This document shows, in pieces, positions 1-64,000 of a DNA stretch of 64,000 bases. Both the position numbers and the translations under genes were made by a program. The notes beneath the pieces are model-generated. The model was not told the origin of the DNA and made no database searches. It saw nothing but the letters and a program-made list of their open reading frames with translations. Origin of the DNA: Geothrix limicola. Its GTDB lineage: Bacteria > Acidobacteriota > Holophagae > Holophagales > Holophagaceae. Where the stretch lies: assembly GCF_030268085.1 (NCBI RefSeq), contig NZ_BSDE01000009.1, forward strand, positions 62,001-126,000, given 5' to 3'. Position 1 is the first letter of the stretch, and each line of letters begins with the position of its first letter.

Positions 1-797
1 CCCTGATTGCTTCGCCTGCCATTCATAAGTTTCCCGGCGTTACCCCTCGACGGGTCCTGACAAAACACATTGAGTCAGCAATAAGCCCGTTGAAATTCCC
101 TGACACGCTGTCTGCCCGTGAAGGCGTGGTGGAGCTGTCACATAAACTACGACAGCAGAAAGTGGCCATCATTGGATGTGGCGGCACCGGCGCGTACGTG
201 TTGGACTACCTCGCCAAGACCCATCTTGAGGAGATCCATCTCTTCGATGACGACATTGTCCACGTGCACACGCTCTTTCGACTCCCTGGGGTGCATGGAG
301 AGAGGCAACTGGGTCTGCCCAAGGTCGAGGCATTGGCCGAGGCCTATGGAAACTTTCATGGCGGCATCAAGCCACATGTTGAACGCGTTGATCAAACCAA
401 TGTCGCGTGCTTGGCTGATTTCCACTTCATCTTCGTCTGTGTTGATGATGCTCCGTCTCGACAAATGATTGTTCAGGCATGCCACAGCGCTTCAGTGCCA
501 TTTGTGGACGTGGGCATGGGTTTGAATAAGGGCACAAATGGCTTGTATGGATTCGTTCGTACCGCTGGCGGCGCGCCTGGCGATTTTGACAAGCTCAATG
601 GCACGCCTTACTTGCCCGCACAAAATGCCCATGATGAAGAATATAGAAATCAACCTCAGATTGCGGAACTCAACGCACTCAATGCTGCGATGGCGGTGAT
701 CCGGTTCAAGCAGTACATGGGATTCTTCGACCGCCTAACAGATTCACATGCCGTTGTGTTTGATGTTGCCGCAATGACAATTGATGAAACAACATGA
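1..797 (+). CDS. ThiF/E1-like adenylyltransferase, N-terminus outside window
   Basis: The reading frame is open from the first bases (codons begin at base 3), so the gene starts before the window; the TTG at 90 is probably internal. The visible part is a Rossmann-type ThiF/E1 domain with the nucleotide loop IIGCGGTGAY, then an acidic strand LFDDD and the segment FVCVDDAPSR, as in E1-like enzymes that adenylate the C-terminus of ubiquitin-like proteins. The stop overlaps the next gene by 4 bp, so the two are probably co-translated. From general knowledge, ThiF proteins of this kind sit beside DUF6527 genes and multi-ubiquitin-like genes; the ubiquitin-like partner, if present, would lie upstream of base 1. 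The family call is firm. The role (protein conjugation, perhaps defence) is inference. Confidence 0.8.
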   Translation, partial: LIASPAIHKFPGVTPRRVLTKHIESAISPLKFPDTLSAREGVVELSHKLRQQKVAIIGCGGTGAYVLDYLAKTHLEEIHLFDDDIVHVHTLFRLPGVHGERQLGLPKVEALAEAYGNFHGGIKPHVERVDQTNVACLADFHFIFVCVDDAPSRQMIVQACHSASVPFVDVGMGLNKGTNGLYGFVRTAGGAPGDFDKLNGTPYLPAQNAHDEEYRNQPQIAELNALNAAMAVIRFKQYMGFFDRLTDSHAVVFDVAAMTIDETT

Positions 798-1198
798 GCG
801 ACAGATTATATCGCATAATCGAGAGTGATCGGCTTCCGCCCCAGGTAGGGCCATATGAGTTTTATTACAGCCGTCGCTTCGAGATGGCCGCCTTGGCCTG
901 CGCCTGTGGTTGCGGTCATCGAGTCATGCTGAATTTACTTGATCAGCATCACCTCGTTATAGAAGGGGGATTTCCCACTGTCACCCCTTCTATCCTGGTT
1001 TCAGACGCTCCTTGTTTATCTCACTTCTTCATCCGACGGGGCCAGGTGGAATGGGCTCAACAATGGTCTAAGAAGACAGTCGATAGGGTCATGCGGTCTC
1101 AGGTACGTCGACACGTCGAACAAGACAAGAAGCGAAAGTTAAAACCTTCTCTCCTACGCCGCTGCGTAGATTGGTTCACATCGTGGTTTGAACGCTAA
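794..1198 (+). CDS. DUF6527-family small protein
   Basis: This 134-residue protein overlaps the ThiF gene by 4 bp. It has a compact cysteine-rich knot (CACGCGHRVML) that looks like a small metal site, followed by PSILVSD and SHFFIRRGQVEW, the pattern I associate with DUF6527. The C-terminal 40 residues are very basic (RRHVEQDKKRKLK), which would suit nucleic-acid or protein binding. The biochemical function is unknown. Its tight coupling to an E1-like gene suggests it belongs to a ubiquitin-like modification cassette. It is the last gene of that cassette inside the window. Confidence 0.7.
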   Translation: MSDRLYRIIESDRLPPQVGPYEFYYSRRFEMAALACACGCGHRVMLNLLDQHHLVIEGGFPTVTPSILVSDAPCLSHFFIRRGQVEWAQQWSKKTVDRVMRSQVRRHVEQDKKRKLKPSLLRRCVDWFTSWFER

Positions 1199-1495
1199 TT
1201 CGCCACTGAAAACTCCACTCTGAGTACGTGCTATGTGGATCCGCTGATGGGTTGCTCTAACCTAAATTCGGGGTTGCCATGGTCAACAAGTTGGACAGGC
1301 CCTCGAGATCTCCAACTTTCTTGACAGCAAGCCTCCTGCGCAATCCTTCCATTTGAAGTATCGCGCACTAACCAAGCGACATAACCCCTGACCCCTGTGC
1401 CTTCAGATATTCATATTCTCCAAAGAATATGGGAACTCTGAATCGAGCATTCGCAAGGTTTGTTGGAAGTCGCAGGAATTCTTGGATCCGACAGC
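1199..1495. other. Non-coding right edge of the first accessory segment
   Basis: About 300 bases without a convincing gene lie between the DUF6527 gene and the remaining part of the ComEA-like gene. The composition is AT-richer than the chromosome to the right. The segment holds a perfect short hairpin (1412-1431). The inferred junction with chromosomal sequence is near 1490-1496, where recognisable HhH coding sequence begins. No integrase or direct repeat is visible on this side; the other end of the insertion is outside the window. Confidence 0.5.
1412..1431. other. Perfect 8-bp hairpin
   Basis: Arms CATATTCT (1412-1419) and AGAATATG (1424-1431) around the loop CCAA. There is no U-tract, so it is not a classical terminator. 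It lies about 65 bp from the inferred insertion junction in the ComEA-like gene and could be a recombinase or regulator site. Confidence 0.5.
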
Positions 1496-1627
1496 AAGCA
1501 GCACGGCGGCTTCCAGCGCCCCGAAGAGCTGATGAACGTGAAGGGGATCGGCGAGAAGTCCTACGCCAAGCTCAAACCCTTTCTCGCCACCACGCCCGCG
1601 CCGCATCCCGCGGCCCCCAAGAAGTAG
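1442..1627 (+). pseudogene. ComEA-like helix-hairpin-helix gene, 3' remnant
   Basis: The open frame ending at the TAG at 1625-1627 encodes HGGFQRPEELMNVKGIGEKSYAKLKPFL plus a proline/alanine tail in 1502-1624. This is the second half of a ComEA-type (HhH)2 domain: the GF..PEEL helix and the VKGIG hairpin that contacts DNA backbone. Upstream of about 1496 the frame no longer resembles the family, has no convincing start and meets a stop at 1439-1441. The first hairpin and any membrane anchor are therefore missing. The family binds DNA during uptake or repair. The simplest explanation is that the accessory segment to the left integrated inside this gene; its 5' half would be at the far end of that insertion. 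Confidence 0.7.
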
Positions 1628-1636
1628 GAGGCGGCC

Positions 1637-2140
1637 ATGGCTTCGGGCTGCCGACGATCCGCCCAGCGGGGGGTGTCCCTGCTGGAACTGACCATCGCTC
1701 TGGGCATGGCGGCCTTCCTCGCGGCCGTGCTCCCGCTCTGCTGGGACAACGGAAACGCCGAGCTGGCCGCCGCGCACCAGGAGATCGTCGGCAGCCTGGA
1801 TCAGGCCTTCACCCTGGCCCGGGCCCGGGGTACCGATGTCAAGGTGGCCCTGGGCAAGGCCACCGGCGCCGGAGAGCACCTCTCGGTGCAGCTGGGCCGC
1901 CGCATCCGGTGGGGCAAACCCGCCGCCATCCCCCTGCCGCCGGGCATGGATCCCGATCCCCTGGCCGCCCGCACCGGCGAATCCCACCCCATCATCACCG
2001 TCACGCCCCGCCGCACCACCCTGGCCAGCGCCTGGTTCCTGAACGATGGCACCGACGCGCTCTGCATGCGGCTCAGCGGACACGGTCACCTGCAGGTGCT
2101 GCGCTGGCGCGCGGACCTCAAGAAATGGACAAGGGCCTGA
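1637..2140 (+). CDS. Type IV pilin-like protein (GspH/FimT-like)
   Basis: A 167-residue protein starting 9 bp after the HhH remnant, with GGAGG just before the ATG. A short basic leader is followed by G-VSLLELTIALGMAAFLAAVLPL, the prepilin peptidase site and hydrophobic stem of class III pilins: cleavage after Gly, a Glu at position 5 of the mature form, and a non-aromatic first residue. The rest is a globular domain ending in AWFLNDGTDALCMRL, typical of minor pseudopilins of GspH/FimT type. Its position beside a ComEA-like gene fits a DNA-uptake or type II-like apparatus. The next gene is a diverged copy of it. Confidence 0.75.
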   Translation: MASGCRRSAQRGVSLLELTIALGMAAFLAAVLPLCWDNGNAELAAAHQEIVGSLDQAFTLARARGTDVKVALGKATGAGEHLSVQLGRRIRWGKPAAIPLPPGMDPDPLAARTGESHPIITVTPRRTTLASAWFLNDGTDALCMRLSGHGHLQVLRWRADLKKWTRA

Positions 2141-2586
2141 TGAACCTCCTGACCGCTCCCCTGCTCCAACGCGTCACCCGGATCCTGATGGCCTGCCTGC
2201 CGGCCCCGATCTGCCCGCCCCTGCGGGCCGCGCAGACCGAACTCCATCGCAGCCTGCGCCTCGCCTTCGATCTGGCGACGACCCACCACCGGACGGTCGT
2301 GCTCGATCCCTGTCGGAAGGCCAGCGAAGGCCGGATTTCCCTCCGCCTGCCCGAAGGCGTGAGATGGGGAAGACCCGCCGCCGTGCCCCTTCCGCCGAGC
2401 CTGGCCGACAGCGGCTGGCGGGGCGGGCGGCCCAGGCCCATCACCGTCATGCCCCATCGCCGGGCCGCGGCCAACGTCTGGTTCCTCCATCACGGCCGCC
2501 AGGCTCTCTGCCTCCGGCTGGATCTGACGGGTTCGGTGGAGCTCCTGCGCTACCGCCCCCTGCTCGGCACCTGGATCGCGTGCTGA
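2140..2586 (+). CDS. Pilin-like paralogue without prepilin signature
   Basis: Starts on the ATG that overlaps the previous stop (TGATG at 2138-2142); an alternative ATG is at 2125. The 148-residue product shares blocks with the preceding gene: VRWGRPAAVPLPP against IRWGKPAAIPLPP, RPITVMPHRRA against HPIITVTPRRT, and NVWFLHHGRQALCLRLD against SAWFLNDGTDALCMRL. The N-terminus lacks the G-VSLLELT prepilin cleavage motif and the long hydrophobic stem. It is therefore a tandem duplicate of the globular domain, perhaps a soluble partner or a decaying copy. The existence of the frame is well supported by coding similarity; its function is not known. Confidence 0.65.
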   Translation: MNLLTAPLLQRVTRILMACLPAPICPPLRAAQTELHRSLRLAFDLATTHHRTVVLDPCRKASEGRISLRLPEGVRWGRPAAVPLPPSLADSGWRGGRPRPITVMPHRRAAANVWFLHHGRQALCLRLDLTGSVELLRYRPLLGTWIAC

Positions 2587-2595
2587 AAGGTCCCC

Positions 2596-3099
2596 ATGCG
2601 CATCCTCGACCTCTCTCCCGATCAACGCCCCCGCGAACGCCTGCTGGCCGGCCACGGCGAAAGCCTGGCCGACGCCGAACTCCTCGCCCTGCTCTGGGGC
2701 ACGGGCCGCCAGGGCCAGAGCGCCGTGGAACTCGCGCAGGCCGTGCTCGGCCGCACCGGGGGCATCGCGGGCCTTCTGGGCCTGGGGTTCCACGACTGGC
2801 TGGACCAGCCGGGGCTCGGCCCCGCCAAGGCCGGCCAGCTGTGGGCCGCCCTGGAACTGACCCGTCGTTCCCAACGCACCGCCGAACGTCCCCGCATCAC
2901 CAGCCCCAAGGCCGCCGGCGCCTACCTGCTTTCCCGCTGCCTGGGCTGGGCCGAGGAACGTTTCGGACTGCTCGCGCTGAACGCCAAGGGCGATCTGCTG
3001 GCCGAGCGCATCCTCAGCCAGGGCACCGCCACGGCCACCCTCATCAGTCCGCGCGAATTCGTAGATTCTATGCAATCAATTTGTTCTATTTTTCTTTAA
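2596..3099 (+). pseudogene. radC: radC, 5' portion interrupted by genomic island
   Basis: Residues 1-155 match RadC/UPF0758: the N-terminal helical part with LADAELLALLWGTG, the helix-hairpin-helix around GLGPAKAGQLWAALEL, then the start of the JAMM-fold domain RFGLLALNAKGDLL...GTATATLISPREF. In intact RadC this is followed by F-(K/R)-EAL and the HxHP metal motif. Here the native sequence ends at the GAATTC at 3055-3060. A 12-residue island-derived tail (VDSMQSICSIFL) then leads to a stop at 3097-3099. The matching 3' part resumes at 17645. The truncated product keeps the HhH part but no metal-binding residues. Confidence 0.9.
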
Positions 3100-3194
3100 T
3101 CATTGTTTTTTAAGGTTTTAGTAGTCTTAAAAGAAACCAACGCGTTTAAATTGACTTTGTCGCATTTCAAAGCAAGGGTACGACCCACCCCGGC
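3100..3194. other. AT-rich left end of the island, no gene
   Basis: About 95 bases of T-rich sequence, including GTTTTTTAAGG, between the island-derived stop in radC and the folded repeat. I see no gene. It may hold recombinase binding sites. Confidence 0.4.
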
Positions 3195-3436
3195 AGAATC
3201 TCGATGGATGCCGGCCTGCAACGGCTGCTGGATTTCCTATGGAAAGCCCGGCCCCTCCCATGGATTGCGGGGCCCCACCCCCCCAATCCACGGGTCCCTC
3301 CAGCCTTTCCACAGGAAACGGCTGCAAGGCAGCCGCCCTTCGGGTCCACAACCATTGCCCTGCGGGTGGAAAGCCCTGAGGGGCTTTCCACAGGCCTTGG
3401 ATTCCGCTTCGCGGAATCCACATCCATCGAGATTCT
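3195..3436. repeat. Folded element bounded by a perfect 16-bp inverted repeat
   Basis: AGAATCTCGATGGATG (3195-3210) is repeated exactly inverted at 3421-3436. Between them lie several further stems: GGATTG/CAATCC (about 3262-3289), GGCTGC/GCAGCC (3320-3334), GGAAAGCCC/GGGGCTTTCC (about 3368-3389), and GGATTCCG/CGGAATCC (3399-3419). CTTTCCACAGG occurs twice, and GGAAAGCCC occurs at the start and again in the middle. The GC content is higher than in the rest of the island. The layout resembles a non-autonomous MITE-like element or a structured RNA or single-stranded DNA. No reverse transcriptase lies nearby, which argues against a retron. Confidence 0.65.
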
Positions 3437-3487
3437 TCATCATCAGCGGATATTGATAGCTCGCCTCTCGCCTTTGTCTCCTCCCCT

Positions 3488-3509
3488 GAGGCTCACAAAA
3501 CTGAGCCTC
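3488..3509. other. 8-bp hairpin at the 3' end of the 3493-3909 gene
   Basis: Arms GAGGCTCA (3488-3495) and TGAGCCTC (3502-3509) with the loop CAAAAC. It spans the stop codon of the minus-strand gene, so it may act in transcript ending or stability. No T-tract follows on either strand. Confidence 0.45.
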
Positions 3510-3909
3510 GAGTGCATTCATCCTGTGGGTGGTCGTCGCCGCAGGTCTCGCAAATCTGCTCAGATCGCAGCTCCGCCTGACCAATCAGCTCGTCGGATTC
3601 AGGGGTTCCACCGTCCACATAGAACCTCAGGCCTCCGTATTTGGATTTGACCTGGGCGGCCACCAGAACGAACTCCTCCCCTGCTTCGAGCTGTCGGAGG
3701 CAGATGGGCTCCAGCCTCCTACACAGGTCTCGAATGAGCTGGGTCCACCCAGGGCCGCATTCGAAGAACATGCCGTTCCGGAAGAGACACGGGAATTCCC
3801 AGATCAGTGATTCCATAGTTTCGACCTTCATGAATGACCTCTGATAGGAGATAGGATGCGCAGCTGCGTGTTCGGTGGGAGAGCTCCTGGCTGCTTGGAG
3901 CTCATCCAT
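3493..3909 (-). CDS. Hypothetical protein of phage/island type
   Basis: A protein of up to 138 residues. The ATG at 3831 (MKVETMESL...) is an alternative start that would give about 112 residues and leave a longer leader. The core reads FRNGMFFECGPGWTQLIRDLCRRLEP, VAAQVKSKYGGLRFYVDGG and ICETCGDDHP. A GPGW/LI..LC block, a VK.K(Y/F)G.LRFY block and a CxxC near the C-terminus recur in small uncharacterised proteins of phages and islands. The CETCGDDH segment could bind a metal. It is divergent from the restriction-controller gene at 3983, with the C-box between them, so both may answer to that regulator. The function is unknown. Confidence 0.55.
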   Translation of the reverse strand: MDELQAARSSPTEHAAAHPISYQRSFMKVETMESLIWEFPCLFRNGMFFECGPGWTQLIRDLCRRLEPICLRQLEAGEEFVLVAAQVKSKYGGLRFYVDGGTPESDELIGQAELRSEQICETCGDDHPQDECTRGSVL

Positions 3910-3931
3910 TTGGGTTTCGGGGAAAGCGAAC

Positions 3932-3960
3932 TTGACTTTAAGTCTATAGATCTAAAGTCA
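3932..3960 (+). promoter_or_regulatory. C-box operator upstream of controller gene
   Basis: TGACTTTA (3933-3940) and TAAAGTCA (3953-3960) form an inverted repeat 22 bp before the controller ATG. Internally it reads as two half operators, GACTTTAAGTC, then TATA, then GATCTAAAGTC. This is the two-site GACT-N3-AGTC arrangement bound by dimers of restriction-modification C proteins for autoregulation. It supports identifying the next gene as a C protein rather than a generic XRE regulator. Confidence 0.7.
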
Positions 3961-3982
3961 TTGCGCCTTCAGCCTCGGGCAG

Positions 3983-4219
3983 ATGAGCCGAGCCCGATCC
4001 GCCCGAGAAGCCTTTGCCGAGAACCTGCGCCAGGCTCGTCTGGACAAGGGTTGGTCTCAAATGGTGCTGGCGGAGGCGGCGGGATTACATTTCACTTACG
4101 TGAGTTCAGTCGAAGGTGCGAAAAGGAATGTGTCCATCGATGCCATGGAGCGCCTTGCAAAGGCTGTGGGGGTGCCCCTTTCAGACCTCCTCCTTCCGGT
4201 AACTGAGAAGCGTAGGTAG
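3983..4219 (+). CDS. XRE-family controller (C) protein of a restriction-modification system
   Basis: The 78-residue product is about the usual C-protein size. It is one helix-turn-helix domain: FAENLRQARLDKGWSQMVLAEAAGL, the recognition helix around HFTYVSSVEGAKRNVS, then DAMERLAKAVGVPLSDLL. The G.SQ..LA...GLH.TY.S..E...RN.S pattern is that of C proteins, which time expression of restriction enzymes by binding C-boxes. A near-palindromic C-box lies just upstream. No intact methyltransferase or endonuclease follows: the next minus-strand gene is unrelated as far as I can tell, and the segment at 4600-4952 is degenerate. It may be an orphan regulator left from a lost system, or may control neighbouring island genes. 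Confidence 0.75.
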   Translation: MSRARSAREAFAENLRQARLDKGWSQMVLAEAAGLHFTYVSSVEGAKRNVSIDAMERLAKAVGVPLSDLLLPVTEKRR

Positions 4220-4230
4220 TCCGGGCGCGC

Positions 4231-4569
4231 TTAAGCTCCTGGCGTGGGATGACGGGGGTCAATGCAGGCATTCGTGTGTAAAAGCCAGCCCTGGTTGAGG
4301 TGGGCATGGAGGTCAGCCATCCAGGTGGAATCGGCGGCTGCGTTAGGTCCTACCCAGCCACCCCCAGCGGCAAGTGTTCCGAAAATGTAGGCAGCTCCCG
4401 AGGATGCAACCCATTCTCGGAAATGGGAGACGTGGTGGGGGGGTCTGACCGGATGGAGATAGACATCCCCGCACTTATGGATCCAGAGGAGGTGAGGGGC
4501 GCTAGAGTCGTCGCGGGCTGCGACTAGGGCTTTCAGATCCTCGATGGTGGCTTGGTTGGGGAATCGCAC
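4231..4569 (-). CDS. Hypothetical protein, 112 residues
   Basis: An uninterrupted minus-strand frame between the controller gene and a C-box half site, convergent with the controller. The product is rich in Trp and His (LLWIHKCGDVYLHPVRPPHHVSHFREWVASSGAAY) and has glycine runs (TLAAGGGWVG). There is no signal peptide or membrane segment. I do not recognise the family. The even amino-acid use and the position between two regulatory sites favour a real gene, but chance cannot be excluded. Confidence 0.4.
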   Translation of the reverse strand: MRFPNQATIEDLKALVAARDDSSAPHLLWIHKCGDVYLHPVRPPHHVSHFREWVASSGAAYIFGTLAAGGGWVGPNAAADSTWMADLHAHLNQGWLLHTNACIDPRHPTPGA

Positions 4570-4586
4570 GGCCTCTCCGTTGCTTT

Positions 4587-4596
4587 ACTTATAGTC
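4587..4596. promoter_or_regulatory. Isolated C-box half site
   Basis: ACTTATAGTC matches 10 of 11 positions of the classical C-protein half operator (GACTTATAGTC). It sits between the minus-strand gene ending upstream at 4569 and the degenerate segment that follows, so it could serve either. Together with the operator at 3932-3960 it suggests the controller regulates, or once regulated, more than its own gene. Confidence 0.5.
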
Positions 4597-4599
4597 TAA

Positions 4600-4952
4600 A
4601 TGAACGATTGCTCCTCGAGATTCTATGCGGCGCCATGTCAAGCTGCTCCTAGTTCCGCTCTGCCCACCGCCGGCAGGCCAATCCAAGGGGAAGGGGGCGG
4701 CAAAGCCCGCGCTGAAGAAACGCACTGCATCCTCGATTCTCTGGAAGGGGGTCTATCTAGAGAGCGCGGCATACGAAGGCGATATTCAAAGCGCTCGAAC
4801 TGAATCCGATTCTGTCCGATTTCGGGGTGGTTCAGATCTCAAATGCGGACTGGGCGCAGTACCGGAAGAGCTACCGTAACTTTCCGGACTTGGCGTCCCT
4901 ATCTCAGCGGGCACTCACCTACCCGCCGAAGAACGAGGGTCCGTTAACTTGA
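4600..4952 (+). pseudogene. Degenerate gene remnant behind a C-box
   Basis: No frame runs through this segment, but the frame open from 4761 to the TGA at 4950-4952 reads like real protein: AIFKALELNPILSDFGVVQI, then SNADWAQYRKSYRNFPDLAS, then LSQRALTYPPKNEGPLT. Upstream the other two frames carry basic, low-complexity fragments. The remnant lies directly downstream of a C-box half site, where the endonuclease gene of a C-controlled restriction system would be expected. That identity is only a guess; the peptide itself is not recognised. The following 4953-5063 contains no gene. Confidence 0.4.
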
Positions 4953-5063
4953 CCACTTGGTCATAGACAGTTGGTTACACTCATGACACATTCGCGCTGT
5001 CACACGATTGGTTAGGGTGTAATTCGACCTGAGAAGTCGCCAGAACATAGGGGGCTAGAAGAG

Positions 5064-5918
5064 ATGATTTCAGGACTTGAGATCCCTTCGACCTGGCTAG
5101 TTAAGAGTTTGGGAGGGATAGCGAAGAAACTAGTCCTGTCCCTACTTGGGAATCCTTCCGAATGGGTAGCGAAAAAGATCTTCTTACCTACCTATGTAAA
5201 ATCCCACCGACTTTGGTATCGAAGGAACTGCTTGGGAAGCCACTGGGAGAGCTGCAAAGGGTTGTTTGAATATTCGTTATTTTTCCCATTGTCTATGGAC
5301 CGAGAAAGCGAACGCATCCCCAAAATTGAAGTGCGGGCGCTTGACAAGGACATCCAGCACCTTGAGCTTCTGCTTGAGGTGGAATCCCAATTAAATCGTT
5401 ATCAAGAATCGATCTCTCTGACCAATGTGACTAAGAAGTCCCTCATCAGGAACATGACCAACATTCCGATCCTAGATTTCCTTTATGTCAATCCGGACAA
5501 GGGAATACTCCTATTTACATGGGACACTTATAAGTTGTCAGTAAAGAAACTTGTCCAGGAAGATAGCAACGAATTCTTGCCATTTACTGTAACGTTCAAC
5601 GATCTAACCCATTTCTCATTGTTGAATTCGGATTGGGTACATCGTTGGGGCATGTGGTGGAACCTGGATGTCATCAAATTCACAAAGGAAGATATTCGTA
5701 TGAGATGGCGTCGAACGATCGATCCATTTGGTCTCTATTCCGAGAGACGCGGGCTCATACACCGAGTGGTGCACGTCCTTCTTCTGCGGCCCTTCGCTAG
5801 GGTGATGTCTCTTGAATTGGCAGTTTCCGGTCAATTCTGGATGGCGATTTGGTTTCGTGGCTTCCAGCTCGACGAGGGCCAACATGTATTTCGACCGCAA
5901 TTGGAAAAGACGTCATAA
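5064..5918 (+). CDS. Hypothetical island protein, 284 residues
   Basis: A complete frame with GGGGGCTAGAAGAG shortly before the ATG. AT-rich codon use matches the island. The N-terminus has an amphipathic, partly hydrophobic stretch (STWLVKSLGGIAKKLVLSLLG) that could touch membrane. The middle is acidic and helical, and the C-terminal 100 residues are rich in Trp and Arg (WVHRWGMWWNLDVIKF, MRWRRTIDPFGLY). I recognise no domain or catalytic motif. It is convergent with cap3 and separated from it by a hairpin, so it is a separate unit from CBASS. Its place among defence genes makes a defence or membrane-effector role conceivable but unproven. Confidence 0.55.
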   Translation: MISGLEIPSTWLVKSLGGIAKKLVLSLLGNPSEWVAKKIFLPTYVKSHRLWYRRNCLGSHWESCKGLFEYSLFFPLSMDRESERIPKIEVRALDKDIQHLELLLEVESQLNRYQESISLTNVTKKSLIRNMTNIPILDFLYVNPDKGILLFTWDTYKLSVKKLVQEDSNEFLPFTVTFNDLTHFSLLNSDWVHRWGMWWNLDVIKFTKEDIRMRWRRTIDPFGLYSERRGLIHRVVHVLLLRPFARVMSLELAVSGQFWMAIWFRGFQLDEGQHVFRPQLEKTS

Positions 5919-6121
5919 AAATATTAAAGCCACTTAGCTCGTGTCCGCCCGTTACCCAAAAATGACTCGACGCTTTTTTGGGGTAATTCACTCCGCTGAA
6001 GGGCGGAGTCAATCGGGGTGATTCTTGAGAAGGGCCCAAAAAACCAAATCTATAAACCCACTCGCATTGCAGCAAAGCCTCATTTCTGGCAATTAATTAA
6101 TTTTATTGAAGTAAATTTTTA
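5919..6121. other. Intergenic segment with 7-bp hairpin
   Basis: Between two convergent genes. ACTCCGC (5990-5996) and GCGGAGT (6003-6009) form a stem that may end both transcripts. A T-run (5973-5979, CTTTTTTG) and AT-rich sequence follow toward cap3. No gene is seen. Confidence 0.45.
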
Positions 6122-6625
6122 TTATGTAATTAAATAAGAATCATGCTGTTGCCGGGTTACCGGCGTCAACTCGACTAATTTATCTCCATCTTCCATGCCA
6201 ACGAAAATACCAGATGGGAAAGGCGATGTTCCAAGAATGACCACAAGGAATGCCCCGATGTCCTTTTTGGATTTTTTGAACACAGACCTCGAGCTAGCTC
6301 TATCCAACCCGGAGGGGTGAGGTGTGGGTTCGGGATGCGAGTGCCAATCGCCGATGAAATGGAGGCCATTCTCGTACTCCTCAAGAATTTCCGCCTGAGC
6401 AGCAGTTTTGTTCTGCCTAAACCCAAATTTGGATCGCCTATCAGCCGCCTTTGGTGAGGTCGCCTTCATTACCATTGCATTGCCATTACAAAATCGGGCA
6501 AAGAGCTGGCCCCCTGCCTCAGGATCATTCGATACCTGCTGAAATGCAGTCAATGTATGCAGTGCTTCTGGTGTGAAATGCACTTGATGGACCCTGTCTG
6601 GTAGCCAGTAACTAAGCATGGCCAC
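6122..6625 (-). CDS. cap3: CBASS Cap3, JAMM-family isopeptidase
   Basis: The 167-residue protein has the JAMM/MPN+ metalloprotease signature: Glu36 in PEAGGQLF, then DWHSHP with His95 and His97, Ser105 and Asp108 (H-x-H-x10-D), which bind catalytic zinc. In type II CBASS, Cap3 cleaves the bond that Cap2 forms between the CD-NTase C-terminus and target proteins, lowering the primed state. The gene is last in the capV-cdn-cap2-cap3 order and overlaps the end of cap2 by 14 bp, so translation is likely coupled. All metal-binding residues are present, so it should be active. Confidence 0.92.
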   Translation of the reverse strand: MAMLSYWLPDRVHQVHFTPEALHTLTAFQQVSNDPEAGGQLFARFCNGNAMVMKATSPKAADRRSKFGFRQNKTAAQAEILEEYENGLHFIGDWHSHPEPTPHPSGLDRASSRSVFKKSKKDIGAFLVVILGTSPFPSGIFVGMEDGDKLVELTPVTRQQHDSYLIT

Positions 6626-8405
6626 CTACCTCTGGGCGTGGCCACGGTGTTTCACAGTAGTACTGCCCCACGGGGGTATCTCCGTGTAACTCAATCCATT
6701 CCTGAGTCAGTTCACCGCCAAGTTGTCTGGCACGTTCAATGTCACCTACCCACGATCTCCAGCATGTAGCGTCCTCTTCCCGCAAGATCGTATCCAAAGC
6801 AATTCTTCCGATCAGAGCCTGCGTCTGACTTAGATCAACAGATCCATACGGCGCATGAATAGCCCCACAAACAATCCGAACGCCGTTCGAACCATCAGGC
6901 CAATCGAAGGTATGGAATCGGCGTTGGCCCGAATGGTTCAGCATGTCTTTGAACCGGGCAGAGCCAGTAGGTACCAAGACTCCATGCCCAGCGAGTGCGT
7001 GTGCCTCCAACCAACCGTATAGAACGGGAGGAAATTCTCCAGCCGCATGCAGTGCCTGAAATCGATCAAGAGCTAATTCAGAGGCCCATTCCGCAATGCA
7101 GCAAATAATCAAATCAGCTTGTCTTAATGAGTCGAGCTCCGTCGTTTGAAGATCTTCAAAGTTCTTCGGTATACCTTTGACCGTTAGATGAGGGAGGTTT
7201 TCCTGAATTACCTTCGCCAATCGGTCGGCCTTATTTTGGCCGATCGCACGTGCCCCAAGCGAATGGCGCGAGATATTTGCAGACTCGAGTGTTTCACCAT
7301 CAATAAGAGTGAGGGTGCCAACGCCGGCTCTTCCTAGTAACTCCGCAACACCTGAGCCAAGCGATCCGACTCCAATCAGAATGACATGTTTCCCCATCAA
7401 CACACCTTGTGTAGGGTCGAGGCTTCGTCCATGGATCCATGCATGATCAAGTCGATCGACCTGAATACGCTTCAATGGTGCTCTACCTGAGAGTATTGAG
7501 AAGCGAAAGACATCATCAGAAATACTCCCTGATCGAAAGCCCGCTAGGGTAATGCGGCCATTCTTCTCGAATTTTAATTGTTCTGGAGGTCTTAGAACAG
7601 CTCCTGCAAGGAGGTGCACGACAGGACCATTTGTTTTGAAGAGAAGAGATAGCCGCTTCTGTCGTTCTGATATCAAATTATCGAGGATGTCAAGCTCAGT
7701 ACTACTTGCGTATTTTTTGATAAACCTCTCCAGCTGCTGCCCTGAATCTGGAAAATCCCATGGCTTCGGAAAGTCCTTCAGCTCGATGAACGCGGCATTG
7801 GTTTCGAATCGACTTGGCGCTACGCCCCTTGAGTTCAGGGGAATTCGGTAGCGTAATTGCTCATCATCATCATAGAAATACCGATCCCCTCCCTCAATCG
7901 AAGTGTATAAGATCTTTCGGCTTCCTTTTTTAAGGTCGACCAAAGAATAAGCTCTCTGAAGTGGCTTGACATCACGTGTCCAATAAATCGGCCACTCTTG
8001 GTCAAATTCTGATTCAATGTCGCCACTTTGATATTTTCGTATCAACCTTGATGCACTTGTCATCACGGCCTTAACGAGGTGAAGTGGAGAACTTGCTGAG
8101 AAGAATTGATCAGGCTCAAAAAGGCATAACACCCCAGAATGTTCGACATGGGGACACCGTTCCCTGAGTTCCCTGTCTGTGATTTGGACCCGAGGCAGAC
8201 TAAATGGAAACGTGCCCTCAAACAGCAAGGAGCATGCTGGGAGGTTTCGAAGTTGTGGGAATTTCCATCCAGCCCGAAATACAGGGCTAACCGATTGAAG
8301 CTCAGGCGGCTTGAGCCTAGTAGCTGTTGGAATGGATTCCGATATCCATTGCTCAACCTTGCTGATCGCTTCCTCGAACAAGGCTGTATGCAGTCTTTGG
8401 TCCAT
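6612..8405 (-). CDS. cap2: CBASS Cap2, fused E2-E1 conjugating enzyme
   Basis: This 597-residue protein carries an E2-like domain (about 1-150) with candidate catalytic Cys94 in HVEHSGVLCLF. A linker follows, then a ThiF/E1 domain (about 335-580) with the nucleotide loop VILIGVGSLGSG (345-352) and the acidic TLIDGE. Cys548 (DATCWRSW) is the probable E1 cysteine. Cap2 adenylates the C-terminus of the CD-NTase and passes it through the two cysteines to a target, which primes the cyclase for phage sensing. The length and domain order are normal for the family. It begins 13 bp after the CD-NTase stop and overlaps cap3. Confidence 0.93.
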   Translation of the reverse strand: MDQRLHTALFEEAISKVEQWISESIPTATRLKPPELQSVSPVFRAGWKFPQLRNLPACSLLFEGTFPFSLPRVQITDRELRERCPHVEHSGVLCLFEPDQFFSASSPLHLVKAVMTSASRLIRKYQSGDIESEFDQEWPIYWTRDVKPLQRAYSLVDLKKGSRKILYTSIEGGDRYFYDDDEQLRYRIPLNSRGVAPSRFETNAAFIELKDFPKPWDFPDSGQQLERFIKKYASSTELDILDNLISERQKRLSLLFKTNGPVVHLLAGAVLRPPEQLKFEKNGRITLAGFRSGSISDDVFRFSILSGRAPLKRIQVDRLDHAWIHGRSLDPTQGVLMGKHVILIGVGSLGSGVAELLGRAGVGTLTLIDGETLESANISRHSLGARAIGQNKADRLAKVIQENLPHLTVKGIPKNFEDLQTTELDSLRQADLIICCIAEWASELALDRFQALHAAGEFPPVLYGWLEAHALAGHGVLVPTGSARFKDMLNHSGQRRFHTFDWPDGSNGVRIVCGAIHAPYGSVDLSQTQALIGRIALDTILREEDATCWRSWVGDIERARQLGGELTQEWIELHGDTPVGQYYCETPWPRPEVGGHA

Positions 8406-8418
8406 TGATCAAGGAACC

Positions 8419-9441
8419 TTAGGCGTAGTCTGAATTCCCGCCCTTTATTACGACCCCTGGAGTTCCTGATGTCTCAAAGGCGGAGCTCTTTTTCCCGCTG
8501 TCTGATGGATCTGGTTGCTCGTTGAAGAAGTCCGTATTGAAAATCGCACTCCAGGCCTTCATGGCCTGTTCAAAGCTGCAATCCGATATTTCGAGCTGAT
8601 CCAGATCCTTTTCCCTTTCAGAGAGGCAGTCTTTCAGGAATGTCGTCTTCGGATCGGGAATCTTCTTGGTAATGTTTTCACTCAATATGGGGTGTTTAAC
8701 AACCGTGTCTATCTCCAATCGCCGAAGAATCCTTCTCATTGTCACTCTGAGGGACTCGTCATCTCGTCCTGCTGAGGGATAGTAGTTCTCCTGCACTAAT
8801 TTTGAAATTGCAAAACCAGAAGCAGACTTCCCCACCCAAGATGAACGACTCACAGAAAATTTCTTCAACAGACGCACGATTCTCCGCAACTGTTCATCAT
8901 CATCGGACGGGCTCTGTTTAGATACGACATCATTAAACCATGCGGTCACACCTCGGGCATCAGAGACCTTCCAGTCCGTACTTGCGAGTTCGGCGACCTC
9001 TCCCGAACCAGAAGATCCCTCGCTCAAGCGATACACAGGGACATCAACGTGATATCCCTCTTCGTAATAAACACGGACACAATTTGGTTTCACTTCGGGA
9101 GGTGTCTTAAAGGATCTTCCATTCGTGAGCGCTTCACAGACCATTTTTCGAGCATCGAGGGCAGTTTTATCCGCCCCCTTCTCGCCAACTAAATCCGATT
9201 TTTTGAAATAGACTCCGTCATCGATATCGATTTGATCTTCAGGTGTTTGGACCATGGTTCGCATCATGTACGATCCTTGTGACGCGAATCCCTTAGGATC
9301 GGGGTTCTTTTTCTTTTGGAGTCCAGAAGTAAGCGCGTCGCGATTTGTATCCCTACGCTGCTGCATCTTCTTGCGTTGATCAGTTGGTAGATCTACCTCT
9401 TCATCATGAAATTTCTTCATCTGCTTCGATGTATCGATCAT
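8419..9441 (-). CDS. cdnA: CBASS CD-NTase (cGAS/DncV-like nucleotidyltransferase)
   Basis: 340 residues. The nucleotidyltransferase core has the GS motif at 56-57 (QGSYMMRT), the metal-binding pair Asp72 and Asp74 in QIDIDDGVYF, and the third Asp133 in YHVDVPVYRL. These residues are complete, so an active cyclic (oligo)nucleotide synthase is expected. DIDDGVYF is characteristic of the DncV-like clade A, whose usual product, 3'3'-cGAMP, activates CapV phospholipases; the exact product here is inferred. The flexible tail ending GGNSDYA is the likely substrate of Cap2. It starts 10 bp after capV and leads into cap2 by 13 bp, in one operon. The symbol reflects the apparent clade, not an alignment. 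Confidence 0.93.
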   Translation of the reverse strand: MIDTSKQMKKFHDEEVDLPTDQRKKMQQRRDTNRDALTSGLQKKKNPDPKGFASQGSYMMRTMVQTPEDQIDIDDGVYFKKSDLVGEKGADKTALDARKMVCEALTNGRSFKTPPEVKPNCVRVYYEEGYHVDVPVYRLSEGSSGSGEVAELASTDWKVSDARGVTAWFNDVVSKQSPSDDDEQLRRIVRLLKKFSVSRSSWVGKSASGFAISKLVQENYYPSAGRDDESLRVTMRRILRRLEIDTVVKHPILSENITKKIPDPKTTFLKDCLSEREKDLDQLEISDCSFEQAMKAWSAIFNTDFFNEQPDPSDSGKKSSAFETSGTPGVVIKGGNSDYA

Positions 9442-9451
9442 GTTTGTCTCC

Positions 9452-10543
9452 TCAACTGACTGGCTGAATGGTTTCCATAAACAGACGATTCAGAGATTGA
9501 ATGCTCCCTTCTTTCGGATCCATGCACAAACTACGAAGTTCGGTTGCGTGATTGCGGCCAAGATCTTCCAAGGCATTGGTCCCATTCATTGATGTTTCGT
9601 CAAGTGCTAGATATGGCTGGACAGATAAAGGAACTTCAAAGGTTGGGAATCGAGCAACCATTATGTTCGGTAACCATTTGGATATCTTACCGACTATCTT
9701 ATCGTAGGCCGAGGCCTGCGCATCGATCCCCAAAGAGGCCGCTCTCCCTCCGAACTGCCACTCGGAAAATCCCCAATCAAGATCTGCTTCCCCGACAGGC
9801 CCCCCGTTAATACTTGGACAAGTACCTATGGAATAGATCTCTATGGGCCTACTGGTGGAATCGCCGCGTATCTCCAGGGCGTCCACCAGGCCAACCAATA
9901 CCGGATTATTCGCCCAGAGTCCTCCATCTACGTAAAGCTGAGCCGGACCATTTCCAAGCGTCGGCGTAACTGAAGCGAGCGATCGGTAAATTGGAGCCGC
10001 AGAGGATGCGAGGCAAGCATCGACTAATGTCATCCTCTCGTCTCTCCGATCCAACCCTTGATGGTGAGCTGATTTGAAAACACGTGGATGATGGTGACCC
10101 AGTTCAACGGCGGGGATGCAGATTCCAATTCGGCGATCGGCGAACACATCGCCTAACGTTGTCGTTCCAAACACCTCACTGAGGGCTAATCGCAGTGCCT
10201 CGGCACCAGTCCTGTTGAGCGATTTTCTCTTCCTGACATGCCAGAGCAGGGAGAGAAGGGAACTCGGTAAGGGCTCTGGAAATATCGATGGACCCCATTT
10301 TTTATACAACTCGCGAACTCTAGATAACTTACATCCTGTGGCCAAGGCCGCAGCCAGGATCGCCCCGGTACTAGTGCCAACGATCAGATCAAATGATGCC
10401 CCGATGTCTAACTTGGCACACTGACGAGCACTTTCGCAGTAGGTGGCGAAGTGGTCTAAATAGGAGGCTGTGTACAGCCCTCGCATTCCCCCACCGTCAA
10501 TGGTGAGAACTCGTATAGGTTTGGAGAATTGGTCAACCGTCAA
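9452..10543 (-). CDS. capV: CBASS effector CapV, patatin-like phospholipase
   Basis: The 363-residue patatin domain has the oxyanion-hole motif TIDGGGMRGL (15-23), the nucleophile elbow GTSTG with Ser58, and the catalytic Asp206 in YVDGGLWANNP, so the Ser-Asp dyad is intact. In CBASS, the cyclic dinucleotide made by the CD-NTase activates CapV, which degrades membrane phospholipids and kills the infected cell. It is the first gene of the operon and reads away from the AlbA_2 gene; the 293 bp between them must hold both promoters. Confidence 0.93.
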   Translation of the reverse strand: MTVDQFSKPIRVLTIDGGGMRGLYTASYLDHFATYCESARQCAKLDIGASFDLIVGTSTGAILAAALATGCKLSRVRELYKKWGPSIFPEPLPSSLLSLLWHVRKRKSLNRTGAEALRLALSEVFGTTTLGDVFADRRIGICIPAVELGHHHPRVFKSAHHQGLDRRDERMTLVDACLASSAAPIYRSLASVTPTLGNGPAQLYVDGGLWANNPVLVGLVDALEIRGDSTSRPIEIYSIGTCPSINGGPVGEADLDWGFSEWQFGGRAASLGIDAQASAYDKIVGKISKWLPNIMVARFPTFEVPLSVQPYLALDETSMNGTNALEDLGRNHATELRSLCMDPKEGSIQSLNRLFMETIQPVS

Positions 10544-10836
10544 TGAAGTGCCTATGAGTGGAGAGCTAAATCGTACCTCACATGATGGATTCTTACAAAA
10601 ATTTTGGTTAAGGAAATGACGCTGATCAACAGAATGAGTCTACCTCTCTTCTCTCCATCCACAATGCCCGAGTGAACAAAGCCAGACCTTGCCAACTAGC
10701 CACTTGCTCCTTCTCGCTCAGTCTCGATTTCTGAATTTTTCTCGGTGAGGTATCAGTTCTTCGAACATGAGTTTCAATTCTGGAATATATTTAATCTCCA
10801 TTCAAAATCTAGCCACTCGGCAATACAGGAAGATCT
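10544..10836. promoter_or_regulatory. Divergent promoter region between CBASS and the AlbA_2 gene
   Basis: About 290 bases of AT-rich sequence without a gene, from which capV (left) and the AlbA_2 gene (right) diverge. The stretch GGAATATATTTAATC (about 10782-10796) is a plausible -10 area for the rightward gene. I see no clear operator palindrome. Confidence 0.45.
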
Positions 10837-12255
10837 ATGCTCCCAGAAGATGAAAGGCTTAATCAGGCTCGGCGCGTAGCCATTCAGCATTCGGAAGGGT
10901 TCGGTATTGAACACAAGTCTTGGTTGGATCTCAGCAACCCGGATGACCAAGTTAAATTAATCCGAGCCATTTTAGCGCTTCGAAATAATGATGGCGGTTG
11001 GCTCGCGATTGGTGTCGAGAATGGCACGGGAATGACAGCGAAAAACCCACCTAGCAATCTACGTGTGTCCTACGACGCCGATGCTATCAACAAGTTGATA
11101 GTTGAATTCAGCAGTGATCCATTTGGGGTGGAAGTTTGCTACCCCGATGTTGATGGCGTCGAAGTGGCCGTTCTTCGAATTCCCGGAGGAGTAAAAAATC
11201 CTGCTGTCACCAAGAAATCCATTGGTGTGACCAAGCTACTAGAGGGCGACACGATTTATTGTCGATCAATGCGTGGGGGACAGGTGAGTTCCGTCAAAGC
11301 GAACCACCGAGATTTGGGGGAGATCTTGGAAAGGTGCATGCGTAACCGGGAGCTTGACATCGGGACATTCGTGCGCCGCCATTGGGAAGACTTGACCCGA
11401 GAGGTATCGAGTCTTCAAAGCCCACCCGAGCGACGATTAGACGAATTTGTAGGAACATGTCTTTCAAAGTTTGGACAAAGGCTAGTAGATCATAATTTAA
11501 AAAGAATCCCCATGCCTGGACAACTCGCGGTTGGTGTAGCGTGGGATGGCCGCCTTCCTGATACAAACTCTACAGAACACTATTTTACAAGGATGATAAT
11601 GGCCCACCCCCAAAAGGGAGGTTGGCCTCCATGGATGGATCCAAGAGACTTCCCAGGATCTCATTGCAAGCGCGACGTTAGAGATGGCGCCTGGGAGGGT
11701 CTGATTGCGATTCCAGAATCCCATGCTCAAGGGATTGTCTTTAGCGCCCTGGACTTCGCAGTGTGGAACTTCTCGGTGGGACTGTTCCATTCTGGAAGCT
11801 ACGTGGATGACCATCCTGCGCTCGGCATCCAACAAATGGTCTCACGAGGAGAGACATGGGTAATGGGGGGGCCACCTCCCTGGTACAGGAGAGCATTGGA
11901 TCGAAGGAATATCGTTCGTGATGTGGCTAACCGACTATTCACAGCCCAAAGCCTTGTGGCTGGACTCTTCAAAGGACAGGACGCACCACTCCCAGAAAAT
12001 TTATTCTTCTACTTCAGGTTCGATAGCTTGAAGGGGCGGCTTCTCGCGGATTATGAAGGCGGTGGATTTTCTAGGCCCGCTAACAAGGCAATGGATGAGT
12101 CAATCGTTTCGTACACCCAATTGAAGATGGACTCGGACCGGAGCGTGATTGCCGAACGCACTCGAAGTGTCCTTCGGCCCCTCTTCTCAGCTTTCGGCGG
12201 AGAAGACTTGCCCCAGCAAAGAGTTGATAATTGGCTCGCCGGGTTTTGGGTATAG
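10837..12255 (+). CDS. AlbA_2 (Schlafen-like) domain protein
   Basis: 472 residues. The first 170 match the AlbA_2/Schlafen-type putative DNA-binding fold: FGIEHKSW with Glu25 and Lys27, then IRAILALRNNDGGWLAIGVENGTG, and later AVLRIPGG and IYCRSMRGGQV. AlbA_2 proteins bind nucleic acid, and Schlafen relatives include RNases; Glu25 lies where such enzymes have an acidic residue, but activity cannot be claimed. Residues 200-472 form an unrecognised domain rich in Trp and Pro (GGWPPWMDPRDFPG, MGGPPPWYRRA). It diverges from the CBASS operon and converges on the recombinase operon with only 35 bp between them. It may be an independent defence or regulatory gene, or a CBASS accessory. Confidence 0.7.
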   Translation: MLPEDERLNQARRVAIQHSEGFGIEHKSWLDLSNPDDQVKLIRAILALRNNDGGWLAIGVENGTGMTAKNPPSNLRVSYDADAINKLIVEFSSDPFGVEVCYPDVDGVEVAVLRIPGGVKNPAVTKKSIGVTKLLEGDTIYCRSMRGGQVSSVKANHRDLGEILERCMRNRELDIGTFVRRHWEDLTREVSSLQSPPERRLDEFVGTCLSKFGQRLVDHNLKRIPMPGQLAVGVAWDGRLPDTNSTEHYFTRMIMAHPQKGGWPPWMDPRDFPGSHCKRDVRDGAWEGLIAIPESHAQGIVFSALDFAVWNFSVGLFHSGSYVDDHPALGIQQMVSRGETWVMGGPPPWYRRALDRRNIVRDVANRLFTAQSLVAGLFKGQDAPLPENLFFYFRFDSLKGRLLADYEGGGFSRPANKAMDESIVSYTQLKMDSDRSVIAERTRSVLRPLFSAFGGEDLPQQRVDNWLAGFWV

Positions 12256-12290
12256 TTTCTTGCTCTGCTGTATTCCTCGGACCGTAGCCA

Positions 12291-12743
12291 TCACCGACGA
12301 TTGCGTGAAAGGGGTGGGAGAGGGCGGTCTAGTTCCTCTGGTTCAAGCCCTAATCGGATTGCATTGAATTCGTACCTCTTCCACTTGGCATCGTAGGCGG
12401 AGAGGGTGTCCTTCAATGCCCTCAGTTCTTCTTCAAGTAGATCGATACGTTGGAGGAATGCCTCAGCCCCCGATTTGGCAGCTCTCTCCGGGCGGGTAAA
12501 AGGCGAATTTTTTGCCTTCAAGGCAGCCTTGGTCTTCCAGTACCTAGCCTTGATTTCGGGTCGAGCTTCTAGAGTTCCCCTTGAAAAGCCTACCGACTTC
12601 GCAAGTTCATCCCAAGTGAGATGCCCTTTCTTATTGCCTACCTCCCAATTCTCCAGGATCTGAAACACTAACTCACGATCTTTTTCGCGGAATCGAGGTC
12701 TAGCCCCTGTCTTACGACCCTTCACCTGTTTCTTGCTGATCAA
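12291..12743 (-). CDS. ginD: Small HTH protein of the recombinase operon (GinD-like)
   Basis: 150 residues, overlapping the large recombinase gene by 4 bp. A basic N-terminus (KKQVKGRKTGARPRFREKDRE) precedes a helix-turn-helix-like segment (LTWDELAKSVGFSRGTLEARPEIKARY) and a coiled-coil region (EAFLQRIDLLEEELRALKDTLSAYDAKWKRYEF). In GInt islands the fourth gene of the operon encodes a small putative DNA-binding protein reported as needed, with the three recombinases, for recombination. The assignment rests on position, size and this layout, not on alignment. Confidence 0.7.
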   Translation of the reverse strand: MISKKQVKGRKTGARPRFREKDRELVFQILENWEVGNKKGHLTWDELAKSVGFSRGTLEARPEIKARYWKTKAALKAKNSPFTRPERAAKSGAEAFLQRIDLLEEELRALKDTLSAYDAKWKRYEFNAIRLGLEPEELDRPLPPLSRNRR

Positions 12744-14746
12744 AGTCCCTCCCTTTCAGACATATCAATGCCATCAGGAATCACTCGTATCTTCGCTTTT
12801 GAACCAGTGACCAGCGCATCCTCGATGTGTTGTAAGGCCTTGCTCGTATGCACCACGATCTCTTTGAAATGAAGAATGTTCTGATTTCGCTCTGCAATAT
12901 CCCGAGGAATCCGGCGTGCCTCTAGGTGATCGAGAATCGAGGAAATCGTTTTCAAGGCCTCGTCTCTTGCCTTGATGAGTTCCTCCTTAGTTGAAGGATT
13001 CATCGGATCTACAAGGTGGTGGCGACATCCTCGAAGACAAGCTAGATGATGAGGGCAGGGGTTTAGCTGAAGGTCCCGTGTGCAGTACATACCCTCGGCA
13101 GTACGATGAACGATAGGCACCTGAGCTAAAAGAAATTCATTCTGTACTGTCGAATCCTTAAGCGCACGAAATGCATCAGCCTTAGGACCAATCAGCACAC
13201 CAGAGCGCATCAAACCTGTGATCCTCTCCGTGAGCTCCCAGGGAGAGGAATGCTCATAATGAGCATTCTGGTGGGGAGACTTCCGCCCATGTATGGCGGC
13301 CAACATAGCATCTGAGGCCCCCCCATCCTTAAGCGCCGTTACATGGAGATGCCTCGGCATATGCGTGCGAAGATGGGGTCTATTCCCGCCCTCGTCTAGC
13401 AGATTTAATCTTGAGCATGTCTGCCCTAACCAGGTCAGTACATCTTGGTCCCGAAGCTGACGGGGGAAAAGAAAATGCTGAATATCTCTCGTTGCTTTGT
13501 GGCGATAACCCTTTCGATGACCCCATACACAAAGGGAGTTGCTCATCGAGAGCACGGCTCTTCCGTCGCGGAAGATTGTGGGGTGAGCGATCAGCTTCTT
13601 CCTGTGGCCACTCTCGATGTCGCCAGCCGATATTGTCATTTGCCCCCGTGGGATATCGGCGGCAACCTTCACCGCAGTCACCGTTTCAATTTTCTTCTTC
13701 TCCACATCTGGTCTAAGTTTAAATTCTGTGATGATTTGGCCAAGAGAAAGACGATAGGTGCCATCACAGCGGGGGATTGTTTTCCATGGAATTCGCCCGG
13801 GATTCTCTTCGATGAATTTAGCCGAGGATCTCGCCTCTGCACACAATGTGGCGAGGGTGGTGACGGCCTTCGAAATCAGCTCTCGGCACCTCTCAGCTAC
13901 GGGGACTAGAATCCAGTTCCCACCTTTCTCCGGCCCCCCCGGCAGGCGGAGGTGTAACCCCTGATTGGCGATATCGACAAGGGGATCCATCGCTAGGGTC
14001 AACACCTCTCCTATCCTCAAGCCAGTTGCCATCTGAATATCGAAGATCGCCAGAATTACCCTGTCATACGGGTCGGTGAGCCTATCGCGCTCCCGCCCGA
14101 TTGCCTCCAGGACCGACATCGATGGCAATTTTTCCTTCCGAGCTGCAGCAGCTTCGGCAGACATGGGATCAAGGTGGGTCGATACGCTGAGTACTCTCGG
14201 AGTGTAGTGAATGGGTGCCCGAAGAAGCCTCAATTCGTTGAGCCACTCACTGAGTTGACGGAGTACGCAGCTATAACTTGATGCACTCTTCGGCTGGCGT
14301 CGGTTTATCTCATCCTCCGCCCTGACGAAGTGAGACAGATGAAGCGACGTTACTTCTTCGAGAGCGTTCTGGGCAGCTCCCCCGAGATAGGCTCCAACTA
14401 GCACCCTGCGCTGAATAGTCGCATAGGACATAGGGTTCAAAGCCTGCTGAGTCACGATCCAAGCCTTGATGATTTCTTCGACCTGTGTCATCTGTCCAGA
14501 AGGGCTGCTATTGCGAAATTTTCGAAAGGAGATCATTGGGCGCTGCTGATGTCCGCGGAAGTTATCGAGCCAAGATCGGATGTCCCAACTAGCGGAATCC
14601 CATTTCAATATTTTTACAAGTGGATGAGTCCTTGCTGCTCTGATAAGCGCCGCTACATTTTCCTTGGCATCTAGACACCCTCTAGTCACCAAGTTATTGA
14701 TGCCTGGATCAATGATCCGCCCGTGAACCGATTTACTACTTTTCAT
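12740..14746 (-). CDS. ginC: Large tyrosine recombinase (GinC-like)
   Basis: 668 residues, third in the 4-bp-overlapping operon. The catalytic domain shows Arg244 in QMATGLRIGEVL, the HxxR box at His462/Arg465 in THMPRHLHVT, His486 in AAIHGRKSPHQ and the candidate nucleophile Tyr497 in NAHYEHS. The spacing from the histidine to the tyrosine is wider than the usual nine residues. A later cluster, MYCTRDLQLNPCPHHLACLRGCRHHL (about 555-585), looks like a zinc-binding module. A long extra region between the two halves of the active site makes it bigger than XerC/D-type enzymes, as expected for this class. It cuts and joins DNA at the island ends. Confidence 0.85.
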   Translation of the reverse strand: MKSSKSVHGRIIDPGINNLVTRGCLDAKENVAALIRAARTHPLVKILKWDSASWDIRSWLDNFRGHQQRPMISFRKFRNSSPSGQMTQVEEIIKAWIVTQQALNPMSYATIQRRVLVGAYLGGAAQNALEEVTSLHLSHFVRAEDEINRRQPKSASSYSCVLRQLSEWLNELRLLRAPIHYTPRVLSVSTHLDPMSAEAAAARKEKLPSMSVLEAIGRERDRLTDPYDRVILAIFDIQMATGLRIGEVLTLAMDPLVDIANQGLHLRLPGGPEKGGNWILVPVAERCRELISKAVTTLATLCAEARSSAKFIEENPGRIPWKTIPRCDGTYRLSLGQIITEFKLRPDVEKKKIETVTAVKVAADIPRGQMTISAGDIESGHRKKLIAHPTIFRDGRAVLSMSNSLCVWGHRKGYRHKATRDIQHFLFPRQLRDQDVLTWLGQTCSRLNLLDEGGNRPHLRTHMPRHLHVTALKDGGASDAMLAAIHGRKSPHQNAHYEHSSPWELTERITGLMRSGVLIGPKADAFRALKDSTVQNEFLLAQVPIVHRTAEGMYCTRDLQLNPCPHHLACLRGCRHHLVDPMNPSTKEELIKARDEALKTISSILDHLEARRIPRDIAERNQNILHFKEIVVHTSKALQHIEDALVTGSKAKIRVIPDGIDMSEREGL

Positions 14747-16272
14747 TGGGAGTCACTCCCATCCAATTCGATCGCTTCAACGACCGCTTGAACGCCATGG
14801 ATGGCAGAGTCAAGCTGGGCCGCCAACAGCAATCCCGTTCTCCCTGTTTCAAGTAATCGACGCTTCCGATCCTGTAGTTGTTGAAGGTAGACCAGGTGGT
14901 TTCTACTCTTCAAAGCAACCAGGTACTCACACCCATAACAACTCAATGGCGGATCGAGGCGACACTGCCGTTTCGATCCACACTCCCCGATTTCTAAGAT
15001 AGCCTTGTTCGATTGCGCAAAAATAGCCCGAGCTGGCGACACTTGATCTACTAATCGCCCAGAGTACCGATCGATAATTTCTCCAAGATTTTGATCGACA
15101 AGCCGATTATACAAACTGTCCTGGTCGGACCTAATTCGGTAATAGTGCTTCGCAGAATTCAAGGATGTGTGGCCGAGTTTCCGCGCAAGGACTGTCATCG
15201 GAACACCCCTATTCGCAAGTAGGGTTCCGAAAGTGTATCTAAGCGACTGAGCGCTTACCTTTCGTCGGGTATTGGTGCGACTCGATATGACAGGAATTTC
15301 GTTGCACCAAACTCGAATCTTCATACTCAGATGGTCATAGTTCCAATGCCAGCGAAACGGGTCCTCTACTCTACTTCGAGCCTCAGCCCTGAAGATCAAC
15401 GGTCGAAAGTCTCCAACCTTGGTTTCAAATCGATTCCTGTTCTGTTGGATTAGATCTCCAATCAGTCTGGCCAATTCCGTCTCTAGCCCAATTTCGATAG
15501 GAGGGTTGCGTCTGGGGTCATCGTACCTCTGCTTCACTAAATGTACTTTCAATCTGAACCACTCATTCCCTCCGATTTTTTCCGATACAAAATCATCCTC
15601 CCGAATCATGGCAATCGATGCTGGACGTAATCCAAATGCCCCTACAAGAATCAGGACAACCTTACCTTCGAGTGGAAGTGTGGAACTCTTCCATACCCCT
15701 TTGATGAAATTCGCGAACTCAACTTCATCGAGAGGCCCCAACTGCGGGTCCATGTTCCTCACCGGCATTAGCGCAGGCCGCAAAACCTTAATCGATCGAA
15801 CCTTGTGAAGGACGTCTTCAGTGACGAGATCAGGCCGGACATCTCCAATCCATTGAAGGAACAGCTTCCAAAATGGCCAATAGCCAATGAGGCCCTTTGT
15901 TCTCACCCATCCCAAAATCCCTGAAACTTGAGGCCAATCAAAGCTCTTCCACTGCTCTACCCCCCCGGTATTCAGTTCATACCCCCGAAGAGGAGAAAGC
16001 AGGCCATTCCAGACTGATCTGATGGAGGAATCAGCTTTTGATCTAATGACATGACGCATGAATTCCTTGGTCACTTCTGCCAACTCTCCCCTTAGAGGAA
16101 ACTCGGTCCAGTCCAATCGAACGCTAATGGCATGTCGTCCACCGCGAAGAATCCAAGTGTCATTTTCGATAATCGCTTTTGCCCCACCTTTGGTTAGCAA
16201 CTCCGTTAGCTGGGCTTCGGGTCCCTCGCCATTCTGATTTGGTTTAGAGATGATGGACTTCATCGGGCTCAT
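14743..16272 (-). CDS. ginB: Tyrosine recombinase (GinB-like)
   Basis: 509 residues, second gene of the operon, with 4-bp overlaps on both sides. The core includes Arg216 in GAFGLRPASI, the second arginine Arg345 in SAQSLRYTFGTLL, His368 in ARKLGHTSLNSAKHYY, and Tyr377 as nucleophile at the normal spacing. The first residue of the HxxR box is Gln342 instead of His. A C-terminal Cys-rich segment (CGSKRQCRLDPPLSCYGCEYL) resembles a small zinc finger also seen in other multi-recombinase islands. It probably works together with the other two recombinases. Confidence 0.87.
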   Translation of the reverse strand: MSPMKSIISKPNQNGEGPEAQLTELLTKGGAKAIIENDTWILRGGRHAISVRLDWTEFPLRGELAEVTKEFMRHVIRSKADSSIRSVWNGLLSPLRGYELNTGGVEQWKSFDWPQVSGILGWVRTKGLIGYWPFWKLFLQWIGDVRPDLVTEDVLHKVRSIKVLRPALMPVRNMDPQLGPLDEVEFANFIKGVWKSSTLPLEGKVVLILVGAFGLRPASIAMIREDDFVSEKIGGNEWFRLKVHLVKQRYDDPRRNPPIEIGLETELARLIGDLIQQNRNRFETKVGDFRPLIFRAEARSRVEDPFRWHWNYDHLSMKIRVWCNEIPVISSRTNTRRKVSAQSLRYTFGTLLANRGVPMTVLARKLGHTSLNSAKHYYRIRSDQDSLYNRLVDQNLGEIIDRYSGRLVDQVSPARAIFAQSNKAILEIGECGSKRQCRLDPPLSCYGCEYLVALKSRNHLVYLQQLQDRKRRLLETGRTGLLLAAQLDSAIHGVQAVVEAIELDGSDSQ

Positions 16273-17462
16273 TCGCTCTCCACGATGGAAAGGAACTTCT
16301 TCTGCATCTCTCGACAGACCGATTGGGCCATAGCCTCGATCCGCCTGTCCGCGTACCTATTTCCGGTATCGCTCGTTTTCGACCACCCATTGAGATAGTT
16401 CAAATATCGCTTCGCATCCTCATCTCCAATCCCCCTGGCATCAAAAAAGTCCATCAAACACTCTGTGTACGTGTGCCGGAGGGTATGCGGAGTAAGTCTA
16501 CTCTCTCGAAACTCCGGGATTGCCCTCCTCAATGTTGCAAACAAAGCGTTCACGCTGTTCAATGCCATGGGCTGGCCACCTCGAGATAGAAAGAGAAAGG
16601 GGCTTTGCCAGGCCCCGGGGGAGGCGCTACGAGCTTTGAGAAACCTCCACATAACACCCGGAAGCCCGGCGTCTTCCGATATTGCCGTTCCAAAACCCTC
16701 CAGTGGGATCAATCGGCCGTTCGTTTTGACCTCCGGCTCTATCAATCTAGGATCCTCAGGGTCGTCTGGCCTTCGAACCACCTGTATGTAATTGTTTCGA
16801 GCAAGGACAAGGTCTGAGGTCCTGAGCTTGAGCGCCTCCCCACGTCGAATTCCCGTAAAGAAGAAGAGAAGCAAGAGGGCGTAGTTTCGCTCTCGCACAT
16901 CATGGGAAAATGGGTTCTCGCTTGAATCAGGTCGGATAACCTCTAGGAATCGGCTTCGTAGACCAGGGCTCAAACTGCGCCCCTGACCACCCTTCCCACG
17001 TGGTCGTAAGGCCTTCATCCGCTTCAGGAAATGGTCCCGTTTGAGGTGGTAATGCCGAGCCATTTCTCCCGTACGCCTGGAGAGCTGAACGCCGGACCAC
17101 CAATCGAGGTACCCGATAATCACTTGAAAGTCCGCTGAAGTGGTAGAGGCCAGGACTTCCCCACGATGAACGGAGTTCGTCCTGTGCCTACTTCTGAACT
17201 CCTCAAGGAGGCCGAGCGCTTCGTGCTCGTACAAAAAATTTGCGGTTCGTACCCGCTCATCCAGATCCAAGCCGAGGGCTTCGAACCAGGAGTACATCCT
17301 TGCTAAGGCTGCTGCATCCCTACGTAGAGTGCTTGCCTGGACTCGTGGCCTACGGATAAGAAGCAACCACTGATTCGAAGGGCGATGGGGCAACCCGCCG
17401 CTATCAGCCACCAGCGAATCTCTTTCTCCATCGCTATGAATGATATGCCTACATGTAAACAA
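16269..17462 (-). CDS. ginA: Tyrosine recombinase (GinA-like)
   Basis: 397 residues, first gene of the recombinase operon and closest to the right island end. The active site is visible: Arg206 in FFTGIRRGEA, a lysine at about 246 (EVKTNGR), His326 and Arg329 in LTPHTLRHTY, Trp360 in the NGWSK position, and Tyr370 in GNRYADRR. An N-terminal core-binding SAM-like domain precedes it. It ends in a 4-bp overlap with ginB. The promoter must lie in the 180 bp between its ATG and the radC 3' part, which probably also holds recombinase binding sites. Confidence 0.88.
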   Translation of the reverse strand: MFTCRHIIHSDGERDSLVADSGGLPHRPSNQWLLLIRRPRVQASTLRRDAAALARMYSWFEALGLDLDERVRTANFLYEHEALGLLEEFRSRHRTNSVHRGEVLASTTSADFQVIIGYLDWWSGVQLSRRTGEMARHYHLKRDHFLKRMKALRPRGKGGQGRSLSPGLRSRFLEVIRPDSSENPFSHDVRERNYALLLLFFFTGIRRGEALKLRTSDLVLARNNYIQVVRRPDDPEDPRLIEPEVKTNGRLIPLEGFGTAISEDAGLPGVMWRFLKARSASPGAWQSPFLFLSRGGQPMALNSVNALFATLRRAIPEFRESRLTPHTLRHTYTECLMDFFDARGIGDEDAKRYLNYLNGWSKTSDTGNRYADRRIEAMAQSVCREMQKKFLSIVESE

Positions 17463-17644
17463 TCGATGCCTCCGACCAGAAGACGATAGATGTTTGACAT
17501 TTTTTTGAACAAGTGTATTGAATTTTATGCACCAGAATGAGGCTGAGCAAGGGCGAAAAGGTGTAACACATGTCGACTGTTAAATCCTTTTTATGTATCT
17601 ATTACGGAAAACATCTAACAACTCAGGTCCATCTTAGACCTAAC
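17463..17644. other. Right island end with recombinase promoter and putative core sites
   Basis: AT-rich segment without a gene of its own. Just inside the junction, AGGTC (17621-17625) and GACCT (17637-17641 region) form an inverted repeat, a plausible recombinase core. The minus-strand sequence before ginA includes poly-A/T runs fitting a promoter. A start at 17570 fuses 25 island-derived residues in frame to the radC 3' part. Confidence 0.45.
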
Positions 17645-17860
17645 TTCCGCGAGGCCCTGCGCTACGGCGCCACCACGGCCCTCGCCTACCACAACCATCC
17701 CAGTGGCGACCCCACCCCCAGCCGCGAGGACACCCAGCTCACGCGACGCCTACAAGCCGCCGGAGAATCCCTGGGTGTGCCCCTCGCCGACCACCTCATC
17801 CTCGGACACGGCCGCTACCACAGCTTCCGCGCCGCCGAAGGCTGGGATGCCAAGGCCTGA
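17570..17860 (+). pseudogene. radC: radC, 3' portion with JAMM motif, fused to island sequence
   Basis: From about 17645 the frame encodes the last 70 residues of RadC: FREALRYGATTALAYHNHPSGDPTPSREDTQLT with the HNHP-x7-8-D JAMM-type metal motif, then LADHLILGHGRYHSF. An ATG at 17570 gives an open frame of 96 residues whose first 25 come from the island. The fragment could be translated, but it lacks the N-terminal HhH domain and half of the JAMM fold. Together with 2596-3060 it accounts for one complete chromosomal radC before insertion. Confidence 0.88.
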
Positions 17861-17912
17861 TACGACGACGCCCCGCATCGCGGGGCGCTGGTTGGCGGAG
17901 GGAGAGGGATTC
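17861..17912. repeat. Duplicate of the tRNA-Ser(TGA) 3' end and its downstream hairpin
   Basis: These 52 bases are identical to 18057-18108, which contain the hairpin CGCCCCGC/GCGGGGCG and the last 20 bases (with CCA) of the minus-strand tRNA-Ser(TGA). After 17912 the match to the tRNA stops. The two copies are offset by 196 bp. This is the pattern left by recombination or tandem duplication at a tRNA 3' end. The 144 bases between the copies hold no gene. Confidence 0.8.
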
Positions 17913-18056
17913 CCTCCAGGGCCACCGCTCCGCGGCGTCCCTTCCGGCCGCAGGCAGCGCTGGCACGCCGCTTCACGCCTCCGGCAGTCCCCCGGACTGC
18001 CTCCGCCTGCGGCTACCTGCCAGCCCTGCTCTGATTTCGAATCCCTCTCCCCCTAT

Positions 18057-18178
<122 letters not shown>

Positions 18179-18261
18179 AGACCTCCATCTTGAAGGCTGG
18201 GGGCGGCTTCCGGCAAGAAGCCTTGTGTCCAGCGGTCCTCAAAGGTAATCTGGAAAGCCTT

Positions 18262-18437
<176 letters not shown>

Positions 18438-18519
18438 GACGTGGCAGCCCAGCGGGCTGATGCGTCTGGGACAGAAAGCCGCGTGATTCGTGCGAACGGA
18501 GGGCCGGAGGACCGGAGTG

Positions 18520-18618
18520 CCCCCTCTCTCCGCCACCGAAGCCGCCGCAAGGCGGCTTCGCTTCTTTCGGAAGAGGGGGATTCGAAGTCACTGAATCACC
18601 GGCTTTCGTTCTGGCCCG
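18520..18618. repeat. 99-bp direct repeat, copy 2
   Basis: Identical to 18339-18437 but not preceded by the rest of the tRNA; the 82 bases before it (18438-18519) are not tRNA-like. After 18618 the sequence leads to the YCII gene with no other feature seen. Confidence 0.85.
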
Positions 18619-18712
18619 CTGGGCCACCGAAAATTTCGCAACATGAAGTGTCCTTTCCGGGCCGGGCCAGACGACTACCTGGTGAATGGGCTCGAAGCCC
18701 CGGAGGGACACC

Positions 18713-19087
18713 ATGAAATACCTGTGCCTGATCTTTTTTGACGAAACCCAGCTGGAGCGGCTGTCCGAGCCTGAAGCCCGGGCCTTGATCAAGGAAGCCT
18801 CCCAGTTCAACTCGGAGCTGCGCGAGCACGGCCACTTCCTCGCCGCCCAGCCGCTCCAGCCCACCCGCATGGCCACGACCCTGCGCCTCCGCGGTGGCAA
18901 GAGGGAGGTGATGGACGGGCCCTTCGTCGAAACCCATGAGCAGATCGGGGGCTTCATCCTCATCGAGGCGCGGGACCTGGACGAGGCCCTTCAGCTGGCC
19001 TCGAGGATCCCCGTGGCCCGGCTCGGCGGCGTCGAGGTCCGGCCCATCATGGAAGCCCCCGCCCACCTGCTCCAGGAATCGATCTGA
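18713..19087 (+). CDS. YCII/DGPF-domain protein
   Basis: 124 residues from the ATG after CGGAGGGACACC, a good ribosome site; in-frame GTG codons upstream are less likely starts. The product begins MKYLCLIFFDE and contains REVMDGPFVETHEQIGGFILIEARDLDEAL, the DGPF signature of the YCII family, ending with VEVRPIMEAP. Members are small dimeric alpha-beta barrels, often encoded next to sigma factors or DinB-like proteins. The catalytic role is unknown. A DUF1569 gene follows 19 bp later, so the two are likely co-transcribed. Confidence 0.85.
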   Translation: MKYLCLIFFDETQLERLSEPEARALIKEASQFNSELREHGHFLAAQPLQPTRMATTLRLRGGKREVMDGPFVETHEQIGGFILIEARDLDEALQLASRIPVARLGGVEVRPIMEAPAHLLQESI

Positions 19088-19106
19088 CCCTCCAGAGGAG
19101 CTCCAC

Positions 19107-19559
19107 ATGAAGAACCTGTTTGAAGCGCCGGCCGTGGAAAGCTTGAAGACACGCCTCGCGAGCCTGGCCCCCGAACAGCCGCGGCTCTGGGGGCGCATGA
19201 ACGCGGCTCAGGCACTGGCGCATTGCTCGGCGGGCCTGGAGATGGCAATGGGATTCAGACGTCCGCCGAGGGATCTGCTGGGCCGAATCATCGGCCGGAT
19301 CATCAAGCGGCTGGCCCTCGGAAATGAGGAGCCCATGCGCCGGAACACCCCGACCCAGCAGGATCTGGTGGTGACGGGGACACCGGACTTCGAGGCGGAG
19401 CGCGCGCGGCTCAGGGGGCTGATCGACACATTCTCCACCGGCGGCCCCGAGGTCTGCAGCACGCATCCGCACACCTTCTTCGGCCCGCTCACACCGCAGG
19501 AATGGTCGGTCCTGATGTACAAGCACCTGGACCACCACCTGCGGCAATTCGGCGCCTAG
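19107..19559 (+). CDS. DUF1569 (DinB-like four-helix) protein
   Basis: 150 residues, with GAGGAG before the ATG. The pattern RLWGRMNAAQALAHCSAG near the start and MYKHLDHHLRQFG at the end places metal-ligand-like histidines at both ends of a four-helix bundle, as in DUF1569/DinB proteins. These often act in detoxification with small thiols, but no substrate is known. It follows the YCII gene closely, and a short truncated frame starts 10 bp after it. Confidence 0.75.
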   Translation: MKNLFEAPAVESLKTRLASLAPEQPRLWGRMNAAQALAHCSAGLEMAMGFRRPPRDLLGRIIGRIIKRLALGNEEPMRRNTPTQQDLVVTGTPDFEAERARLRGLIDTFSTGGPEVCSTHPHTFFGPLTPQEWSVLMYKHLDHHLRQFGA

Positions 19560-19569
19560 GAAGGCACCC

Positions 19570-19689
19570 ATGCGAAAAATGAAACTGGAAATGCAGGTCT
19601 CGCGGCTCATCTACGATCGCCCCCGGGAACGCCCTGGAAACGGAAGCCGCGATCCGTCCCTTCAACCTCGGGAAACCCGACGGGTCTAG
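19570..19689 (+). pseudogene. Possible truncated dihydrofolate-reductase-like gene
   Basis: A 39-codon frame beginning MRKMKLEMQVSRLIYDRPRE 10 bp after the DUF1569 stop. The first 11 residues resemble the start of RibD-C/DHFR-like proteins (typically MRKL.L.MQ.S.DGF), which commonly neighbour YCII and DinB-type genes. After VS the similarity ends at once and the frame stops soon after. It is read as the leftover of a deleted third gene; the evidence is short. Confidence 0.3.
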
Positions 19690-19719
19690 ACTGGGGGGTC
19701 GACTCACCCGGAGTTCCTG

Positions 19720-20865
19720 ATGCGTGTTTCCTTGTTTCCAATGGCGCTGCTCGGTCTGGGACTGGCCCTGGCCTGTGGCGGGGGCGGTAGTTCCTCGCAG
19801 CCCGCGCCCACGGGCAAGCTGACGATCCGCCTGGGCTCGGACAGTTTCCCTGGCTACAGCCAGGCCGTCGTCAGCGTGGAGAAGGTGGAAGGCAGCACCG
19901 ACGGCAGCAACTGGATGACCCTCGGCAACGTGAAGAAAACCTATGACCTGATGGTGCTGCAGAACGGCCACAGCACGGTGATCCTGCCCGCCACGACCGT
20001 CTCGCCCGCGACCTACACCCAGTTCCGTATCACCTGGGCCACGGACAACTACACCTCGCCCATCAGCAAGCCGGCCTACGTGTGGCCCACGGGCGCGGCC
20101 GTGGGCCAGCCCCTGGCCATGCCCACCACCACCCTCGTGAACGGACCCGTCACCGTGGCGGCCAACGGCGATGTCACCGCCCAGATCATGCTGAGCGGCC
20201 TGCAGCCCGTGCAGTTCCGCGCGGGGAGCACGGCCTATACCTTCCAGGCCGTGGGGCGCGCCCTCGATCTGGCGGCGAGCGCCAGCATCACGGGCCAGGT
20301 GGCCGACGGAAGCACGCCCCTGGCCGGAGCCGAAGTCTTCGCCGAAACCGTGGATGGCGTCGGATTCGCCACCCTGCAGCGGCGGGCCTTCGCGGATGCC
20401 TCCGGCACCTTCGTGCTAGAGGGGCTCCCCACCGGCAGCCTCTACTACGTCGTTTCACAGCCGGCCGCCTCCAGCAGCACCTGCTACGGGGCCAAGGCCT
20501 CCGCGGCCGTGAACGCCACGAGCGCCGCCGCCTACCCCACCAGCCTCGCGTTCAGCGCGCCGCAGACGCCGGGTTCGCTCACGCTCACCATCACACCCGC
20601 CTCCCTCGCCACCCAGAGCACCTGGGGCGAGCTGAGGCAGACCCTCGCGACGGGCGCTTCGGGATCCCAGACGCTCATCGTGCGCGCCCAAGCCGCGGAC
20701 TCGGGCCTCACACAGGATCAGGCGGGCTTCCTGAACCTGGCTCCGGGCACCTACGGTGTGGCCGCCCAGCGCAGCACCTCCCTGGCGGCGCCGGTCCTGA
20801 AGGCCGGCTCCCAGGTGCCCGTGAGCGCCGGCGCCCTCGCCACGACCACGCTGAGCTACCCCTAG
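19720..20865 (+). CDS. Secreted lipoprotein with DUF4382-like domain
   Basis: 381 residues. A signal peptide with lipobox (LGLALACGGGG, Cys19) predicts a lipid-anchored envelope protein. Residues 30-180 look like DUF4382: GKLTIRLGSDSFPGYSQAVVSVEKVEGS, then YDLMVLQNGHSTVILPATTVSPATYTQFRITW. Residues 190-260 form a carboxypeptidase-regulatory-like beta sandwich (ITGQVADGSTPLAGAEVFAE...ASGTFVLEGLPTGSLYYV). The remainder is Thr/Ser/Ala rich. Such proteins are abundant in Acidobacteriota and Bacteroidota. The gene stands alone and ends at a strong bidirectional terminator. Confidence 0.7.
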   Translation: MRVSLFPMALLGLGLALACGGGGSSSQPAPTGKLTIRLGSDSFPGYSQAVVSVEKVEGSTDGSNWMTLGNVKKTYDLMVLQNGHSTVILPATTVSPATYTQFRITWATDNYTSPISKPAYVWPTGAAVGQPLAMPTTTLVNGPVTVAANGDVTAQIMLSGLQPVQFRAGSTAYTFQAVGRALDLAASASITGQVADGSTPLAGAEVFAETVDGVGFATLQRRAFADASGTFVLEGLPTGSLYYVVSQPAASSSTCYGAKASAAVNATSAAAYPTSLAFSAPQTPGSLTLTITPASLATQSTWGELRQTLATGASGSQTLIVRAQAADSGLTQDQAGFLNLAPGTYGVAAQRSTSLAAPVLKAGSQVPVSAGALATTTLSYP

Positions 20866-20885
20866 CCCGCAACATCCCCATCCAG

Positions 20886-20914
20886 AAAAAGGCCCGCCGG
20901 ATGGCGGGCCTTTT
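20886..20914. terminator. Bidirectional terminator
   Basis: GGCCCGCC (20891-20898), loop GGAT, GGCGGGCC (20903-20910), then TTTT on the plus strand and AAAAA before it, which is a T-run on the minus strand. It lies between the convergent lipoprotein gene and ilvE. Confidence 0.85.
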
Positions 20915-20931
20915 CGTCGGTCGAAGCGGGC

Positions 20932-22041
20932 TCAGACGATCTTCGTCATCCAACCGTGGGTGTCGGGAGCGAGGCCGTGCTGCAGGTTCAGGAGGGCCTC
21001 GCGCAGCTTGGCGGCCACGGGGCCCGTCTCGCCCTTGTTGATGTCCCAGTTGCCACGGCGCGACTTCACGTGACCCACGGGCGTGATGACGGCGGCGGTG
21101 CCACAGGCGAAGGCCTCGGTCATGCGGCCTTCGGCGATGGCGGACTTCCACTCGGCCACGCTGATCTTGCGCTCCTCGGCGCGGAAGCCCTGTTCGCGGG
21201 CCAGCTGCAGCAGGCTGTCGCGGGTGATGCCGGGCAGCAGGGTGCCGGTGAGTTCGGGCGTGACGACGACGGTTTCGCCCTTCTCCTGGTAGACGAAGAA
21301 GATGTTCATGCCGCCCATTTCTTCGATGTACTCGCGCTGGATGGCATCCAACCAGACCACCTGGTCGCAGCCCTCTTCCTTGGCCTGGCGCTGAGCCACG
21401 AGGCTGGCGGCGTAGTTGCCCGCGCACTTGGCGAAGCCGGTGCCGCCGGGCGCGGCGCGGACGTAGTCATCGGAGATCCACACGGTCACGGGCTTCACGC
21501 CCGCGGGGAAGTAGGCACCGCTGGGGCTGGCGAGCAGCACGAAGAGGTATTCGTTGCTGGGGCGCACGCCCAGGGCGGCTTCCGTGGCGATCATGAGGGG
21601 GCGCATGTAGAGGCTTTCACCGACGGCGCCAGGCACCCAGGCCTTGTCCTGCGAGATGAGGGCCTTGGCGGCGCCGATGAAAATCTCCTCGGGCAGCTCG
21701 GGCATGGCGAGGCGGGCGGCCGAGGCGTTGAAGCGTCGGGAGTTCGCGTCGGGGCGGAAGGAGGCGATGCTGCCATCGGGCTGCTTGTAGGCCTTGAAGC
21801 CCTCGAAGATGGCCTGGCCGTAGTGCAGCACGGAGGCGGCGGGATCCATCTCGATGGGGCCGTAGGCCTTCAGCACGCCCTTGCCCCAGCCCTTCCCTTC
21901 CACGTAGGGCACCACGACCATGTGGTCCGTGAAGATGCGGCCGAAGCCGGGGTTGGTCATGCGGGCGGCGCGCTCCTCGGCGCTGGCCGGGTGGGCGGAG
22001 GGTCGGATCTCGATCATGGCGTCATTCGCGGTGAGACTCAC
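20932..22041 (-). CDS. ilvE: Branched-chain amino acid aminotransferase
   Basis: The 369-residue fold-type IV PLP enzyme transfers the amino group between glutamate and the keto acids of Leu, Ile and Val. Visible features: YGQAIFEGFKAYKQPDGSIASFRPDANSRRFNASAARLAMP, LYMRPLMIATEAALGVRP, the PLP-lysine region GGTGFAKCAGNYAASL, and GCDQVVWLDAIQREYIEEMGGMNIFFV. The length is usual for the eukaryotic-type/BCAT-II bacterial subgroup. It lies 29 bp after a MocR-type regulator gene on the same strand, which may be co-transcribed or may regulate it. Confidence 0.95.
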   Translation of the reverse strand: MSLTANDAMIEIRPSAHPASAEERAARMTNPGFGRIFTDHMVVVPYVEGKGWGKGVLKAYGPIEMDPAASVLHYGQAIFEGFKAYKQPDGSIASFRPDANSRRFNASAARLAMPELPEEIFIGAAKALISQDKAWVPGAVGESLYMRPLMIATEAALGVRPSNEYLFVLLASPSGAYFPAGVKPVTVWISDDYVRAAPGGTGFAKCAGNYAASLVAQRQAKEEGCDQVVWLDAIQREYIEEMGGMNIFFVYQEKGETVVVTPELTGTLLPGITRDSLLQLAREQGFRAEERKISVAEWKSAIAEGRMTEAFACGTAAVITPVGHVKSRRGNWDINKGETGPVAAKLREALLNLQHGLAPDTHGWMTKIV

Positions 22042-22070
22042 AGGTACTCCTTTGAAAAAGAATGACTGGA

Positions 22071-23534
22071 TCAGGCCCGGTGGACCAGATGTCCGAGCCG
22101 CGCGATGGCTTCCCGGGTGGTCTCAGGGTCGTGGGTGGAGAAGTTCAAGCGGAGGCAGTTGGTGCCCCGGCCGTCGGCGAAGAAGAGGGGGCCCGGCGCG
22201 AATCCCAGGCCGTGCTGCAGGGCGTCGCGGTGCAGATCGAGCGCCGAAAACTCCTCGGGCATCACCACCCAGAGGTGCATGCCGCCCTTGGGCTCCGATA
22301 CCTGGGTGCCGGGGGGGAAGTGCTCGGCCAGGGCCTCCACCATGGCGTCGCGGCGCTCCTTCAGCGCGCGGCGCAGACGGGCCAGGTGACGGCGGAAGCC
22401 GCCCGTGTCGAGGAAGCGCGCCACCACGGCCTGCATGAGGGGCGGCTGGGCGATGGTCTGCACCTCCTGGATGGGCGCCATGCGCCGCAGCAGGTCGTCC
22501 CTGGCGATGAGGTAGCCCATGCGCAGACCCGCCGCCAGGGACTTGGAGAAGCTGCCCAGGTGGATGACGTGGTCCGCGCCCTCGAGGCGCCGGAAGGGCG
22601 GCAGGGAATTGCCGGAGAAGCGCAGGTCGCCGTAGGCCGAATCCGTCACGAGGATCACGCCGTGGGCCCGCGTCAGAGCCAGCACGCGCTCGCGGCGGGC
22701 CTTGGACTGGGTCATGCCGGTGGGATTGTGGAAGCTCGGCACCGTGAAGAGCATCTTGGCTTCGCTGCGCTGCAGGGCCGAGGCCAGCCGCTCGGGATCC
22801 AGGCCCTGGCGGTCCACGGGCACGGGCACGGCCTCGCGCCCCAGGGCTCGGATGAGCGCCAGGATGCCCACGTAACATGGGCTTTCCACGAGCACGCGGT
22901 CGCCGGGCACCGTGAAGGATTCCAGGGCCAGGGCCAGGCCCGACTGGGCGCCCGGAATGGATCGGATGCCCCAGCCCTCATCGATGGGCTCGCCCTCCGA
23001 GGCCAGCCAGCGGCCCACGGCCTCTAGGTAGGGCTGGTAGCCCGCGGGCGCGGAGTAGACCCAGGCCTCCGATCCCAGATCCTTCAGCACCTGGGCCGTG
23101 AGGCGTCGCAGTTGCTCACCGGGCAGCAAATCTGAAGGGATGAAGCCGGCGGAAAAGCTCACGAGGTGGCGGTCCTGGGCCCGTTCCAGGGTCTCGCCCA
23201 GCCAGGAGCCCAGCTCGCCGTCGTGGGCCAAGAGGGGCGAGCCCTCGAAGGGGAACTCGCTGCTGGCCCGCAGACCTGGCGCTTCTGGAAGCCGCGGCGC
23301 CACGAAGCTGCCCCGGCCCTGCACGGTCTGGATCCAGCCCGTGCGCTTCAATCCGGCGATGGCCTTCAGCACCGTGAGGCGGTGCACGCCCCAGCGCTGG
23401 GCCAGTTCGGGTACGGCGGGAAGGCGCGAGCCCGGCCGCCACTCGCCCTGCTGGATCAGGCCGCGAAGCCGCCTCTGCAGCTGCAGATAGAGGGGGCTGG
23501 ACGCGCCAGGGTCGAGGGTGGGATCGAGAACCAT
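22071..23534 (-). CDS. MocR-type GntR regulator with aminotransferase domain
   Basis: About 487 residues from the ATG at 23534, preceded by GGTGGGG; an upstream in-frame ATG at 23585 would add 17 hydrophobic residues and is less likely. The N-terminus is a GntR winged helix (SPLYLQLQRRLRGLIQQGEWRPGSRLPAVPELAQRWGVHRLTVLKAI). After a linker comes an aminotransferase class I-like domain with SFHNPTGMTQ, VTDSAYGDLRF and the PLP-lysine motif HLGSFSKSLAAGLRMGYL. MocR proteins sense PLP or an amino-acid adduct and regulate vitamin B6, GABA or amino-acid genes. It sits just upstream of ilvE and divergent from the phosphofructokinase gene; the target is not evident. Confidence 0.9.
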   Translation of the reverse strand: MVLDPTLDPGASSPLYLQLQRRLRGLIQQGEWRPGSRLPAVPELAQRWGVHRLTVLKAIAGLKRTGWIQTVQGRGSFVAPRLPEAPGLRASSEFPFEGSPLLAHDGELGSWLGETLERAQDRHLVSFSAGFIPSDLLPGEQLRRLTAQVLKDLGSEAWVYSAPAGYQPYLEAVGRWLASEGEPIDEGWGIRSIPGAQSGLALALESFTVPGDRVLVESPCYVGILALIRALGREAVPVPVDRQGLDPERLASALQRSEAKMLFTVPSFHNPTGMTQSKARRERVLALTRAHGVILVTDSAYGDLRFSGNSLPPFRRLEGADHVIHLGSFSKSLAAGLRMGYLIARDDLLRRMAPIQEVQTIAQPPLMQAVVARFLDTGGFRRHLARLRRALKERRDAMVEALAEHFPPGTQVSEPKGGMHLWVVMPEEFSALDLHRDALQHGLGFAPGPLFFADGRGTNCLRLNFSTHDPETTREAIARLGHLVHRA

Positions 23535-23705
23535 CCCCACCAGGATCGGCCTGAATGCTCTGAAAATCAAAGAAACGAAACGCAAAGCACAGCCCGGAAC
23601 AGACCATCTGGCCCGAAAGATGGGCAGCCACTGATTTCTCAGACCACCCTAGACCATTCGCCCTGGCCCCCGGTGCTACCCTCAGACCGTCCATGGAGGC
23701 TGGTC

Positions 23706-25022
23706 ATGAGCCACCCCAAGAGACTTGCCATCCTCGTCGGCGGGGGGCCGGCACCCGGGATCAACAGCGTCATCAGTGCCGCCACCATCCGCGCCAACCT
23801 CGAGGGTGTCGAAGTCCTGGGCATCCGCGACGGCTTCGAGTGGATCATGCAGGGCGACATCGGCCACGTGCAGGTCCTCGAGATCGACGAGGTGAGCCGC
23901 ATCCACTTCCGGGGCGGCTCCTACATCGGCATCTCCCGGGCCAACCCCACGCGGGATCCCCAGCATCTCGAAAACGTGGTGATCTCCCTCCTCCGCCTGA
24001 ACGTCTCCATGCTCGTCACCATCGGCGGCGACGACACGGCCTACTCGGCCATGCGGGTGGAGGAGAAGGCCGGCGGGCGCATCCGGGTGGTGCACGTGCC
24101 CAAGACCATCGACAACGACCTGGACCTGCCGCCCCCGGTGGATACCTTCGGTTTCCAAACGGCCCGCCACCTCGGCGTGGACATCGTGAAGAACCTGATG
24201 GTGGATGCCAAGACCACGTCGCGCTGGTACTTCGTCATCGCCATGGGCCGGAAGGCGGGACACCTCGCCCTGGGCATCGGGAAGGCCGCCGGAGCCACCC
24301 TGACCCTGATCCCCGAGGAGTTCACGGGCGAGAAGGTCTCCCTCAAGACCCTGGTGGACACCCTGGTGGGCGCCTACATCAAGCGGCTGTCCTACGGCCG
24401 GCGGGACGGCGTGGCGGTCCTGGCCGAGGGCCTGGTGTTCTCCCTGGCCCCCGAGGACCTGGCCCAACTGGAGGAGATCGAGCGCGACGCCCACGGGAAT
24501 CTGCGTCTCGCCGAGGTGAACCTGGGCGAGCTCCTGAAGGCCCAGGTGCAGAAGCGCCTGCAGGGTTTCGGCATCAAGTCCACCATCGTGGCAAAGAACA
24601 TCGGATACGAGCTGCGCTGCGCGGACCCCATCCCCTTCGACATGGAATACACGCGGGACCTGGGCTACTGCGCGGCCAAGGTCCTGCTCTCGGGCGGCAA
24701 CGCCCTCATGGTCTCCATGCAGGGCGGCCATTTCGTGCCGGTGCCCTTTGCGCAGATGCTGGACTCAGCCACCGGCAAAGCGAGGCTGCGTCTCGTGGAC
24801 ATCCACTCCACGCGCTACGCCATCGCGCGCCGCTACATGATCCGCCTGCGCAGGGACGACTTCGAGGATCCCCATGAACTGGCGAAATTCGCGGCCACCG
24901 TCGGCCTGAGCCTTCAGCAGTTCCGCCTGGAATTCGAAGGCCTCATCGCCGCCGAGCCCCCGCCCCTGATCCTGGAACCGGAACCCCACCCCAGCCCCGC
25001 GGGTTCGGGGTGCCCGGACTAA
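23706..25022 (+). CDS. 6-phosphofructokinase, PPi-type active site
   Basis: 438 residues, start chosen at the ATG after TGGAGGCTGGTC. Family A phosphofructokinase motifs are clear: GGGPAPGINSVI near the N-terminus, TIGGDDTAYSA, PKTIDNDLDLP with the catalytic base, and MGRKAGHLALGIG. The GGDD sequence, where ATP enzymes have GGDG, is the accepted marker of pyrophosphate-dependent enzymes, so this is probably a PPi-PFK that can run in both glycolytic and gluconeogenic directions. The donor is inferred from the motif. The gene is monocistronic or weakly linked to the DUF4136 lipoprotein 46 bp later. Confidence 0.9.
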   Translation: MSHPKRLAILVGGGPAPGINSVISAATIRANLEGVEVLGIRDGFEWIMQGDIGHVQVLEIDEVSRIHFRGGSYIGISRANPTRDPQHLENVVISLLRLNVSMLVTIGGDDTAYSAMRVEEKAGGRIRVVHVPKTIDNDLDLPPPVDTFGFQTARHLGVDIVKNLMVDAKTTSRWYFVIAMGRKAGHLALGIGKAAGATLTLIPEEFTGEKVSLKTLVDTLVGAYIKRLSYGRRDGVAVLAEGLVFSLAPEDLAQLEEIERDAHGNLRLAEVNLGELLKAQVQKRLQGFGIKSTIVAKNIGYELRCADPIPFDMEYTRDLGYCAAKVLLSGGNALMVSMQGGHFVPVPFAQMLDSATGKARLRLVDIHSTRYAIARRYMIRLRRDDFEDPHELAKFAATVGLSLQQFRLEFEGLIAAEPPPLILEPEPHPSPAGSGCPD

Positions 25023-25068
25023 ACCGATTCAGCACCCGGGGCGTCCATACTGGTGCTCTGGAGGTTCC

Positions 25069-25614
25069 ATGCGCGCCGCTACCCTGTCCGCAGCCCTGCT
25101 TTCCCTGGTCTTCCTGGGGGCCTGCAGCAGCTACAACGTCACCTATGACTACGACGTCACCGCCTCGTACGGCCGCTACAAGACCTTCGACTACTACACC
25201 TCGAAGAAGGGCACCGGCGGCACCACCAACCTCATGGACAAGCGCGTGCGGGCCGCGGTGGAAAAGGAACTGCAGGCCAAGGGCTTCGTCATGGAGACGA
25301 AGGCCGATCCCGATTTCCTCGTGACCTACTACCCCATCGTGCATGATCGGAAGGTGCGCACCACCACCCACATGGGCTGGGGTTGGGGCTGGGGCTACCG
25401 GCCCATGTACGGGCGCATGGGCGTGTCCAGCAGCGAGGTGCGACACTACAAGGAAGGCACCATCGTCATCGAAATCGTGGACTTCAAATCGAACCAGATG
25501 ATCTGGCAGGGCGCCGCCGCCGGAGCCCTCACGGGCCTGAACAACCCCGAGGACGCCGACGAGGTGGTGCCCAAGGCCGTGCGTGACATCCTGGCCAAGT
25601 TCCCGCCCAAGTGA
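25069..25614 (+). CDS. DUF4136 lipoprotein
   Basis: 181 residues. The signal peptide MRAATLSAALLSLVFLGACSS has a lipobox with Cys19. The mature part reads YDYDVTASYGRYKTFDYY, then KRVRAAVEKELQAKGFVMETKADPDFLVTYY, and IVIEIVDFKSNQMIWQGAAAG, the usual DUF4136 pattern. A glycine/tryptophan run (GWGWGWGYRPMYG) interrupts the domain. It is probably anchored in the outer membrane. The function is unknown. Confidence 0.85.
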   Translation: MRAATLSAALLSLVFLGACSSYNVTYDYDVTASYGRYKTFDYYTSKKGTGGTTNLMDKRVRAAVEKELQAKGFVMETKADPDFLVTYYPIVHDRKVRTTTHMGWGWGWGYRPMYGRMGVSSSEVRHYKEGTIVIEIVDFKSNQMIWQGAAAGALTGLNNPEDADEVVPKAVRDILAKFPPK

Positions 25615-25726
25615 GCCTCCGGGCCCTCGCCGCGGGGCCGGCTGTGACGAGCCGTGTGAAACGCGGGGCCAACGGTCTGGAAAACCCCACCCCTGCCGGG
25701 CAGGCTGAAGACTCCCCCGAGGTCCC

Positions 25727-26566
25727 ATGCCGATCCTGCCCGCCCTTGCCTGGCGTCCCCGCCCCCTTCTCCGGCCCTGGATCTCGCTGGATTCGGTGCG
25801 GTGGGCCGTGGCCCTGCTGCTCCTCCTTCACGGCCTGCACGGGCTCCTGCGGCCCGCTGATCGGGCCGCTCTGGCCACCCTGCTGGCCAGCCACCACGTG
25901 CCCATGGGGCACCTCCTGGCCTGGCTCACCTTCCTCACCCAGACCTTCGCCTCCCTGGCCCTGCTGATGCGGCGCTGGGTGCTGCCTGCCGCGCTCGCCC
26001 ATGCGCTGGTGCTGGCCTTGGGCATCCTGTGGGTGCATGCGCCACGCTGGTACGTGGTGGGAGGCGCCTCCTCACCCGGCCATCCCGGCGCGGAATACAG
26101 CGTGTTGCTCCTGGCCTGCCTGGGCACGCTGGCCTGGGTCCACCGGAAGGCCACGCCTTCGGCGGCCTCCGCGGCCCACGGCCTAGAAGTCATCCGCATC
26201 ACCGCGGCCCTGGTGGTGGCGGCCCATCCCGTTCACGGCTTTTTCGACCTGGCCGGGCTCCCCGCCTTCGGCCGGTTCCTGGAGAGCCTCGGCCTGCCTT
26301 GGGGCCTGGCCACGGTGTGGGTCATCCTCATCACCCAGACTCTCAGTTCTCTGCTGCTGGTGGCCCGGCGGCTGCCGATCCCCGCCAGCCTGGCTCACGC
26401 GGCCATCCTGGCCATGGGCATCTGGACTGTGCATGCGCCGGACTGGTTCGTGGTGGGCCCGGGAGAAAATGGCATGGAGTTCAGCCTCCTGCTCATCACC
26501 TGTTTCCTGGCCCCGGTTCTGGCGGCCTGGCCCCGACGGGCCCTGCTGGCGGAAATCCGGGCTTGA
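25727..26566 (+). CDS. Tandem-duplicated DoxX-like membrane protein
   Basis: 279 residues with about eight hydrophobic segments arranged as two similar halves. Shared blocks include LLASHHVPMGHLLAWLTFLTQTFASLALLMRRW against LESLGLPWGLATVWVILITQTLSSLLLVARRL, and ILWVHAPRWYVVGGASSPGHPGAEYSVLLLACL against IWTVHAPDWFVVGPGENGMEFSLLLITCF. The four-helix unit with G.(E/Y)(Y/F)S.LLL resembles DoxX/SURF4-family proteins, normally encoded as single units. This is an internal duplication. The role is unknown, perhaps in redox or membrane homeostasis. The ORF begins 112 bp after the DUF4136 gene and stands alone. Confidence 0.7.
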   Translation: MPILPALAWRPRPLLRPWISLDSVRWAVALLLLLHGLHGLLRPADRAALATLLASHHVPMGHLLAWLTFLTQTFASLALLMRRWVLPAALAHALVLALGILWVHAPRWYVVGGASSPGHPGAEYSVLLLACLGTLAWVHRKATPSAASAAHGLEVIRITAALVVAAHPVHGFFDLAGLPAFGRFLESLGLPWGLATVWVILITQTLSSLLLVARRLPIPASLAHAAILAMGIWTVHAPDWFVVGPGENGMEFSLLLITCFLAPVLAAWPRRALLAEIRA

Positions 26567-26612
26567 TCAAACTCTGGATCGCCACCACCCGCTTCACCCA
26601 CCAACTGGGCCC

Positions 26613-27332
26613 TCAGGCATCCTTCACGAAGGGGCTGAAGTTCGTGCCCTCGTCGTAGACGTCCACGCCCTCGGTGCGCTTGAGGAAGGCGACGATGGCG
26701 TAGGTCACGGGCGTCGCCGCGGCCTCGTAGAGCACCTTGAAGAGGTAGCCGCTGCCGGCCATCACGAGGATGGTTTTCACCGGCAGGGTGAAGGCGAAGA
26801 GGCCGAAGGTGACCACCAGGCTGTCGACGGCTTGGCCCGCCACCGTGCTGCCCACGGTGCGCGTCCAGAGCCAGCGGCCGCCGGTCCAGAGCTTCATGCG
26901 CGCCATGACGTAGCTGTTGACGAACTCGCCAATCCAGAAGGCCGCCAGGCTCGCCAGGATGCCCCGGGTGGCCATGCCGAAGACGATCTCGAAGGCCCGC
27001 TGGTTCTCCTTGGGCCAGCCGGGCGCGGGCGGCAGCCACACCATGAAGAGGGCGAAGAAGCCCATGAGCACGTTGGCCAGGAAGGCGATCCAGATGGCCC
27101 GGCGGGAGCCGCCGTAGCCGTACACCTCGGTGAAGATGTCGCCGAAGATGTACGTAATGGGAAAGAGCAGCTGGGCACCGCTGAAGATGAAGGGGCCGAT
27201 CTGGGTCGGCTTGGGACCCACGAGGTTGCTGATGATCAGTACCACGACGTAGATGTGGACCAGCAGCTCGTAGTGCCGGAAGGCGGCGAGCCGCTGGTCC
27301 CTCGCGGTGATCTTTTGCAGCAGGGCCTGCAC
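26613..27332 (-). CDS. yhhQ: Queuosine precursor transporter (VUT family)
   Basis: 239 residues with six or so membrane helices. The pattern HYELLVHIYVVVLIISNLVGPKPTQIGPFIFSGAQLLFPITYIFGDIFTEVYGYGGSRRAIW is characteristic of the VUT/YhhQ family, which imports the queuine precursors preQ0/preQ1. SLAAFWIGEFVNSYVMARMK and GSTVAGQAVDSLVV further match. No other queuosine gene is adjacent, and I see no preQ1 riboswitch in the 100 bp before it. It is convergent with the DoxX-like gene and divergent from tpx. Confidence 0.9.
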   Translation of the reverse strand: MQALLQKITARDQRLAAFRHYELLVHIYVVVLIISNLVGPKPTQIGPFIFSGAQLLFPITYIFGDIFTEVYGYGGSRRAIWIAFLANVLMGFFALFMVWLPPAPGWPKENQRAFEIVFGMATRGILASLAAFWIGEFVNSYVMARMKLWTGGRWLWTRTVGSTVAGQAVDSLVVTFGLFAFTLPVKTILVMAGSGYLFKVLYEAAATPVTYAIVAFLKRTEGVDVYDEGTNFSPFVKDA

Positions 27333-27436
27333 GGAGCCTCCGGGGTGGAAGATCCCAGCCTAACCTAGCCTGGACCTCGAACATTCCTGGGCGGGCTCGG
27401 GAGCGTTAGACTGGCCTTTCATCATCAGGAGATCCC

Positions 27437-27934
<498 letters not shown>

Positions 27935-27956
27935 GCCTCCGAAGATCCAACCGGAG

Positions 27957-27981
27957 CGGCCCTTCGGGGCCGTTTTTTTTT
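27957..27981 (+). terminator. Intrinsic terminator after tpx
   Basis: CGGCCC (27957-27962), tetraloop TTCG, GGGCCG (27967-27972), then nine T's. Confidence 0.92.
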
Positions 27982-27985
27982 GCCT

Positions 27986-29233
27986 CTACCCGATGCGATC
28001 CATCTTCCGCAGCTCGGGCACGCGCCAGGAGGTGAAGGCCACCACGAGCAGGGTCATGCAACCGCCGAAGACGACGGAGGGCACCAGGCCCATGAGGCGC
28101 GCGGCCAGGCCGCTTTCGAAGGCGCCGATCTCGTTGCTCGATCCGATGAAGACCTGGTTCACGGAGGACACGCGGCCCAGCATGTGCTCGGGCGTGAGGG
28201 TCTGCAGCAGGGTGGCGCGCAGCACGACACTCACGTTGTCCACGGCGCCGCTGGCGGCCAGCAGGAGCAGGCTCAACAAGAAAGTTCGGCTCAGGGCGAA
28301 GGCGATCATGCAGACGCCGAAGGTCCCCACGCAGATCAGCAGGGTGCGTCCCGCGCGGCGCATGGGGGGCCGGTGGGCCATGGCGAGGCCCATGAGCACC
28401 GAGCCCACGGCCGGTGCCGCGCGCAGGATGCCGAGACCCTGGGGACCCGTCTGCAACACCTCCTTGGCGAAGACGGGTAGCACGGCCACGGCGCCGCCGA
28501 AGAGCACGGCGAAGAGGTCGAGGCTGATGGCGCTCAGCAGCAGCTTCTGCGAAAAGACGAAGCGGAGCCCTTCTCCCAGGCTTTGGAAGATCGAGCCCTC
28601 GCGGGGCCGCAGGGCCTTTGGCACGTAGCGGATGGGGATCTGCCCGGCAAAACCCGTGAGCAGCAGGCTCATCACCACCGCATGGGCCGCGACGGGCCCC
28701 TTCCATGCGTAGACGAGCCCGCCCAGGGCGGGGCCCAGCACCATGCCCGTGTGGAAGACGGAGGTGCGCCAGGTGGACCCGTTGACATAGAGCGCCTTGG
28801 GCAGCAGGTCCGTGCCCAGGGCCACGTTGGCGGGCCGGTAGAAGGCTCGGACGATCCCCGTCAGGAAGATCACGCCGTAGATGGGCGTGGCGGAGCGGGC
28901 CCAGGGGCCAGTTGTGACCTGCCACGTGAAGAGCAGCAGCAGGGCCGAACAGAAGGCCAGGCTCAGGACCGAGGTCATGCACAGGCGCAGGCGGTTCAGC
29001 CGGTCCGCCACGTGGCCGCCGAAGAGCGCCAGGGCCAGGAAGGGCAGCGCCTCCGAGAGGCCCACCAGGCCCAGGGCCAGGGGGTCTCCCGTGCGCTCAT
29101 AGACCTGCCAACCCACCACCACGCCCTGCATCTGCAGGCCGAGGGTGATGAGGCCCATGGAGCCGATGAACCAGCGGTAGTTGGGATCGCGAAGAACGGC
29201 GTAGGGATCGTGTGAGGCTTCGGGCTCACCCAT
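27986..29233 (-). CDS. MFS transporter (EntS-like MFS_3 exporter)
   Basis: 415 residues with twelve predicted helices. PNYRWFIGSMGLITLGLQMQGVVVGWQVYERTGDPLALGLVGLSEALPFLALALFGGHVADRLNRLRL is the standard start of the MFS_3/enterobactin-exporter-like group, including the G-x3-D-(R/K) loop. Its substrate is unknown. It lies 6 bp after the ABC permease gene and could belong to the same transcript as the adaptor and permease upstream. Confidence 0.85.
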   Translation of the reverse strand: MGEPEASHDPYAVLRDPNYRWFIGSMGLITLGLQMQGVVVGWQVYERTGDPLALGLVGLSEALPFLALALFGGHVADRLNRLRLCMTSVLSLAFCSALLLLFTWQVTTGPWARSATPIYGVIFLTGIVRAFYRPANVALGTDLLPKALYVNGSTWRTSVFHTGMVLGPALGGLVYAWKGPVAAHAVVMSLLLTGFAGQIPIRYVPKALRPREGSIFQSLGEGLRFVFSQKLLLSAISLDLFAVLFGGAVAVLPVFAKEVLQTGPQGLGILRAAPAVGSVLMGLAMAHRPPMRRAGRTLLICVGTFGVCMIAFALSRTFLLSLLLLAASGAVDNVSVVLRATLLQTLTPEHMLGRVSSVNQVFIGSSNEIGAFESGLAARLMGLVPSVVFGGCMTLLVVAFTSWRVPELRKMDRIG

Positions 29234-29239
29234 TGAACA

Positions 29240-30457
29240 TCACTCGTACCTCAGCGCATCAATGACATCCAGATTCGCCGCCTTCAGGGCCGGCAGGAAG
29301 CCTGCGACCACGCCCACCACGCCGCTGAAACCGAGGCCCAGCACCACGGCCCAGGTTTCAGTGACGGCGGGCACCTGGAATTTCTGGAGGATGCCGATGG
29401 CCGTCATGGCGAAGCCGACGCCGATGAGGCCGCCGAAGAAGGCCAGCACGACGGCCTCCACGAGGAACTGCCAGAGGATGTTCCGCTGGGTGGCGCCCAG
29501 GGCGCGGCGGACGCCAATCTCGCGGGTGCGCTCGGTGACACTCACCAGCATGATGTTCGAAATGCCGATGCCGCCCACCACCAGGGAGATGCTGGCCGCC
29601 ACGGCGAGCAGCGCCGTGAGGATGCCCGCCTGCTGCGTCTGCATCTGTACGATGTCGTCCTGCTTGCGGATCATGAAGGGGTTGTCATCCTTGGGGGCCA
29701 CCTTCATGCGCTGGCGCAGGAGGGCCGTCACTTCGGCTTCGGCCAGCTCGGCCTTGCCTTCCTGGGCGCTCACCATGATGCGCTGGATCTTGTCGCGGCC
29801 CATGATCTTGCGCATGACGGACGTGTAGGGCGCCACGATGAGGTCGTCCTGGTCGCCGAACATGCCGGCGCCCTTCTTTTCCAGCACGCCCACCACCTGG
29901 AACGGCAGGGCACCGATGCGGACCGTCTGGCCCACGGGATCATCGCCGTTGGGGAACAGGTTGTCCTTCACGGTCTGGCCCAGCACGCAGACCTTGGCCA
30001 TGCCGCGCACTTCCGCGTCGGTGAAGAAGCGGCCGCTCTCCATGTCCCAGCCGCGGATCTGGAGGAATTCGGGACTCGTGCCCTGGATCTGGGTCACGTA
30101 GTTGCTGTTCTGGAAGACGACCGGACGGGTGGTCGAGACCTGCGCCGCGGCGGCCACCACGCTGCTCTGGGCCAGCTCCTGCTGGATCAGCGGCACATCG
30201 CTTTCGAGCAGGATGTCGGCGCTGCCCATGGCCATGGGGCCGAAGCGGTTGCCGCCGCTGCCCGGGAAGATGGTCAGCATGTTGGAACCCATGTTCTGGA
30301 TCAGGGCGATGGAGGCCCGTTTGGAGCCCTCGCCGATGCCGATCATGGCGATGACCGCGCCGACGCCGACGATGATGCCGAGCATGGTGAGGAAGGCCCG
30401 CATCTTGTTGCGGGTGATGGCAAACAGGGCCAGCTTCAGGAACTCCATCGGAGACAT
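29240..30457 (-). CDS. MacB-like ABC transporter permease
   Basis: 405 residues: an N-terminal helix with MEFLKLALFAITRNKMRAFLTMLGIIVGVGAVIAMIGIGEGSK, a large periplasmic MacB_PCD domain, then three C-terminal helices of FtsX type (ASISLVVGGIGISNIMLVSVTERTREIGVRRALGATQRNILWQFL). Unlike MacB it has no fused ATPase, so it needs a separate ATP-binding subunit. In the usual operon that gene sits between the adaptor and the permease, but here only a short remnant lies there. It probably exports small molecules or a peptide together with the adaptor encoded upstream. Confidence 0.9.
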   Translation of the reverse strand: MSPMEFLKLALFAITRNKMRAFLTMLGIIVGVGAVIAMIGIGEGSKRASIALIQNMGSNMLTIFPGSGGNRFGPMAMGSADILLESDVPLIQQELAQSSVVAAAAQVSTTRPVVFQNSNYVTQIQGTSPEFLQIRGWDMESGRFFTDAEVRGMAKVCVLGQTVKDNLFPNGDDPVGQTVRIGALPFQVVGVLEKKGAGMFGDQDDLIVAPYTSVMRKIMGRDKIQRIMVSAQEGKAELAEAEVTALLRQRMKVAPKDDNPFMIRKQDDIVQMQTQQAGILTALLAVAASISLVVGGIGISNIMLVSVTERTREIGVRRALGATQRNILWQFLVEAVVLAFFGGLIGVGFAMTAIGILQKFQVPAVTETWAVVLGLGFSGVVGVVAGFLPALKAANLDVIDALRYE

Positions 30458-30460
30458 GCC

Positions 30461-30559
30461 CTACCCCCTACCAGGCCCAAGAAATTGCAACGGGGCCTCG
30501 CGTATCGCCTCAGGCGATACCGAGAGCATGGCCAGCTTGAGGAACTCCAGGACGCCCAT
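30461..30559 (-). pseudogene. Remnant of a second ABC permease gene
   Basis: A 32-codon frame starting MGVLEFLKLAMLS, closely similar to the start of the intact permease (MSPMEFLKLALFA), then losing similarity and stopping. It includes the hairpin GTATCGCC/GGCGATAC. It lies in the 113 bp between the adaptor stop and the permease start. This looks like the scar of a deletion that removed a tandem permease and possibly the ATPase gene. Confidence 0.5.
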
Positions 30560-30571
30560 GACCGCCCCCGG

Positions 30572-32137
30572 CTAGCGCCGTCCGCCCGGGGCTCCGCCCA
30601 GCGGCGACGCGGACCCGTTGGCCTGCTTGGCGCTTTCGACGCCCACGAGGACCTGCATGCCCTCGTTGAGGCCTTCGCCCGTGACTTCCGTGAACTGGCC
30701 ATCGGAGATGCCGGCCTTCACGACGATGGCCTTGGGCTTGCCGTTCTCCAGCACCCAGATGCGATCCTCGCGCTTGGCCACCATGCCGCCCTTGCTGCCG
30801 GTACCGGTCTGGGCGCCGCCACTGGGACGCGGACCGCCCATCATCATGGGCTGGCCCAGGCGCGGACCATCGGTCTTCTTCTCGTCCTTGATGAAGGCCG
30901 CAGGATTGAAGCGGAGCGCGGCGTTGGGCACGCGCAGCACGTCCTTCACCTGGTTGGTAACGATGGTGACATTCGCCGTCATGCCCGAGCGCAGCGCCAG
31001 GTTGCCCATGAATTTGGGCCCGGGCAGCTCGCTGGCGCCGCCCGGAATGTGAGCCAGCACCTGGGGATCCTTCGACGAAGTTGTCGTGGCCGACAGCACC
31101 GGGGCCGACTTCATGTCGCGGGAGGCCATGCGCTCCTTGAAGCGCTTCATGAACTCCTGCTTGGTCATGCCCGCCGGCAGGCGGTCCTTCATCCGTTCCC
31201 AGGCCTTTTCGGGGTCGGGCGCACCCTCGTGAGAGGCGGCCGGCCGGTCGGCGTGGGTCCCGCCCTTCCCCGCTCCTGATGTGGCGTCGGGCGCGGCCTT
31301 GGCCCTGTCACCCTCTTCCGAACCGGGGAGCGGTTCGTTGGGCACGATCATCTCCACCACGTAGTTCACGACGTTCTGCGTCGTGACGGGCTCCTGGCGG
31401 ACCAGGCTGACCGCCGCGCGGAACTGCTTGTCCGGCAGGCTGTCCACCGTGAACAGGGCCCGCTGGCCCACCTGCACCTCGTCGATGTCCGACTCGCCGA
31501 TGTTGATCTGGACCTTCATCTTGGAGAGGTCCTGGGCGATCACGTAGAGGCTCGGCGTGCTGAAGCTGGCGGCCACGGTCTGGCCCACGTCGGCCAGGCG
31601 GGAGATCACCACGCCGTCCACCGGGGCCGTGATGTTGCAGTAGCCGAGGTTGGTCTTGGCCCGGTCCAGGGCGGCCTTGGCGGATTCCAGACTGCCCTGG
31701 GCGTTCTTGAGGGTCGTCGCCTTGGTGTCCAGATCCTGGTCTGCCAGCAGCTTGGCCGCGGAAAGCCGCTGGGCACGTTCGTAGTCCACCTTGGCGAAGT
31801 CGTACGAGGCCTGGGCCCGCAACAGGCTGGCCTGAGCGTCCTGGAGCTGGGACTCCCACACGGCGGGGTCGATCTGGGCGATGAGCTGGCCCTTCTTCAC
31901 GATGCTGTTGTAGTCCACGTACAGGGCCTGGATGACGCCCGAAACCTGGGTGCCCACGGACACCTGCACCACGGGGCTCACGGCGCCCGTGGCATTGATG
32001 CGCTGGGTGACGTTGCCCCGGTCGAGCTTGGCCATGCGCCACTTCACTTCGTCCTTGGGCCGGGTCAGAACGTAAGCGGCGCCGCCACCCACCACCACGA
32101 TGCCGATGCCGAGACCGATCCAGGTGTTCCGCTTCAT
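30572..32137 (-). CDS. HlyD/MacA-family periplasmic adaptor
   Basis: About 521 residues from the ATG at 32137, preceded by GGAG; an ATG five codons earlier is also possible. The N-terminal anchor IGLGIGIVVVGGGAAYVL leads into a biotinyl-lipoyl half (NATGAVSPVVQVSVGTQVSGVIQALYVDYNSIVKKGQLIAQID), a coiled-coil hairpin and the second half NLGYCNITAPVDGVVISRLADVGQTV. Unusually, a charged low-complexity insert of about 100 residues (from KAAPDATSG to SRDMKSAPV) interrupts the beta domain. It bridges the inner-membrane permease encoded downstream to an outer-membrane channel not seen here. Confidence 0.9.
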   Translation of the reverse strand: MKRNTWIGLGIGIVVVGGGAAYVLTRPKDEVKWRMAKLDRGNVTQRINATGAVSPVVQVSVGTQVSGVIQALYVDYNSIVKKGQLIAQIDPAVWESQLQDAQASLLRAQASYDFAKVDYERAQRLSAAKLLADQDLDTKATTLKNAQGSLESAKAALDRAKTNLGYCNITAPVDGVVISRLADVGQTVAASFSTPSLYVIAQDLSKMKVQINIGESDIDEVQVGQRALFTVDSLPDKQFRAAVSLVRQEPVTTQNVVNYVVEMIVPNEPLPGSEEGDRAKAAPDATSGAGKGGTHADRPAASHEGAPDPEKAWERMKDRLPAGMTKQEFMKRFKERMASRDMKSAPVLSATTTSSKDPQVLAHIPGGASELPGPKFMGNLALRSGMTANVTIVTNQVKDVLRVPNAALRFNPAAFIKDEKKTDGPRLGQPMMMGGPRPSGGAQTGTGSKGGMVAKREDRIWVLENGKPKAIVVKAGISDGQFTEVTGEGLNEGMQVLVGVESAKQANGSASPLGGAPGGRR

Positions 32138-32246
32138 GGTGCCAAGCTCCACGTGTCAAAGGGCCAGGTCAAGCCCAGCTACAACCTTCGCATAACGATG
32201 TATGGACCACCAGATGGGGTTCCCGGTTGAACCCAAATTTTCGCAC

Positions 32247-33746
32247 TCAGCGGATCAGGCCGAGGCCTTCCACCAGGGCGCGCCGGGTGAAACCGTCCGA
32301 CAGGAAGGTCTGAATGAAGCCCCCCGCCATCACGATGGCCGCGCAGACCAGCACCGTGGCGCCCGCGAAGGGGGCGTGGACGGCGGGACGGTCCGAGGCC
32401 AGGCGCTCGGCCTCGGCACTGGGGGCCTGGAGGAAGAGGGCCACCAGGAGACGCAGGTAGTAGTAGGCGGACACGAGGCTCGCCAGCACGCCCAGGATCG
32501 CCATGCCCACGTGGCCCGTGCCGACCAGTTCGCGGAAGATCATGTACTTGCCGTAGAAGCCGCCCATGGGGGGGATGCCCGCGAGGCTGAGCATGAAGAT
32601 CGCCGCCGCCACGCCCATGGCCGGGCGTTTCCAGCCCAGGCCGCGCAGGTCGTCGAAGGTGGTCTTTTCGCCCACGAGGCCGAAGGCCGTCAGCAGGCCG
32701 AAGGCGCCCATGTTCATGGCCATGTAGATGACGAGGTAGAACAGCACGCCGTTGAAGGCGGCCGGAGTGCCCGCCACGAAGCCCAGCATGAGGTAGCCCG
32801 CGTGACTGATGCTGGAGTAGGCCAGCATGCGCTTGACGTTGGTCTGCACCAGGGCCGTGAGGTTGCCCACCACCAGGGTGGCCACCGCCAGCACGGCGAC
32901 GACGGACTGCATCTTGGCGCCCACGGCGCCCAGGGGCGCGAAGCTGACGGGGAAGATGCGCATCAGGGCGATGAAGGCGACCCCCTTGGTGGCCACGGAC
33001 ATGAAGCCCGCGATGGGGTGCGGAGAAGCCTCATAGGCGTCCGGCGTCCACTGGTGGAAGGGCACGGCCGATACCTTGAAGAGGAAGCCCAGCAGCATCA
33101 GGGCGGCGCCCACGAGCACCAGGGGATCCAGGGCCAGGCCCTGGGTCTTGAGGATGGGCGCGGCCATGCTGAGGTCCAGGGTGCCGCTCAGGCCGTAGAT
33201 CAGCACACCACCCATGAGGAAGCAGCTGGAGGCCACGGCGCCGGTCAGGAAGTACTTCATGCCGCCTTCGGAGCTTTCGGAGCGCGCGCGCACCGTGCCG
33301 ACCAGGGCGTAGAGCGGGATGCTGAAGAGTTCGAGGGCCAGGAAGAGCAGCACGAAATTCGAGGTCGAGGCGAAGAGCATCATGCCCACCGTCGCGAACA
33401 GCAGCAGGCACAGGGTCTCGCCCTTCACCCAGCCTTCCTGATGGAAGTGGTCCCAGCTCTGCATGATCGTGAGGGCCGCGGCCACCAGCACGAAGATGCC
33501 GGTGAACTGGGCCAGCCGGTCCAGATGAAGCTGCCCGAAGCTGGGCTGGGAGCCGGATTTCCAGAGTTCGGTCAGCAGCCAGAAGCTGGCGGCCACGGCC
33601 AGCAGGGCCGTGCCGTACATCGCGCCGCGGATCCACTTGGCGGTGGCCTGATCCTTGTCGAGGGCCATGATCGCGATCAGGCAGGCGCCCACGGAGGGGA
33701 TGATCAGCGGCAGCAGGGCCGCCCATTGGCTAGGGCTGAGGTTCAT
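32247..33746 (-). CDS. nuoN: NADH-quinone oxidoreductase subunit N
   Basis: 499 residues, an antiporter-like membrane subunit of complex I that carries one of the proton paths. Typical segments: LFLALELFSIPLYALVG with the key Glu, AVPFHQWTPDAYEASPHPIAGFMSVATKGVAF with the conserved Lys, and KRMLAYSSISHAGYLMLGF. It is the last gene of the nuoHIJKLMN block and overlaps nuoM by 4 bp. Confidence 0.96.
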   Translation of the reverse strand: MNLSPSQWAALLPLIIPSVGACLIAIMALDKDQATAKWIRGAMYGTALLAVAASFWLLTELWKSGSQPSFGQLHLDRLAQFTGIFVLVAAALTIMQSWDHFHQEGWVKGETLCLLLFATVGMMLFASTSNFVLLFLALELFSIPLYALVGTVRARSESSEGGMKYFLTGAVASSCFLMGGVLIYGLSGTLDLSMAAPILKTQGLALDPLVLVGAALMLLGFLFKVSAVPFHQWTPDAYEASPHPIAGFMSVATKGVAFIALMRIFPVSFAPLGAVGAKMQSVVAVLAVATLVVGNLTALVQTNVKRMLAYSSISHAGYLMLGFVAGTPAAFNGVLFYLVIYMAMNMGAFGLLTAFGLVGEKTTFDDLRGLGWKRPAMGVAAAIFMLSLAGIPPMGGFYGKYMIFRELVGTGHVGMAILGVLASLVSAYYYLRLLVALFLQAPSAEAERLASDRPAVHAPFAGATVLVCAAIVMAGGFIQTFLSDGFTRRALVEGLGLIR

Positions 33747-35368
33747 CGGTGCACCTCGTGGGCGGCGGGTTCGATGGACGCTTCGGGGGCGCCTTCATGC
33801 GGGGCCCCGGCTTCATGCGAGGGTGCGGCCTCATGCACGGCGGGCTTCAGCACGAAGGTGCGCGGCGCGGGGGCGTTGGCATCCTTCAGCAGGGCCGTGA
33901 CGGGCGCCTCGCTGACGGCCACGAAGGTCTTGGGATGGACGCCCATCCAGATGATGAGCACGACGATGGGCAGCAGGACGGCGACTTCGCGGAGGTTGAG
34001 GTCGCTGTGGAGGTGGTGGGTGCCGCTGTCTTCGTCCTTGTTCTCGGGGCCCCAGAAGACCCGCTTGAACATCCACAGCATGTAGACCGCGCCCAGCAGC
34101 ACGCCCGAGGTCGCCAGGCAGGCGTAGAGGCGGCCCCAGCCGAAGCCGGAGAGGAAAGTGCCGTTCAGGATCCAGAACTCGCCGACGAACCCGTTGGTGA
34201 GCGGCAGGCCGATGGAGCTCAGCGTCACGATGAAGAAGAAGGCCGTGAACACGGGCATCTTCACTGCCACGCCGCCGAAGTCGGCGATCATGCGCGTGTG
34301 GGCCCGGTCGTAGATCATGCCCACGAGGAGGAAGAGCGCGCCGGTGCTGATGCCGTGGTTGAGCATCTGGAGCATGGCGCCCTGGGTGCCGATCACCGTG
34401 AAGGAGGCGAGGCCCAGCATCACGAAGCCCATGTGGCTGACGGAGGAGTAGGCCACCAGCTTCTTGATGTCGCGCTGCACCATGGCCACCAGCGCGCCGT
34501 AGACGATGGCGATGACGCTAAGGATGGCGATGGGCTTGGCGTAGTGCATCGAAGCCTGGGGGAACATCGGGATGGCGAAGCGGAGAAAGCCGTATCCGCC
34601 CAGCTTCAGCAGCACGCCGGCGAGGATGACCGAGCCGGCCGTGGGCGCCTGCACGTGGGCGTCCGGCAGCCAGGTGTGCAGCGGGAAGAGCGGCACCTTG
34701 ATGGCGAAGGCCACGGCGAAGGCGATGAAGAGCCAGCACTGGACGCCGAAGGGCAGCAGCGAGGCGGCCTGGCCCATGAGCAGCGGGTTGAAGCCGCCGG
34801 CCTTGTTGGCCAGGTAGAGCAGCGCCACCAGCCAGAGCAGCGAACCGCTCAGGGTGTAGAGGAAGAACTTGTTGGCCGCGTATCGGCGCTCATCGCCGCC
34901 CCAGACTCCGATCATGAAGTACATCGGGATCAGCATCGCTTCCCAGAACAGGTAGAAGAAGAAGAGATCCTGCGCCATCAACGCGCCCAGCATGCCCGTC
35001 TCCAGCAGGAGGAACATGGCGGCGAAGGTGCCGATGCGATCCTTGATGCTGTTCCAGGTGCCCAGCATGGTGAGGGGCACGAGGAAGGTCGTGAGGATGA
35101 CGAGCCAGAGGTTCAGGCCGTCCACCGCCAGCGCGTAGTCCACGGGCAGGCCCACCAGCGTGAACCAGGGCGCGCGCTCCGAAAGCACGCCACCGCCGCC
35201 GTGGCCCAGCAGCCAGGCGAGGCTGAGGGCGAAGAAGGCCAGGGCGCCCATGAAACCGAGCATGCGGGAAAGCCGGCCCAGCGCGTGGGGCAGCGCCAGG
35301 ATCAGAAGACCCAGGATCGCCGGCGCGAAGACCAGGAAGGAGAGGGGATGGGAGTTCAGCCAGGTCAT
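33743..35368 (-). CDS. nuoM: NADH-quinone oxidoreductase subunit M
   Basis: 541 residues from the ATG at 35368, 8 bp after nuoL; a longer in-frame extension into nuoL is not protein-like. Antiporter-type subunit with FFYLFWEAMLIPMYFMIGVWGG, KVPLFPLHTWLPDAHVQAPTAGSVILAGVLLKLGGYG and KKLVAYSSVSHMGFVMLGL. The C-terminus is extended by a His/Ala/Pro-rich tail (HEAAPSHEAGAPHEGAPEA). It belongs to the distal proton-pumping arm. Confidence 0.96.
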   Translation of the reverse strand: MTWLNSHPLSFLVFAPAILGLLILALPHALGRLSRMLGFMGALAFFALSLAWLLGHGGGGVLSERAPWFTLVGLPVDYALAVDGLNLWLVILTTFLVPLTMLGTWNSIKDRIGTFAAMFLLLETGMLGALMAQDLFFFYLFWEAMLIPMYFMIGVWGGDERRYAANKFFLYTLSGSLLWLVALLYLANKAGGFNPLLMGQAASLLPFGVQCWLFIAFAVAFAIKVPLFPLHTWLPDAHVQAPTAGSVILAGVLLKLGGYGFLRFAIPMFPQASMHYAKPIAILSVIAIVYGALVAMVQRDIKKLVAYSSVSHMGFVMLGLASFTVIGTQGAMLQMLNHGISTGALFLLVGMIYDRAHTRMIADFGGVAVKMPVFTAFFFIVTLSSIGLPLTNGFVGEFWILNGTFLSGFGWGRLYACLATSGVLLGAVYMLWMFKRVFWGPENKDEDSGTHHLHSDLNLREVAVLLPIVVLIIWMGVHPKTFVAVSEAPVTALLKDANAPAPRTFVLKPAVHEAAPSHEAGAPHEGAPEASIEPAAHEVHR

Positions 35369-35376
35369 CGCCCCAC

Positions 35377-37284
35377 CTACTTCAGGAAGACATAGAGGAG
35401 GATCGCGGCTCCCAGCGCCATGCTGAGCGCGTAGTTGCGCACCCGGCCGGTCTGGAAGAGGGCGGTGAAATCCCCGAAGACCCGGGCCAGCGCGCCCGGC
35501 AGGTTCACGCCCACGCCGTCGATGATGATCACGTCGAAGAGCTTCCACAGCAGGTTGCCGAACCAGCGGATGGGCCGCAGGAGGTAGAGCTCGACGCCCT
35601 CATCCACGTAGTACTTGTTGAGCAGCAGGTTGTGGACGAAGGGGAATTTCGCGGCGAAGGCCAGTTCCGCCTCGGGGCCATTCTTGTAGGTCCTCCATCC
35701 GAGGAAGCCAAAGAAGAGGCCAAGGCCCGTGGAGATCAGGGCGAGCAGGACGGCGGGGCCTTCATGATGGCCGTGGGCCGCGTGCGTCTGGCCGTAGGTG
35801 AGGGCCGGCCGTAGCCATTCGCCCACGGCGAAGTGACCGCCGAAAGCCTCGGGCACGCCCCAGAAACCCCAGAGCAGCGAACCCACCGCCAGCAGCATGA
35901 GCGGAAGCGTCATCGTCAGCGGGCTTTCATGGGCATGGTCGTAGGCGTGATGATCCCGCGGCTCGCCCCAGAAGGTGAGGGCCATCAGGCGCCACATGTA
36001 GAAGGCCGTGCAGCAGGCGCCGATGACGCCCACCACCCAGAGGGCCGGTGACTTCAGGTAGGCGAGGTAGAGGATCTCGTCCTTGCTGAAGAAACCCGAG
36101 GTGCCCGGGAAGCCCATGATGGCGATGGTGCCGGCGAACATCGTGATGAAGGTGATCTTGGTCTTCTTCTTCAGGCCGCCCATCTTGAACAGGTCCTGCT
36201 CGTGGTGCATGGCGTGGATCACGCTGCCGGCGCCGAGGAAGAGGAGGGCCTTGAACCAGGCGTGGGTAAATACATGAAAGAAGCCCGCGGCGAAACCCGA
36301 GGCGCCGAGACCCAGGAACATGTAGCCCAGCTGCGAGACGGTGGAGTAGGCGAGCACCTTCTTGATATCGCGCTGCACGAGGCCGATGGTGGCGGCGAAG
36401 AGCGCCGTGGCCGCGCCCACCCAGGCCACCACGTCCATGGTGATGGGGGCCAGGCTGAACACAGGCGCCAGGCGGCAGATCATGTAGATGCCGCTGGTCA
36501 CCATGGTCGCCGCATGGATGAGGGCGCTGACGGGGGTCGGGCCCGCCATGGCGTCCGGCAGCCAGAGGTAGAGGGGGATCTGGGCGCTCTTGCCCGTGGC
36601 GCCCACGAAGAGCATCAGGGTGGCGAAGGTGAGGACGCCGAAACCCACCTCGGGGGCGAGGTGGCCCGCCTGCACGAGGATGTCCGCCACAGTCAGCGTG
36701 CCGAAGGCGGCGAAGAGCACCATCATGCCGATGGCCACGCCCAGGTCGCCCACGCGGTTCATGAGGAAAGCCTTGAGGCCGGCATCGGGCGCGAAGTCCG
36801 TTTCGAAGAAGTAGCCGATGAGCAGGTAGGAGCAGAGGCCCACGCCTTCCCAACCCACGAACATGAGCACCAGGCTCGAACCCATCACCAGGGTGAGCAT
36901 GAAGAACACGAACAGGTTCAGGTAGCTGAAGAACCGCGCGTAGCCTTCATCCTCGTGCATGTAGCCCACGGAGTAGAGGTGGATGAGAAAGCCGATGCCC
37001 GTGATGACGAGCATCATGGTGCCGCTGAGGGGATCGATGGCCAGGCCGAAGGGCACGCTCATGGAGCCGGTGACCATCCAGTCGCCGTAGTTGAGGATCA
37101 GGCGGTGGTCCGGCATGCCCTTCATGGCCAGGAAGGCGGAGGCGGCCAGCAGCAGGGAGGCGAAGACGACGCCCACGCCCACGACGGTGACGACGCCCTT
37201 GCCGGCACGCTTGCCCAGAAGGCCGTTGAAGAGTGATCCCAGCAGGGGGAGGATCGGAATGAGCCAGAAATACTTGTTCATCAC
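35377..37284 (-). CDS. nuoL: NADH-quinone oxidoreductase subunit L
   Basis: 635 residues, the largest antiporter-like subunit, with the long lateral helix at the C-terminus. Motifs include LMFVGWEGVGLCSYLLIGYFF, IPLYLWLPDAMAGPTPVSALIHAATMVTSGIYMICR and KKVLAYSTVSQLGYMFLGLG. It is 4 bp downstream of nuoK in the same operon. Confidence 0.97.
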   Translation of the reverse strand: MMNKYFWLIPILPLLGSLFNGLLGKRAGKGVVTVVGVGVVFASLLLAASAFLAMKGMPDHRLILNYGDWMVTGSMSVPFGLAIDPLSGTMMLVITGIGFLIHLYSVGYMHEDEGYARFFSYLNLFVFFMLTLVMGSSLVLMFVGWEGVGLCSYLLIGYFFETDFAPDAGLKAFLMNRVGDLGVAIGMMVLFAAFGTLTVADILVQAGHLAPEVGFGVLTFATLMLFVGATGKSAQIPLYLWLPDAMAGPTPVSALIHAATMVTSGIYMICRLAPVFSLAPITMDVVAWVGAATALFAATIGLVQRDIKKVLAYSTVSQLGYMFLGLGASGFAAGFFHVFTHAWFKALLFLGAGSVIHAMHHEQDLFKMGGLKKKTKITFITMFAGTIAIMGFPGTSGFFSKDEILYLAYLKSPALWVVGVIGACCTAFYMWRLMALTFWGEPRDHHAYDHAHESPLTMTLPLMLLAVGSLLWGFWGVPEAFGGHFAVGEWLRPALTYGQTHAAHGHHEGPAVLLALISTGLGLFFGFLGWRTYKNGPEAELAFAAKFPFVHNLLLNKYYVDEGVELYLLRPIRWFGNLLWKLFDVIIIDGVGVNLPGALARVFGDFTALFQTGRVRNYALSMALGAAILLYVFLK

Positions 37285-37288
37285 ATCC

Positions 37289-37627
37289 TCACTGCTTCAG
37301 GCTGGCGGCGCGGTCCGAGTCGGTGGTGTCCCGATGGCGGTAGAGGCCGATGACCAGCGCGAGGCCGACGGCCGCTTCGCAGGCGGCCACGGCGATGATG
37401 AAGAGGTAGAACACCATGGCCTGTGCATCGCCCCCGCGGAAGCGGGCGAAGGCCAGCAGGGCGACGTTGGCCGCGTTGAGCATCAGCTCTACGCCCATGA
37501 ACTGCATGAGCAGGGTGCGCCGCAGCAGCACCGCCGCCAGCCCGATGGCGAACAGGAGAAGGGCCACCACCAGGTATCCCTGGAGGCCGCCGTTGAGGGT
37601 CGGGAGGATCGCGTCCATGCCGGTCAT
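37289..37627 (-). CDS. nuoK: NADH-quinone oxidoreductase subunit K
   Basis: 112 residues with three membrane helices. RRTLLMQFMGVELMLNAANVALLAFAR holds the conserved membrane glutamate of NuoK (MrpC-like), and FIIAVAACEAAVGLALVIGLYR the second. GAGGAG lies before the ATG at 37627, and an in-frame ATG three codons later is possible. It lies 10 bp after nuoJ. Confidence 0.95.
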   Translation of the reverse strand: MTGMDAILPTLNGGLQGYLVVALLLFAIGLAAVLLRRTLLMQFMGVELMLNAANVALLAFARFRGGDAQAMVFYLFIIAVAACEAAVGLALVIGLYRHRDTTDSDRAASLKQ

Positions 37628-37637
37628 CGTGGGCTCC

Positions 37638-38132
37638 TCACAGGTTCCGCTTGGTCAGCGCCACGGCGCCGATCATGGCCGCCAGCAGCAGCAGGCCCGC
37701 CACTTCGAAGCCCAGCAGGTGGTCGGCGAAGAGCGTCGTCCCCACCTTCTGAAGGGTCATGGCCTGGGGCATGGCCGCGCCGCGGAGGTCCAGGGCCTTC
37801 ACTCCGGCGGAGCTCAGCACGAGCTTCACGGCGCCGAAGGCCAGGGCCAGGACGAGCGCCACGGAGACCCAGCGCTGGACGGGCCGGGAGGTCTCGGCCT
37901 TCTCCTCCTCGTGGCTGTTCAGCATCATGATCACGAAGAGCACGAGCACCATGATGGCGCCGCTGTAGACGATGATCTGCAGGGCGGCGGCCACGGGGTT
38001 GGCCAGCAGCAGAAAGAGGCCGGCCACGCCGAAGAAGGTGGCGACCATGAAGAGGCCCGCCACGATGATGTTCTTCTGCAGCAGCATCCCGAGCGCGCCC
38101 AGGAGCGTGATGAGGGCAAAGGTCATGAACAT
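37638..38132 (-). CDS. nuoJ: NADH-quinone oxidoreductase subunit J
   Basis: 164 residues from the ATG at 38132 (MFMTFALITLLGALGMLLQKNIIVAGLFMVATFFGVAGLFLLLANPVAAALQIIVYSGAIMVLVLFVIMMLN), the highly conserved NuoJ core with the pi-bulge helix region. The start is chosen 8 bp after nuoI, in the normal place for translational coupling. It forms part of the central hydrophilic axis of the membrane arm. Confidence 0.95.
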   Translation of the reverse strand: MFMTFALITLLGALGMLLQKNIIVAGLFMVATFFGVAGLFLLLANPVAAALQIIVYSGAIMVLVLFVIMMLNSHEEEKAETSRPVQRWVSVALVLALAFGAVKLVLSSAGVKALDLRGAAMPQAMTLQKVGTTLFADHLLGFEVAGLLLLAAMIGAVALTKRNL

Positions 38133-38140
38133 GGCCGCTC

Positions 38141-38704
38141 CTACAACGCGATCGTGCGGCGAGGCACGGAAGGAGTGTTGTCCTGGCTGATGCGCTCCTT
38201 GCCATCGGCCTCGGCGTAGGTGTTCATCAGCTCCCACTTGCCGTAGTTCATGGAGAGGCGGTCGTAGGCGGCCACTTCGTAGTCCTTGCGGAGCCAGATG
38301 GCATCCTTGGGGCAGGCCTCTTCGCACATGCCGCAGTAGATGCAGCGCAGCATGTCGATGCTGAACTTGGCGGGGCGCTTCTCCTCGAAGCCCTGGGTGA
38401 TGTTCAGATCGCTGAACTCCTCGGCCTCGATGCTGATGCAGCGGGCCGGGCAGGCCTCCTGGCACATGAAGCAGGCCACGCACTTGATGGCGCCGTCTTC
38501 GAAGCGCTTCAGCTCATGCAGGCCGCGGTAGCCGTCCGGCATCTCCTTCTTCATGTCCGGGTACTGGATGGTGTAGCGCTTCGACGTGGGCGTGAAGAGC
38601 TGCTTGATGAAGTGCCGGAAGGTGATGGCCATGCCCTTCGCCACCGGCCAGACATAGGTGCGGTCCAGCCAGCTCAGCTCGACTTTTTTGACGACGACGC
38701 CCAT
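38141..38704 (-). CDS. nuoI: NADH-quinone oxidoreductase subunit I (2x[4Fe-4S])
   Basis: 187 residues. Two ferredoxin motifs, CVACFMCQEACP and CIYCGMCEEACP, bind clusters N6a and N6b that pass electrons toward quinone. It is the only peripheral-arm subunit encoded in this block. It lies 9 bp after nuoH. Confidence 0.97.
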   Translation of the reverse strand: MGVVVKKVELSWLDRTYVWPVAKGMAITFRHFIKQLFTPTSKRYTIQYPDMKKEMPDGYRGLHELKRFEDGAIKCVACFMCQEACPARCISIEAEEFSDLNITQGFEEKRPAKFSIDMLRCIYCGMCEEACPKDAIWLRKDYEVAAYDRLSMNYGKWELMNTYAEADGKERISQDNTPSVPRRTIAL

Positions 38705-38713
38705 CGCCCCTCC

Positions 38714-39787
38714 TCAGTGGCCCTGGCTCATGCGCCAGGCGTGGAAGACCAGGTTGAACATGGACATCGGCAGCATGGCCTTCCAGCCCAGACGCATCAG
38801 TTGGTCATAACGGAAGCGCGGGACGGTCCAACGGATCCAGACGAAGACCCAGGCGAAGAACAGCATCTTCACGAGGAAGCTCAGGATCGACAGCATCACC
38901 GGCGGATCCGGCATGAAGGGCACCTGCCAGCCGCCGAAGTAGAGCGTGGCCACCAGGGCCGAGGCCGTCATCAGGTGGGAGTATTCGGCGAGGGCCAGCA
39001 GGCTGAACTTCATGCTGCCGTATTCGGTGTTGAAGCCCGCCACGATCTCGCTTTCGCCTTCGGCGAAGTCGAAGGGGAGGCGGTTCGTTTCGGCGAACAT
39101 GCAGGTGAAGAACACGATGAAACCCAGGGGCTGGTGGAAGATGTTCCAGTTGGGCAGCACGTGCCAGAGGGCCCCGCCCTGTGCGCTGATCACCTCGGCG
39201 GGATCGTAGCCGCCCGTGGTCATGAAGATGGTGAGCACGGCGAGGCTCATGCCGATCTCGTAGCTCACCATGGCCGCCGAGGCCCGCATGCCGCCGAGGA
39301 TGGACCACTTGTTGTTGCTGGACCAGGCGGCCACCAGCACGCCGTAGACGGCCACGCCGCCGATGGCCAGCGGGTAGAGCAGGCCCATGCCGTTGCCGGG
39401 ATCCAGCACGGAGAGGTGGTAGGTGATGCCGCCACTCACGAAATCCTTGCCGAAGGGAATGACGGCGAAGCCGATGAGGGCGGGCACGAAGGCGAGGAAG
39501 GGGGCCAGCCAGAAGAGCTTCTTGTTGGCGTCCGTGGGAACCAGGTCTTCCTTGAAGAAGAACTTGATGCCGTCCGCCAGGAGCTGGGAGAGCCCCAGGA
39601 TGGGCCAGCGGTTGAACAGCTTGGCCCGGTTGGGGCCGATGCGGTCCTGGATCATCGCCGAACCCCGGCGCTCGACCCAGGTCCACACCGATGCCAGCAG
39701 CATGACGGCTGAAAAGACGATGACGACCTTGGCCACCATCCAGAAGATGGCGGGGGTCATATGAAGCAGGCTCGCGAGCTTATCCAT
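38714..39787 (-). CDS. nuoH: NADH-quinone oxidoreductase subunit H
   Basis: About 357 residues from the ATG at 39787 (MDKLASLLHMTPAIFW...); an upstream ATG at 39832 would add 15 Pro/Gly-rich residues. The quinone-chamber subunit shows VERRGSAMIQDRIGPNRAKLFNRWPILGLSQLLADGIKFFFKED and ETNRLPFDFAEGESEIVAGFNTEYGSMKF. It is the first gene of the nuoHIJKLMN block; nuoA-G are not upstream, where a glycosidase gene lies instead, so the complex I genes are split over at least two loci. Confidence 0.96.
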   Translation of the reverse strand: MDKLASLLHMTPAIFWMVAKVVIVFSAVMLLASVWTWVERRGSAMIQDRIGPNRAKLFNRWPILGLSQLLADGIKFFFKEDLVPTDANKKLFWLAPFLAFVPALIGFAVIPFGKDFVSGGITYHLSVLDPGNGMGLLYPLAIGGVAVYGVLVAAWSSNNKWSILGGMRASAAMVSYEIGMSLAVLTIFMTTGGYDPAEVISAQGGALWHVLPNWNIFHQPLGFIVFFTCMFAETNRLPFDFAEGESEIVAGFNTEYGSMKFSLLALAEYSHLMTASALVATLYFGGWQVPFMPDPPVMLSILSFLVKMLFFAWVFVWIRWTVPRFRYDQLMRLGWKAMLPMSMFNLVFHAWRMSQGH

Positions 39788-39921
39788 GGGCGGCTTCCCG
39801 GCAGGACCACCGGCGGGGGTGGCCCAACCCATCGAGACTAGCAGAGCCGCGGGCTTGCGGACACGGCGGGAAACCTCCCGGGGACCGCCGATGCGATCTG
39901 AGTCACAGGGACCAAGACGGG

Positions 39922-39948
39922 CCGAGGCCCGGAAAATCCGGGCCTCGG
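39922..39948. terminator. Strong hairpin between the glycosidase gene and nuoH
   Basis: CCGAGGCCCGG (39922-39932), loop AAAAT, CCGGGCCTCGG (39938-39948): an 11-bp perfect stem just after the stop of the minus-strand GH36-like gene. No T-run follows, so it may be a factor-assisted or stabilising hairpin. Confidence 0.6.
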
Positions 39949-39980
39949 CGAAGTAGGGACCCTTCCAGGGCCCCCGGGAT

Positions 39981-42167
39981 CTACTTCCGAAGGGGCAGAG
40001 CCTCGAAGACCAGCACCTCGAAGGGCCTCAGCACAACCTTCACGGGCTTGTAGGGGTTCTGGGCCCCCACCAGCTCCTTGAGCTCCCGCTGCTTGAAGGC
40101 GGCCTTGACGGCGTAGGCGTCCGCCGCGCCCTCGGGCAGCTCCAGGGCCTTGGCCAGGTCCAGGGTGAAGGTCTGGGCCTCGGAACTCGGGTTCCGCAGG
40201 GTCAGGATGCCCTTTTCGGGCGACCAGGAGGCCCACCCGTAGACCTCCAGCTTGCGGGGGTTCCCACCGACCCAGTGGGTGTCCACCAGGGTCGCCGCGT
40301 TGGCCCGCGACCACTTGGCCCCCTCGGCCAGGGCGTCCCAGTCCTCTGGCTGGAGCAGCTCGTGGGAGATGTACATCTCCTGCAGCTGGGTGCCCGATCC
40401 GAAGTAGCTGCGCACCTCGTGGGTGAAGGCCTTGCCTGGGTCCGCATTGAGGCCGCGGGCGCCCTTGGCGTAGAGGATGCCGTGGAGCATGAGCGAATTC
40501 AGCGGGTAGAGCGGCCCGGCGCTCACGATGCGCTCGAAGGTGTCGGCATCGCGGTAGGTGATCCAACGTTCGCGATCCGAACCGGCGCCCTCGAAGCTGT
40601 GGTCCTCCCCGCCCCGCCAGATGGAATCGCAGATGGGCAGCCAGAAGGGCGAGGGCCAGGTGCCCGTCGTGAGGTTGATGAAGAGGCCCGGCTTGGCCTG
40701 CCGCAGATCCTGGATCAGCGAGATGGCGGCCTCAAAGTCGCTACCGAAGCGGCTGCCGGGCATGACGGCGTTGATGCTGCCGGTGCCATCCAGCTTGAAG
40801 TGGTTGATGCCGTACTTGGTCACCATCTCCAGGCAGGCCTTGTGGAAGCTTTCGTAGTACTTCGGTCCCGACAGGGCGAAGAGCCGGCCGTACTCGGGAT
40901 CGGCCTCCCAGGGATCCGACACCACCTCGTAGCCCGCAGCCTGGCCGCTCTTGCGCCGCGCCACGCGGGGCGGACCGTAGCCGCCCCAAGGCGAGAGCCA
41001 GACGCCGGGCTCGGCGCCGGCCTTCTCCGCGGCCTCCTTCACGGCCGTGAAGCCCCGGGGGAAGCCCTTGTGGAAGACCCATTGGCCTCCCTTGGAGGTG
41101 TCGTCCCAGCCGTCGTCGAAGAGGAAGGAATCCAGCTTCACGCCGCGCTTCTGGACCAGCTCCGCGTCGAAGGCCTTCACGACCTTCAGGCAATCCTTTT
41201 CGTCGTAGGGCGTGAAATAGCCGATGTCGTACCACGAGTTGTAGTGCAAAAACGTGCGGTAGGCGTGGGCCCGCTCGCGTTCGACGTAGTAGAGGAAGCC
41301 CCGCCGCAGCTGGCCCTGGGGCACCACGCCGAGTACCGAGGAGGCCTGGAAAGTCTTCCCCTTCTGGATCGGCAGCGAAAGGTCCAGCCAGCTGGTGGCA
41401 TGGGCCTTGCCCCAGCGCGGCTCGAGCCCCTTGGATTCGGCCACCGCATGGTACTGATCCGAAGCCAGCGAGCCCTCGTCGCTGCCCGGGGCGGGGATTA
41501 CCTTCGGCGCCCCGCCCGCCTCGATTTGAGTCACGGACATGGGATGCTCGAAGCCCGTGAACAGCGTTCCTGCCACCACCGGAGATCCGTTCACCTGCCC
41601 CGTGACATCCGCCCCGCGCAGCCAGTGATCCACCATCACGAGCCTGGCCAGATCGGCGTCGCCCTTCAGCGGCTGGATGAGGATCTCTTGCCGGATGTAG
41701 TTCGATCCGTCCCGCAGCGTGGCCTTCCATTCGACGCGGAGGGAATCATCGGTCGACATCAGCACCGCCGATACCTGCTGGCCGGGGATGCGGCCCGCCT
41801 CGCCCACGGCGCCGGGCTGGGCCGCGAGGGTCCGGACCTTGAAGCTGGACGCCTTCATGCGGCTCGCCTTCAGGCGGGTGCCGTCGTGGAACTCCAGCAC
41901 GAAGGCTTCCTTCGCGGGTTCCAGATCCCGGCCCGACAGCTTGTCCTTGAGGGTCGCAGGCACGAGCCGGCCGCCGAAGATCGCCCAGGAGGCGGACAGG
42001 GCGTGGTTCGACAGGGACAAGTATTGGCCCGCCGTTTCGGCCGCCACGGCCTTCCCCGGGTTGGGCCCCGGGAAGTCCATGCCCAGGGCCACCCGGGCGC
42101 TGCCCAGGATGAGCCCCAAGGCAAGGCTGGAAAGCAATCGAGATGTTTTTATTGAGTAGTCGATCAT
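39981..42167 (-). CDS. Secreted GH36-like alpha-galactosidase-type glycosidase
   Basis: About 728 residues from the ATG at 42167, with GGAGAC just before it; the open frame upstream is not protein-like. A signal peptide (LLSSLALGLILGSARVALG) predicts export. An N-terminal beta-sandwich (about 30-300) precedes a TIM barrel with FLFDDGWDDTSKGGQWVFHKGFPRGF, GVWLSPWGGYG, KYGINHFKLDGTG (the Asp as likely nucleophile) and ICDSIWRGGEDHSF. A C-terminal beta domain follows. This order fits glycoside hydrolase family 36 and its relatives. The actual sugar is unknown, and no other polysaccharide gene is adjacent. Confidence 0.75.
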   Translation of the reverse strand: MIDYSIKTSRLLSSLALGLILGSARVALGMDFPGPNPGKAVAAETAGQYLSLSNHALSASWAIFGGRLVPATLKDKLSGRDLEPAKEAFVLEFHDGTRLKASRMKASSFKVRTLAAQPGAVGEAGRIPGQQVSAVLMSTDDSLRVEWKATLRDGSNYIRQEILIQPLKGDADLARLVMVDHWLRGADVTGQVNGSPVVAGTLFTGFEHPMSVTQIEAGGAPKVIPAPGSDEGSLASDQYHAVAESKGLEPRWGKAHATSWLDLSLPIQKGKTFQASSVLGVVPQGQLRRGFLYYVERERAHAYRTFLHYNSWYDIGYFTPYDEKDCLKVVKAFDAELVQKRGVKLDSFLFDDGWDDTSKGGQWVFHKGFPRGFTAVKEAAEKAGAEPGVWLSPWGGYGPPRVARRKSGQAAGYEVVSDPWEADPEYGRLFALSGPKYYESFHKACLEMVTKYGINHFKLDGTGSINAVMPGSRFGSDFEAAISLIQDLRQAKPGLFINLTTGTWPSPFWLPICDSIWRGGEDHSFEGAGSDRERWITYRDADTFERIVSAGPLYPLNSLMLHGILYAKGARGLNADPGKAFTHEVRSYFGSGTQLQEMYISHELLQPEDWDALAEGAKWSRANAATLVDTHWVGGNPRKLEVYGWASWSPEKGILTLRNPSSEAQTFTLDLAKALELPEGAADAYAVKAAFKQRELKELVGAQNPYKPVKVVLRPFEVLVFEALPLRK

Positions 42168-42254
42168 TTTGTCTCCGTCCGACTCGCTGCCACAGGTTAG
42201 CCGGGTCCGGGCGGGAGAAACAGTCGCGAATGGTGCTTTGAATGAAAAGCTTTT

Positions 42255-42332
42255 AACCGCGAATGGCGCGAATGGAGAACTGAGGTTGGAAATTCCGCTT
42301 TTCCATTCGCGTGCCCGGAGGGTGATTCGCGG
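42255..42332. repeat. CGCGAATG-type palindromic element, copy A
   Basis: AACCGCGAATGGCGCGAATGG (42255-42275) and CCATTCGCGTGCCCGGAGGG followed by TGATTCGCGG (42303-42332) form an inverted pair. The same units occur at 48347-48453. Short palindromic elements of this kind are commonly dispersed between genes. Confidence 0.7.
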
Positions 42333-42342
42333 CTTCACGTCC

Positions 42343-42363
42343 CTACTGCTTGGCCTCGATCTT
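42343..42363. repeat. Duplicate of the last 21 bases of glnS
   Basis: CTACTGCTTGGCCTCGATCTT at 42343-42363 is identical to 42441-42461, the 3' end of the minus-strand glnS gene including its stop. The 77 bases between them contain an imperfect GC-rich stem. The copy adjoins palindromic element A, so it may be the footprint of that element's insertion or of slippage. Confidence 0.75.
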
Positions 42364-42440
42364 CGACCTCCCGACCGCCGGGTGACGCAGGAGGCTCCTG
42401 CGGAGCCTTCGAAGTCGGGACCCGGCGAGGAGGGAATCAC

Positions 42441-44162
<1,722 letters not shown>

Positions 44163-44246
44163 CGGGGCTCACAGGTGGCAAACATCTAAGATACCCCGGC
44201 GCTTGCGCCTCCCACAAAACCAATTGAAACCAGAGCGAAAGCTCCC

Positions 44247-45440
44247 TCAGACGAACTGCACCCGGACCTCCTTCAGGAACTTCTCGCTCAGCACCCGCTG
44301 GATGCGTTTCAGGATGTTGCGCCGGATGTCGAGGTCCTGGGGGAAGCTGGGGTCCTGAAGGGCGTCGTTGATCTTGGTGCCTGCCACGATGTGGATGACG
44401 TCGCTGTCCAGCAGGACGCCCGCCAGCAGGGTGGCGGCGTTGGGCTGGAGCCATTCCGGATGCTCGTGCTCCCCCAGCAGCCGGGCGGCGGCGGCCAGCG
44501 TGAGGGCGCCTTCGGTCACCAGGTCGAAACCCTCCAGGCTGGAGACCGGCGGCAGATGGGGATCCAGGTCCCGCAGGTTCATCTGCAGCGGCAGTCCCAG
44601 CTCGCGGCTGAGGATGGCCGCAGTGGTGCCGCCGCAGATGACCTTCCGACCCGGGAAGCTCCGCGCGAGCTTGGCCAGGTCCCTGTCCACGGCCCGGTCC
44701 ACCGGGGCCCCCGTGAAGAGCATCACCTCCCGCGGCTTGCGGAGGTAGATCACCCCACAGCTGATATCGTCCTTCGCGGCGTGCCCATCCAGCGCCAGGG
44801 CCTGTTTCGTCACGGCCTGGGCCAATTGGCGAGCGGAGATGCCGGGCTGCTGCTTGAGCAGTCCATGCAGGAAGGCCGCCAGGGCCGGGCTGCCCCAGCC
44901 CAGCGGGGTGGACCGTTGGCCCGCGCCGGCCTGGGTGACGCCGTCGGAACACATGACGATGCGATCCCCCGGCCGGGTCTGGAACCGCGCCTCCCGGAGG
45001 ACCGCGTCCCGGGCCGTGGGCGTCGGCAGGCGGTGCTCCTGGTACGGCACGGCCTGCGCGTCCCCCCCGCGGATCAGAAGGAAGGGCGGGTTGTCGTATT
45101 CCACGATGCGCGTCTCGCCCCGCCGATCCATGTCCACGAGGGTGAAGGTGGAGTAGGCGATCTTGCGCTCGCTGCAGACCGGCAGGGTTTCCAGGATCGT
45201 GCGGGCCGCCCGGACGATGTCGGCGTCCTCGGCCGCGTAGCGCGCCGCCATGGTGGCCGTGAGGTTGGCCAGGACCGCGGCCTTGATGCCGCTGCCCAGG
45301 CCGTCCGCCAGCACCGAAACCACCCGCGACCCGCCCTCCAGCTTCCGGGACTGGAAGACGTCCCCGCAGGCCGACTGCCCGGTCTTCTTCTCCTGGGCAT
45401 GATCGAGCTCGATGACGAAGGGCGGTGCACTAGTGCTCAC
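44247..45440 (-). CDS. SpoIIE/PP2C-type serine phosphatase linked to hydrogenase-like sensor
   Basis: 397 residues. The N-terminal 230 show a SpoIIE-like PPM phosphatase fold: FVIELDHAQEKKTGQSACGDVFQSRKLEGGSRVVSVLADGLGSGIKAAVLANLTATMAARY with the acidic ADG motif, later RPGDRIVMCSDGVTQAG and HAAKDDISCGVIYLR, which supply the metal-binding aspartates. The C-terminal 160 residues form a separate domain (REVMLFTGAPVDRAVDRDLAKLARSFPGRKVICGGTTAAILSRELG) of unknown role. It overlaps the 3' end of the hydrogenase-like gene by 11 bp, the arrangement known for sensory [FeFe]-hydrogenase clusters, and likely relays its redox or H2 signal by dephosphorylation. Confidence 0.85.
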   Translation of the reverse strand: MSTSAPPFVIELDHAQEKKTGQSACGDVFQSRKLEGGSRVVSVLADGLGSGIKAAVLANLTATMAARYAAEDADIVRAARTILETLPVCSERKIAYSTFTLVDMDRRGETRIVEYDNPPFLLIRGGDAQAVPYQEHRLPTPTARDAVLREARFQTRPGDRIVMCSDGVTQAGAGQRSTPLGWGSPALAAFLHGLLKQQPGISARQLAQAVTKQALALDGHAAKDDISCGVIYLRKPREVMLFTGAPVDRAVDRDLAKLARSFPGRKVICGGTTAAILSRELGLPLQMNLRDLDPHLPPVSSLEGFDLVTEGALTLAAAARLLGEHEHPEWLQPNAATLLAGVLLDSDVIHIVAGTKINDALQDPSFPQDLDIRRNILKRIQRVLSEKFLKEVRVQFV

Positions 45441-47187
45441 GGGGGGCTTCCTCGTCGGGCGCCGGTCCGCCCAGGGGCGAGGGCGCGAGGCGGAAGGACG
45501 AGGACAGCGATTCGAGCATCATCTCCGTCTCCGCCGCGTTCTCTCCCAAAAGAAAAGCGATCTGCTGGACGGTGCTGACGTTCTTGCGGATCACCTCCTG
45601 GGCCTGCTGGAGCACCTGCTCCCGCCGCACCGCGGGTTCGGTGATGTCCTGGAGGATGCCGCCGACGACGCGCCCCGGCTGGACCGTGAAGACGGTGAGC
45701 CGCAGGATGCGGTCGCCCATGCGCACTTCCTTGCGCAGCGCGTCGACCGTCTGCTCCAGCCCCTTGGTGAAGGGGGCCCGCAGCTCCGGGGCGATCCTGG
45801 CCAGGTCGGCGCCGCCCAGGCCGGGCTTGGCGTCGAAGATGTCCGGCACGTCCCCGCCCAGGGTCTCCGCGAAACGCCGGTTGCATTCGATGATGGCCAG
45901 GCGCTCGTCCGCGAGCACCACGCCCGCGGGCATGGAGCGGATCAGGGCATTGGCCTTGTCCATGGCCAGGTTCCGCATGTGGGAGACGCACATGTTCGGC
46001 TCGCCGCGGCCTTCCAGGAGCGCCTCCGCCAGGTGACGGCAGCGGTCATAGCCGCAGCCTCCGCAGTTGAGTTCGTCTTCGGGGCAGGCCTTGCCCAGGC
46101 GCAGCAGGGCCCCGGCCAGCGCCTCGGGCGCGTGGCTGAACCGGGGCACGGGATGGGCCGAGGTCACGGCGGCCAGGGAGAGCGCGGGTTCCCGGAGGGG
46201 TTCTTCGGGTTCCGAGGCGTGGCTCATCACCTGCAGCCACTTCAGGGCGGTGCCGCAGGCCTTCGAGGCCTGGGGCCCGTTCACGCAGCCGCCTTGGCAG
46301 GCCAGCAGTTCCAGGAAGAGGGTCTGCGGGATCGCACGGCCCGGCAGATCCTGGATGGCCGCCTGCAGCGAAGGGATGCCGGAGAAGGTCATGAACGTGG
46401 CATCGACGCCCTTCCCGCGGGAAGCGATGCTCTGATTCATGCCGCCCTCCGTGGGATAGCGCGCGCCATCCCGCGCTCCCCGGGGCAGGAAGACATCCGC
46501 TTCGCCCACCGGCTCGGACGTCTCATCGATGCCCCGTTCGTCCAGCCACTGGCGAAGGTCGGCGAAGGTGAGCGCCACATCGAGCAGGTCCGGATGCGCG
46601 TCGGCCTCCAGTTTCTTGGCGATGCAGGGGCCGATGAAGACGATGCCGACCTCTTCGCCGTATTCCCGCTGGAGCAGCTTGCAATGCGCCAGCAGCGGCG
46701 ACATCAGCCCCATGAGCGAGGGGATCTGGTCGCAGTGGTACCGCCGGATCAGCTCCACCACCGTGGGACAGGCCGTGGAGAAGTAGACGCCCGGGCCGCC
46801 CTTCGCCAGGGCCTGCGCGCAGGCCGCGGATACTTCCTCCGCGCCCAGGGCCGTTTCGGAGACCGCCCAGAAGCCCAGCTCCTTAAGGGCGTGGATGAGC
46901 CGGCTCGGCTCCAGGTCGGGGAATTCCGCCCGGAAGGAGGGCGCCAGACTCACCACCACCTTCGCCTTGCGCTTGAGCAGCAGCCGCGCCTGACCCAGAT
47001 CGTCGCGGACCTTCTTGGCCCCCACGGGGCAGACGTTCACGCAGGTGCCGCAGTAGATGCAGCGATCCGGCATGACGGCCGCGCTGTCGTCCACCACCTG
47101 GATCGCCTTGACGGGACAGGCCCGCAGGCACTTGTAGCAGTCCTGGCAGCGGGCCTTCTCGGTGTAGATCGGCATCTGGGAATTCAT
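45430..47187 (-). CDS. [FeFe]-hydrogenase-like sensory protein with PAS domain
   Basis: 585 residues from the ATG at 47187. Two ferredoxin motifs (Cys14/17/20/24 and Cys43/46/49/53) precede an H-cluster domain: L1 is FSTACPTVVEL (Cys140), L2 is IGPCIAKKLEAD (Cys188), L3 is LLACQGGCVNGPQ (Cys297, Cys301). The cysteine that shuttles protons in catalytic enzymes (first C of TSCCP) is Ala139 here, as in putative sensory hydrogenases. After L3 comes a CGGCGYDRC Fe-S segment with a further Cys at EPNMC, then a PAS domain (about 415-530). There is no partner subunit or maturase nearby. It is probably an H2 or redox sensor signalling through the overlapping phosphatase. Confidence 0.85.
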   Translation of the reverse strand: MNSQMPIYTEKARCQDCYKCLRACPVKAIQVVDDSAAVMPDRCIYCGTCVNVCPVGAKKVRDDLGQARLLLKRKAKVVVSLAPSFRAEFPDLEPSRLIHALKELGFWAVSETALGAEEVSAACAQALAKGGPGVYFSTACPTVVELIRRYHCDQIPSLMGLMSPLLAHCKLLQREYGEEVGIVFIGPCIAKKLEADAHPDLLDVALTFADLRQWLDERGIDETSEPVGEADVFLPRGARDGARYPTEGGMNQSIASRGKGVDATFMTFSGIPSLQAAIQDLPGRAIPQTLFLELLACQGGCVNGPQASKACGTALKWLQVMSHASEPEEPLREPALSLAAVTSAHPVPRFSHAPEALAGALLRLGKACPEDELNCGGCGYDRCRHLAEALLEGRGEPNMCVSHMRNLAMDKANALIRSMPAGVVLADERLAIIECNRRFAETLGGDVPDIFDAKPGLGGADLARIAPELRAPFTKGLEQTVDALRKEVRMGDRILRLTVFTVQPGRVVGGILQDITEPAVRREQVLQQAQEVIRKNVSTVQQIAFLLGENAAETEMMLESLSSSFRLAPSPLGGPAPDEEAPREH

Positions 47188-47359
47188 CGGGACCCGCCCG
47201 GCCCAGTCGCTTCCGCGGTGACGGGGTTCAGGTCGGGGGGCTCCCAGGGATCCACGATGATCCTCCGATACGTCCAGGCAGGGCGGCCGACTCAGCGGCG
47301 CCGCTGGGGTCATTAATCACGACCATTGTATCAGCTATCGTTCGAACGGGCGCTAAACC

Positions 47360-48175
47360 TCAGCCCAGGCCCGCCGCCACCTGGGTCGCGCGTTCGATGC
47401 CCCGGGCGACGACGGAGCGGATGCGGCCGTCTTCGAGGGCCAGCAGGCCGGCGATGGTGCAGCCGGCGGGGGTGGTGACCTCGTCCTTGAGGGCCGCGGG
47501 ATGGCGGCCCGTCTCCAGCACCATGGAGGCGGCACCCAGGGTCATCTGGGCGGCGAGCTCGACGGCCACGGCCCGGGGCAGGCCGCACTGGACGCCGCCC
47601 TCGGCGAGGGATTCGAGGATGACGAAGACGAAGGCCGGGCCGCTGGCGCTGAGGCCGGTGACGGCGTCCATGTGCTTCTCGTCCAGATCCATGACGCGGC
47701 CCAGGGGTTCGAAGAGAGCCCGGGCCGTGGCCAGTTGGGCCTCGCTGACGCCCTTGCCCGGGGCCAGCACGGTCATGCCCTTGCGGATGGAGCAGGGCGT
47801 GTTGGGCATGGCGCGCACGAGGGGCGTGCCCTCGGGTGTGTGGGCATCGAGGAAGGCGAGCGTCGTGCCCGCGGCGATCGATACCACCAGGGGCTTGTGA
47901 TCCAGAGCCCCCGCCGCCGTCAGCCCGGCCAGCAGATCCTTCAGGTCCTTCGGCTTCACGCAGAGCAACACCACCTCGGCGGCCTTGACGGCGGCCTCGG
48001 CATCCTTGGACAGCCCGATGCCGAGTGCCTCGGCGCGGACCTTCGCGTGGGCCGGATGGCAGTCGGCGGCCTGGATTTGCTGGGCCGGGTAGCCCGAGGC
48101 TTCCACGAGGCCGGCGCAGATGGCCTGGCCCATGGTGCCGAAGCCGATGATGGCGAGCTTGGGATGCTGGTTCAC
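47360..48175 (-). CDS. proC: Pyrroline-5-carboxylate reductase
   Basis: 271 residues. The NAD(P) fold starts LAIIGFGTMGQAICAGLVEASG. VLLCVKPKDLKDLL and LVSIAAGTTLAFL follow, then RAMPNTPCSIRKGMTVLAPG, and the family signature DAVTGLSASGPAFVFVILESLAEGGVQCGLPRAVAVELAAQM, ending with LKDEVTTPAGCTIAGL. It makes proline in the last biosynthetic step. It is preceded on its strand by a strong terminator, so it has its own promoter. Confidence 0.97.
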   Translation of the reverse strand: MNQHPKLAIIGFGTMGQAICAGLVEASGYPAQQIQAADCHPAHAKVRAEALGIGLSKDAEAAVKAAEVVLLCVKPKDLKDLLAGLTAAGALDHKPLVVSIAAGTTLAFLDAHTPEGTPLVRAMPNTPCSIRKGMTVLAPGKGVSEAQLATARALFEPLGRVMDLDEKHMDAVTGLSASGPAFVFVILESLAEGGVQCGLPRAVAVELAAQMTLGAASMVLETGRHPAALKDEVTTPAGCTIAGLLALEDGRIRSVVARGIERATQVAAGLG

Positions 48176-48186
48176 GGGTGCCCCCT

Positions 48187-48216
48187 AAAACAAAAACCCC
48201 GCCGGATGCGGCGGGG
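48187..48216 (-). terminator. Intrinsic terminator upstream of proC
   Basis: On the minus strand CCCCGCCG, loop CATC, CGGCGGGG, then TTTTTGTTTT. It ends leftward transcription from the gltX/48473 genes just before proC. Confidence 0.88.
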
Positions 48217-48346
48217 GGATGTCGAAACCTGGATCCAGGTCAGCGGCTGCAGCTCCCCCCCGCACGCAAGGTGCTAGGGCGCGGGTGCACGGCCGAGAAG
48301 CGGATCATGCAACCAGCATAGCGGGAACCCAGAAAAAGAAGAGTTG

Positions 48347-48453
48347 AAACCGCGAATGACGCGAATGGACGCGAATAAAAACACAACAAAACAATGGAAG
48401 CACCTTCCGGCTTTCATTCGCGCGCCCGCAGGGCGATTCGCGCCATTCGCGGT
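48347..48453. repeat. CGCGAATG-type palindromic element, copy B
   Basis: AACCGCGAATGACGCGAATGG (48348-48368) and the inverse GCGCCATTCGCGGTT (48439-48453) bound a 107 bp element. Inside are CGCGAATA and GATTCGCG repeats and a CGCGCCCGCAGGGCG core matching copy A at 42255-42332. The centre is A-rich (ACACAACAAAACAATGG). Terminal inverted repeats with a small interior suggest a MITE or REP-type sequence. Confidence 0.75.
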
Positions 48454-48472
48454 TCCAGCTTTTTTGAAGTGG

Positions 48473-48820
48473 CTACTGGTCCCGCCCCTGGCCCAGGGTC
48501 CACCAGGCGCAGTCGGCCAGGTCGGAGACGACGAAGCCCTTGTGCAGTTCGGAAATCTTCTGGAAGTGGGTGGCGACGGGTGTGTGGAAGCCGGTCGTGA
48601 CTTCGCCCGGGCCCGATTTCACGCCGAAGTAGAAATCGGATTGCTCGAGGCCGAGGCGCTGGATCGTTTCCTGGAGCGCCTTCCGGTGGTCGAAGCCCTC
48701 GGGAATGCCCTGGATCACCTGGACGGTCTCATCGGCGAGGATGGTCGGCGCGTAGGCCGCCGTGCCCTGGTCCTCCAGCACCGCGAGGGTGAGATGGGTG
48801 AACTCCTGCAGATCCATCAA
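48473..48820 (-). CDS. Hypothetical small soluble protein
   Basis: 115 residues, 13 bp after the gltX stop on the same strand, so probably co-transcribed. It reads MMDLQEFTHLTLAVLEDQGTAAYAPTILADETVQVIQGIPEGFDHRKALQETIQRLGLEQSDFYFGVKSGPGEVTTGF, with no signal or membrane segment. Codon use matches the chromosome. I do not recognise the family; the mixed alpha/beta pattern suggests a compact folded domain. Confidence 0.6.
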   Translation of the reverse strand: MMDLQEFTHLTLAVLEDQGTAAYAPTILADETVQVIQGIPEGFDHRKALQETIQRLGLEQSDFYFGVKSGPGEVTTGFHTPVATHFQKISELHKGFVVSDLADCAWWTLGQGRDQ

Positions 48821-48833
48821 TGCCGCCTATCCC

Positions 48834-50318
48834 TCACAGCCAGCGTTCCAGGCGCGCCAGCACCTCGTCCCGGCCCACGAGCATGAGCGTGTCATAGATG
48901 CCGGGGCTGACGGGCTTGCCGCAGAGGGCCACGCGCAGGGCCTGGGCAAGATCCTTGGTCTTGAGGCCGTGGCGCTCGAGGATGGCGTTGAAGCCCGCCT
49001 CCAGCCCCTCGTGGCTGTAGTCCGTCAGGCCCGCCAGATCGCGGAGGGCAAGCTTGGCGACGGGCGTCATGAACTTCTCCACGGCCTTCTCGTCGAAGGC
49101 GGCGGGCCGCTCGAAGGCGAAGCGCAGGGCCTCGGCCATGTCGGTGAGCGACTTGCCCTTTTGCGTGCATTGGATGGCCTGGGCCTTCCAGACGTCAGAT
49201 TTGGCCTCCCAGGCCCCCTTGGAAACCTCCATGACGAAGGGGCGCAGATGCGGCTCCAGCTCCTGCCAGGTGGACCGCTGGATGAGCTTCTGGTTCAGCC
49301 ACTGCAGCTTGTCCATGTCGAAGCGCGCGGCGCTCTTCTGGCAGTCCGCCAGATCGAAGAGCTGGATCATCTGCTCGTCCGTGAGCAATTCTTCTTCGGC
49401 GCTTTCCACGGCCTTGCCGTCGATCTTGGGTGTCCACGAGAGACGCGCCAGGGCCAGGCGCACGGCGGAGGGCAGCAGGCCCATGGCCTGGTACTCGGTG
49501 ATACTGGTGGCGCCGTGGCGCTTGCTCAGCTTGGCGCCGTCGGCCCCGAGGATCATGGGCACGTGGGCGAAGGCCGGCAGGTCGTAGCCGAAGGCCGCGA
49601 AGAGGGGGATCTGCTTGGGCGTGTTGTTGAGATGGTCGTCGCCGCGGATGACGTGGGTCACCTGCATGTGCGTGTCGTCGACCACCACGCAGAAGTTGTA
49701 GGTGGGCACGCCGATCTCGCCGGGACCGTCGCCGGTGCGGGCGATGATCCAGTCATCGAGGCTGTCGGCTGGAAATCGCGTGTCGCCCTTGATGAGGTCG
49801 GGCACGACGATGTCGCCGGATTCGGGCATGCGGAAGCGGATGGCGGCGGGTTGGCTGGCGTCGTGGTGGGCGGCGGCACAGCCCTTCCCGGCGTCCAGGC
49901 CGCGGTTGTACTGGAAGACCTTGCCGGCGGCTTCCACCGTCTTGCGGCGCTCCTCGATGGCCTCGCGGGAGCAGCGGCAGCGGTAGGCGAGGTTCTTGTC
50001 CAGCAGCTCCTGGATCTTGGCCTTGTAGAGGTCCATGCGCTGCATCTGGCGGTAGGGGCCGTGGGGACCCTTCCACTGGCTGGCGTCGCCCACCACCGGG
50101 CCCTCGTCCCAGTCCAGGCCGCACCAGGCCATGCCTTCTTCGATGATGCGGATGTTGTCGTCGGTGCTGCGGGAGAGGTCCGTGTCCTCGATGCGCAGGA
50201 TGAAGCGTCCCCCGTGCTTGCGGGCGAAGAGCCAGCAGAAGAGGGCCGTGCGGACCCCGCCGATGTGGAGCATGCCGGTGGGGGATGGGGCGAAGCGGGT
50301 GACGATCTGGCGGGACAT
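48834..50318 (-). CDS. gltX: Glutamyl-tRNA synthetase
   Basis: 494 residues. The HIGH box is in RFAPSPTGMLHIGGVRTALFCWLFARKHGG, and the KMSKS box is GAKLSKRHGATSI. The zinc-type segment is reduced (YRCRCSREAIEERR), and the C-terminal helical anticodon-binding domain is complete (PVAKLALRDLAGL...GLKTKDLAQALRVALCGKPVSPGIYDTLMLVGRDEVLARLERWL). It charges tRNA-Glu. The start follows a GGCCCCACC leader. Confidence 0.97.
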   Translation of the reverse strand: MSRQIVTRFAPSPTGMLHIGGVRTALFCWLFARKHGGRFILRIEDTDLSRSTDDNIRIIEEGMAWCGLDWDEGPVVGDASQWKGPHGPYRQMQRMDLYKAKIQELLDKNLAYRCRCSREAIEERRKTVEAAGKVFQYNRGLDAGKGCAAAHHDASQPAAIRFRMPESGDIVVPDLIKGDTRFPADSLDDWIIARTGDGPGEIGVPTYNFCVVVDDTHMQVTHVIRGDDHLNNTPKQIPLFAAFGYDLPAFAHVPMILGADGAKLSKRHGATSITEYQAMGLLPSAVRLALARLSWTPKIDGKAVESAEEELLTDEQMIQLFDLADCQKSAARFDMDKLQWLNQKLIQRSTWQELEPHLRPFVMEVSKGAWEAKSDVWKAQAIQCTQKGKSLTDMAEALRFAFERPAAFDEKAVEKFMTPVAKLALRDLAGLTDYSHEGLEAGFNAILERHGLKTKDLAQALRVALCGKPVSPGIYDTLMLVGRDEVLARLERWL

Positions 50319-50356
50319 GGTGGGGCCTCGAGTCCAAACCTCCAGTTTGCCTCAAG

Positions 50357-50404
50357 CGCGCGGACTGCGTCCGCGCGATCACGAAAAACGCGCGGCGTTT
50401 TTCG
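50357..50404. terminator. Two adjacent hairpins between mglA and gltX
   Basis: CGCGCGGAC/GTCCGCGCG (50357-50377) and CGAAAAACGC/GCGTTTTTCG (50382-50404). The second lies 2 bp after the minus-strand MglA stop and has an internal T-run, fitting a terminator on that strand. Confidence 0.65.
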
Positions 50405-50406
50405 CC

Positions 50407-51288
50407 CTACTTGATGTAGAGCTTCAGCCGGATCTCCACGGGCGAATCGCCGCTGAAGAGGCTGCGGTCCAGCACCACGGGCACTTCCACCACGCTGCTG
50501 TGGGGCATGTGGGTGGCCACGGGGGCATGGGCCGGCTGTCCGGGCTGGGCGGGCTCGGTGGGGATCTCCTCGATCTCTTCCAGCAGTTCACCGGCGGACA
50601 GCTCCTCGACCTCCAGGGGCCGGGTGGATTCGGCCGACGGGGCCGGAGGGGGAGGCGGGGCGCCACCCAGCAGGACCGGGGGCTCCTCCACCACGCCGCC
50701 ACCGTATTTCTCCGCCAGGCTCTTGAGCACCAGCTTGGCAACGCCCGTGAGGGTCTCCTTGACCCCTTCGCCCCGCATGGCGCAGGCCTCGAAGGTGGGG
50801 GCCCCGTAGAGGTTGATCTCCCGATTCAGCTGGTCCACCGGCAGGGCGTTGGGCGTGTCCCGCTTGTTCCACTGGATCACGTGGGGGATCTTCTCCAGGT
50901 CGGCCCCCTGGTCCTTCAGGTTGCTGATGAGGTTCTGGAAGCTCTCCTTGTTGCTTTCGAGGGCCGGGGCCTGGGAGTCGGCCACGAAGACGACGGCATC
51001 GGCCCCGCGCAGCACCAGCTTCCGGGTGGCGTCATAGAAGACCTGACCGGGGACGGTGTAGAGCTGGATGCGGGTCTTCATCCCGCGGATGGTGCCGAGT
51101 TCGATGGGCAGGAAGTCGAAGAAGAGGGTGCGGTCCGTCTGGGTGGCCAGGGAGAGCATCTTGCCGCGGCCGTCGCCGGGCAGCGTGTCGTAGACATGCT
51201 GGAGGTTGGTCGTCTTCCCACACAGGCCAGGGCCGTAATAAACGATCTTGGCCGTCAATTCCTTGGTGGCCGCGTTGAAAAGCACCAT
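50407..51288 (-). CDS. mglA: MglA-like small GTPase with C-terminal extension
   Basis: 293 residues. The first 195 are an MglA-type Ras-like GTPase: P-loop YYGPGLCGKTTNL, DFLPIELGTIRGMKTRIQLYTVPGQVFYDATRKLVLRGADAVVFVADSQ, and the NKRD box in VIQWNKRDTPNALP. Bacterial MglA GTPases set cell polarity and motility. The remaining 100 residues are Pro/Glu-rich and end in a predicted beta-rich piece (SVVEVPVVLDRSLFSGDSPVEIRLKLYIK); this extension is not part of the classic 195-residue protein. No MglB-like GAP is adjacent. Confidence 0.88.
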   Translation of the reverse strand: MVLFNAATKELTAKIVYYGPGLCGKTTNLQHVYDTLPGDGRGKMLSLATQTDRTLFFDFLPIELGTIRGMKTRIQLYTVPGQVFYDATRKLVLRGADAVVFVADSQAPALESNKESFQNLISNLKDQGADLEKIPHVIQWNKRDTPNALPVDQLNREINLYGAPTFEACAMRGEGVKETLTGVAKLVLKSLAEKYGGGVVEEPPVLLGGAPPPPPAPSAESTRPLEVEELSAGELLEEIEEIPTEPAQPGQPAHAPVATHMPHSSVVEVPVVLDRSLFSGDSPVEIRLKLYIK

Positions 51289-51421
51289 GCCTGCACCCTA
51301 AGTCTTGGGGGAAGAGTGGCGGGTCCGCATCAGCCCGTCAAGAAAGAACCGAGATCCACGGACTATTCGCACCCACCCCGGTGCGCTACACTTCCGCCCA
51401 TCCCACATCCTGAGGATTTCC

Positions 51422-52453
51422 ATGGCCAAACTGCTTGTCCACGAAAGCGCAGGCGCCCGAGAATTCGAAATCATCGATAACGAAGTCCACATGGGGCGCG
51501 AGCTGGACAACACCCTCCGGCTGCCCGATCCCAGCATCAGCCGCCACCACTGCGTGATCCGCAAGCTGGGCGGCGGCTTCGAGATCCAGGACCTGCAAAG
51601 CAGCAACGGCGTGCTCGTGAACGGCAACCGGGTGCAGTCCTCGCCCCTGCGCGACGGCGACCGCATCACCCTCGGCCAGGTGCAGCTCACCTTCCAGGAT
51701 CCCCATCCCGAAGTCGCGGCCACCGTGGCCATCAACATCCAGGACGCCCCGGTCCCCTCGGGCACCGTGCGCATGTCCGCCGAGGACCTGGCGGCCATCC
51801 ACGTCGGCAAGCCCGCCGGCGGCGGCGAAGGCCCCTTCCCCGTGCAGGATCAGAACGCCACGGGCCCCGTGGCCGTCCCCGCACCCGCCACGCCCGTCAC
51901 CCCGCCCCTTCCCCCCGCCACTCCACCCGTTGCTCCGCCGCCCGCGCCCAAGCCCGTGACGCCCGCGCCGGCCTCAGCGCCCGCGGCCGACGGCCCCATG
52001 CCCGCCTTCCTCGCCGCCTACCTGCCCCCCATCCCCGACGACGCCCAGCCCATCGGGGAGCGGGGCGACTTCTTCACCCGTCTGGTGGCGGTGATCATCG
52101 ACGTCGTGCCCTTCATCGTCCTCTACATCGCCGTCTTCGTGCTCGGCGTCATCGTGCCCTTCCTCGGCTGCATCGTCTTCCCCCTGCTGGGCCTGGCGGG
52201 CCTCGCCTACAGCTTCCTCTTCATCCCCTACTGCGAAAGCCACTACGGCGGCAGCATCGGCAAGAAGCTGATGAAGCTGCGCATCGTGCCCGAGGACAAC
52301 CCCCTCGGCCGCATCGATTTCGGCACCGCCATCCTGCGCCGCGTGGGCCACATCCTCAACTTCACGATCCTCTACCTCCTCGTGTTCGGCAGCGAGCGCA
52401 AGCACGTCGGCGACATGATCAGCAAATCCGTCTGCATCAAGGTCGACCGCTGA
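51422..52453 (+). CDS. FHA-RDD membrane protein
   Basis: 343 residues. An N-terminal FHA domain (about 1-85) has HMGRELDNTLRLPDPSISRHHCVIRKLGGGFEIQDLQSSNGVLVNGNRV, which binds phosphothreonine peptides. A Pro/Ala-rich linker (about 130-200) follows, then an RDD domain with three helices (GDFFTRLVAVIIDVVPFIVLYIAVFVLG, KLMKLRIV). It probably anchors a phospho-signal at the membrane. The adjacent 140-residue membrane protein may be a partner. The start is the ATG within GATTTCCATGGCC. Confidence 0.85.
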   Translation: MAKLLVHESAGAREFEIIDNEVHMGRELDNTLRLPDPSISRHHCVIRKLGGGFEIQDLQSSNGVLVNGNRVQSSPLRDGDRITLGQVQLTFQDPHPEVAATVAINIQDAPVPSGTVRMSAEDLAAIHVGKPAGGGEGPFPVQDQNATGPVAVPAPATPVTPPLPPATPPVAPPPAPKPVTPAPASAPAADGPMPAFLAAYLPPIPDDAQPIGERGDFFTRLVAVIIDVVPFIVLYIAVFVLGVIVPFLGCIVFPLLGLAGLAYSFLFIPYCESHYGGSIGKKLMKLRIVPEDNPLGRIDFGTAILRRVGHILNFTILYLLVFGSERKHVGDMISKSVCIKVDR

Positions 52454-52519
52454 CATCACGTTGATGCCGCGTCGATGCCGCCCTGACCCGCGGCTCCCGC
52501 CGCTTGCGAAAGGAATCCC

Positions 52520-52942
52520 ATGAACTTCGAACAGGACGGCTCCCGCCGCGCGGCCCTTGACCAGCTGAAGGGTCCCGCCATCGCGCTCATCGTCACCGCC
52601 GCCATCGGCATCGCGCTCCAGCTGTTCTCGCTGCTGGGCCACATGATGGGTACGGCCTTCCCCATGGCCATGCGCGGCTACGGCGACAATGCGCGCATGG
52701 CCCAGCTGATGGGCGGGGGCATCGGCATGGCCATGGCCGTCGTCGGCATCGCCTTCGGTGTGGTGGTCCTGATGGGCGCCCTGAAGATGAAGGATGCCCG
52801 CAGCTACGGATTCGCCATGACCGCCGCCATCCTCGCCATGGTGCCCTGCCTCTCGCCTTGCTGCTGCCTGGGCCTGCCCTTCGGCATCTGGGCCCTCGTC
52901 ATCCTCGTGAAGCCCGAGGTCAAGGGCGCCTTCCAGGCCTAG
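52520..52942 (+). CDS. Small four-helix membrane protein
   Basis: 140 residues, with GAAAGGA before the ATG. Four hydrophobic segments are visible (GPAIALIVTAAIGIALQLFSLLGHMM, GIGMAMAVVGIAFGVVVLMGAL, YGFAMTAAILAMVPCLSPCCCLGLPFGIWALVIL). The cluster CLSPCCCLGLPFGIWAL with a following VKPEVK resembles small DUF4190/DUF4339-associated membrane modules, but I cannot assign a function. It is likely in one unit with the FHA-RDD gene (66 bp gap). Confidence 0.65.
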   Translation: MNFEQDGSRRAALDQLKGPAIALIVTAAIGIALQLFSLLGHMMGTAFPMAMRGYGDNARMAQLMGGGIGMAMAVVGIAFGVVVLMGALKMKDARSYGFAMTAAILAMVPCLSPCCCLGLPFGIWALVILVKPEVKGAFQA

Positions 52943-52954
52943 GCCTTGGCGGAG

Positions 52955-53407
52955 ATGGCTCCTTTCCATGAGCACCGCGCCGGGAGAGCGTTCCTGCTTC
53001 CCCGTGGCGCGACGCTCATGGCGGGGATTTGCGCCTTGGTCCTGGCCCTGAGCCGCCTGCTTCCCCCGGACGGCCTTCCCAGCTTCGGGGGCTTGGACAT
53101 CTGCGCCTTCCATGCCGTCACGGGCCTGCCCTGCCCAGGCTGCGGGCTCACCCGTGCCTTCGTGGCCCTGGCCCACGGGCAGGTCCACGAAGCCTGGACC
53201 CTGCACCCCTTCGCCTTCCCCCTCTTCGCCCTCTGCCTGGCCGGACTCGGTGCCCCCTGGCTGCCGTCCCCCCTCCTCACGGGACCCCGTTTCACCCGGG
53301 CCCTGCGCCGGGCCGCCCTCGCCCTGGTCCTCGCGCTCACGGCCTTCGGCAGCGTCCGCATGCTGCGGGCCGTCATCCATCCCACGCCCCAGTGGAGCCC
53401 GCCATGA
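52955..53407 (+). CDS. DUF2752 membrane protein
   Basis: About 150 residues; the ATG at 52955 or the TTG at 52946 may be the start. The DUF2752 signature CAFHAVTGLPCPGCGLTRAFVALAHGQVHEAWTLHPFAFPLF is present between hydrophobic helices: two Cys in PCPGCGLTR and a His in the next helix. It overlaps the dcd start by 4 bp. A second DUF2752 gene lies on the opposite strand on the other side of dcd. Confidence 0.85.
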   Translation: MAPFHEHRAGRAFLLPRGATLMAGICALVLALSRLLPPDGLPSFGGLDICAFHAVTGLPCPGCGLTRAFVALAHGQVHEAWTLHPFAFPLFALCLAGLGAPWLPSPLLTGPRFTRALRRAALALVLALTAFGSVRMLRAVIHPTPQWSPP

Positions 53408-53940
53408 TCCTCACCGGCAAGCAGATCCTCGAGGCGAAGGCGGATGGTCGCATCCGCATCGAACCCTGGCAGGGCAGCCAGCTCAACCCCAACAGCTACA
53501 ACCTGCGGCTCGGCGAGGACCTGGCGGTCTACACCGAGCACGAACTCGACATGGCGAAACCCAATGGCATCGAGTTCCTGAAGATCCCCGCCGAGGGCCT
53601 GCTGCTGCAGCCGGGGAAGCTCTACCTCGGCCGCACGCTCGAATACACCGAGACCCGCGGCATGGTGCCCATGCTGGAGGGGCGCAGCAGCGTGGGACGC
53701 CTGGGGCTCTTCGTGCACGTCACCGCGGGCTTCGGCGACATCGGCTTCTGCGGCTACTGGACCCTGGAGATCAGCTGCATCCAGCCCGTGCGCATCTATG
53801 CGGGCGTGGCCATCTGCCAGATCTTCTACCACACCGTCAGCGGCGAGTACGACAGCTACGAATCGGGCAAGTACCAGCGGAACTCGGGCATCCAGCCGTC
53901 CATGCTGTGGAAGGACTTCATCAAGGAATCGGACCGCTGA
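53404..53940 (+). CDS. dcd: dCTP deaminase
   Basis: 178 residues, starting in an ATGA overlap with the DUF2752 gene. It contains GSQLNPNSYNLRLGEDLAVY, the trimer active-site stretch MLEGRSSVGRLGLFVHVTAGFGDIGFCGYWTLEISC with the catalytic Glu, and QIFYHTVSGEYDSYESGKYQRNSGIQPSMLWKDF at the C-terminus. It converts dCTP to dUTP in thymidylate synthesis. The translational link to a DUF2752 membrane protein has no obvious metabolic logic. Confidence 0.95.
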   Translation: MILTGKQILEAKADGRIRIEPWQGSQLNPNSYNLRLGEDLAVYTEHELDMAKPNGIEFLKIPAEGLLLQPGKLYLGRTLEYTETRGMVPMLEGRSSVGRLGLFVHVTAGFGDIGFCGYWTLEISCIQPVRIYAGVAICQIFYHTVSGEYDSYESGKYQRNSGIQPSMLWKDFIKESDR

Positions 53941-53956
53941 CGAGGGCCCCTGCCCC

Positions 53957-54340
53957 TCAGGGACCCGGAAGCAATCCGAGCATCCGGCCGATGGCATAGG
54001 CCGACCACAGCGCGACGCCCAGGATCTTCACCATCGACGGGATGGGCCGCAGCCGCCCCGCCAGGCTCAGTCCGAGGCCCAGGCCCACCAGCACCAGGGC
54101 CGGCGCTCCGAGCGCGTGGAAGTGCAGCGACATGCCGATCTGGCCCCGCGCCAGGGCCGCCCAGGACCGGGTGAGCCCGCAGGTGGGACACAGCAGCCCC
54201 GTCAGCCGGTGAAACAGGCAGAGGTCCGGCAGGGCCTCCCAGCCTGCGACCGGGACGAGCCCCACCAGCAACAGGGCCCCCCCGAACAGCAGGAGGGCCA
54301 GAGATCGGGAACTACTTGCGAAGAGGGAGTCCGTCCGCAT
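53957..54340 (-). CDS. Second DUF2752 membrane protein
   Basis: 127 residues. CLFHRLTGLLCPTCGLTRSWAALARGQIGMSLHFHALGAPALVL carries the DUF2752 CPxCGxTR motif flanked by helices. It overlaps the upstream GYF_2/TM2 gene by 29 bp on the same strand, so the two are probably expressed together. It is only distantly similar to the plus-strand DUF2752 protein at 52955-53407. Confidence 0.85.
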   Translation of the reverse strand: MRTDSLFASSSRSLALLLFGGALLLVGLVPVAGWEALPDLCLFHRLTGLLCPTCGLTRSWAALARGQIGMSLHFHALGAPALVLVGLGLGLSLAGRLRPIPSMVKILGVALWSAYAIGRMLGLLPGP

Positions 54341-54680
54341 CTTTGACGTTGTTCAGGGCGATCAGGATGAAGTCGATCAGGGCCCAGACGCCGCATCCAC
54401 CGAGGGTGAGGAGCTTGGCCACGCCGAGACCGGTCTGTCCGAGGTAGAACCGGTCGATGCCCAGCCCGCCGAGGAAGAAAGAAATCAGCAGGGCGACGAT
54501 CCATTCCTTTTCGGAGAAGACGCCGGTCAGTTCCTTGGCCGGGAACCACTGGCCGCCCTCCTTCCGGAGCAGGGTGGAGCCCTTGATCTGGCCGGATCGG
54601 GCCATCAGCTGAAGGTCCGTGAAGGGCACTGGCCCCTGCTCGGTCCCGAACTGCTGAATGAAGAACTGGTCTGAGCTCAC
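54312..54680 (-). CDS. GYF_2-TM2 domain membrane protein
   Basis: 122 residues. The first 60 are a GYF_2-type domain (QFFIQQFGTEQGPVPFTDLQLMARSGQIKGSTLLRKEGGQWFPAKEL). A TM2 domain follows (VALLISFFLGGLGIDRFYLGQTGLGVAKLLTLGGCGVWALIDFILIAL) with two helices joined by the GxDRFYLG turn. Such proteins are small membrane adaptors of unknown role. GGGAGATTCC lies before the ATG. Confidence 0.85.
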   Translation of the reverse strand: MSSDQFFIQQFGTEQGPVPFTDLQLMARSGQIKGSTLLRKEGGQWFPAKELTGVFSEKEWIVALLISFFLGGLGIDRFYLGQTGLGVAKLLTLGGCGVWALIDFILIALNNVKDADGLPLRK

Positions 54681-54798
54681 GGAATCTCCCTTGGGGTGTT
54701 GATGTGATATGTGACCATGTCATCACCAACTTAGCCAGCAGTCAAACCGATGCCGCGCTCCAAGAGCGGCCATGTTCGAGAGCCCTGTTGGCTGGGAT

Positions 54799-56415
54799 TC
54801 AACCCATGCCGTGGATCGCCGTGTCCGAATCCTGGGACCACACCACCTCGTAGGGCTTCACGTCCTGTTCGATGCCCTTGAGGGAGAAGGCCGCGAGCTG
54901 GCGCAGGCTTTCCTTGCCCACGAGCTCCGCGGTGCGGGGGCCGACGACGATCTGGCCGGGCTTGGCCACGCCGCTTTCCAGACGGGAGGCCAGGTTCACG
55001 GTGCTGCCCATGACGGTGTAGTCCATGCGCTTCTCGCAGCCGATGTCGCCCGCGAAGGCCTCGCCGCTGTTGATGCCGATGCGCATCCTCAGTTCGGGGT
55101 AACCCTCGGGCCTTGCCGAATTGAGGGCGTAGAGGGTCTTCTGCATGGCGACGGCCGCCTCCAGCGCGTGGCGCGCGTGGTCGGGGTCGGGGTTGGGCGC
55201 GCCGAAGAAGGCCATGATGGCGTCGCCGATGTACTTGTCCAGCGTGCCGCCCCGGCTGAAGATCTGATCGGTCATGGCCTCGAAGGTGCGGTTGAGTATG
55301 CCTGCGAGCACCAGCGGCTCCATGCCCTCGCTCATGCGCGTGAAGCCCGAGATGTCGGCGAAGAGCACGCTGATCTGGCAGCGCTGGGCCTGCAGGGCCG
55401 GGGCCTCCTTGCTCTGGCTGGACTTCAGGATCTGATCCACCACCGCCGGGCTGTGGTAGCGCTCGAGGCGCTGACGGAACTTGGCCTCGCGCTCGCGCTG
55501 GATGCCCACGGCGGCGAAGTTGGCCATGGCGCTGAGCAGGTGTTCGTCCTCGCGTTTGAAGCCACCCTTGTTCAGGCTCGTCTCCAGGTAGATCACGCCC
55601 AGGGCCTGCTCTTCCACGATGAGGGGCGCGCAGAGGGCCGAGGTGATGCCGTGGATCTTGATGCTCTCGCCCGCGCTGAAGCGGGGATCCATGCGGGCGT
55701 CCGTCGTGAGGATGGCCACGCGGTTGTCCATGGCCGTGCGGGCGATGGTGCGGCTGATGGGGTTGGTGTGCACCCCGGGCTGCTCCTCCCAGATCAGTTC
55801 GGGCACCAGTTCGCCCCCGGCGTCGGCCAGCAGGATGAAGCCGCGCTGGCAGGGGATCTGGGCCGTCACGAGGCCCATCACCGATTCCAGCAGCTCGGTC
55901 AGTCCCGCCGCCCGCAGCAGGGTGCCCGCCATGCTCGCCAGGCGCTGGAAGAGCGTGACCGCTTCGCCCGCAGGGTGTTGGCCGCTGGCCTGGGCCAGCA
56001 TGGCCTCCAGGCTGGCGTGGGGCACGAGGATGGAGCCCGACGCGTCGAAGGCGCGGTCCTCCAGGGAAATCTTCGAAATGGCCGCCTTGGGCGCCAGGTC
56101 CAGGTTCAGGCCCGTCGGCGCCGCCGCGCCGCCCTCGGGAACCCACATCACCATGGCCTCGCCCAGCAGCACCGTGTCACCCGGGTGCAGGGGCATGGGT
56201 TCGGTCAGCGCCGCGCCGTTGAGCGTGGTGCCGTTGAGGGACTTCATGTCCATCACGTAGGGCTGGCCGCCCTTCAGGAAGATCCGGGCATGGACGCGGC
56301 TGACGGCATTGGCCTGGATCCGGATCGTCGCCTGGTCGCCCCGGCCGACGGTGATGCCTTCTTCCGTGAGGGTCACAGGGTGCAGGGCACCATCAACCTG
56401 GAGGGTGAGTTTCAT
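54799..56415 (-). CDS. FHA-GAF-adenylate/guanylate cyclase
   Basis: 538 residues. FHA domain (about 1-95: ITVGRGDQATIRIQANAVSRVHARIFLKGGQPYVMDMKSLNGTTLNG), GAF domain (about 150-325: LVTAQIPCQRGFILLAD...ALCAPLIVEEQALGVIYLE), then a class III cyclase domain (about 350-530: QISVLFADISGFTRMSEGMEPLVLAGILNRTFEAMTDQIFSRGGTLDKYIGDAIMAFFGAPNP). Both metal-binding aspartates (FADISG and GDAIMAF) are present, so it should make a cyclic nucleotide in response to a GAF ligand or phosphoprotein. It is monocistronic, divergent from rimO. Confidence 0.92.
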   Translation of the reverse strand: MKLTLQVDGALHPVTLTEEGITVGRGDQATIRIQANAVSRVHARIFLKGGQPYVMDMKSLNGTTLNGAALTEPMPLHPGDTVLLGEAMVMWVPEGGAAAPTGLNLDLAPKAAISKISLEDRAFDASGSILVPHASLEAMLAQASGQHPAGEAVTLFQRLASMAGTLLRAAGLTELLESVMGLVTAQIPCQRGFILLADAGGELVPELIWEEQPGVHTNPISRTIARTAMDNRVAILTTDARMDPRFSAGESIKIHGITSALCAPLIVEEQALGVIYLETSLNKGGFKREDEHLLSAMANFAAVGIQREREAKFRQRLERYHSPAVVDQILKSSQSKEAPALQAQRCQISVLFADISGFTRMSEGMEPLVLAGILNRTFEAMTDQIFSRGGTLDKYIGDAIMAFFGAPNPDPDHARHALEAAVAMQKTLYALNSARPEGYPELRMRIGINSGEAFAGDIGCEKRMDYTVMGSTVNLASRLESGVAKPGQIVVGPRTAELVGKESLRQLAAFSLKGIEQDVKPYEVVWSQDSDTAIHGMG

Positions 56416-56507
56416 GGCAGATCCGGAGGGGCGTTGAGTTTAACACGCGCTGCTGACTTCATCGGCCGCCCGTTGTATTCTATGAGGTTCACCCTGCGGG
56501 GTATGGA

Positions 56508-57893
56508 GTGCCTTTGACCAAAGTCGGTTTCATGTCCCTGGGATGCCCCAAGAACCTCGTGGATTCCGAGGTGATGCTGGGCCATCTGCGCCTCAAGGGC
56601 TACCAGATCACCCCGGTGCTGGAGGAGGCCCAGGTGCTCGTGGTGAACACCTGCGGCTTCATCGACGCCGCCAAGCAGGAGAGCGTCGAAGCCATCCTGC
56701 AGGCCGCCTCCATGAAGCAGGAGGGCGCCTGCGAAAAGCTCATCGTGGCGGGCTGCCTGGTGGAGCGCTACCGGGACGACCTCATGGCCGAGATGCCCGA
56801 GATCGACGCCTGCCTGGGCACCCGGGACATCGAGCAGATCGCCGAGATCATCGGCGCCGGCGCCAGCTTCGAGCTGAACCCCAACCCCGACTACCTCTAC
56901 ACCGAAGCCAGCCCCCGCATGCTGACCACCCCCAAGGCCAGCGCCTACCTCAAGATCAGCGAGGGCTGCGATCATGCCTGCGCCTTCTGCGTCATCCCCC
57001 AGTTGCGGGGCAGCCAGCGCAGCCGCAGCGTCGAAAGCGTCGTGAATGAAGCCAAGAACCTCGTGGCCCAGGGCGTGCTCGAGATCAGCCTCGTGGGCCA
57101 GGACACGACGGACTATGGCCGCGACTTCGGCGATCCCGACGCGCTGGAAAAGCTCGTGCGCGCCCTCGGGCATGTGGAAGGCCTGCGCTGGTTCCGCGTC
57201 CACTACGCCTATCCCAACCGCCTCACGGACGGCCTCCTGCACGCCATGGCGGAAACCCCCAACTGCGCGCGCTACCTCGACATGCCCCTGCAGCATGCGG
57301 ATGCCGGCATCCTCAAGGCCATGGCCCGGGGCGGCAGCCGCGCCTCCTTCCTGAAGCTCATCGAAAAGGTGCGCCGCATCGTGCCGGGCATCGCCATCCG
57401 TTCGAATTTCATCGTGGGTTTCCCCGGTGAGGACGAGGCCGCCTTCGAAGAACTGAAGGCCTTCGTGAAGGAAGCCCGCTTCGAACACGTGGGCGTCTTC
57501 ACCTACAGCCCCGAAGAGGGCACCTCGGCCTACGGCTTGGGTGACCCCATCCAGAAACGCACGAAGGAATCCCGCAAGCGCCGCCTCCTGGAGCTGCAGC
57601 AGAAGATCGCCCGCGAAAAGAACCAGGAGCTGGTGGGCCAGGTCATCGATGTGCTGGTGGAAGGCGCCCACGAGGAGACCGACCTCATCGTGAAGGGCCG
57701 CCACGCGGGCCAGGCCCCGGACATCGATGGCAACGTGCTGCTGGTGGACGGCGCCCCCCAGGTGAACACCATCCAGCGCGTGCGCATCGTGAAGGCCCAC
57801 GCCTACGACCTCATCGGCGAAGTGGAAGAGGGCGGCCTCGAAGCGAGCACCGCGGCTTACGAGCAGGCATTCCGGGCCCGCAGACAGGCCTGA
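56508..57893 (+). CDS. rimO: Ribosomal protein S12 methylthiotransferase
   Basis: 461 residues with a GTG start. UPF0004 domain (KVGFMSLGCPKNLVDSEVMLGHL, NTCGFIDAAKQESVEAIL, AGCLVERYRDDLMAEMPEIDACLGT) with three cluster cysteines, radical SAM domain with EGCDHACAFCVIPQLRGSQRSR, and a C-terminal TRAM domain. It adds a methylthio group to an Asp of S12. GCPKNLVDSE distinguishes RimO from MiaB. Confidence 0.96.
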   Translation: MPLTKVGFMSLGCPKNLVDSEVMLGHLRLKGYQITPVLEEAQVLVVNTCGFIDAAKQESVEAILQAASMKQEGACEKLIVAGCLVERYRDDLMAEMPEIDACLGTRDIEQIAEIIGAGASFELNPNPDYLYTEASPRMLTTPKASAYLKISEGCDHACAFCVIPQLRGSQRSRSVESVVNEAKNLVAQGVLEISLVGQDTTDYGRDFGDPDALEKLVRALGHVEGLRWFRVHYAYPNRLTDGLLHAMAETPNCARYLDMPLQHADAGILKAMARGGSRASFLKLIEKVRRIVPGIAIRSNFIVGFPGEDEAAFEELKAFVKEARFEHVGVFTYSPEEGTSAYGLGDPIQKRTKESRKRRLLELQQKIAREKNQELVGQVIDVLVEGAHEETDLIVKGRHAGQAPDIDGNVLLVDGAPQVNTIQRVRIVKAHAYDLIGEVEEGGLEASTAAYEQAFRARRQA

Positions 57894-58042
57894 CCGAACC
57901 TCGAGCATGCAAACGTCCACCTCCAACGAGGAGGCGCCGAGCCGCACCCTAATTGCGTCTATTGACGCTGGAGATGAGCAGCTGTTTTGCTAACATGGCC
58001 TTCGAACCTGAAATCAATCGTGCCATTTGTTTCGGAGAGCCC

Positions 58043-58939
58043 ATGAGATGCCTCCTTCCGGTTGTCTGGACCCTGGCCCAGGCCCAGACCCCAGCGATGC
58101 CGGCCCTGACGCCGCCGACGACATCTCCGCAAGCAGCCACGCCTGCACCGGTGGCACTGGCGCCTGTCCAGATCGTCCTGGACGAGGTGTCCCTCAAGGG
58201 TGGCAAATTCAAATCCAAGATGGACAAGGCGAGCCTTCTGAAAGCCCTGACCGACATGTTCCAGCAGGCCGGATTCACGGTGCTTCCAAGCTCAGGATCA
58301 ATTCCGCCCAACGCCCTTCAGATGCGTTTTTTGGTCGCAGCGATTCATGATCGTTACGACCGAGTGGCCTTTCAGGTGTCTGGGCGAGCCAGCGAGGGGA
58401 AGAATGCCAAGGTGAACGAGAACCTCCCAGGGCAGCCCCAGCGTATCTGGTTCGCCAACATCACTGCCGCTCGCAGCGGGATCGATGAGGGGGTTTCGGA
58501 AATCCATGCCACCCTGGCCGCCTTCGCCACCAACTTCTACAAATGGACCAGCTTCGCGCTGAACCGGCCCTATGCGAATGTGGTCTTCCCGATGACCTTC
58601 CCACCGGCCCCCGAAGCCACCCGGATCAATCCATCCGAGTTCCACAACTGGAGTTCGGTGAAGATCAAATCCGATGGTTACCGTCCCCCATGGCCGGTGG
58701 AAGCCCTGGAACGCCGAACCGCCGGCAACGTCCTCGTGGAACTGCTGGTGGGCGAAGATGGAAAGCCCATGCGCGCCTACATCAAACAGGGACCCCCGGA
58801 GCTTTACCTGCATGCCATCCAATGGGCGATGGGGTACGAATTCGAGCCTGCCATTGTGGATGGAAAACCGGTTAAAGCGAAATTCCTCTTCAATATGACC
58901 TACCAGCAGAGCGACCTGGAGCGCTTCAGCATCCGTTGA
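58043..58939 (+). CDS. Secreted TonB-C-like protein
   Basis: 298 residues from the ATG at 58043 with GGAG before it; the open frame upstream is not protein-like. A short signal (MRCLLPVVWTLAQAQT) precedes a Pro/Thr-rich stretch. The middle domain (VQIVLDEVSLKGGKFKSKMDKASLLKALTDMFQQAGFTVLPSSG...) is unrecognised. The last 90 residues resemble a TonB C-terminal fold: YRPPWPVEALERRTAGNVLVELLVGEDGKPMRAYIKQGPPELYLHAIQWAMGYEFEPAIVDGKPVKAKFLFNMTY. It lacks a membrane helix of the usual TonB kind. The role is perhaps envelope-related. Confidence 0.6.
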   Translation: MRCLLPVVWTLAQAQTPAMPALTPPTTSPQAATPAPVALAPVQIVLDEVSLKGGKFKSKMDKASLLKALTDMFQQAGFTVLPSSGSIPPNALQMRFLVAAIHDRYDRVAFQVSGRASEGKNAKVNENLPGQPQRIWFANITAARSGIDEGVSEIHATLAAFATNFYKWTSFALNRPYANVVFPMTFPPAPEATRINPSEFHNWSSVKIKSDGYRPPWPVEALERRTAGNVLVELLVGEDGKPMRAYIKQGPPELYLHAIQWAMGYEFEPAIVDGKPVKAKFLFNMTYQQSDLERFSIR

Positions 58940-59007
58940 GGGATCCACCCTCTAAACCGATCTGCGAAAGTCCTCGTAGGCATGGAAATCACCCTTTTGG
59001 GGAACCC

Positions 59008-61185
59008 ATGCGTCATCCGGCCCTCGCGCTTGCTTGTCTTCCCCTGCTCGCCTCCCAGTCCCCCAATCCGCCCCACGTCGCCATTCCGCGGCTAGCGCAG
59101 GCACCTTCGATGGCGCGGGATGCGGATCTTTCCACCTGGGCCGGTGCCCTGGAGATCCGGGAGTGGGGCATGATCATGCCCGATGACAAGGGTGAGAACC
59201 GCTGGCCCACCACCGTCCACGTGGGCTGGGGTCCCGACGCCCTCTACATCGCCATCGAGGCCAAGGATCCCGAGCCTGCGAAGATCCACGCCGCCCGCCA
59301 CATGCGCGACACCAACAGCGGTGACTTCGACTTCGTCGGCGTGGACCTCGATCCCTCGGGCAAGGGGCAGAGCATCATCCGGCTCTTCGTGACGCCCCTC
59401 GGCGGGCAGATCGATGAGATCGGCTCGGACAGCACGGGGGAGAATTCGTCCTACAATTGCCTCTGGGATTCCACGGGCGTGTTGACCCCGGACGGCTACG
59501 TGGTCAAGATGCGCGTGCCCTACAGCAGCCTGCGCCGCAGGCCCGGCGACTGGGCCATGCGCTTCCTGCGCATCATCCCCCGCGAGCGCCGCTACGGCAT
59601 CTCCTGGCCGCGCATGAGCAAGGATGTGCAGTGCGACATCTGCCAGATGGCCCGCGTGTCCGGCGCCCCGGTGGACCAGCCGGGCTCGCCCTTCCTCTTC
59701 ATCCCCTTCGCCACCTTCAACCGCACCCAGGATCTCAGCCAGGACCCCAACGCGCCGACCCGGTCGAAGACCCAGCTGGGCGCGGACCTGCGCTATGCCA
59801 CCACGGAACTCACCTTCGAAGGCACGTACCGCCCCGACTTCGCCACGGCGGACGCAGACGTGGATCCGCTGCAGATCAACAGCCGCTTCAAGGTGTTCTA
59901 CCCCGAACGGCGGCCCTTCTTCCTCGAAGGCATGGACCTGCTGGGCGTCCAGGGCGCCCAGCGCCAGTTCTTCAGCCGCTCCATCCAGAACCCGCTCTTC
60001 GGCGTGAAGGCTTCGGGCCAGGCCTCCTTCGCCAGCTGGAGCGTGCTGCACGCCAAGGATGAGGACGGCGGCCTGCTCCTCGGTGCCAACGGGGCCGTGG
60101 GCCTGGATGGCAAAGCCACCCGCGATACGGCGGCGGCCATGAAACTGCAGACGGATGACCGCGGCTCGGGCCTCTCCTTCCTGGGCACCGAAAAGGCCTT
60201 GATGGGCGGAACCGGATTCACGGGCGGACAAAGCGGCGGCATCTACCTGGATCAGTACCTGGGCTCTGAATTCCACGTCCTTGGCAGCGCCATGAGCGCC
60301 GTGACCCACCTGCCCCAGGCCGACGGCACCCTGTCCTCCCAGCGCGGCACGTCGACGTCTGCCGAACTGGACTGGAACACGCGGAACTGGAACGCCGCCC
60401 TCATCAGCCAGGCCACCAGCCCCGATCTGATGCTGCTCTCGGGCTTCACGGATCTTCAGGGCTACCGCCGCCAGACCGCCTCCATCACATGGAAGGAGAA
60501 CTGGAACGAAGGCCGGCTCTCCCAGGCCAACGCCACCCTGCGGTACCGGCACCTCGCCTGGTGGAACAGCGATCCCCTGGACCGGGCCGTGGGCCTCGAC
60601 GCCTGGATGGAAACCGCGGGCCGCCTGAGCTTCTTCTTCAACTGGGATGTGGCCGGACGCACCTGGGGCAACGATCACACGCGATCCGTGGCGGCGCGCT
60701 CGCTCACCCTCGGCGGCAACTGGAGGCAGCACTCTCCCTTGCAGTTCGGCTGGAACGCCACGCGGGCCCGCACCATCGACCTGTCCTCGGGAGATCCCGC
60801 GCGGCTCCAGACGGCCTGGGTGTCCATCTATGGCACCGTCGGCGCCATCTCGTACAACCTCGCCGCCCAGCAGTCCGGCCTCGACCGCGAAGGGGACGAC
60901 CAGCGCCTCGTGCGCGCCCGCGAACTCACGGCCTCGGGAAGCTGGCAGTTCCCGTACTCCATCTACGTGAAGACCCAGGCCTTCGTCGTGCGCTACGACG
61001 GCAGCGAGGCCGAAGGCGTGGACAAGTTCCTCAAGGGCTTTCTGGGCTGGCAACCCAACGCCTTCACCAACGCCTACATCGGCTGGTCGGGCCAGCGGCG
61101 CCGGGATCCCGGGGCCATCCTGCCCTCCGAACGCATGATCGAACGCGGGCTCTTCGCGAAGCTGGCCTACGCCATGCAGTTCTGA
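59008..61185 (+). CDS. CBM9-like/DUF5916 outer-membrane barrel protein
   Basis: 725 residues from the ATG at 59008 with GGGGAA just upstream. A signal peptide (ALALACLPLLASQS) precedes a CBM9-like sandwich (about 45-215: DADLSTWAGALEIREW, VHVGWGPDALYIAIEAKDPEPAKIHA, VGVDLDPSGKGQSIIRLFVTP). Then comes DUF5916, a long beta-barrel: TRSKTQLGADLRYATTELTFEGTYRPDFATADADVDPLQINSRFKVFYPERRPFFLEGMDLLG. It ends in ...KLAYAMQF, the aromatic C-terminus of an outer-membrane protein. Such proteins are frequent in Acidobacteriota and Bacteroidota. Their substrate is unknown. Confidence 0.85.
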   Translation: MRHPALALACLPLLASQSPNPPHVAIPRLAQAPSMARDADLSTWAGALEIREWGMIMPDDKGENRWPTTVHVGWGPDALYIAIEAKDPEPAKIHAARHMRDTNSGDFDFVGVDLDPSGKGQSIIRLFVTPLGGQIDEIGSDSTGENSSYNCLWDSTGVLTPDGYVVKMRVPYSSLRRRPGDWAMRFLRIIPRERRYGISWPRMSKDVQCDICQMARVSGAPVDQPGSPFLFIPFATFNRTQDLSQDPNAPTRSKTQLGADLRYATTELTFEGTYRPDFATADADVDPLQINSRFKVFYPERRPFFLEGMDLLGVQGAQRQFFSRSIQNPLFGVKASGQASFASWSVLHAKDEDGGLLLGANGAVGLDGKATRDTAAAMKLQTDDRGSGLSFLGTEKALMGGTGFTGGQSGGIYLDQYLGSEFHVLGSAMSAVTHLPQADGTLSSQRGTSTSAELDWNTRNWNAALISQATSPDLMLLSGFTDLQGYRRQTASITWKENWNEGRLSQANATLRYRHLAWWNSDPLDRAVGLDAWMETAGRLSFFFNWDVAGRTWGNDHTRSVAARSLTLGGNWRQHSPLQFGWNATRARTIDLSSGDPARLQTAWVSIYGTVGAISYNLAAQQSGLDREGDDQRLVRARELTASGSWQFPYSIYVKTQAFVVRYDGSEAEGVDKFLKGFLGWQPNAFTNAYIGWSGQRRRDPGAILPSERMIERGLFAKLAYAMQF

Positions 61186-61211
61186 TCCGGGCAGATCGCT
61201 ACACTGATCGG

Positions 61212-61880
61212 ATGCTGGAATTCCGCAACCTGACCCGCGCCTACGAACTCGGCGGCGAGCGCGCCGGCGTATTCGACGTATCGCTGCAGGTTCCGAAGGG
61301 CTGCCTGGCGGTGCTGGCGGGGCCCAGCGGCAGCGGCAAGACCACCCTCCTTCAACTGGCGGGCCTGCTGGACACGCCCGATGAAGGCGAGGTCCTCCTC
61401 GACGGCGAATCCGTGTCCACCTTGCCCGAAAGGGCCCGCTGCGACCTGCGGCTGCGGCGGATGGGCTTCGTGTTCCAGGCCTTCAACCTCGTCCCCGTGC
61501 TGTCGGCCCTGGAGAACGTGATGCTGCCCCTCCAGTTCCAGGGCACGCCCGAAACCGAAGCGCGGCAGCGGGCCGAGATGGCCCTCGACCGCGTGGGCCT
61601 CGCCGACCGGCGCCACCACCGGCCCGGACAGCTGAGCGGCGGCCAGCAGCAGCGTGCCGCCATCGCCCGCGCCCTGGCCCCGGATCCGCTGCTGGTGCTC
61701 GCCGACGAACCCACCGCCAGCCTGGATCACGCCCACGGCGGCCCCCTCATGGACCTCATGGCCGAGCTGGCCACCGAGCGCGGCGTCACCTTCCTCGTCG
61801 CCAGCCACGACCCCGCCGTCATCGCCCGGGCCCATCAGGTCTTCCGTCTCAGGGACGGGCGGCTGGCGGAGGCCTCATGA
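61212..61880 (+). CDS. ABC transporter ATP-binding protein (LolD/MacB type)
   Basis: 222 residues. Walker A AGPSGSGKTTLLQLAGLLD, Q-loop VFQAFNLVPVLSALENVMLPL, signature LSGGQQQRAAIARALAPDP, Walker B LLVLADEPTASLD, H-loop ASHD. It pairs with the permease whose gene overlaps it by 4 bp. The subfamily matches exporters that move lipoproteins or small molecules out of the inner membrane. Confidence 0.95.
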   Translation: MLEFRNLTRAYELGGERAGVFDVSLQVPKGCLAVLAGPSGSGKTTLLQLAGLLDTPDEGEVLLDGESVSTLPERARCDLRLRRMGFVFQAFNLVPVLSALENVMLPLQFQGTPETEARQRAEMALDRVGLADRRHHRPGQLSGGQQQRAAIARALAPDPLLVLADEPTASLDHAHGGPLMDLMAELATERGVTFLVASHDPAVIARAHQVFRLRDGRLAEAS

Positions 61881-63121
61881 TCCTCGCCCGCCTCGCCCTC
61901 CGGAACCTGCTGCGCCAGCGGCGGCGCACGGCGCTCACCCTCATGGTGGTGGTGGCGGGCTTTCTCGCACTCAGCCTGGCGGGGGGCTTCATGGCCCAGA
62001 CCTTCCAGGGGCTGTCTGATGGCGCCATCCGCGGCGGCCTCGGCCACCTGCAGGTGATGCCGCCGGGCGCGATGGATGGCGATGAGGCTCAGAGTCTGGA
62101 AAAGGCCCTGCCGGATGGGGAAGCCCTGGCGGCGCGGCTCCGTCTGGACTCCGCCGTGGCCGAAGTGCTACCGCGTATCCAGTTCATGGGCCTGCTCAGC
62201 AGCGGCCCGAAGAGCGTGGCCTTCCTCGGCACGGCCGTGGATCCGGCCCTGGAGCCCAAGCACATGGCCTGCCTGGAGGCGGTGAAGGCAGGCGCACAGG
62301 TGGCGGGCGGCGCGGGTTCGCGCTGGCTTTCCGCCGATCCCGCGGCCCGCGAAGTCATCCTCGGACTCGGTCTGGCCCGGGCCCTCGGCGCCACGGTGGG
62401 CTCGCCGCTCACCCTCATGTCCACCACCCGTGATGGCGCGCTGAACGCCGTCGACGTCGAGGTGGTGGGATTGCAGGACCTCGGGCTCCGCGAGCTGAAC
62501 GACCGCTTCCTCAGCGTCAGCCTCGCCACCGCGAGCCAACTGCTGGACGCCGGGCCGGCGCGGTCGAAGCTGTCCATCGTGCTGAAACGTCCCCAGGACA
62601 CGGCCACCGAACAATCCCGGCTCCAAGCCCTGCTGCCGGAAACGTCGGTGAAACCCTGGTTCGAGCTGGCCTCCTTCTACCGCCAGGTGAAGCTGCTCTA
62701 CTTCGCCATCTTCGGTTTCATGGGCCTCGTACTCTTCCTCGTGGTGCTGCTGGCCACGGCGAACACGCTGCTCATGTCCGTGATGGAGCGCGTCCGCGAA
62801 TTCGGCGTGCTGCGCGCCATGGGCCTGCAGCCCGGCCAATTGCTGAGGCTGCTCCAGTGGGAGGGCGCCTGCCTCGGCCTCATGGGGAGCGCCCTGGGCC
62901 TGGCCGCCACGTTGATGTTGCGTGCGGGACTGAACGCCCTGCACCTCCAGATGCCCGCCCCGCCCGGCACCAGCCACGGCTACGAGCTGAACATCCACTT
63001 CGTGCCCATGGTCTACCTCATCGTCGCCCTCGGCCTGCAGGCGACCATCCAGGTGAGCGCCCTCTTCCCGGGCCTGAAGGCCGCACGCCTGCGCATCGTC
63101 GAAGCCCTGCGGCACGTCTGA
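61877..63121 (+). CDS. FtsX-family ABC transporter permease
   Basis: 414 residues. N-terminal helix RLALRNLLRQRRRTALTLMVVVAGFLALSLAGGFMAQTFQGL, periplasmic domain, then three helices (LYFAIFGFMGLVLFLVVLLATANTLLMSVMERVREFGVLRAMGLQPGQLLRLLQWEGACLGLMGSALGLAATL). LolC/E- or MacB-like. Starts in an ATGA overlap with the ATPase gene; the two form a complete exporter. No adaptor gene is adjacent. Confidence 0.92.
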   Translation: MILARLALRNLLRQRRRTALTLMVVVAGFLALSLAGGFMAQTFQGLSDGAIRGGLGHLQVMPPGAMDGDEAQSLEKALPDGEALAARLRLDSAVAEVLPRIQFMGLLSSGPKSVAFLGTAVDPALEPKHMACLEAVKAGAQVAGGAGSRWLSADPAAREVILGLGLARALGATVGSPLTLMSTTRDGALNAVDVEVVGLQDLGLRELNDRFLSVSLATASQLLDAGPARSKLSIVLKRPQDTATEQSRLQALLPETSVKPWFELASFYRQVKLLYFAIFGFMGLVLFLVVLLATANTLLMSVMERVREFGVLRAMGLQPGQLLRLLQWEGACLGLMGSALGLAATLMLRAGLNALHLQMPAPPGTSHGYELNIHFVPMVYLIVALGLQATIQVSALFPGLKAARLRIVEALRHV

Positions 63122-63263
63122 AAGGGGATCGTCTGGAGGTGTCGCTTCCACGCGGGGGCCGGACCCTGCCTGTGAATCCTGCCAACCTCTCCGCGGATGC
63201 GTCACAATCCCGGAAAGCCGCGTTCCCCCATCGGATCCCGGCCCTTCTTGAGGAGACTCCGCC

Positions 63264-64000
63264 CTGAAGCTTCTCTGGCCGCTCCTGGCTGCCCTGCTCG
63301 CGCTCGCCCTGCACCTGTCGGGCGTGCTGTCGTCGGCGGAACTGCTGGTCCGCGACGCCATGCTCAGGAGCCTGCCGGGCCGGCCGCCTTCGAAGGTGGC
63401 GGTGGTGCTCATCGACGAAGCGGCCATCCGATCCGAGGGCCGCTGGCCCTGGAGCCGCGCGCAGATCGCCCATCTGGTCGACCGCATGTTCGCCGCGGGC
63501 GCCAAGGGCGTCGCCCTCGACCTCCTGTTGCCCGAAGCCCGGGAAGGCGACGAGGGTCTGGCGCAGGCCTTGAGGCAGGGCCCCTCCGTGCTCGCCGCGG
63601 GCCTGGATGATTCTGGCGCCTGGCTGATGCCGAATCGCACGCTCCAGGGCACCCAGCTGGGGCACGTGAGCTTCGACCTGGACCGGGACGGCGTCGTGCG
63701 CCGATTTTCGGCGACCAAGCAGATGGGAGGCCGGGTCCTCCCCGCCCTGTCCGTCGCGGCCGCGCGGCTCGGGGACGCGCGCCTTCCCGTGCCCGTCGGC
63801 GTGATCCTCCGGCCCGCCTTCCGCACGCGGCCCATCCCGCAGATCAGTGCGGCGGTCCTCCTCGGGTCGGATCGGCTCGGGTCGGATCGGCTCGGGTCGG
63901 ATCGGCTCGGGTCGGATCGGCCCGGGTCGGAGCTGGAGGCCGCCCTCCGGGATCGCATCGTCTTCCTTGGCACCAGCGCGGCGGGGATCGGCGATCGGTT
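63264..64000 (+). CDS. CHASE2-domain sensor, C-terminus outside window
   Basis: The frame has no ATG, GTG or TTG before coding-like sequence: an in-frame stop lies at 63249-63251, and the only near-cognate start is CTG at 63264, 7 bp after GAGGAG. The product begins LKLLWPLLAALLALALHLSGVLSSAELLVRDAMLRSLPG (membrane helix), then CHASE2: VAVVLIDEAAIRSEGRWPWSRAQIAHLVDRMFAAGAKGVALDLLLPE and LGHVSFDLDRDGVVRRF, with IVFLGTSAAGIGD at the window end. CHASE2 is an extracytoplasmic sensor usually followed by a cyclase or kinase, not visible here. A five-residue tandem repeat lies within it. Confidence 0.8.
   Translation, partial: MKLLWPLLAALLALALHLSGVLSSAELLVRDAMLRSLPGRPPSKVAVVLIDEAAIRSEGRWPWSRAQIAHLVDRMFAAGAKGVALDLLLPEAREGDEGLAQALRQGPSVLAAGLDDSGAWLMPNRTLQGTQLGHVSFDLDRDGVVRRFSATKQMGGRVLPALSVAAARLGDARLPVPVGVILRPAFRTRPIPQISAAVLLGSDRLGSDRLGSDRLGSDRPGSELEAALRDRIVFLGTSAAGIGDR
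63861..63931. repeat. 15-bp tandem repeat within the CHASE2 gene
   Basis: CTCGGGTCGGATCGG occurs four times in a row (63861-63920), with a partial fifth unit to 63931. In frame it encodes LGSDR four times. Copy-number change keeps the frame, so the length of this loop may vary between strains. Confidence 0.9.

Follow-up and report, generated by a model that had tools for sequence, protein, structure and literature searches.

A family of strand-specific multi-hairpin modules near the ends of unrelated mobile elements in the Holophagaceae

A folded element in an island that splits radC

The window analyzed, a 64,000-nucleotide stretch of the Geothrix limicola genome, holds a radC gene split by a mobile island (Table 1), the 5′ part of the gene stopping at 3060 (GAATTC) and its 3′ part restarting at 17645 (TTCCGCGAGG). 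Three tyrosine-recombinase-like proteins and a small protein are encoded at the far island end (12291–17462), and this grouping of recombinase, recombinase-like protein, long recombinase and small protein as one operon at one end is the mark by which SE/GInt-type elements are recognized. It is also the layout of the SE four-gene recombination operon as given in PMC10214605. In having such an operon and in its site-specific insertion the island resembles SE, GInt, Tn554 and gamma-mobile-trio islands, a likeness of the carrier only and not of the folded unit considered below, which is present on DDE transposons also.

The cargo includes a CBASS-like operon (6122–10543) for a JAB-type protein, an E1/E2 fusion (Cap2-like), a DncV-like nucleotidyltransferase and a patatin-type phospholipase, the last with a score borderline for the CBASS lipase model of NCBIfam. 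Between these genes and the recombinases is a Schlafen/AlbA_2 domain protein (10837–12255), possibly an extra defense gene. A further ORF is at 5064–5918, and the ORF at 3493–3909 matched nothing in Pfam or NCBIfam. No retron or other reverse transcriptase was recognized among the island genes looked at. Downstream of radC, the region leading up to the tRNA-Ser genes has an imperfect repeat, CGACGACGCCCCGCATCGCGGGGCGCTGGTTGGCGGAGGGAG (17703–18248), on either side of its start.

The element itself (3195–3436) lies within the island at 134 bp from its 3060/3061 end, the one away from the recombinases, and, as the initial annotation had it, is GC-rich where the adjoining island DNA is AT-rich. 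The 16-nt arms described there as perfect terminal inverted repeats are indeed 100% complementary, and the further stems and twice-occurring motifs said to lie between them could be placed: a 10-bp hairpin, an 11-bp hairpin and a long interrupted arm, with CTTTCCACAGG at 3305 and 3384 and TGGAAAGCCC at 3240 and 3367. The extent needed revision, as the arms are real but the conserved unit exceeds the 240-bp element, occupying about 3181–3448 on the minus strand with a leader, CGCTGATGATG, and a tail, TGGGTCG, in addition. When both strands were folded, each did better than its dinucleotide shuffles, the minus strand most strongly (z about −12): −94.8 kcal/mol (z −12.2) as DNA and −164.7 (z −11.9) as RNA, with the weaker plus strand at −80 (z −9.9) and −136 (z −8.6), respectively.

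Rfam 15 gave no family at gathering score over the element and only chance-level matches in a permissive search, and neither an intrinsic terminator nor a sigma-70-like promoter was found in the region. Open frames cross the unit in several frames; a coding reading was rejected on inspection, as the frame shifts with respect to the conserved hairpins among relatives.

Table 1. Positions in the window of the island, its recombination genes and the parts of the conserved unit
Feature	Positions	Strand	Basis
Mobile island splitting radC	3061..17644		radC parts and junctions
radC 5′ part	2596..3060	+	RadC domains; junction
radC 3′ part, end approximate	17645..17860	+	HNHPSG motif; junction
Tyrosine recombinase, IntA-like, adjoining far island end	16269..17462	-	PF00589
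Second recombinase-like protein	14743..16272	-	PF00589; NF041502 below cut-off; G042 homologue
Long recombinase, 668 aa	12740..14746	-	PF00589; G042 homologue
Small fourth operon protein, 150 aa (Srap/TnpC position)	12291..12743	-	G042 homologue in the same position
Entire conserved unit, from 5′ leader through multi-hairpin fold to 3′ tail	3181..3448	-	Homologues in many Holophagaceae mobile elements; leader and tail shared
5′ leader, here CGCTGATGATGA, in most relatives TGCTGCTGATG	3437..3448	-	Alignments; motif search finds leader in nearly all units
Closing stem P1, 5′ arm (the earlier terminal inverted repeat)	3421..3436	-	Perfect complement of 3195–3210; different sequence yet paired in L002, L003
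Hairpin P2, tip C-GAA-G	3398..3420	-	10 bp perfect; fold
Hairpin P3, invariant TGTGGRAA at base	3366..3391	-	11 bp perfect; invariant alignment columns; helix 3
Mini-hairpin CCC-GCA-GGG	3358..3366	-	Helix 4: 100% of cells paired, double changes
Mini-hairpin CCC-GAA-GGG	3335..3344	-	Fold
Hairpin GGCTGC-CTT-GCAGCC	3320..3334	-	Fold; covarying counterpart in L002, L003
Long arm, its symmetric internal loop purine-rich; forms the R1 model core	3233..3318	-	Core alignment; helices 6, 7
Closing stem P1, 3′ arm	3195..3210	-	Complementarity
3′ tail TGGGTCG, beyond the part modeled by R2	3181..3187	-	Common to G013, IS256, ISL3 and IS3 units

Relatives and their carriers

The window element is a member of a new family of modules about 150–260 nt long, multi-hairpin and strand-specific. 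A search for further copies found just the one in its own genome; relatives were found in other genomes. Among 100 relatives, two genomes of the same genus (G042 and G013) contain near-complete related units with 80–83% identity, and each of these units likewise occupies the distal end of a recombinase island. Their closing stems are unrelated in sequence and still pair, which argues against conserved transposon termini. On account of this variation in P1 among relatives, together with the single copy and the lack of a visible target duplication beside the arms, the suggestion in the initial annotation that the element could be a MITE was rejected.

The four recombination genes of the G042 island are in the same order as those of the window. 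That island splits a radical-SAM gene within its cysteine motif (L050, about 4624–5505; L011, about 9990), and among its cargo genes are one for a fused E1/JAB-like protein and one resembling type IIG restriction enzymes. The G013 island encodes a gamma-mobile-trio GmtZ integrase scoring 877 bits, well above the NCBIfam cut-off (L051 15053–18235); here a GmtZ integrase is present in a Holophagaceae genome and so outside Gammaproteobacteria.

Two models were used for wider searches, R1 for the core and R2, a full-length covariance model. R1 matches occur in 10 of 77 genomes of Holophagaceae, several of them directly 3′ of istB in IS21 elements. R2 is positive in 24 of the 93 class genomes searched; all 24 are Holophagaceae, and the 16 genomes from other families were without exception negative. 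Matches in a phylum sample of 297 genomes were likewise confined to Holophagaceae, and an exact-pattern scan of GTDB genome contigs returned only Holophagaceae, Geothrix or Holophaga records. Phage and plasmid collections (blastn) and viral contigs (exact pattern) gave no match.

Common to the unit types are the leader TGCTGCTGATG or something close to it, the closing stem, a mini-hairpin, the long arm and a hairpin whose base reads TGTGGRAA or nearly so. The first pair of the mini-hairpin at 3358–3366 is C-G, G-C or A-T across relatives. The tail is outside the part modeled by R2, and its presence in several unit types is therefore evidence of homology that does not depend on the model score. 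The motif at the base of P3 is like a DnaA box; it is an exact match in three IS256 units, has one mismatch in most others and is absent in several, and a one-mismatch match is not a rare chance occurrence in a unit of 200 nt.

Units have been found near an end of IS21, IS256, ISL3 and IS3 elements, of an IS481-like DDE element that has an AAA ATPase, and of recombinase islands. Most carriers encode DDE transposases and three have tyrosine recombinases. One copy, in L043, is near a relaxase and another gene. Where the IstB of IS21 is at least 80% identical over its full length the unit is present in 8 of 8 elements, and with IstB about 71% identical it is absent; as IS21 relatives without it exist, the unit is not essential. 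The IS256-type carrier lineages are only about 35% identical to each other. One genome (G050) has six IS256 copies, five of them full-length at 1.58 kb and near-identical and the sixth at 95%, and another (G059) has six of 1.59 kb, all with the unit inside, so the unit travels with these multicopy elements. IS1182/IS5-type elements had no unit of their own at 29 loci; a unit in L108 has an IS21-type repeat and is beside an IS1182-type gene, and a truncated one in L104 adjoins an IS1182-type fragment.

Orientation with respect to the transposase is constant within each carrier family seen and differs between families. In ISL3 the unit is just upstream of the transposase gene on the same strand, in IS21 and IS256 it runs antisense to the transposase genes and converges on them, and in the three recombinase islands it is on the recombinase coding strand. 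There are also two solo pieces of 216–218 bp (L118 2678–2898; L134 1548–1763), spanning from the unit leader to the right end of IS3 with unrelated sequence upstream, so that breakage may be favored at the edge of the leader. L137 was considered as an IS-free unit and set aside, its flanks resembling decayed IS3 sequence. By score the IS256 unit of L119 is nearer to the units of IS3 than to its relatives in IS256, which hints weakly at units being exchanged between IS types.

Covariation, strand and hairpin tips

Across 13 units, standard pairs make up 95.6% of cells against 85.9% in shuffles, and double-change pairs number 21 of 55 against 9.9, with 0 of 500 shuffles as high, the units within one IS family being related and the counts not independent. 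The signal is lost when the partners are shifted by a single base. With G-U pairs barred from the folding, the predicted structures have 59 G-T (G-U) and 4 A-C helix mismatches, and merging identical contexts leaves 46 and 4. A strand-neutral palindrome is expected to have G-T and A-C in about equal numbers, and the great excess of G-T therefore points to one strand as the functional one. Template-switch repair of palindromes can mimic covariation; by itself it would not explain the G-T excess. The family and its distribution, and the conservation and covariation of the fold on one strand, are well supported. With relatives and covariation present, the initial annotation escapes the refutation it had set itself, a lone copy lacking both conservation and covariation.

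Whether a fold of this type is selected as DNA or as RNA may be reflected in its hairpin tips. Among 186 hairpin loops in 37 units there are 61 GNA triloops, 59 with a C-G closing pair, along with 15 GNYA and 5 GNRA loops and no UNCG tip. Dinucleotide shuffles yield 1.3% GNA, 1.0% GNYA and 2.4% GNRA, so that the observed GNRA is at background, and with identical tips merged the counts are 33, 8 and 3 of 118. RNase P RNA from the same class, passed through the same pipeline, has the reverse, with GNRA at 100, GNA at 2 and GNYA at 1 of 305 loops, a control of one RNA family and so a narrow one, with loops assigned in minimum-energy predictions. GNA and GNNA loops on G-C stems are extraordinarily stable DNA mini-hairpins (PMC4686876). 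DNA-like tip types, reversed in RNase P RNA, are the main reason for reading the fold as one apparently selected as single-stranded DNA, a conclusion that is well supported but indirect. The reversal between GNA/GNNA and GNRA points to a simple sequence-based way to distinguish folds selected as RNA from ones selected as single-stranded DNA.

A possible site for second-strand initiation

Those carriers that belong to mechanistically characterized families are in families reported to copy out one circularized strand. PMC9333248 counts IS3, IS21, IS256 and ISL3 among the copy-out-paste-in families; such elements circularize one strand in a figure-eight, and host replication then makes the circle (PMC9333248; PMC7780238). 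For SE elements, the parts of PMC9345347 and PMC10214605 drawn on here describe circularization of only one strand and, in cells, double-stranded nicked circles; those same parts report no such module in Gammaproteobacteria. Going by the gene order described in them, we took the coding strand of the operon, on which the unit lies in the three recombinase islands, to be their top strand. A folded site on the displaced strand would be how a single-strand initiation site is expected to look.

In the explanation that fits best, to which we give about an even chance, the unit is a cis-acting, strand-specific single-stranded DNA fold that serves as a single-strand initiation site for the second strand of a copied-out circle. 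Transposition of the carrier would copy out one circularized strand, as a figure-eight and then a circle; the module would fold while the displaced strand is single-stranded and would start second-strand synthesis in the manner of plasmid and phage sso, ssi and primosome sites, so that the copied-out strand would become a double-stranded circle able to integrate. Action in the single-stranded state, the starting of DNA synthesis and the choice of host factor are what we infer. The broader notion, that the unit is an exchangeable second-strand origin specific to its host clade, moving between unrelated mobile elements and forming a new class of cis-acting transposition part, is put forward more tentatively.

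Like sso/ssi sites, phage primosome sites and the A site of the ABC-primosome, the unit is noncoding, about 100–300 nt in size and folded on one DNA strand only, and its carriers from reported copy-out families would share with theirs a single-stranded stage. Unlike those sites, which are on replicons, it is on insertion sequences and recombinase islands and is common to unrelated elements. The ABC-primosome A site is a DnaA-box hairpin (PMC6127211), which the motif at the base of P3 recalls, though in the unit the likeness to a DnaA box is only partial. Against a role in initiation are the varying strand of the unit relative to the transposase gene in different IS families and its presence on the IS481-like/AAA element and near the L043 relaxase, carriers without an established copy-out mechanism.

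A structured noncoding RNA, perhaps a small RNA, a leader or a transcription insulator that controls carrier expression or blocks read-through, had been one of the suggestions of the initial annotation, and its premise of a conserved, covarying fold has stood. Such an RNA would account for the strand specificity and for the placement in ISL3, but the hairpin tips are of the DNA type, opposite to those of RNase P RNA from the same bacteria, the region has nothing like an Rfam family, promoter or terminator, and the antisense, convergent arrangement in IS21 and IS256 does not suit it; we regard it as unlikely. Distinctly unlikely, in our estimation, is a self-mobile or trans-mobilized REP/MITE-like hairpin element that hitch-hikes in the safe noncoding ends of transposons. 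REP/BIME and MITEs are likewise short, noncoding, palindromic and linked to transposases, and the many unrelated carriers, the IS21 relatives with and without the unit, the two 216-bp solo pieces starting at the leader and ending at an IS3 terminus and the L119 score could be seen in this light. Unlike them, however, the unit is confined to the ends of mobile elements, its placed copies being almost all inside or beside these; it lacks conserved termini and a target duplication, and Y1 transposase is not required, being missing from most unit-bearing genomes, including the complete G050 and G059, with no correlation between the two.

Of the three suggestions in the initial annotation a folded recombination site came closest, in that the evidence now favors a fold of single-stranded DNA, specific to one strand, on a mobile element; crossover is not at the fold, as the radC junction is 134 bp outside it. 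Integron attC sites are folded DNA strands associated with tyrosine recombinases, and three carriers have such recombinases, but no crossover falls within the unit and most carriers have DDE transposases instead. Frpo sequences are folded single-stranded DNA promoters of early expression (PMC11541004) and share with the unit strand-specific folding on mobile DNA; they differ from it in that its GC-rich stems have no −35/−10 match and it is not upstream of leading-region genes. That the unit is an Frpo-like promoter or an attC-like site used by recombinases is accordingly very improbable.

Conversion of the figure-eight or displaced strand to a double-stranded circle is currently attributed to host replication and repair. 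If the proposal of a second-strand initiation site is correct, the module shared by IS3, IS21, IS256, ISL3 and recombinase islands would be a dedicated DNA part for circle conversion, and unrelated mobile elements in one host lineage would be sharing a replication part and so be tied to the machinery of that lineage.

Follow-up and report, generated by a model that had tools for sequence, protein, structure and literature searches.

In the window, the 64,000-nucleotide stretch of a Geothrix limicola contig that was analysed here, an intact open reading frame at 3983-4219 on the plus strand encodes a 78-residue protein (window C) and is preceded by a tandem operator at 3934-3959 on the same strand (left half 3934-3944, spacer TATA, right half 3949-3959). 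On the minus strand, an apparent fossil of a methylase start (3935-3961) overlaps the operator, and a divergent gene of 138 aa (3493-3909, minus strand) stands at the place occupied by the methylase in complete PvuII systems. Behind the 78-codon gene lies gene Y (112 aa; 4231-4569, minus strand), and ahead of gene Y there is a single family half-site at 4586-4596 (GACTATAAGTA on the minus strand).

Judged from its sequence, the 78-aa gene is a controller (C) protein gene of PvuII type. Window C is a small single-domain XRE/HTH protein; generic HTH families likewise match it, but its likeness to C proteins exceeds that to generic HTH proteins. Among PDB entries the best match was a Neisseria regulator (3vk0), and the best named controller matches were C.BclI (8e-10) and C.AhdI (2.5e-6); C.Esp1396I also matched (6e-5). 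A relative at 1e-10 was found in 5 of the 47 genomes of the genus, the genome of the window counted. A first scan of genome contigs with the single window protein as the query gave no match; an alignment of four of the five genus relatives was employed as the query for a scan of one genome per species, which returned 222 relatives, and the best 80 of the 222, from named genomes, were kept. Window C scored 100 bits against the profile built from these 80 relatives.

In a phylogenetic tree based on 68 alignment columns, in which many forks were unresolved, window C clustered with C genes of Verrucomicrobia belonging to PvuII-like systems that still have their enzymes (SH-aLRT 95). It was placed apart from the remaining Geothrix orphans, so it looks to have been orphaned independently of them. 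L013, L144, L151 and L152 were left out of the tree set, and L084 and L103, which duplicate L012 and L136, were omitted from both the tree and the co-variation sets. The named-controller matches, the profile score and the tree placement bear out the proposal of an earlier note on this DNA that the 78-residue XRE protein is a controller, with a resemblance to C proteins beyond that of a generic HTH protein.

The operator, GACTTTAAGTC-TATA-GATCTAAAGTC, is 26 bp long and ends 23 bp ahead of the ATG of the C gene. Nearly all of the 80 relatives have an operator resembling TACTTATAGTC-TGTA-GACTTATAGTC, and the window operator agrees with those of the relatives' loci in both position and register. 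With up to 3 mismatches allowed, the full 26-mer recurred nowhere else in the window and in none of 100 shuffles. Using a weight matrix derived from 73 family operators, we found a single match above 2 bits on either strand of the window, at 3934. The window operator scored 24 bits, compared to 38-44 bits for those of the other Holophagaceae orphans, while its left half-site is perfectly palindromic (5 of 5 pairs), unique among 93 operators. The bare half pattern GACTN3AGTC was rejected as stand-alone evidence: it is present at 16 places in the genome, and the 18 occurrences with one mismatch in the window are close to the 17.3 expected. Because the half pattern is common, the weight rests on the tandem arrangement and the register. 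The double operator that had been noticed upstream of the C gene was thereby confirmed at 3934-3959, and neither the 26-mer and matrix searches nor the search for TACTTATAGTC described below revealed C-boxes of equal quality scattered elsewhere.

Clustering of the neighbours at the relatives' loci produced two main families, one straight behind C and one divergent from C, recognisable as the PvuII-like nuclease and methylase; plasmid pPvu1 (NC_002632.1) has the same layout. Based on profiles built in this study, 55 of the 80 named-genome relatives have both enzymes, with the methylase divergent and the nuclease behind C, 2 have the methylase alone and 23 have neither. Before counting, nuclease-profile matches of 21-60 bits over C itself in L070, L071, L073, L081 and L083 were dropped, because the profile includes C-nuclease fusions. 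Six-frame profile searches detected no remnant of the methylase or the nuclease in the window, L010, L011 or L012, and no open reading frame with methylase motifs was found within 4 kb of window C. Whole-genome searches of seven Holophagaceae genomes including this one showed, at the sensitivity used, no PvuII-like nuclease (one match, E 0.65) and no PvuII-like methylase; the methylase query recovered the enzyme from 5 of 5 positive-control genomes, whereas the nuclease query was run without such a control. There are thus no linked restriction and methylase genes under C at the window and no PvuII-like nuclease plus methylase in the window or its genome, and the earlier statement that no intact restriction system is present holds for the PvuII type.

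A trace of the lost methylase appears to be preserved in the operator. Excerpts of a published study (PMC3850674) place the methylase start of PvuII across the downstream C box. At 3935-3961 on the minus strand of the window, divergent reading frame 0 reads ATG ACT TTA GAT CTA TAG ACT TAA AGT (M-T-L-D-L-stop-T-stop-S), and the methylase of pPvu1 starts with ATG ACT TTG AAT CTA CAG ACT ATG AGT. Counted by eye, the two differ at 6 of 27 bases, with two stops created by these differences; part of the likeness is due to the operator itself. Together with the organization of the relatives' loci, the fossil supports the view that the lost system was PvuII-like, which sharpens the former suggestion of a restriction-modification (RM) controller deprived of its enzymes. 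On these grounds, the window very probably carries an orphaned PvuII-type C gene.

In the surroundings of the C gene, radC is split, with its N-terminal part ending near 3057 and the JAB-domain remainder starting from near 17640, and the intervening ~14.6 kb (3058-17640) ends with three successive tyrosine recombinase genes (12740-17462, minus strand). Tn554-like elements insert in radC. The same region harbours a CBASS operon (6122-10543, minus strand) encoding a phospholipase effector, a cyclase, and E1-E2 and JAB proteins; the cyclase scored 135.7 bits with the NCBIfam cGAS model, under the cut-off of 150. The CBASS genes are flanked by a 284-aa open reading frame (5064-5918) with no match in Pfam, PHROGs, NCBIfam or PADLOC and by a gene for a Schlafen AlbA_2 protein (10837-12255). 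Outside the island, a ThiF-like gene (PRK06153 type) followed by a DUF6527 gene (90-1198) is possibly a further accessory pair. The C gene and its operator are located in this mobile defence island, where they may act on an unrelated neighbour gene.

A frame at 4761-4949 had been regarded in the earlier note as decayed, and a comparison of its peptide with restriction enzymes had been suggested. We found it open, with no family match, no relative in 77 family genomes except itself and no match to the PvuII-like enzyme profiles; an identity as restriction-enzyme debris was rejected. For the divergent gene at 3493-3909, relatives are present in 7 of 76 other family genomes, and the tandem operator was absent at the 6 of these 7 loci that were scanned.

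The second half site noticed previously was confirmed and could be extended to TACTTATAGTC at 4586-4596, a perfect family half-site that attains the maximum score (20.0 of 20.0 bits) and lies at a distance of 652 bp from the operator. It corresponds to the ancestral half-site, not to the changed one in the window's own operator. In the 4.23-Mb genome TACTTATAGTC is present in one copy, in the forward direction only; the reversed pattern, used as a control, likewise gave one copy. A genome could plausibly contain about one copy by chance, and we estimated the probability of such a copy lying within 1 kb of the C operator at about 1 in 2000. The site, which contains TATAAG on the minus strand, precedes the GTG of gene Y by 16 bases, and GGAGAGG is found immediately ahead of the GTG; a promoter scan at the site recognised no sigma-70-like promoter and no -35 box. 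When 32 loci without PvuII enzymes and 59 loci with them were compared, an extra 20-bit half-site within 6 kb was present only in the window and L068, both without PvuII enzymes, and two weaker ones (14.7 and 14.9 bits) occurred at loci with enzymes. In L068, represented by one sequence only, the single half-site (4449-4459) is located at the start of the frame of another, divergent gene, an arrangement that would result from collapse of a tandem operator between the GACT repeats.

The few known relatives of gene Y come from Escherichia phage ESSI2_ev015 (8e-6) and Acidovorax plasmid pEP1 (4e-4) and indicate that it is a real gene. Scans of viral contigs showed no relatives of gene Y, Pfam and PHROGs gave no match for gene Y or the gene at 3493-3909, and the AlphaFold2 model of gene Y had a mean pLDDT of 41. 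That C now drives island genes, as had been raised in the earlier note, is possible and gains some support from the second site ahead of 4231-4569; a specific action of C on gene Y can be proposed tentatively, at somewhat less than even odds.

Window C differs from its relatives at E27, R37, R45, E47 and N54, positions that are 91-100% conserved among 58 enzyme-linked members. According to excerpts of the structural reports, the base-reading residues of C.Esp1396I are R35, T36 and R46 (PMC4041747), and a TG motif outside the C-boxes is contacted (PMC3758141); by elimination, R35 would be the residue that contacts this motif. In a manual alignment, residue 37 of window C corresponds to R35 of C.Esp1396I. 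Position 37 is Phe in window C, and T38 and R48, which align with T36 and R46, are unchanged.

To compare residue 37 with the operator, we called operators without the 4 spacer positions; 93 of 100 passed, and 7 scoring less than 10 bits were dropped. Among the 93 operator-bearing relatives, 91 have Arg37, all with G at operator position 13. The other two have Phe37 and no G13: the window, with the spacer TATA, and L086, a Chlamydiae contig, with TTTA. The pairing gave a Fisher p of 2.3e-4 with relatedness ignored. In a further set of non-duplicate loci, from which rows below 10 bits were omitted, Arg was accompanied by G at 19 of 19. Three members with Pro or Ala at position 37 lack an operator of this type and were kept out of the counts. 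The two Phe37 members belong to different parts of the tree. Since Phe37 goes with a missing G13 in 2 of 2 cases and Arg37 with G13 in 91 of 91, protein and operator seem to have changed together, in two events, rather than merely rotted. Resting on these two events, the pairing speaks for binding maintained with a shifted preference. This co-variation of protein and operator is a new finding.

Compared to six relatives, window C showed a pN of 0.27-0.31 and a saturated pS of 0.72-0.85. The low pN relative to pS suggests that most of the divergence of window C arose under constraint, but much of this divergence may be older than the enzyme loss. The terminal branch of window C is long (0.58); this branch and the loss of five conserved residues are as expected under relaxed constraint, and a recent loss of function is possible. 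Weighing both sides, we consider that window C is probably still functional, likely with a shifted specificity.

The locus resembles known systems in part. C.PvuII of pPvu1 (NC_002632.1) shares the protein family and the register of the tandem operator with the window; in the pPvu1 sequence and in excerpts of PMC3850674, its methylase start likewise lies over the operator, with the C start just downstream. The window differs from it in the absence of nuclease and methylase, in Phe for Arg37, in the spacer TATA for TGTA and in the additional single half-site before another gene. C.Esp1396I, which has three operator sites according to excerpts of PMC3758141, also combines a tandem operator at C with a single-dimer operator placed apart from it, at another gene; that gene is the methylase, whereas in the window it is an unrelated gene, and the protein similarity is weaker (6e-5). 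C.BclI and C.AhdI are XRE-type controllers like window C (8e-10 and 2.5e-6, respectively) but are part of complete systems.

Starting from the observed origin of the C gene, the enzyme loss, the intact reading frame and operator, the co-variation and the uniqueness of the second site, we infer binding, autoregulation and repression of gene Y as follows. A PvuII-type RM system would have lost both enzymes, leaving the C gene and its operator; the methylase start within the operator died, and the joint change from Arg37 to Phe and from G to A in the TG-TA spacer would have followed. C.PvuII first activates and then represses its own gene. The dimer of window C most likely still binds the tandem operator and would regulate its own gene in the same manner, by activation and then repression. 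The single half-site at 4586-4596, with its -10-like TATAAG, is probably bound by window C as well, and window C would there repress gene Y (4231-4569), by analogy with Esp1396I, where the methylase gene is repressed from a single C site. Taken as a whole, this explanation is the one we favour, with a moderate degree of confidence.

The strongest competitor, though rather unlikely, is that the locus is a decaying relic of a recent RM loss, in which C and its operator no longer work and the second site is a chance leftover. The five lost conserved residues, the long branch, the weaker operator and the dead methylase start would all suit decay. However, the reading frame is intact, the change at R37 has a counterpart in the operator, the palindrome of the left half-site is perfect, T38 and R48 (corresponding to the remaining two base readers) are retained, and pN is far below pS (0.27-0.31 against 0.72-0.85), though much of that divergence may predate the loss. 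Much less probable is that the lone C serves as an incompatibility guard, switching on the nuclease of an incoming PvuII-type system too early and aborting its establishment. In the excerpts of two reports, cells pre-expressing C refuse transformation with intact PvuII and related C proteins are mutually exclusive (PMC12707154, PMC3874152), and six other Holophagaceae orphan loci retain Arg37 and the family operator. Without Arg37 and the operator G, however, window C should read PvuII-type operators poorly, so that such a role suits the other orphans better than the window. A generic XRE repressor or island antitoxin unrelated to restriction, for which the matches to generic HTH families and the CBASS and recombinase genes of the island could be cited, is largely excluded, and very improbable indeed, in view of the placement in the PvuII-type C clade, the in-register tandem operator and the methylase-start fossil.

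Similar lone C genes occur elsewhere, some of them with another gene at the methylase position. Holophagaceae contain seven C loci without PvuII enzymes, in six genomes. At four of the seven (L011, L134, L135 and L136), a gene of ~140 aa, gene X, is divergent from C at the methylase position; it accompanies lone C genes in three genomes, each from a different genus. Across 93 genomes of the class, strong matches to gene X were confined to those four loci; two weak matches lay elsewhere, with no operator in the 3.3 kb around each of them. Where scanned, gene X had no match in Pfam, PHROGs (one gene X was scanned in both) or PDB, and PDB profile searches with gene X and gene Y yielded nothing usable. 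Its C-terminal part appears ribbon-helix-helix-like by eye, without support from the libraries, a faint hint that gene X may encode a DNA-binding partner. The lone C gene of L012, in Geothrix, lies beside three consecutive genes, of which the two that were scanned match phage integrase, and near genes of a 6A-MBL anti-phage system (1533-7051 and 12074-15584).

Another divergent gene, gene Z, is common to five Burkholderiales loci. The pN/pS values at these loci, with unsaturated pS, were 0.08-0.28 for C and 0.10-0.22 for Z; these low values indicate purifying selection on both genes. At 3 of the 5 gene Z loci, an open reading frame with methylase motifs, type I hsdM-like, is located 1.3-3 kb away. 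In the tree set as a whole, 29 of 40 loci without PvuII enzymes have no methylase-motif frame within 4 kb and 11 have one, although that of L135 looks like a false motif; some loci labelled lone (e.g., L139-L142) therefore belong to other restriction systems. A literature search, which covered neither subscription papers nor preprints and therefore shows little, returned no report of lone C genes.

From these loci we put forward, as a conjecture with somewhat less than even odds, that C/operator units outlive their enzymes and are captured as regulators, via a new gene at the methylase position or via a single half-site, and that their specificity shifts by the paired loss of Arg35 and the operator G that this residue reads; the window would then be a captured, shifted unit acting on gene Y. 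How C proteins alter their sequence preference can be tested directly with the pairing of residue 37 and position 13. The established role of C proteins is the timing of restriction enzymes. If lone C units are indeed under selection, the restriction timer would be a portable regulatory module, and lone C genes could decide which restriction systems a cell accepts.
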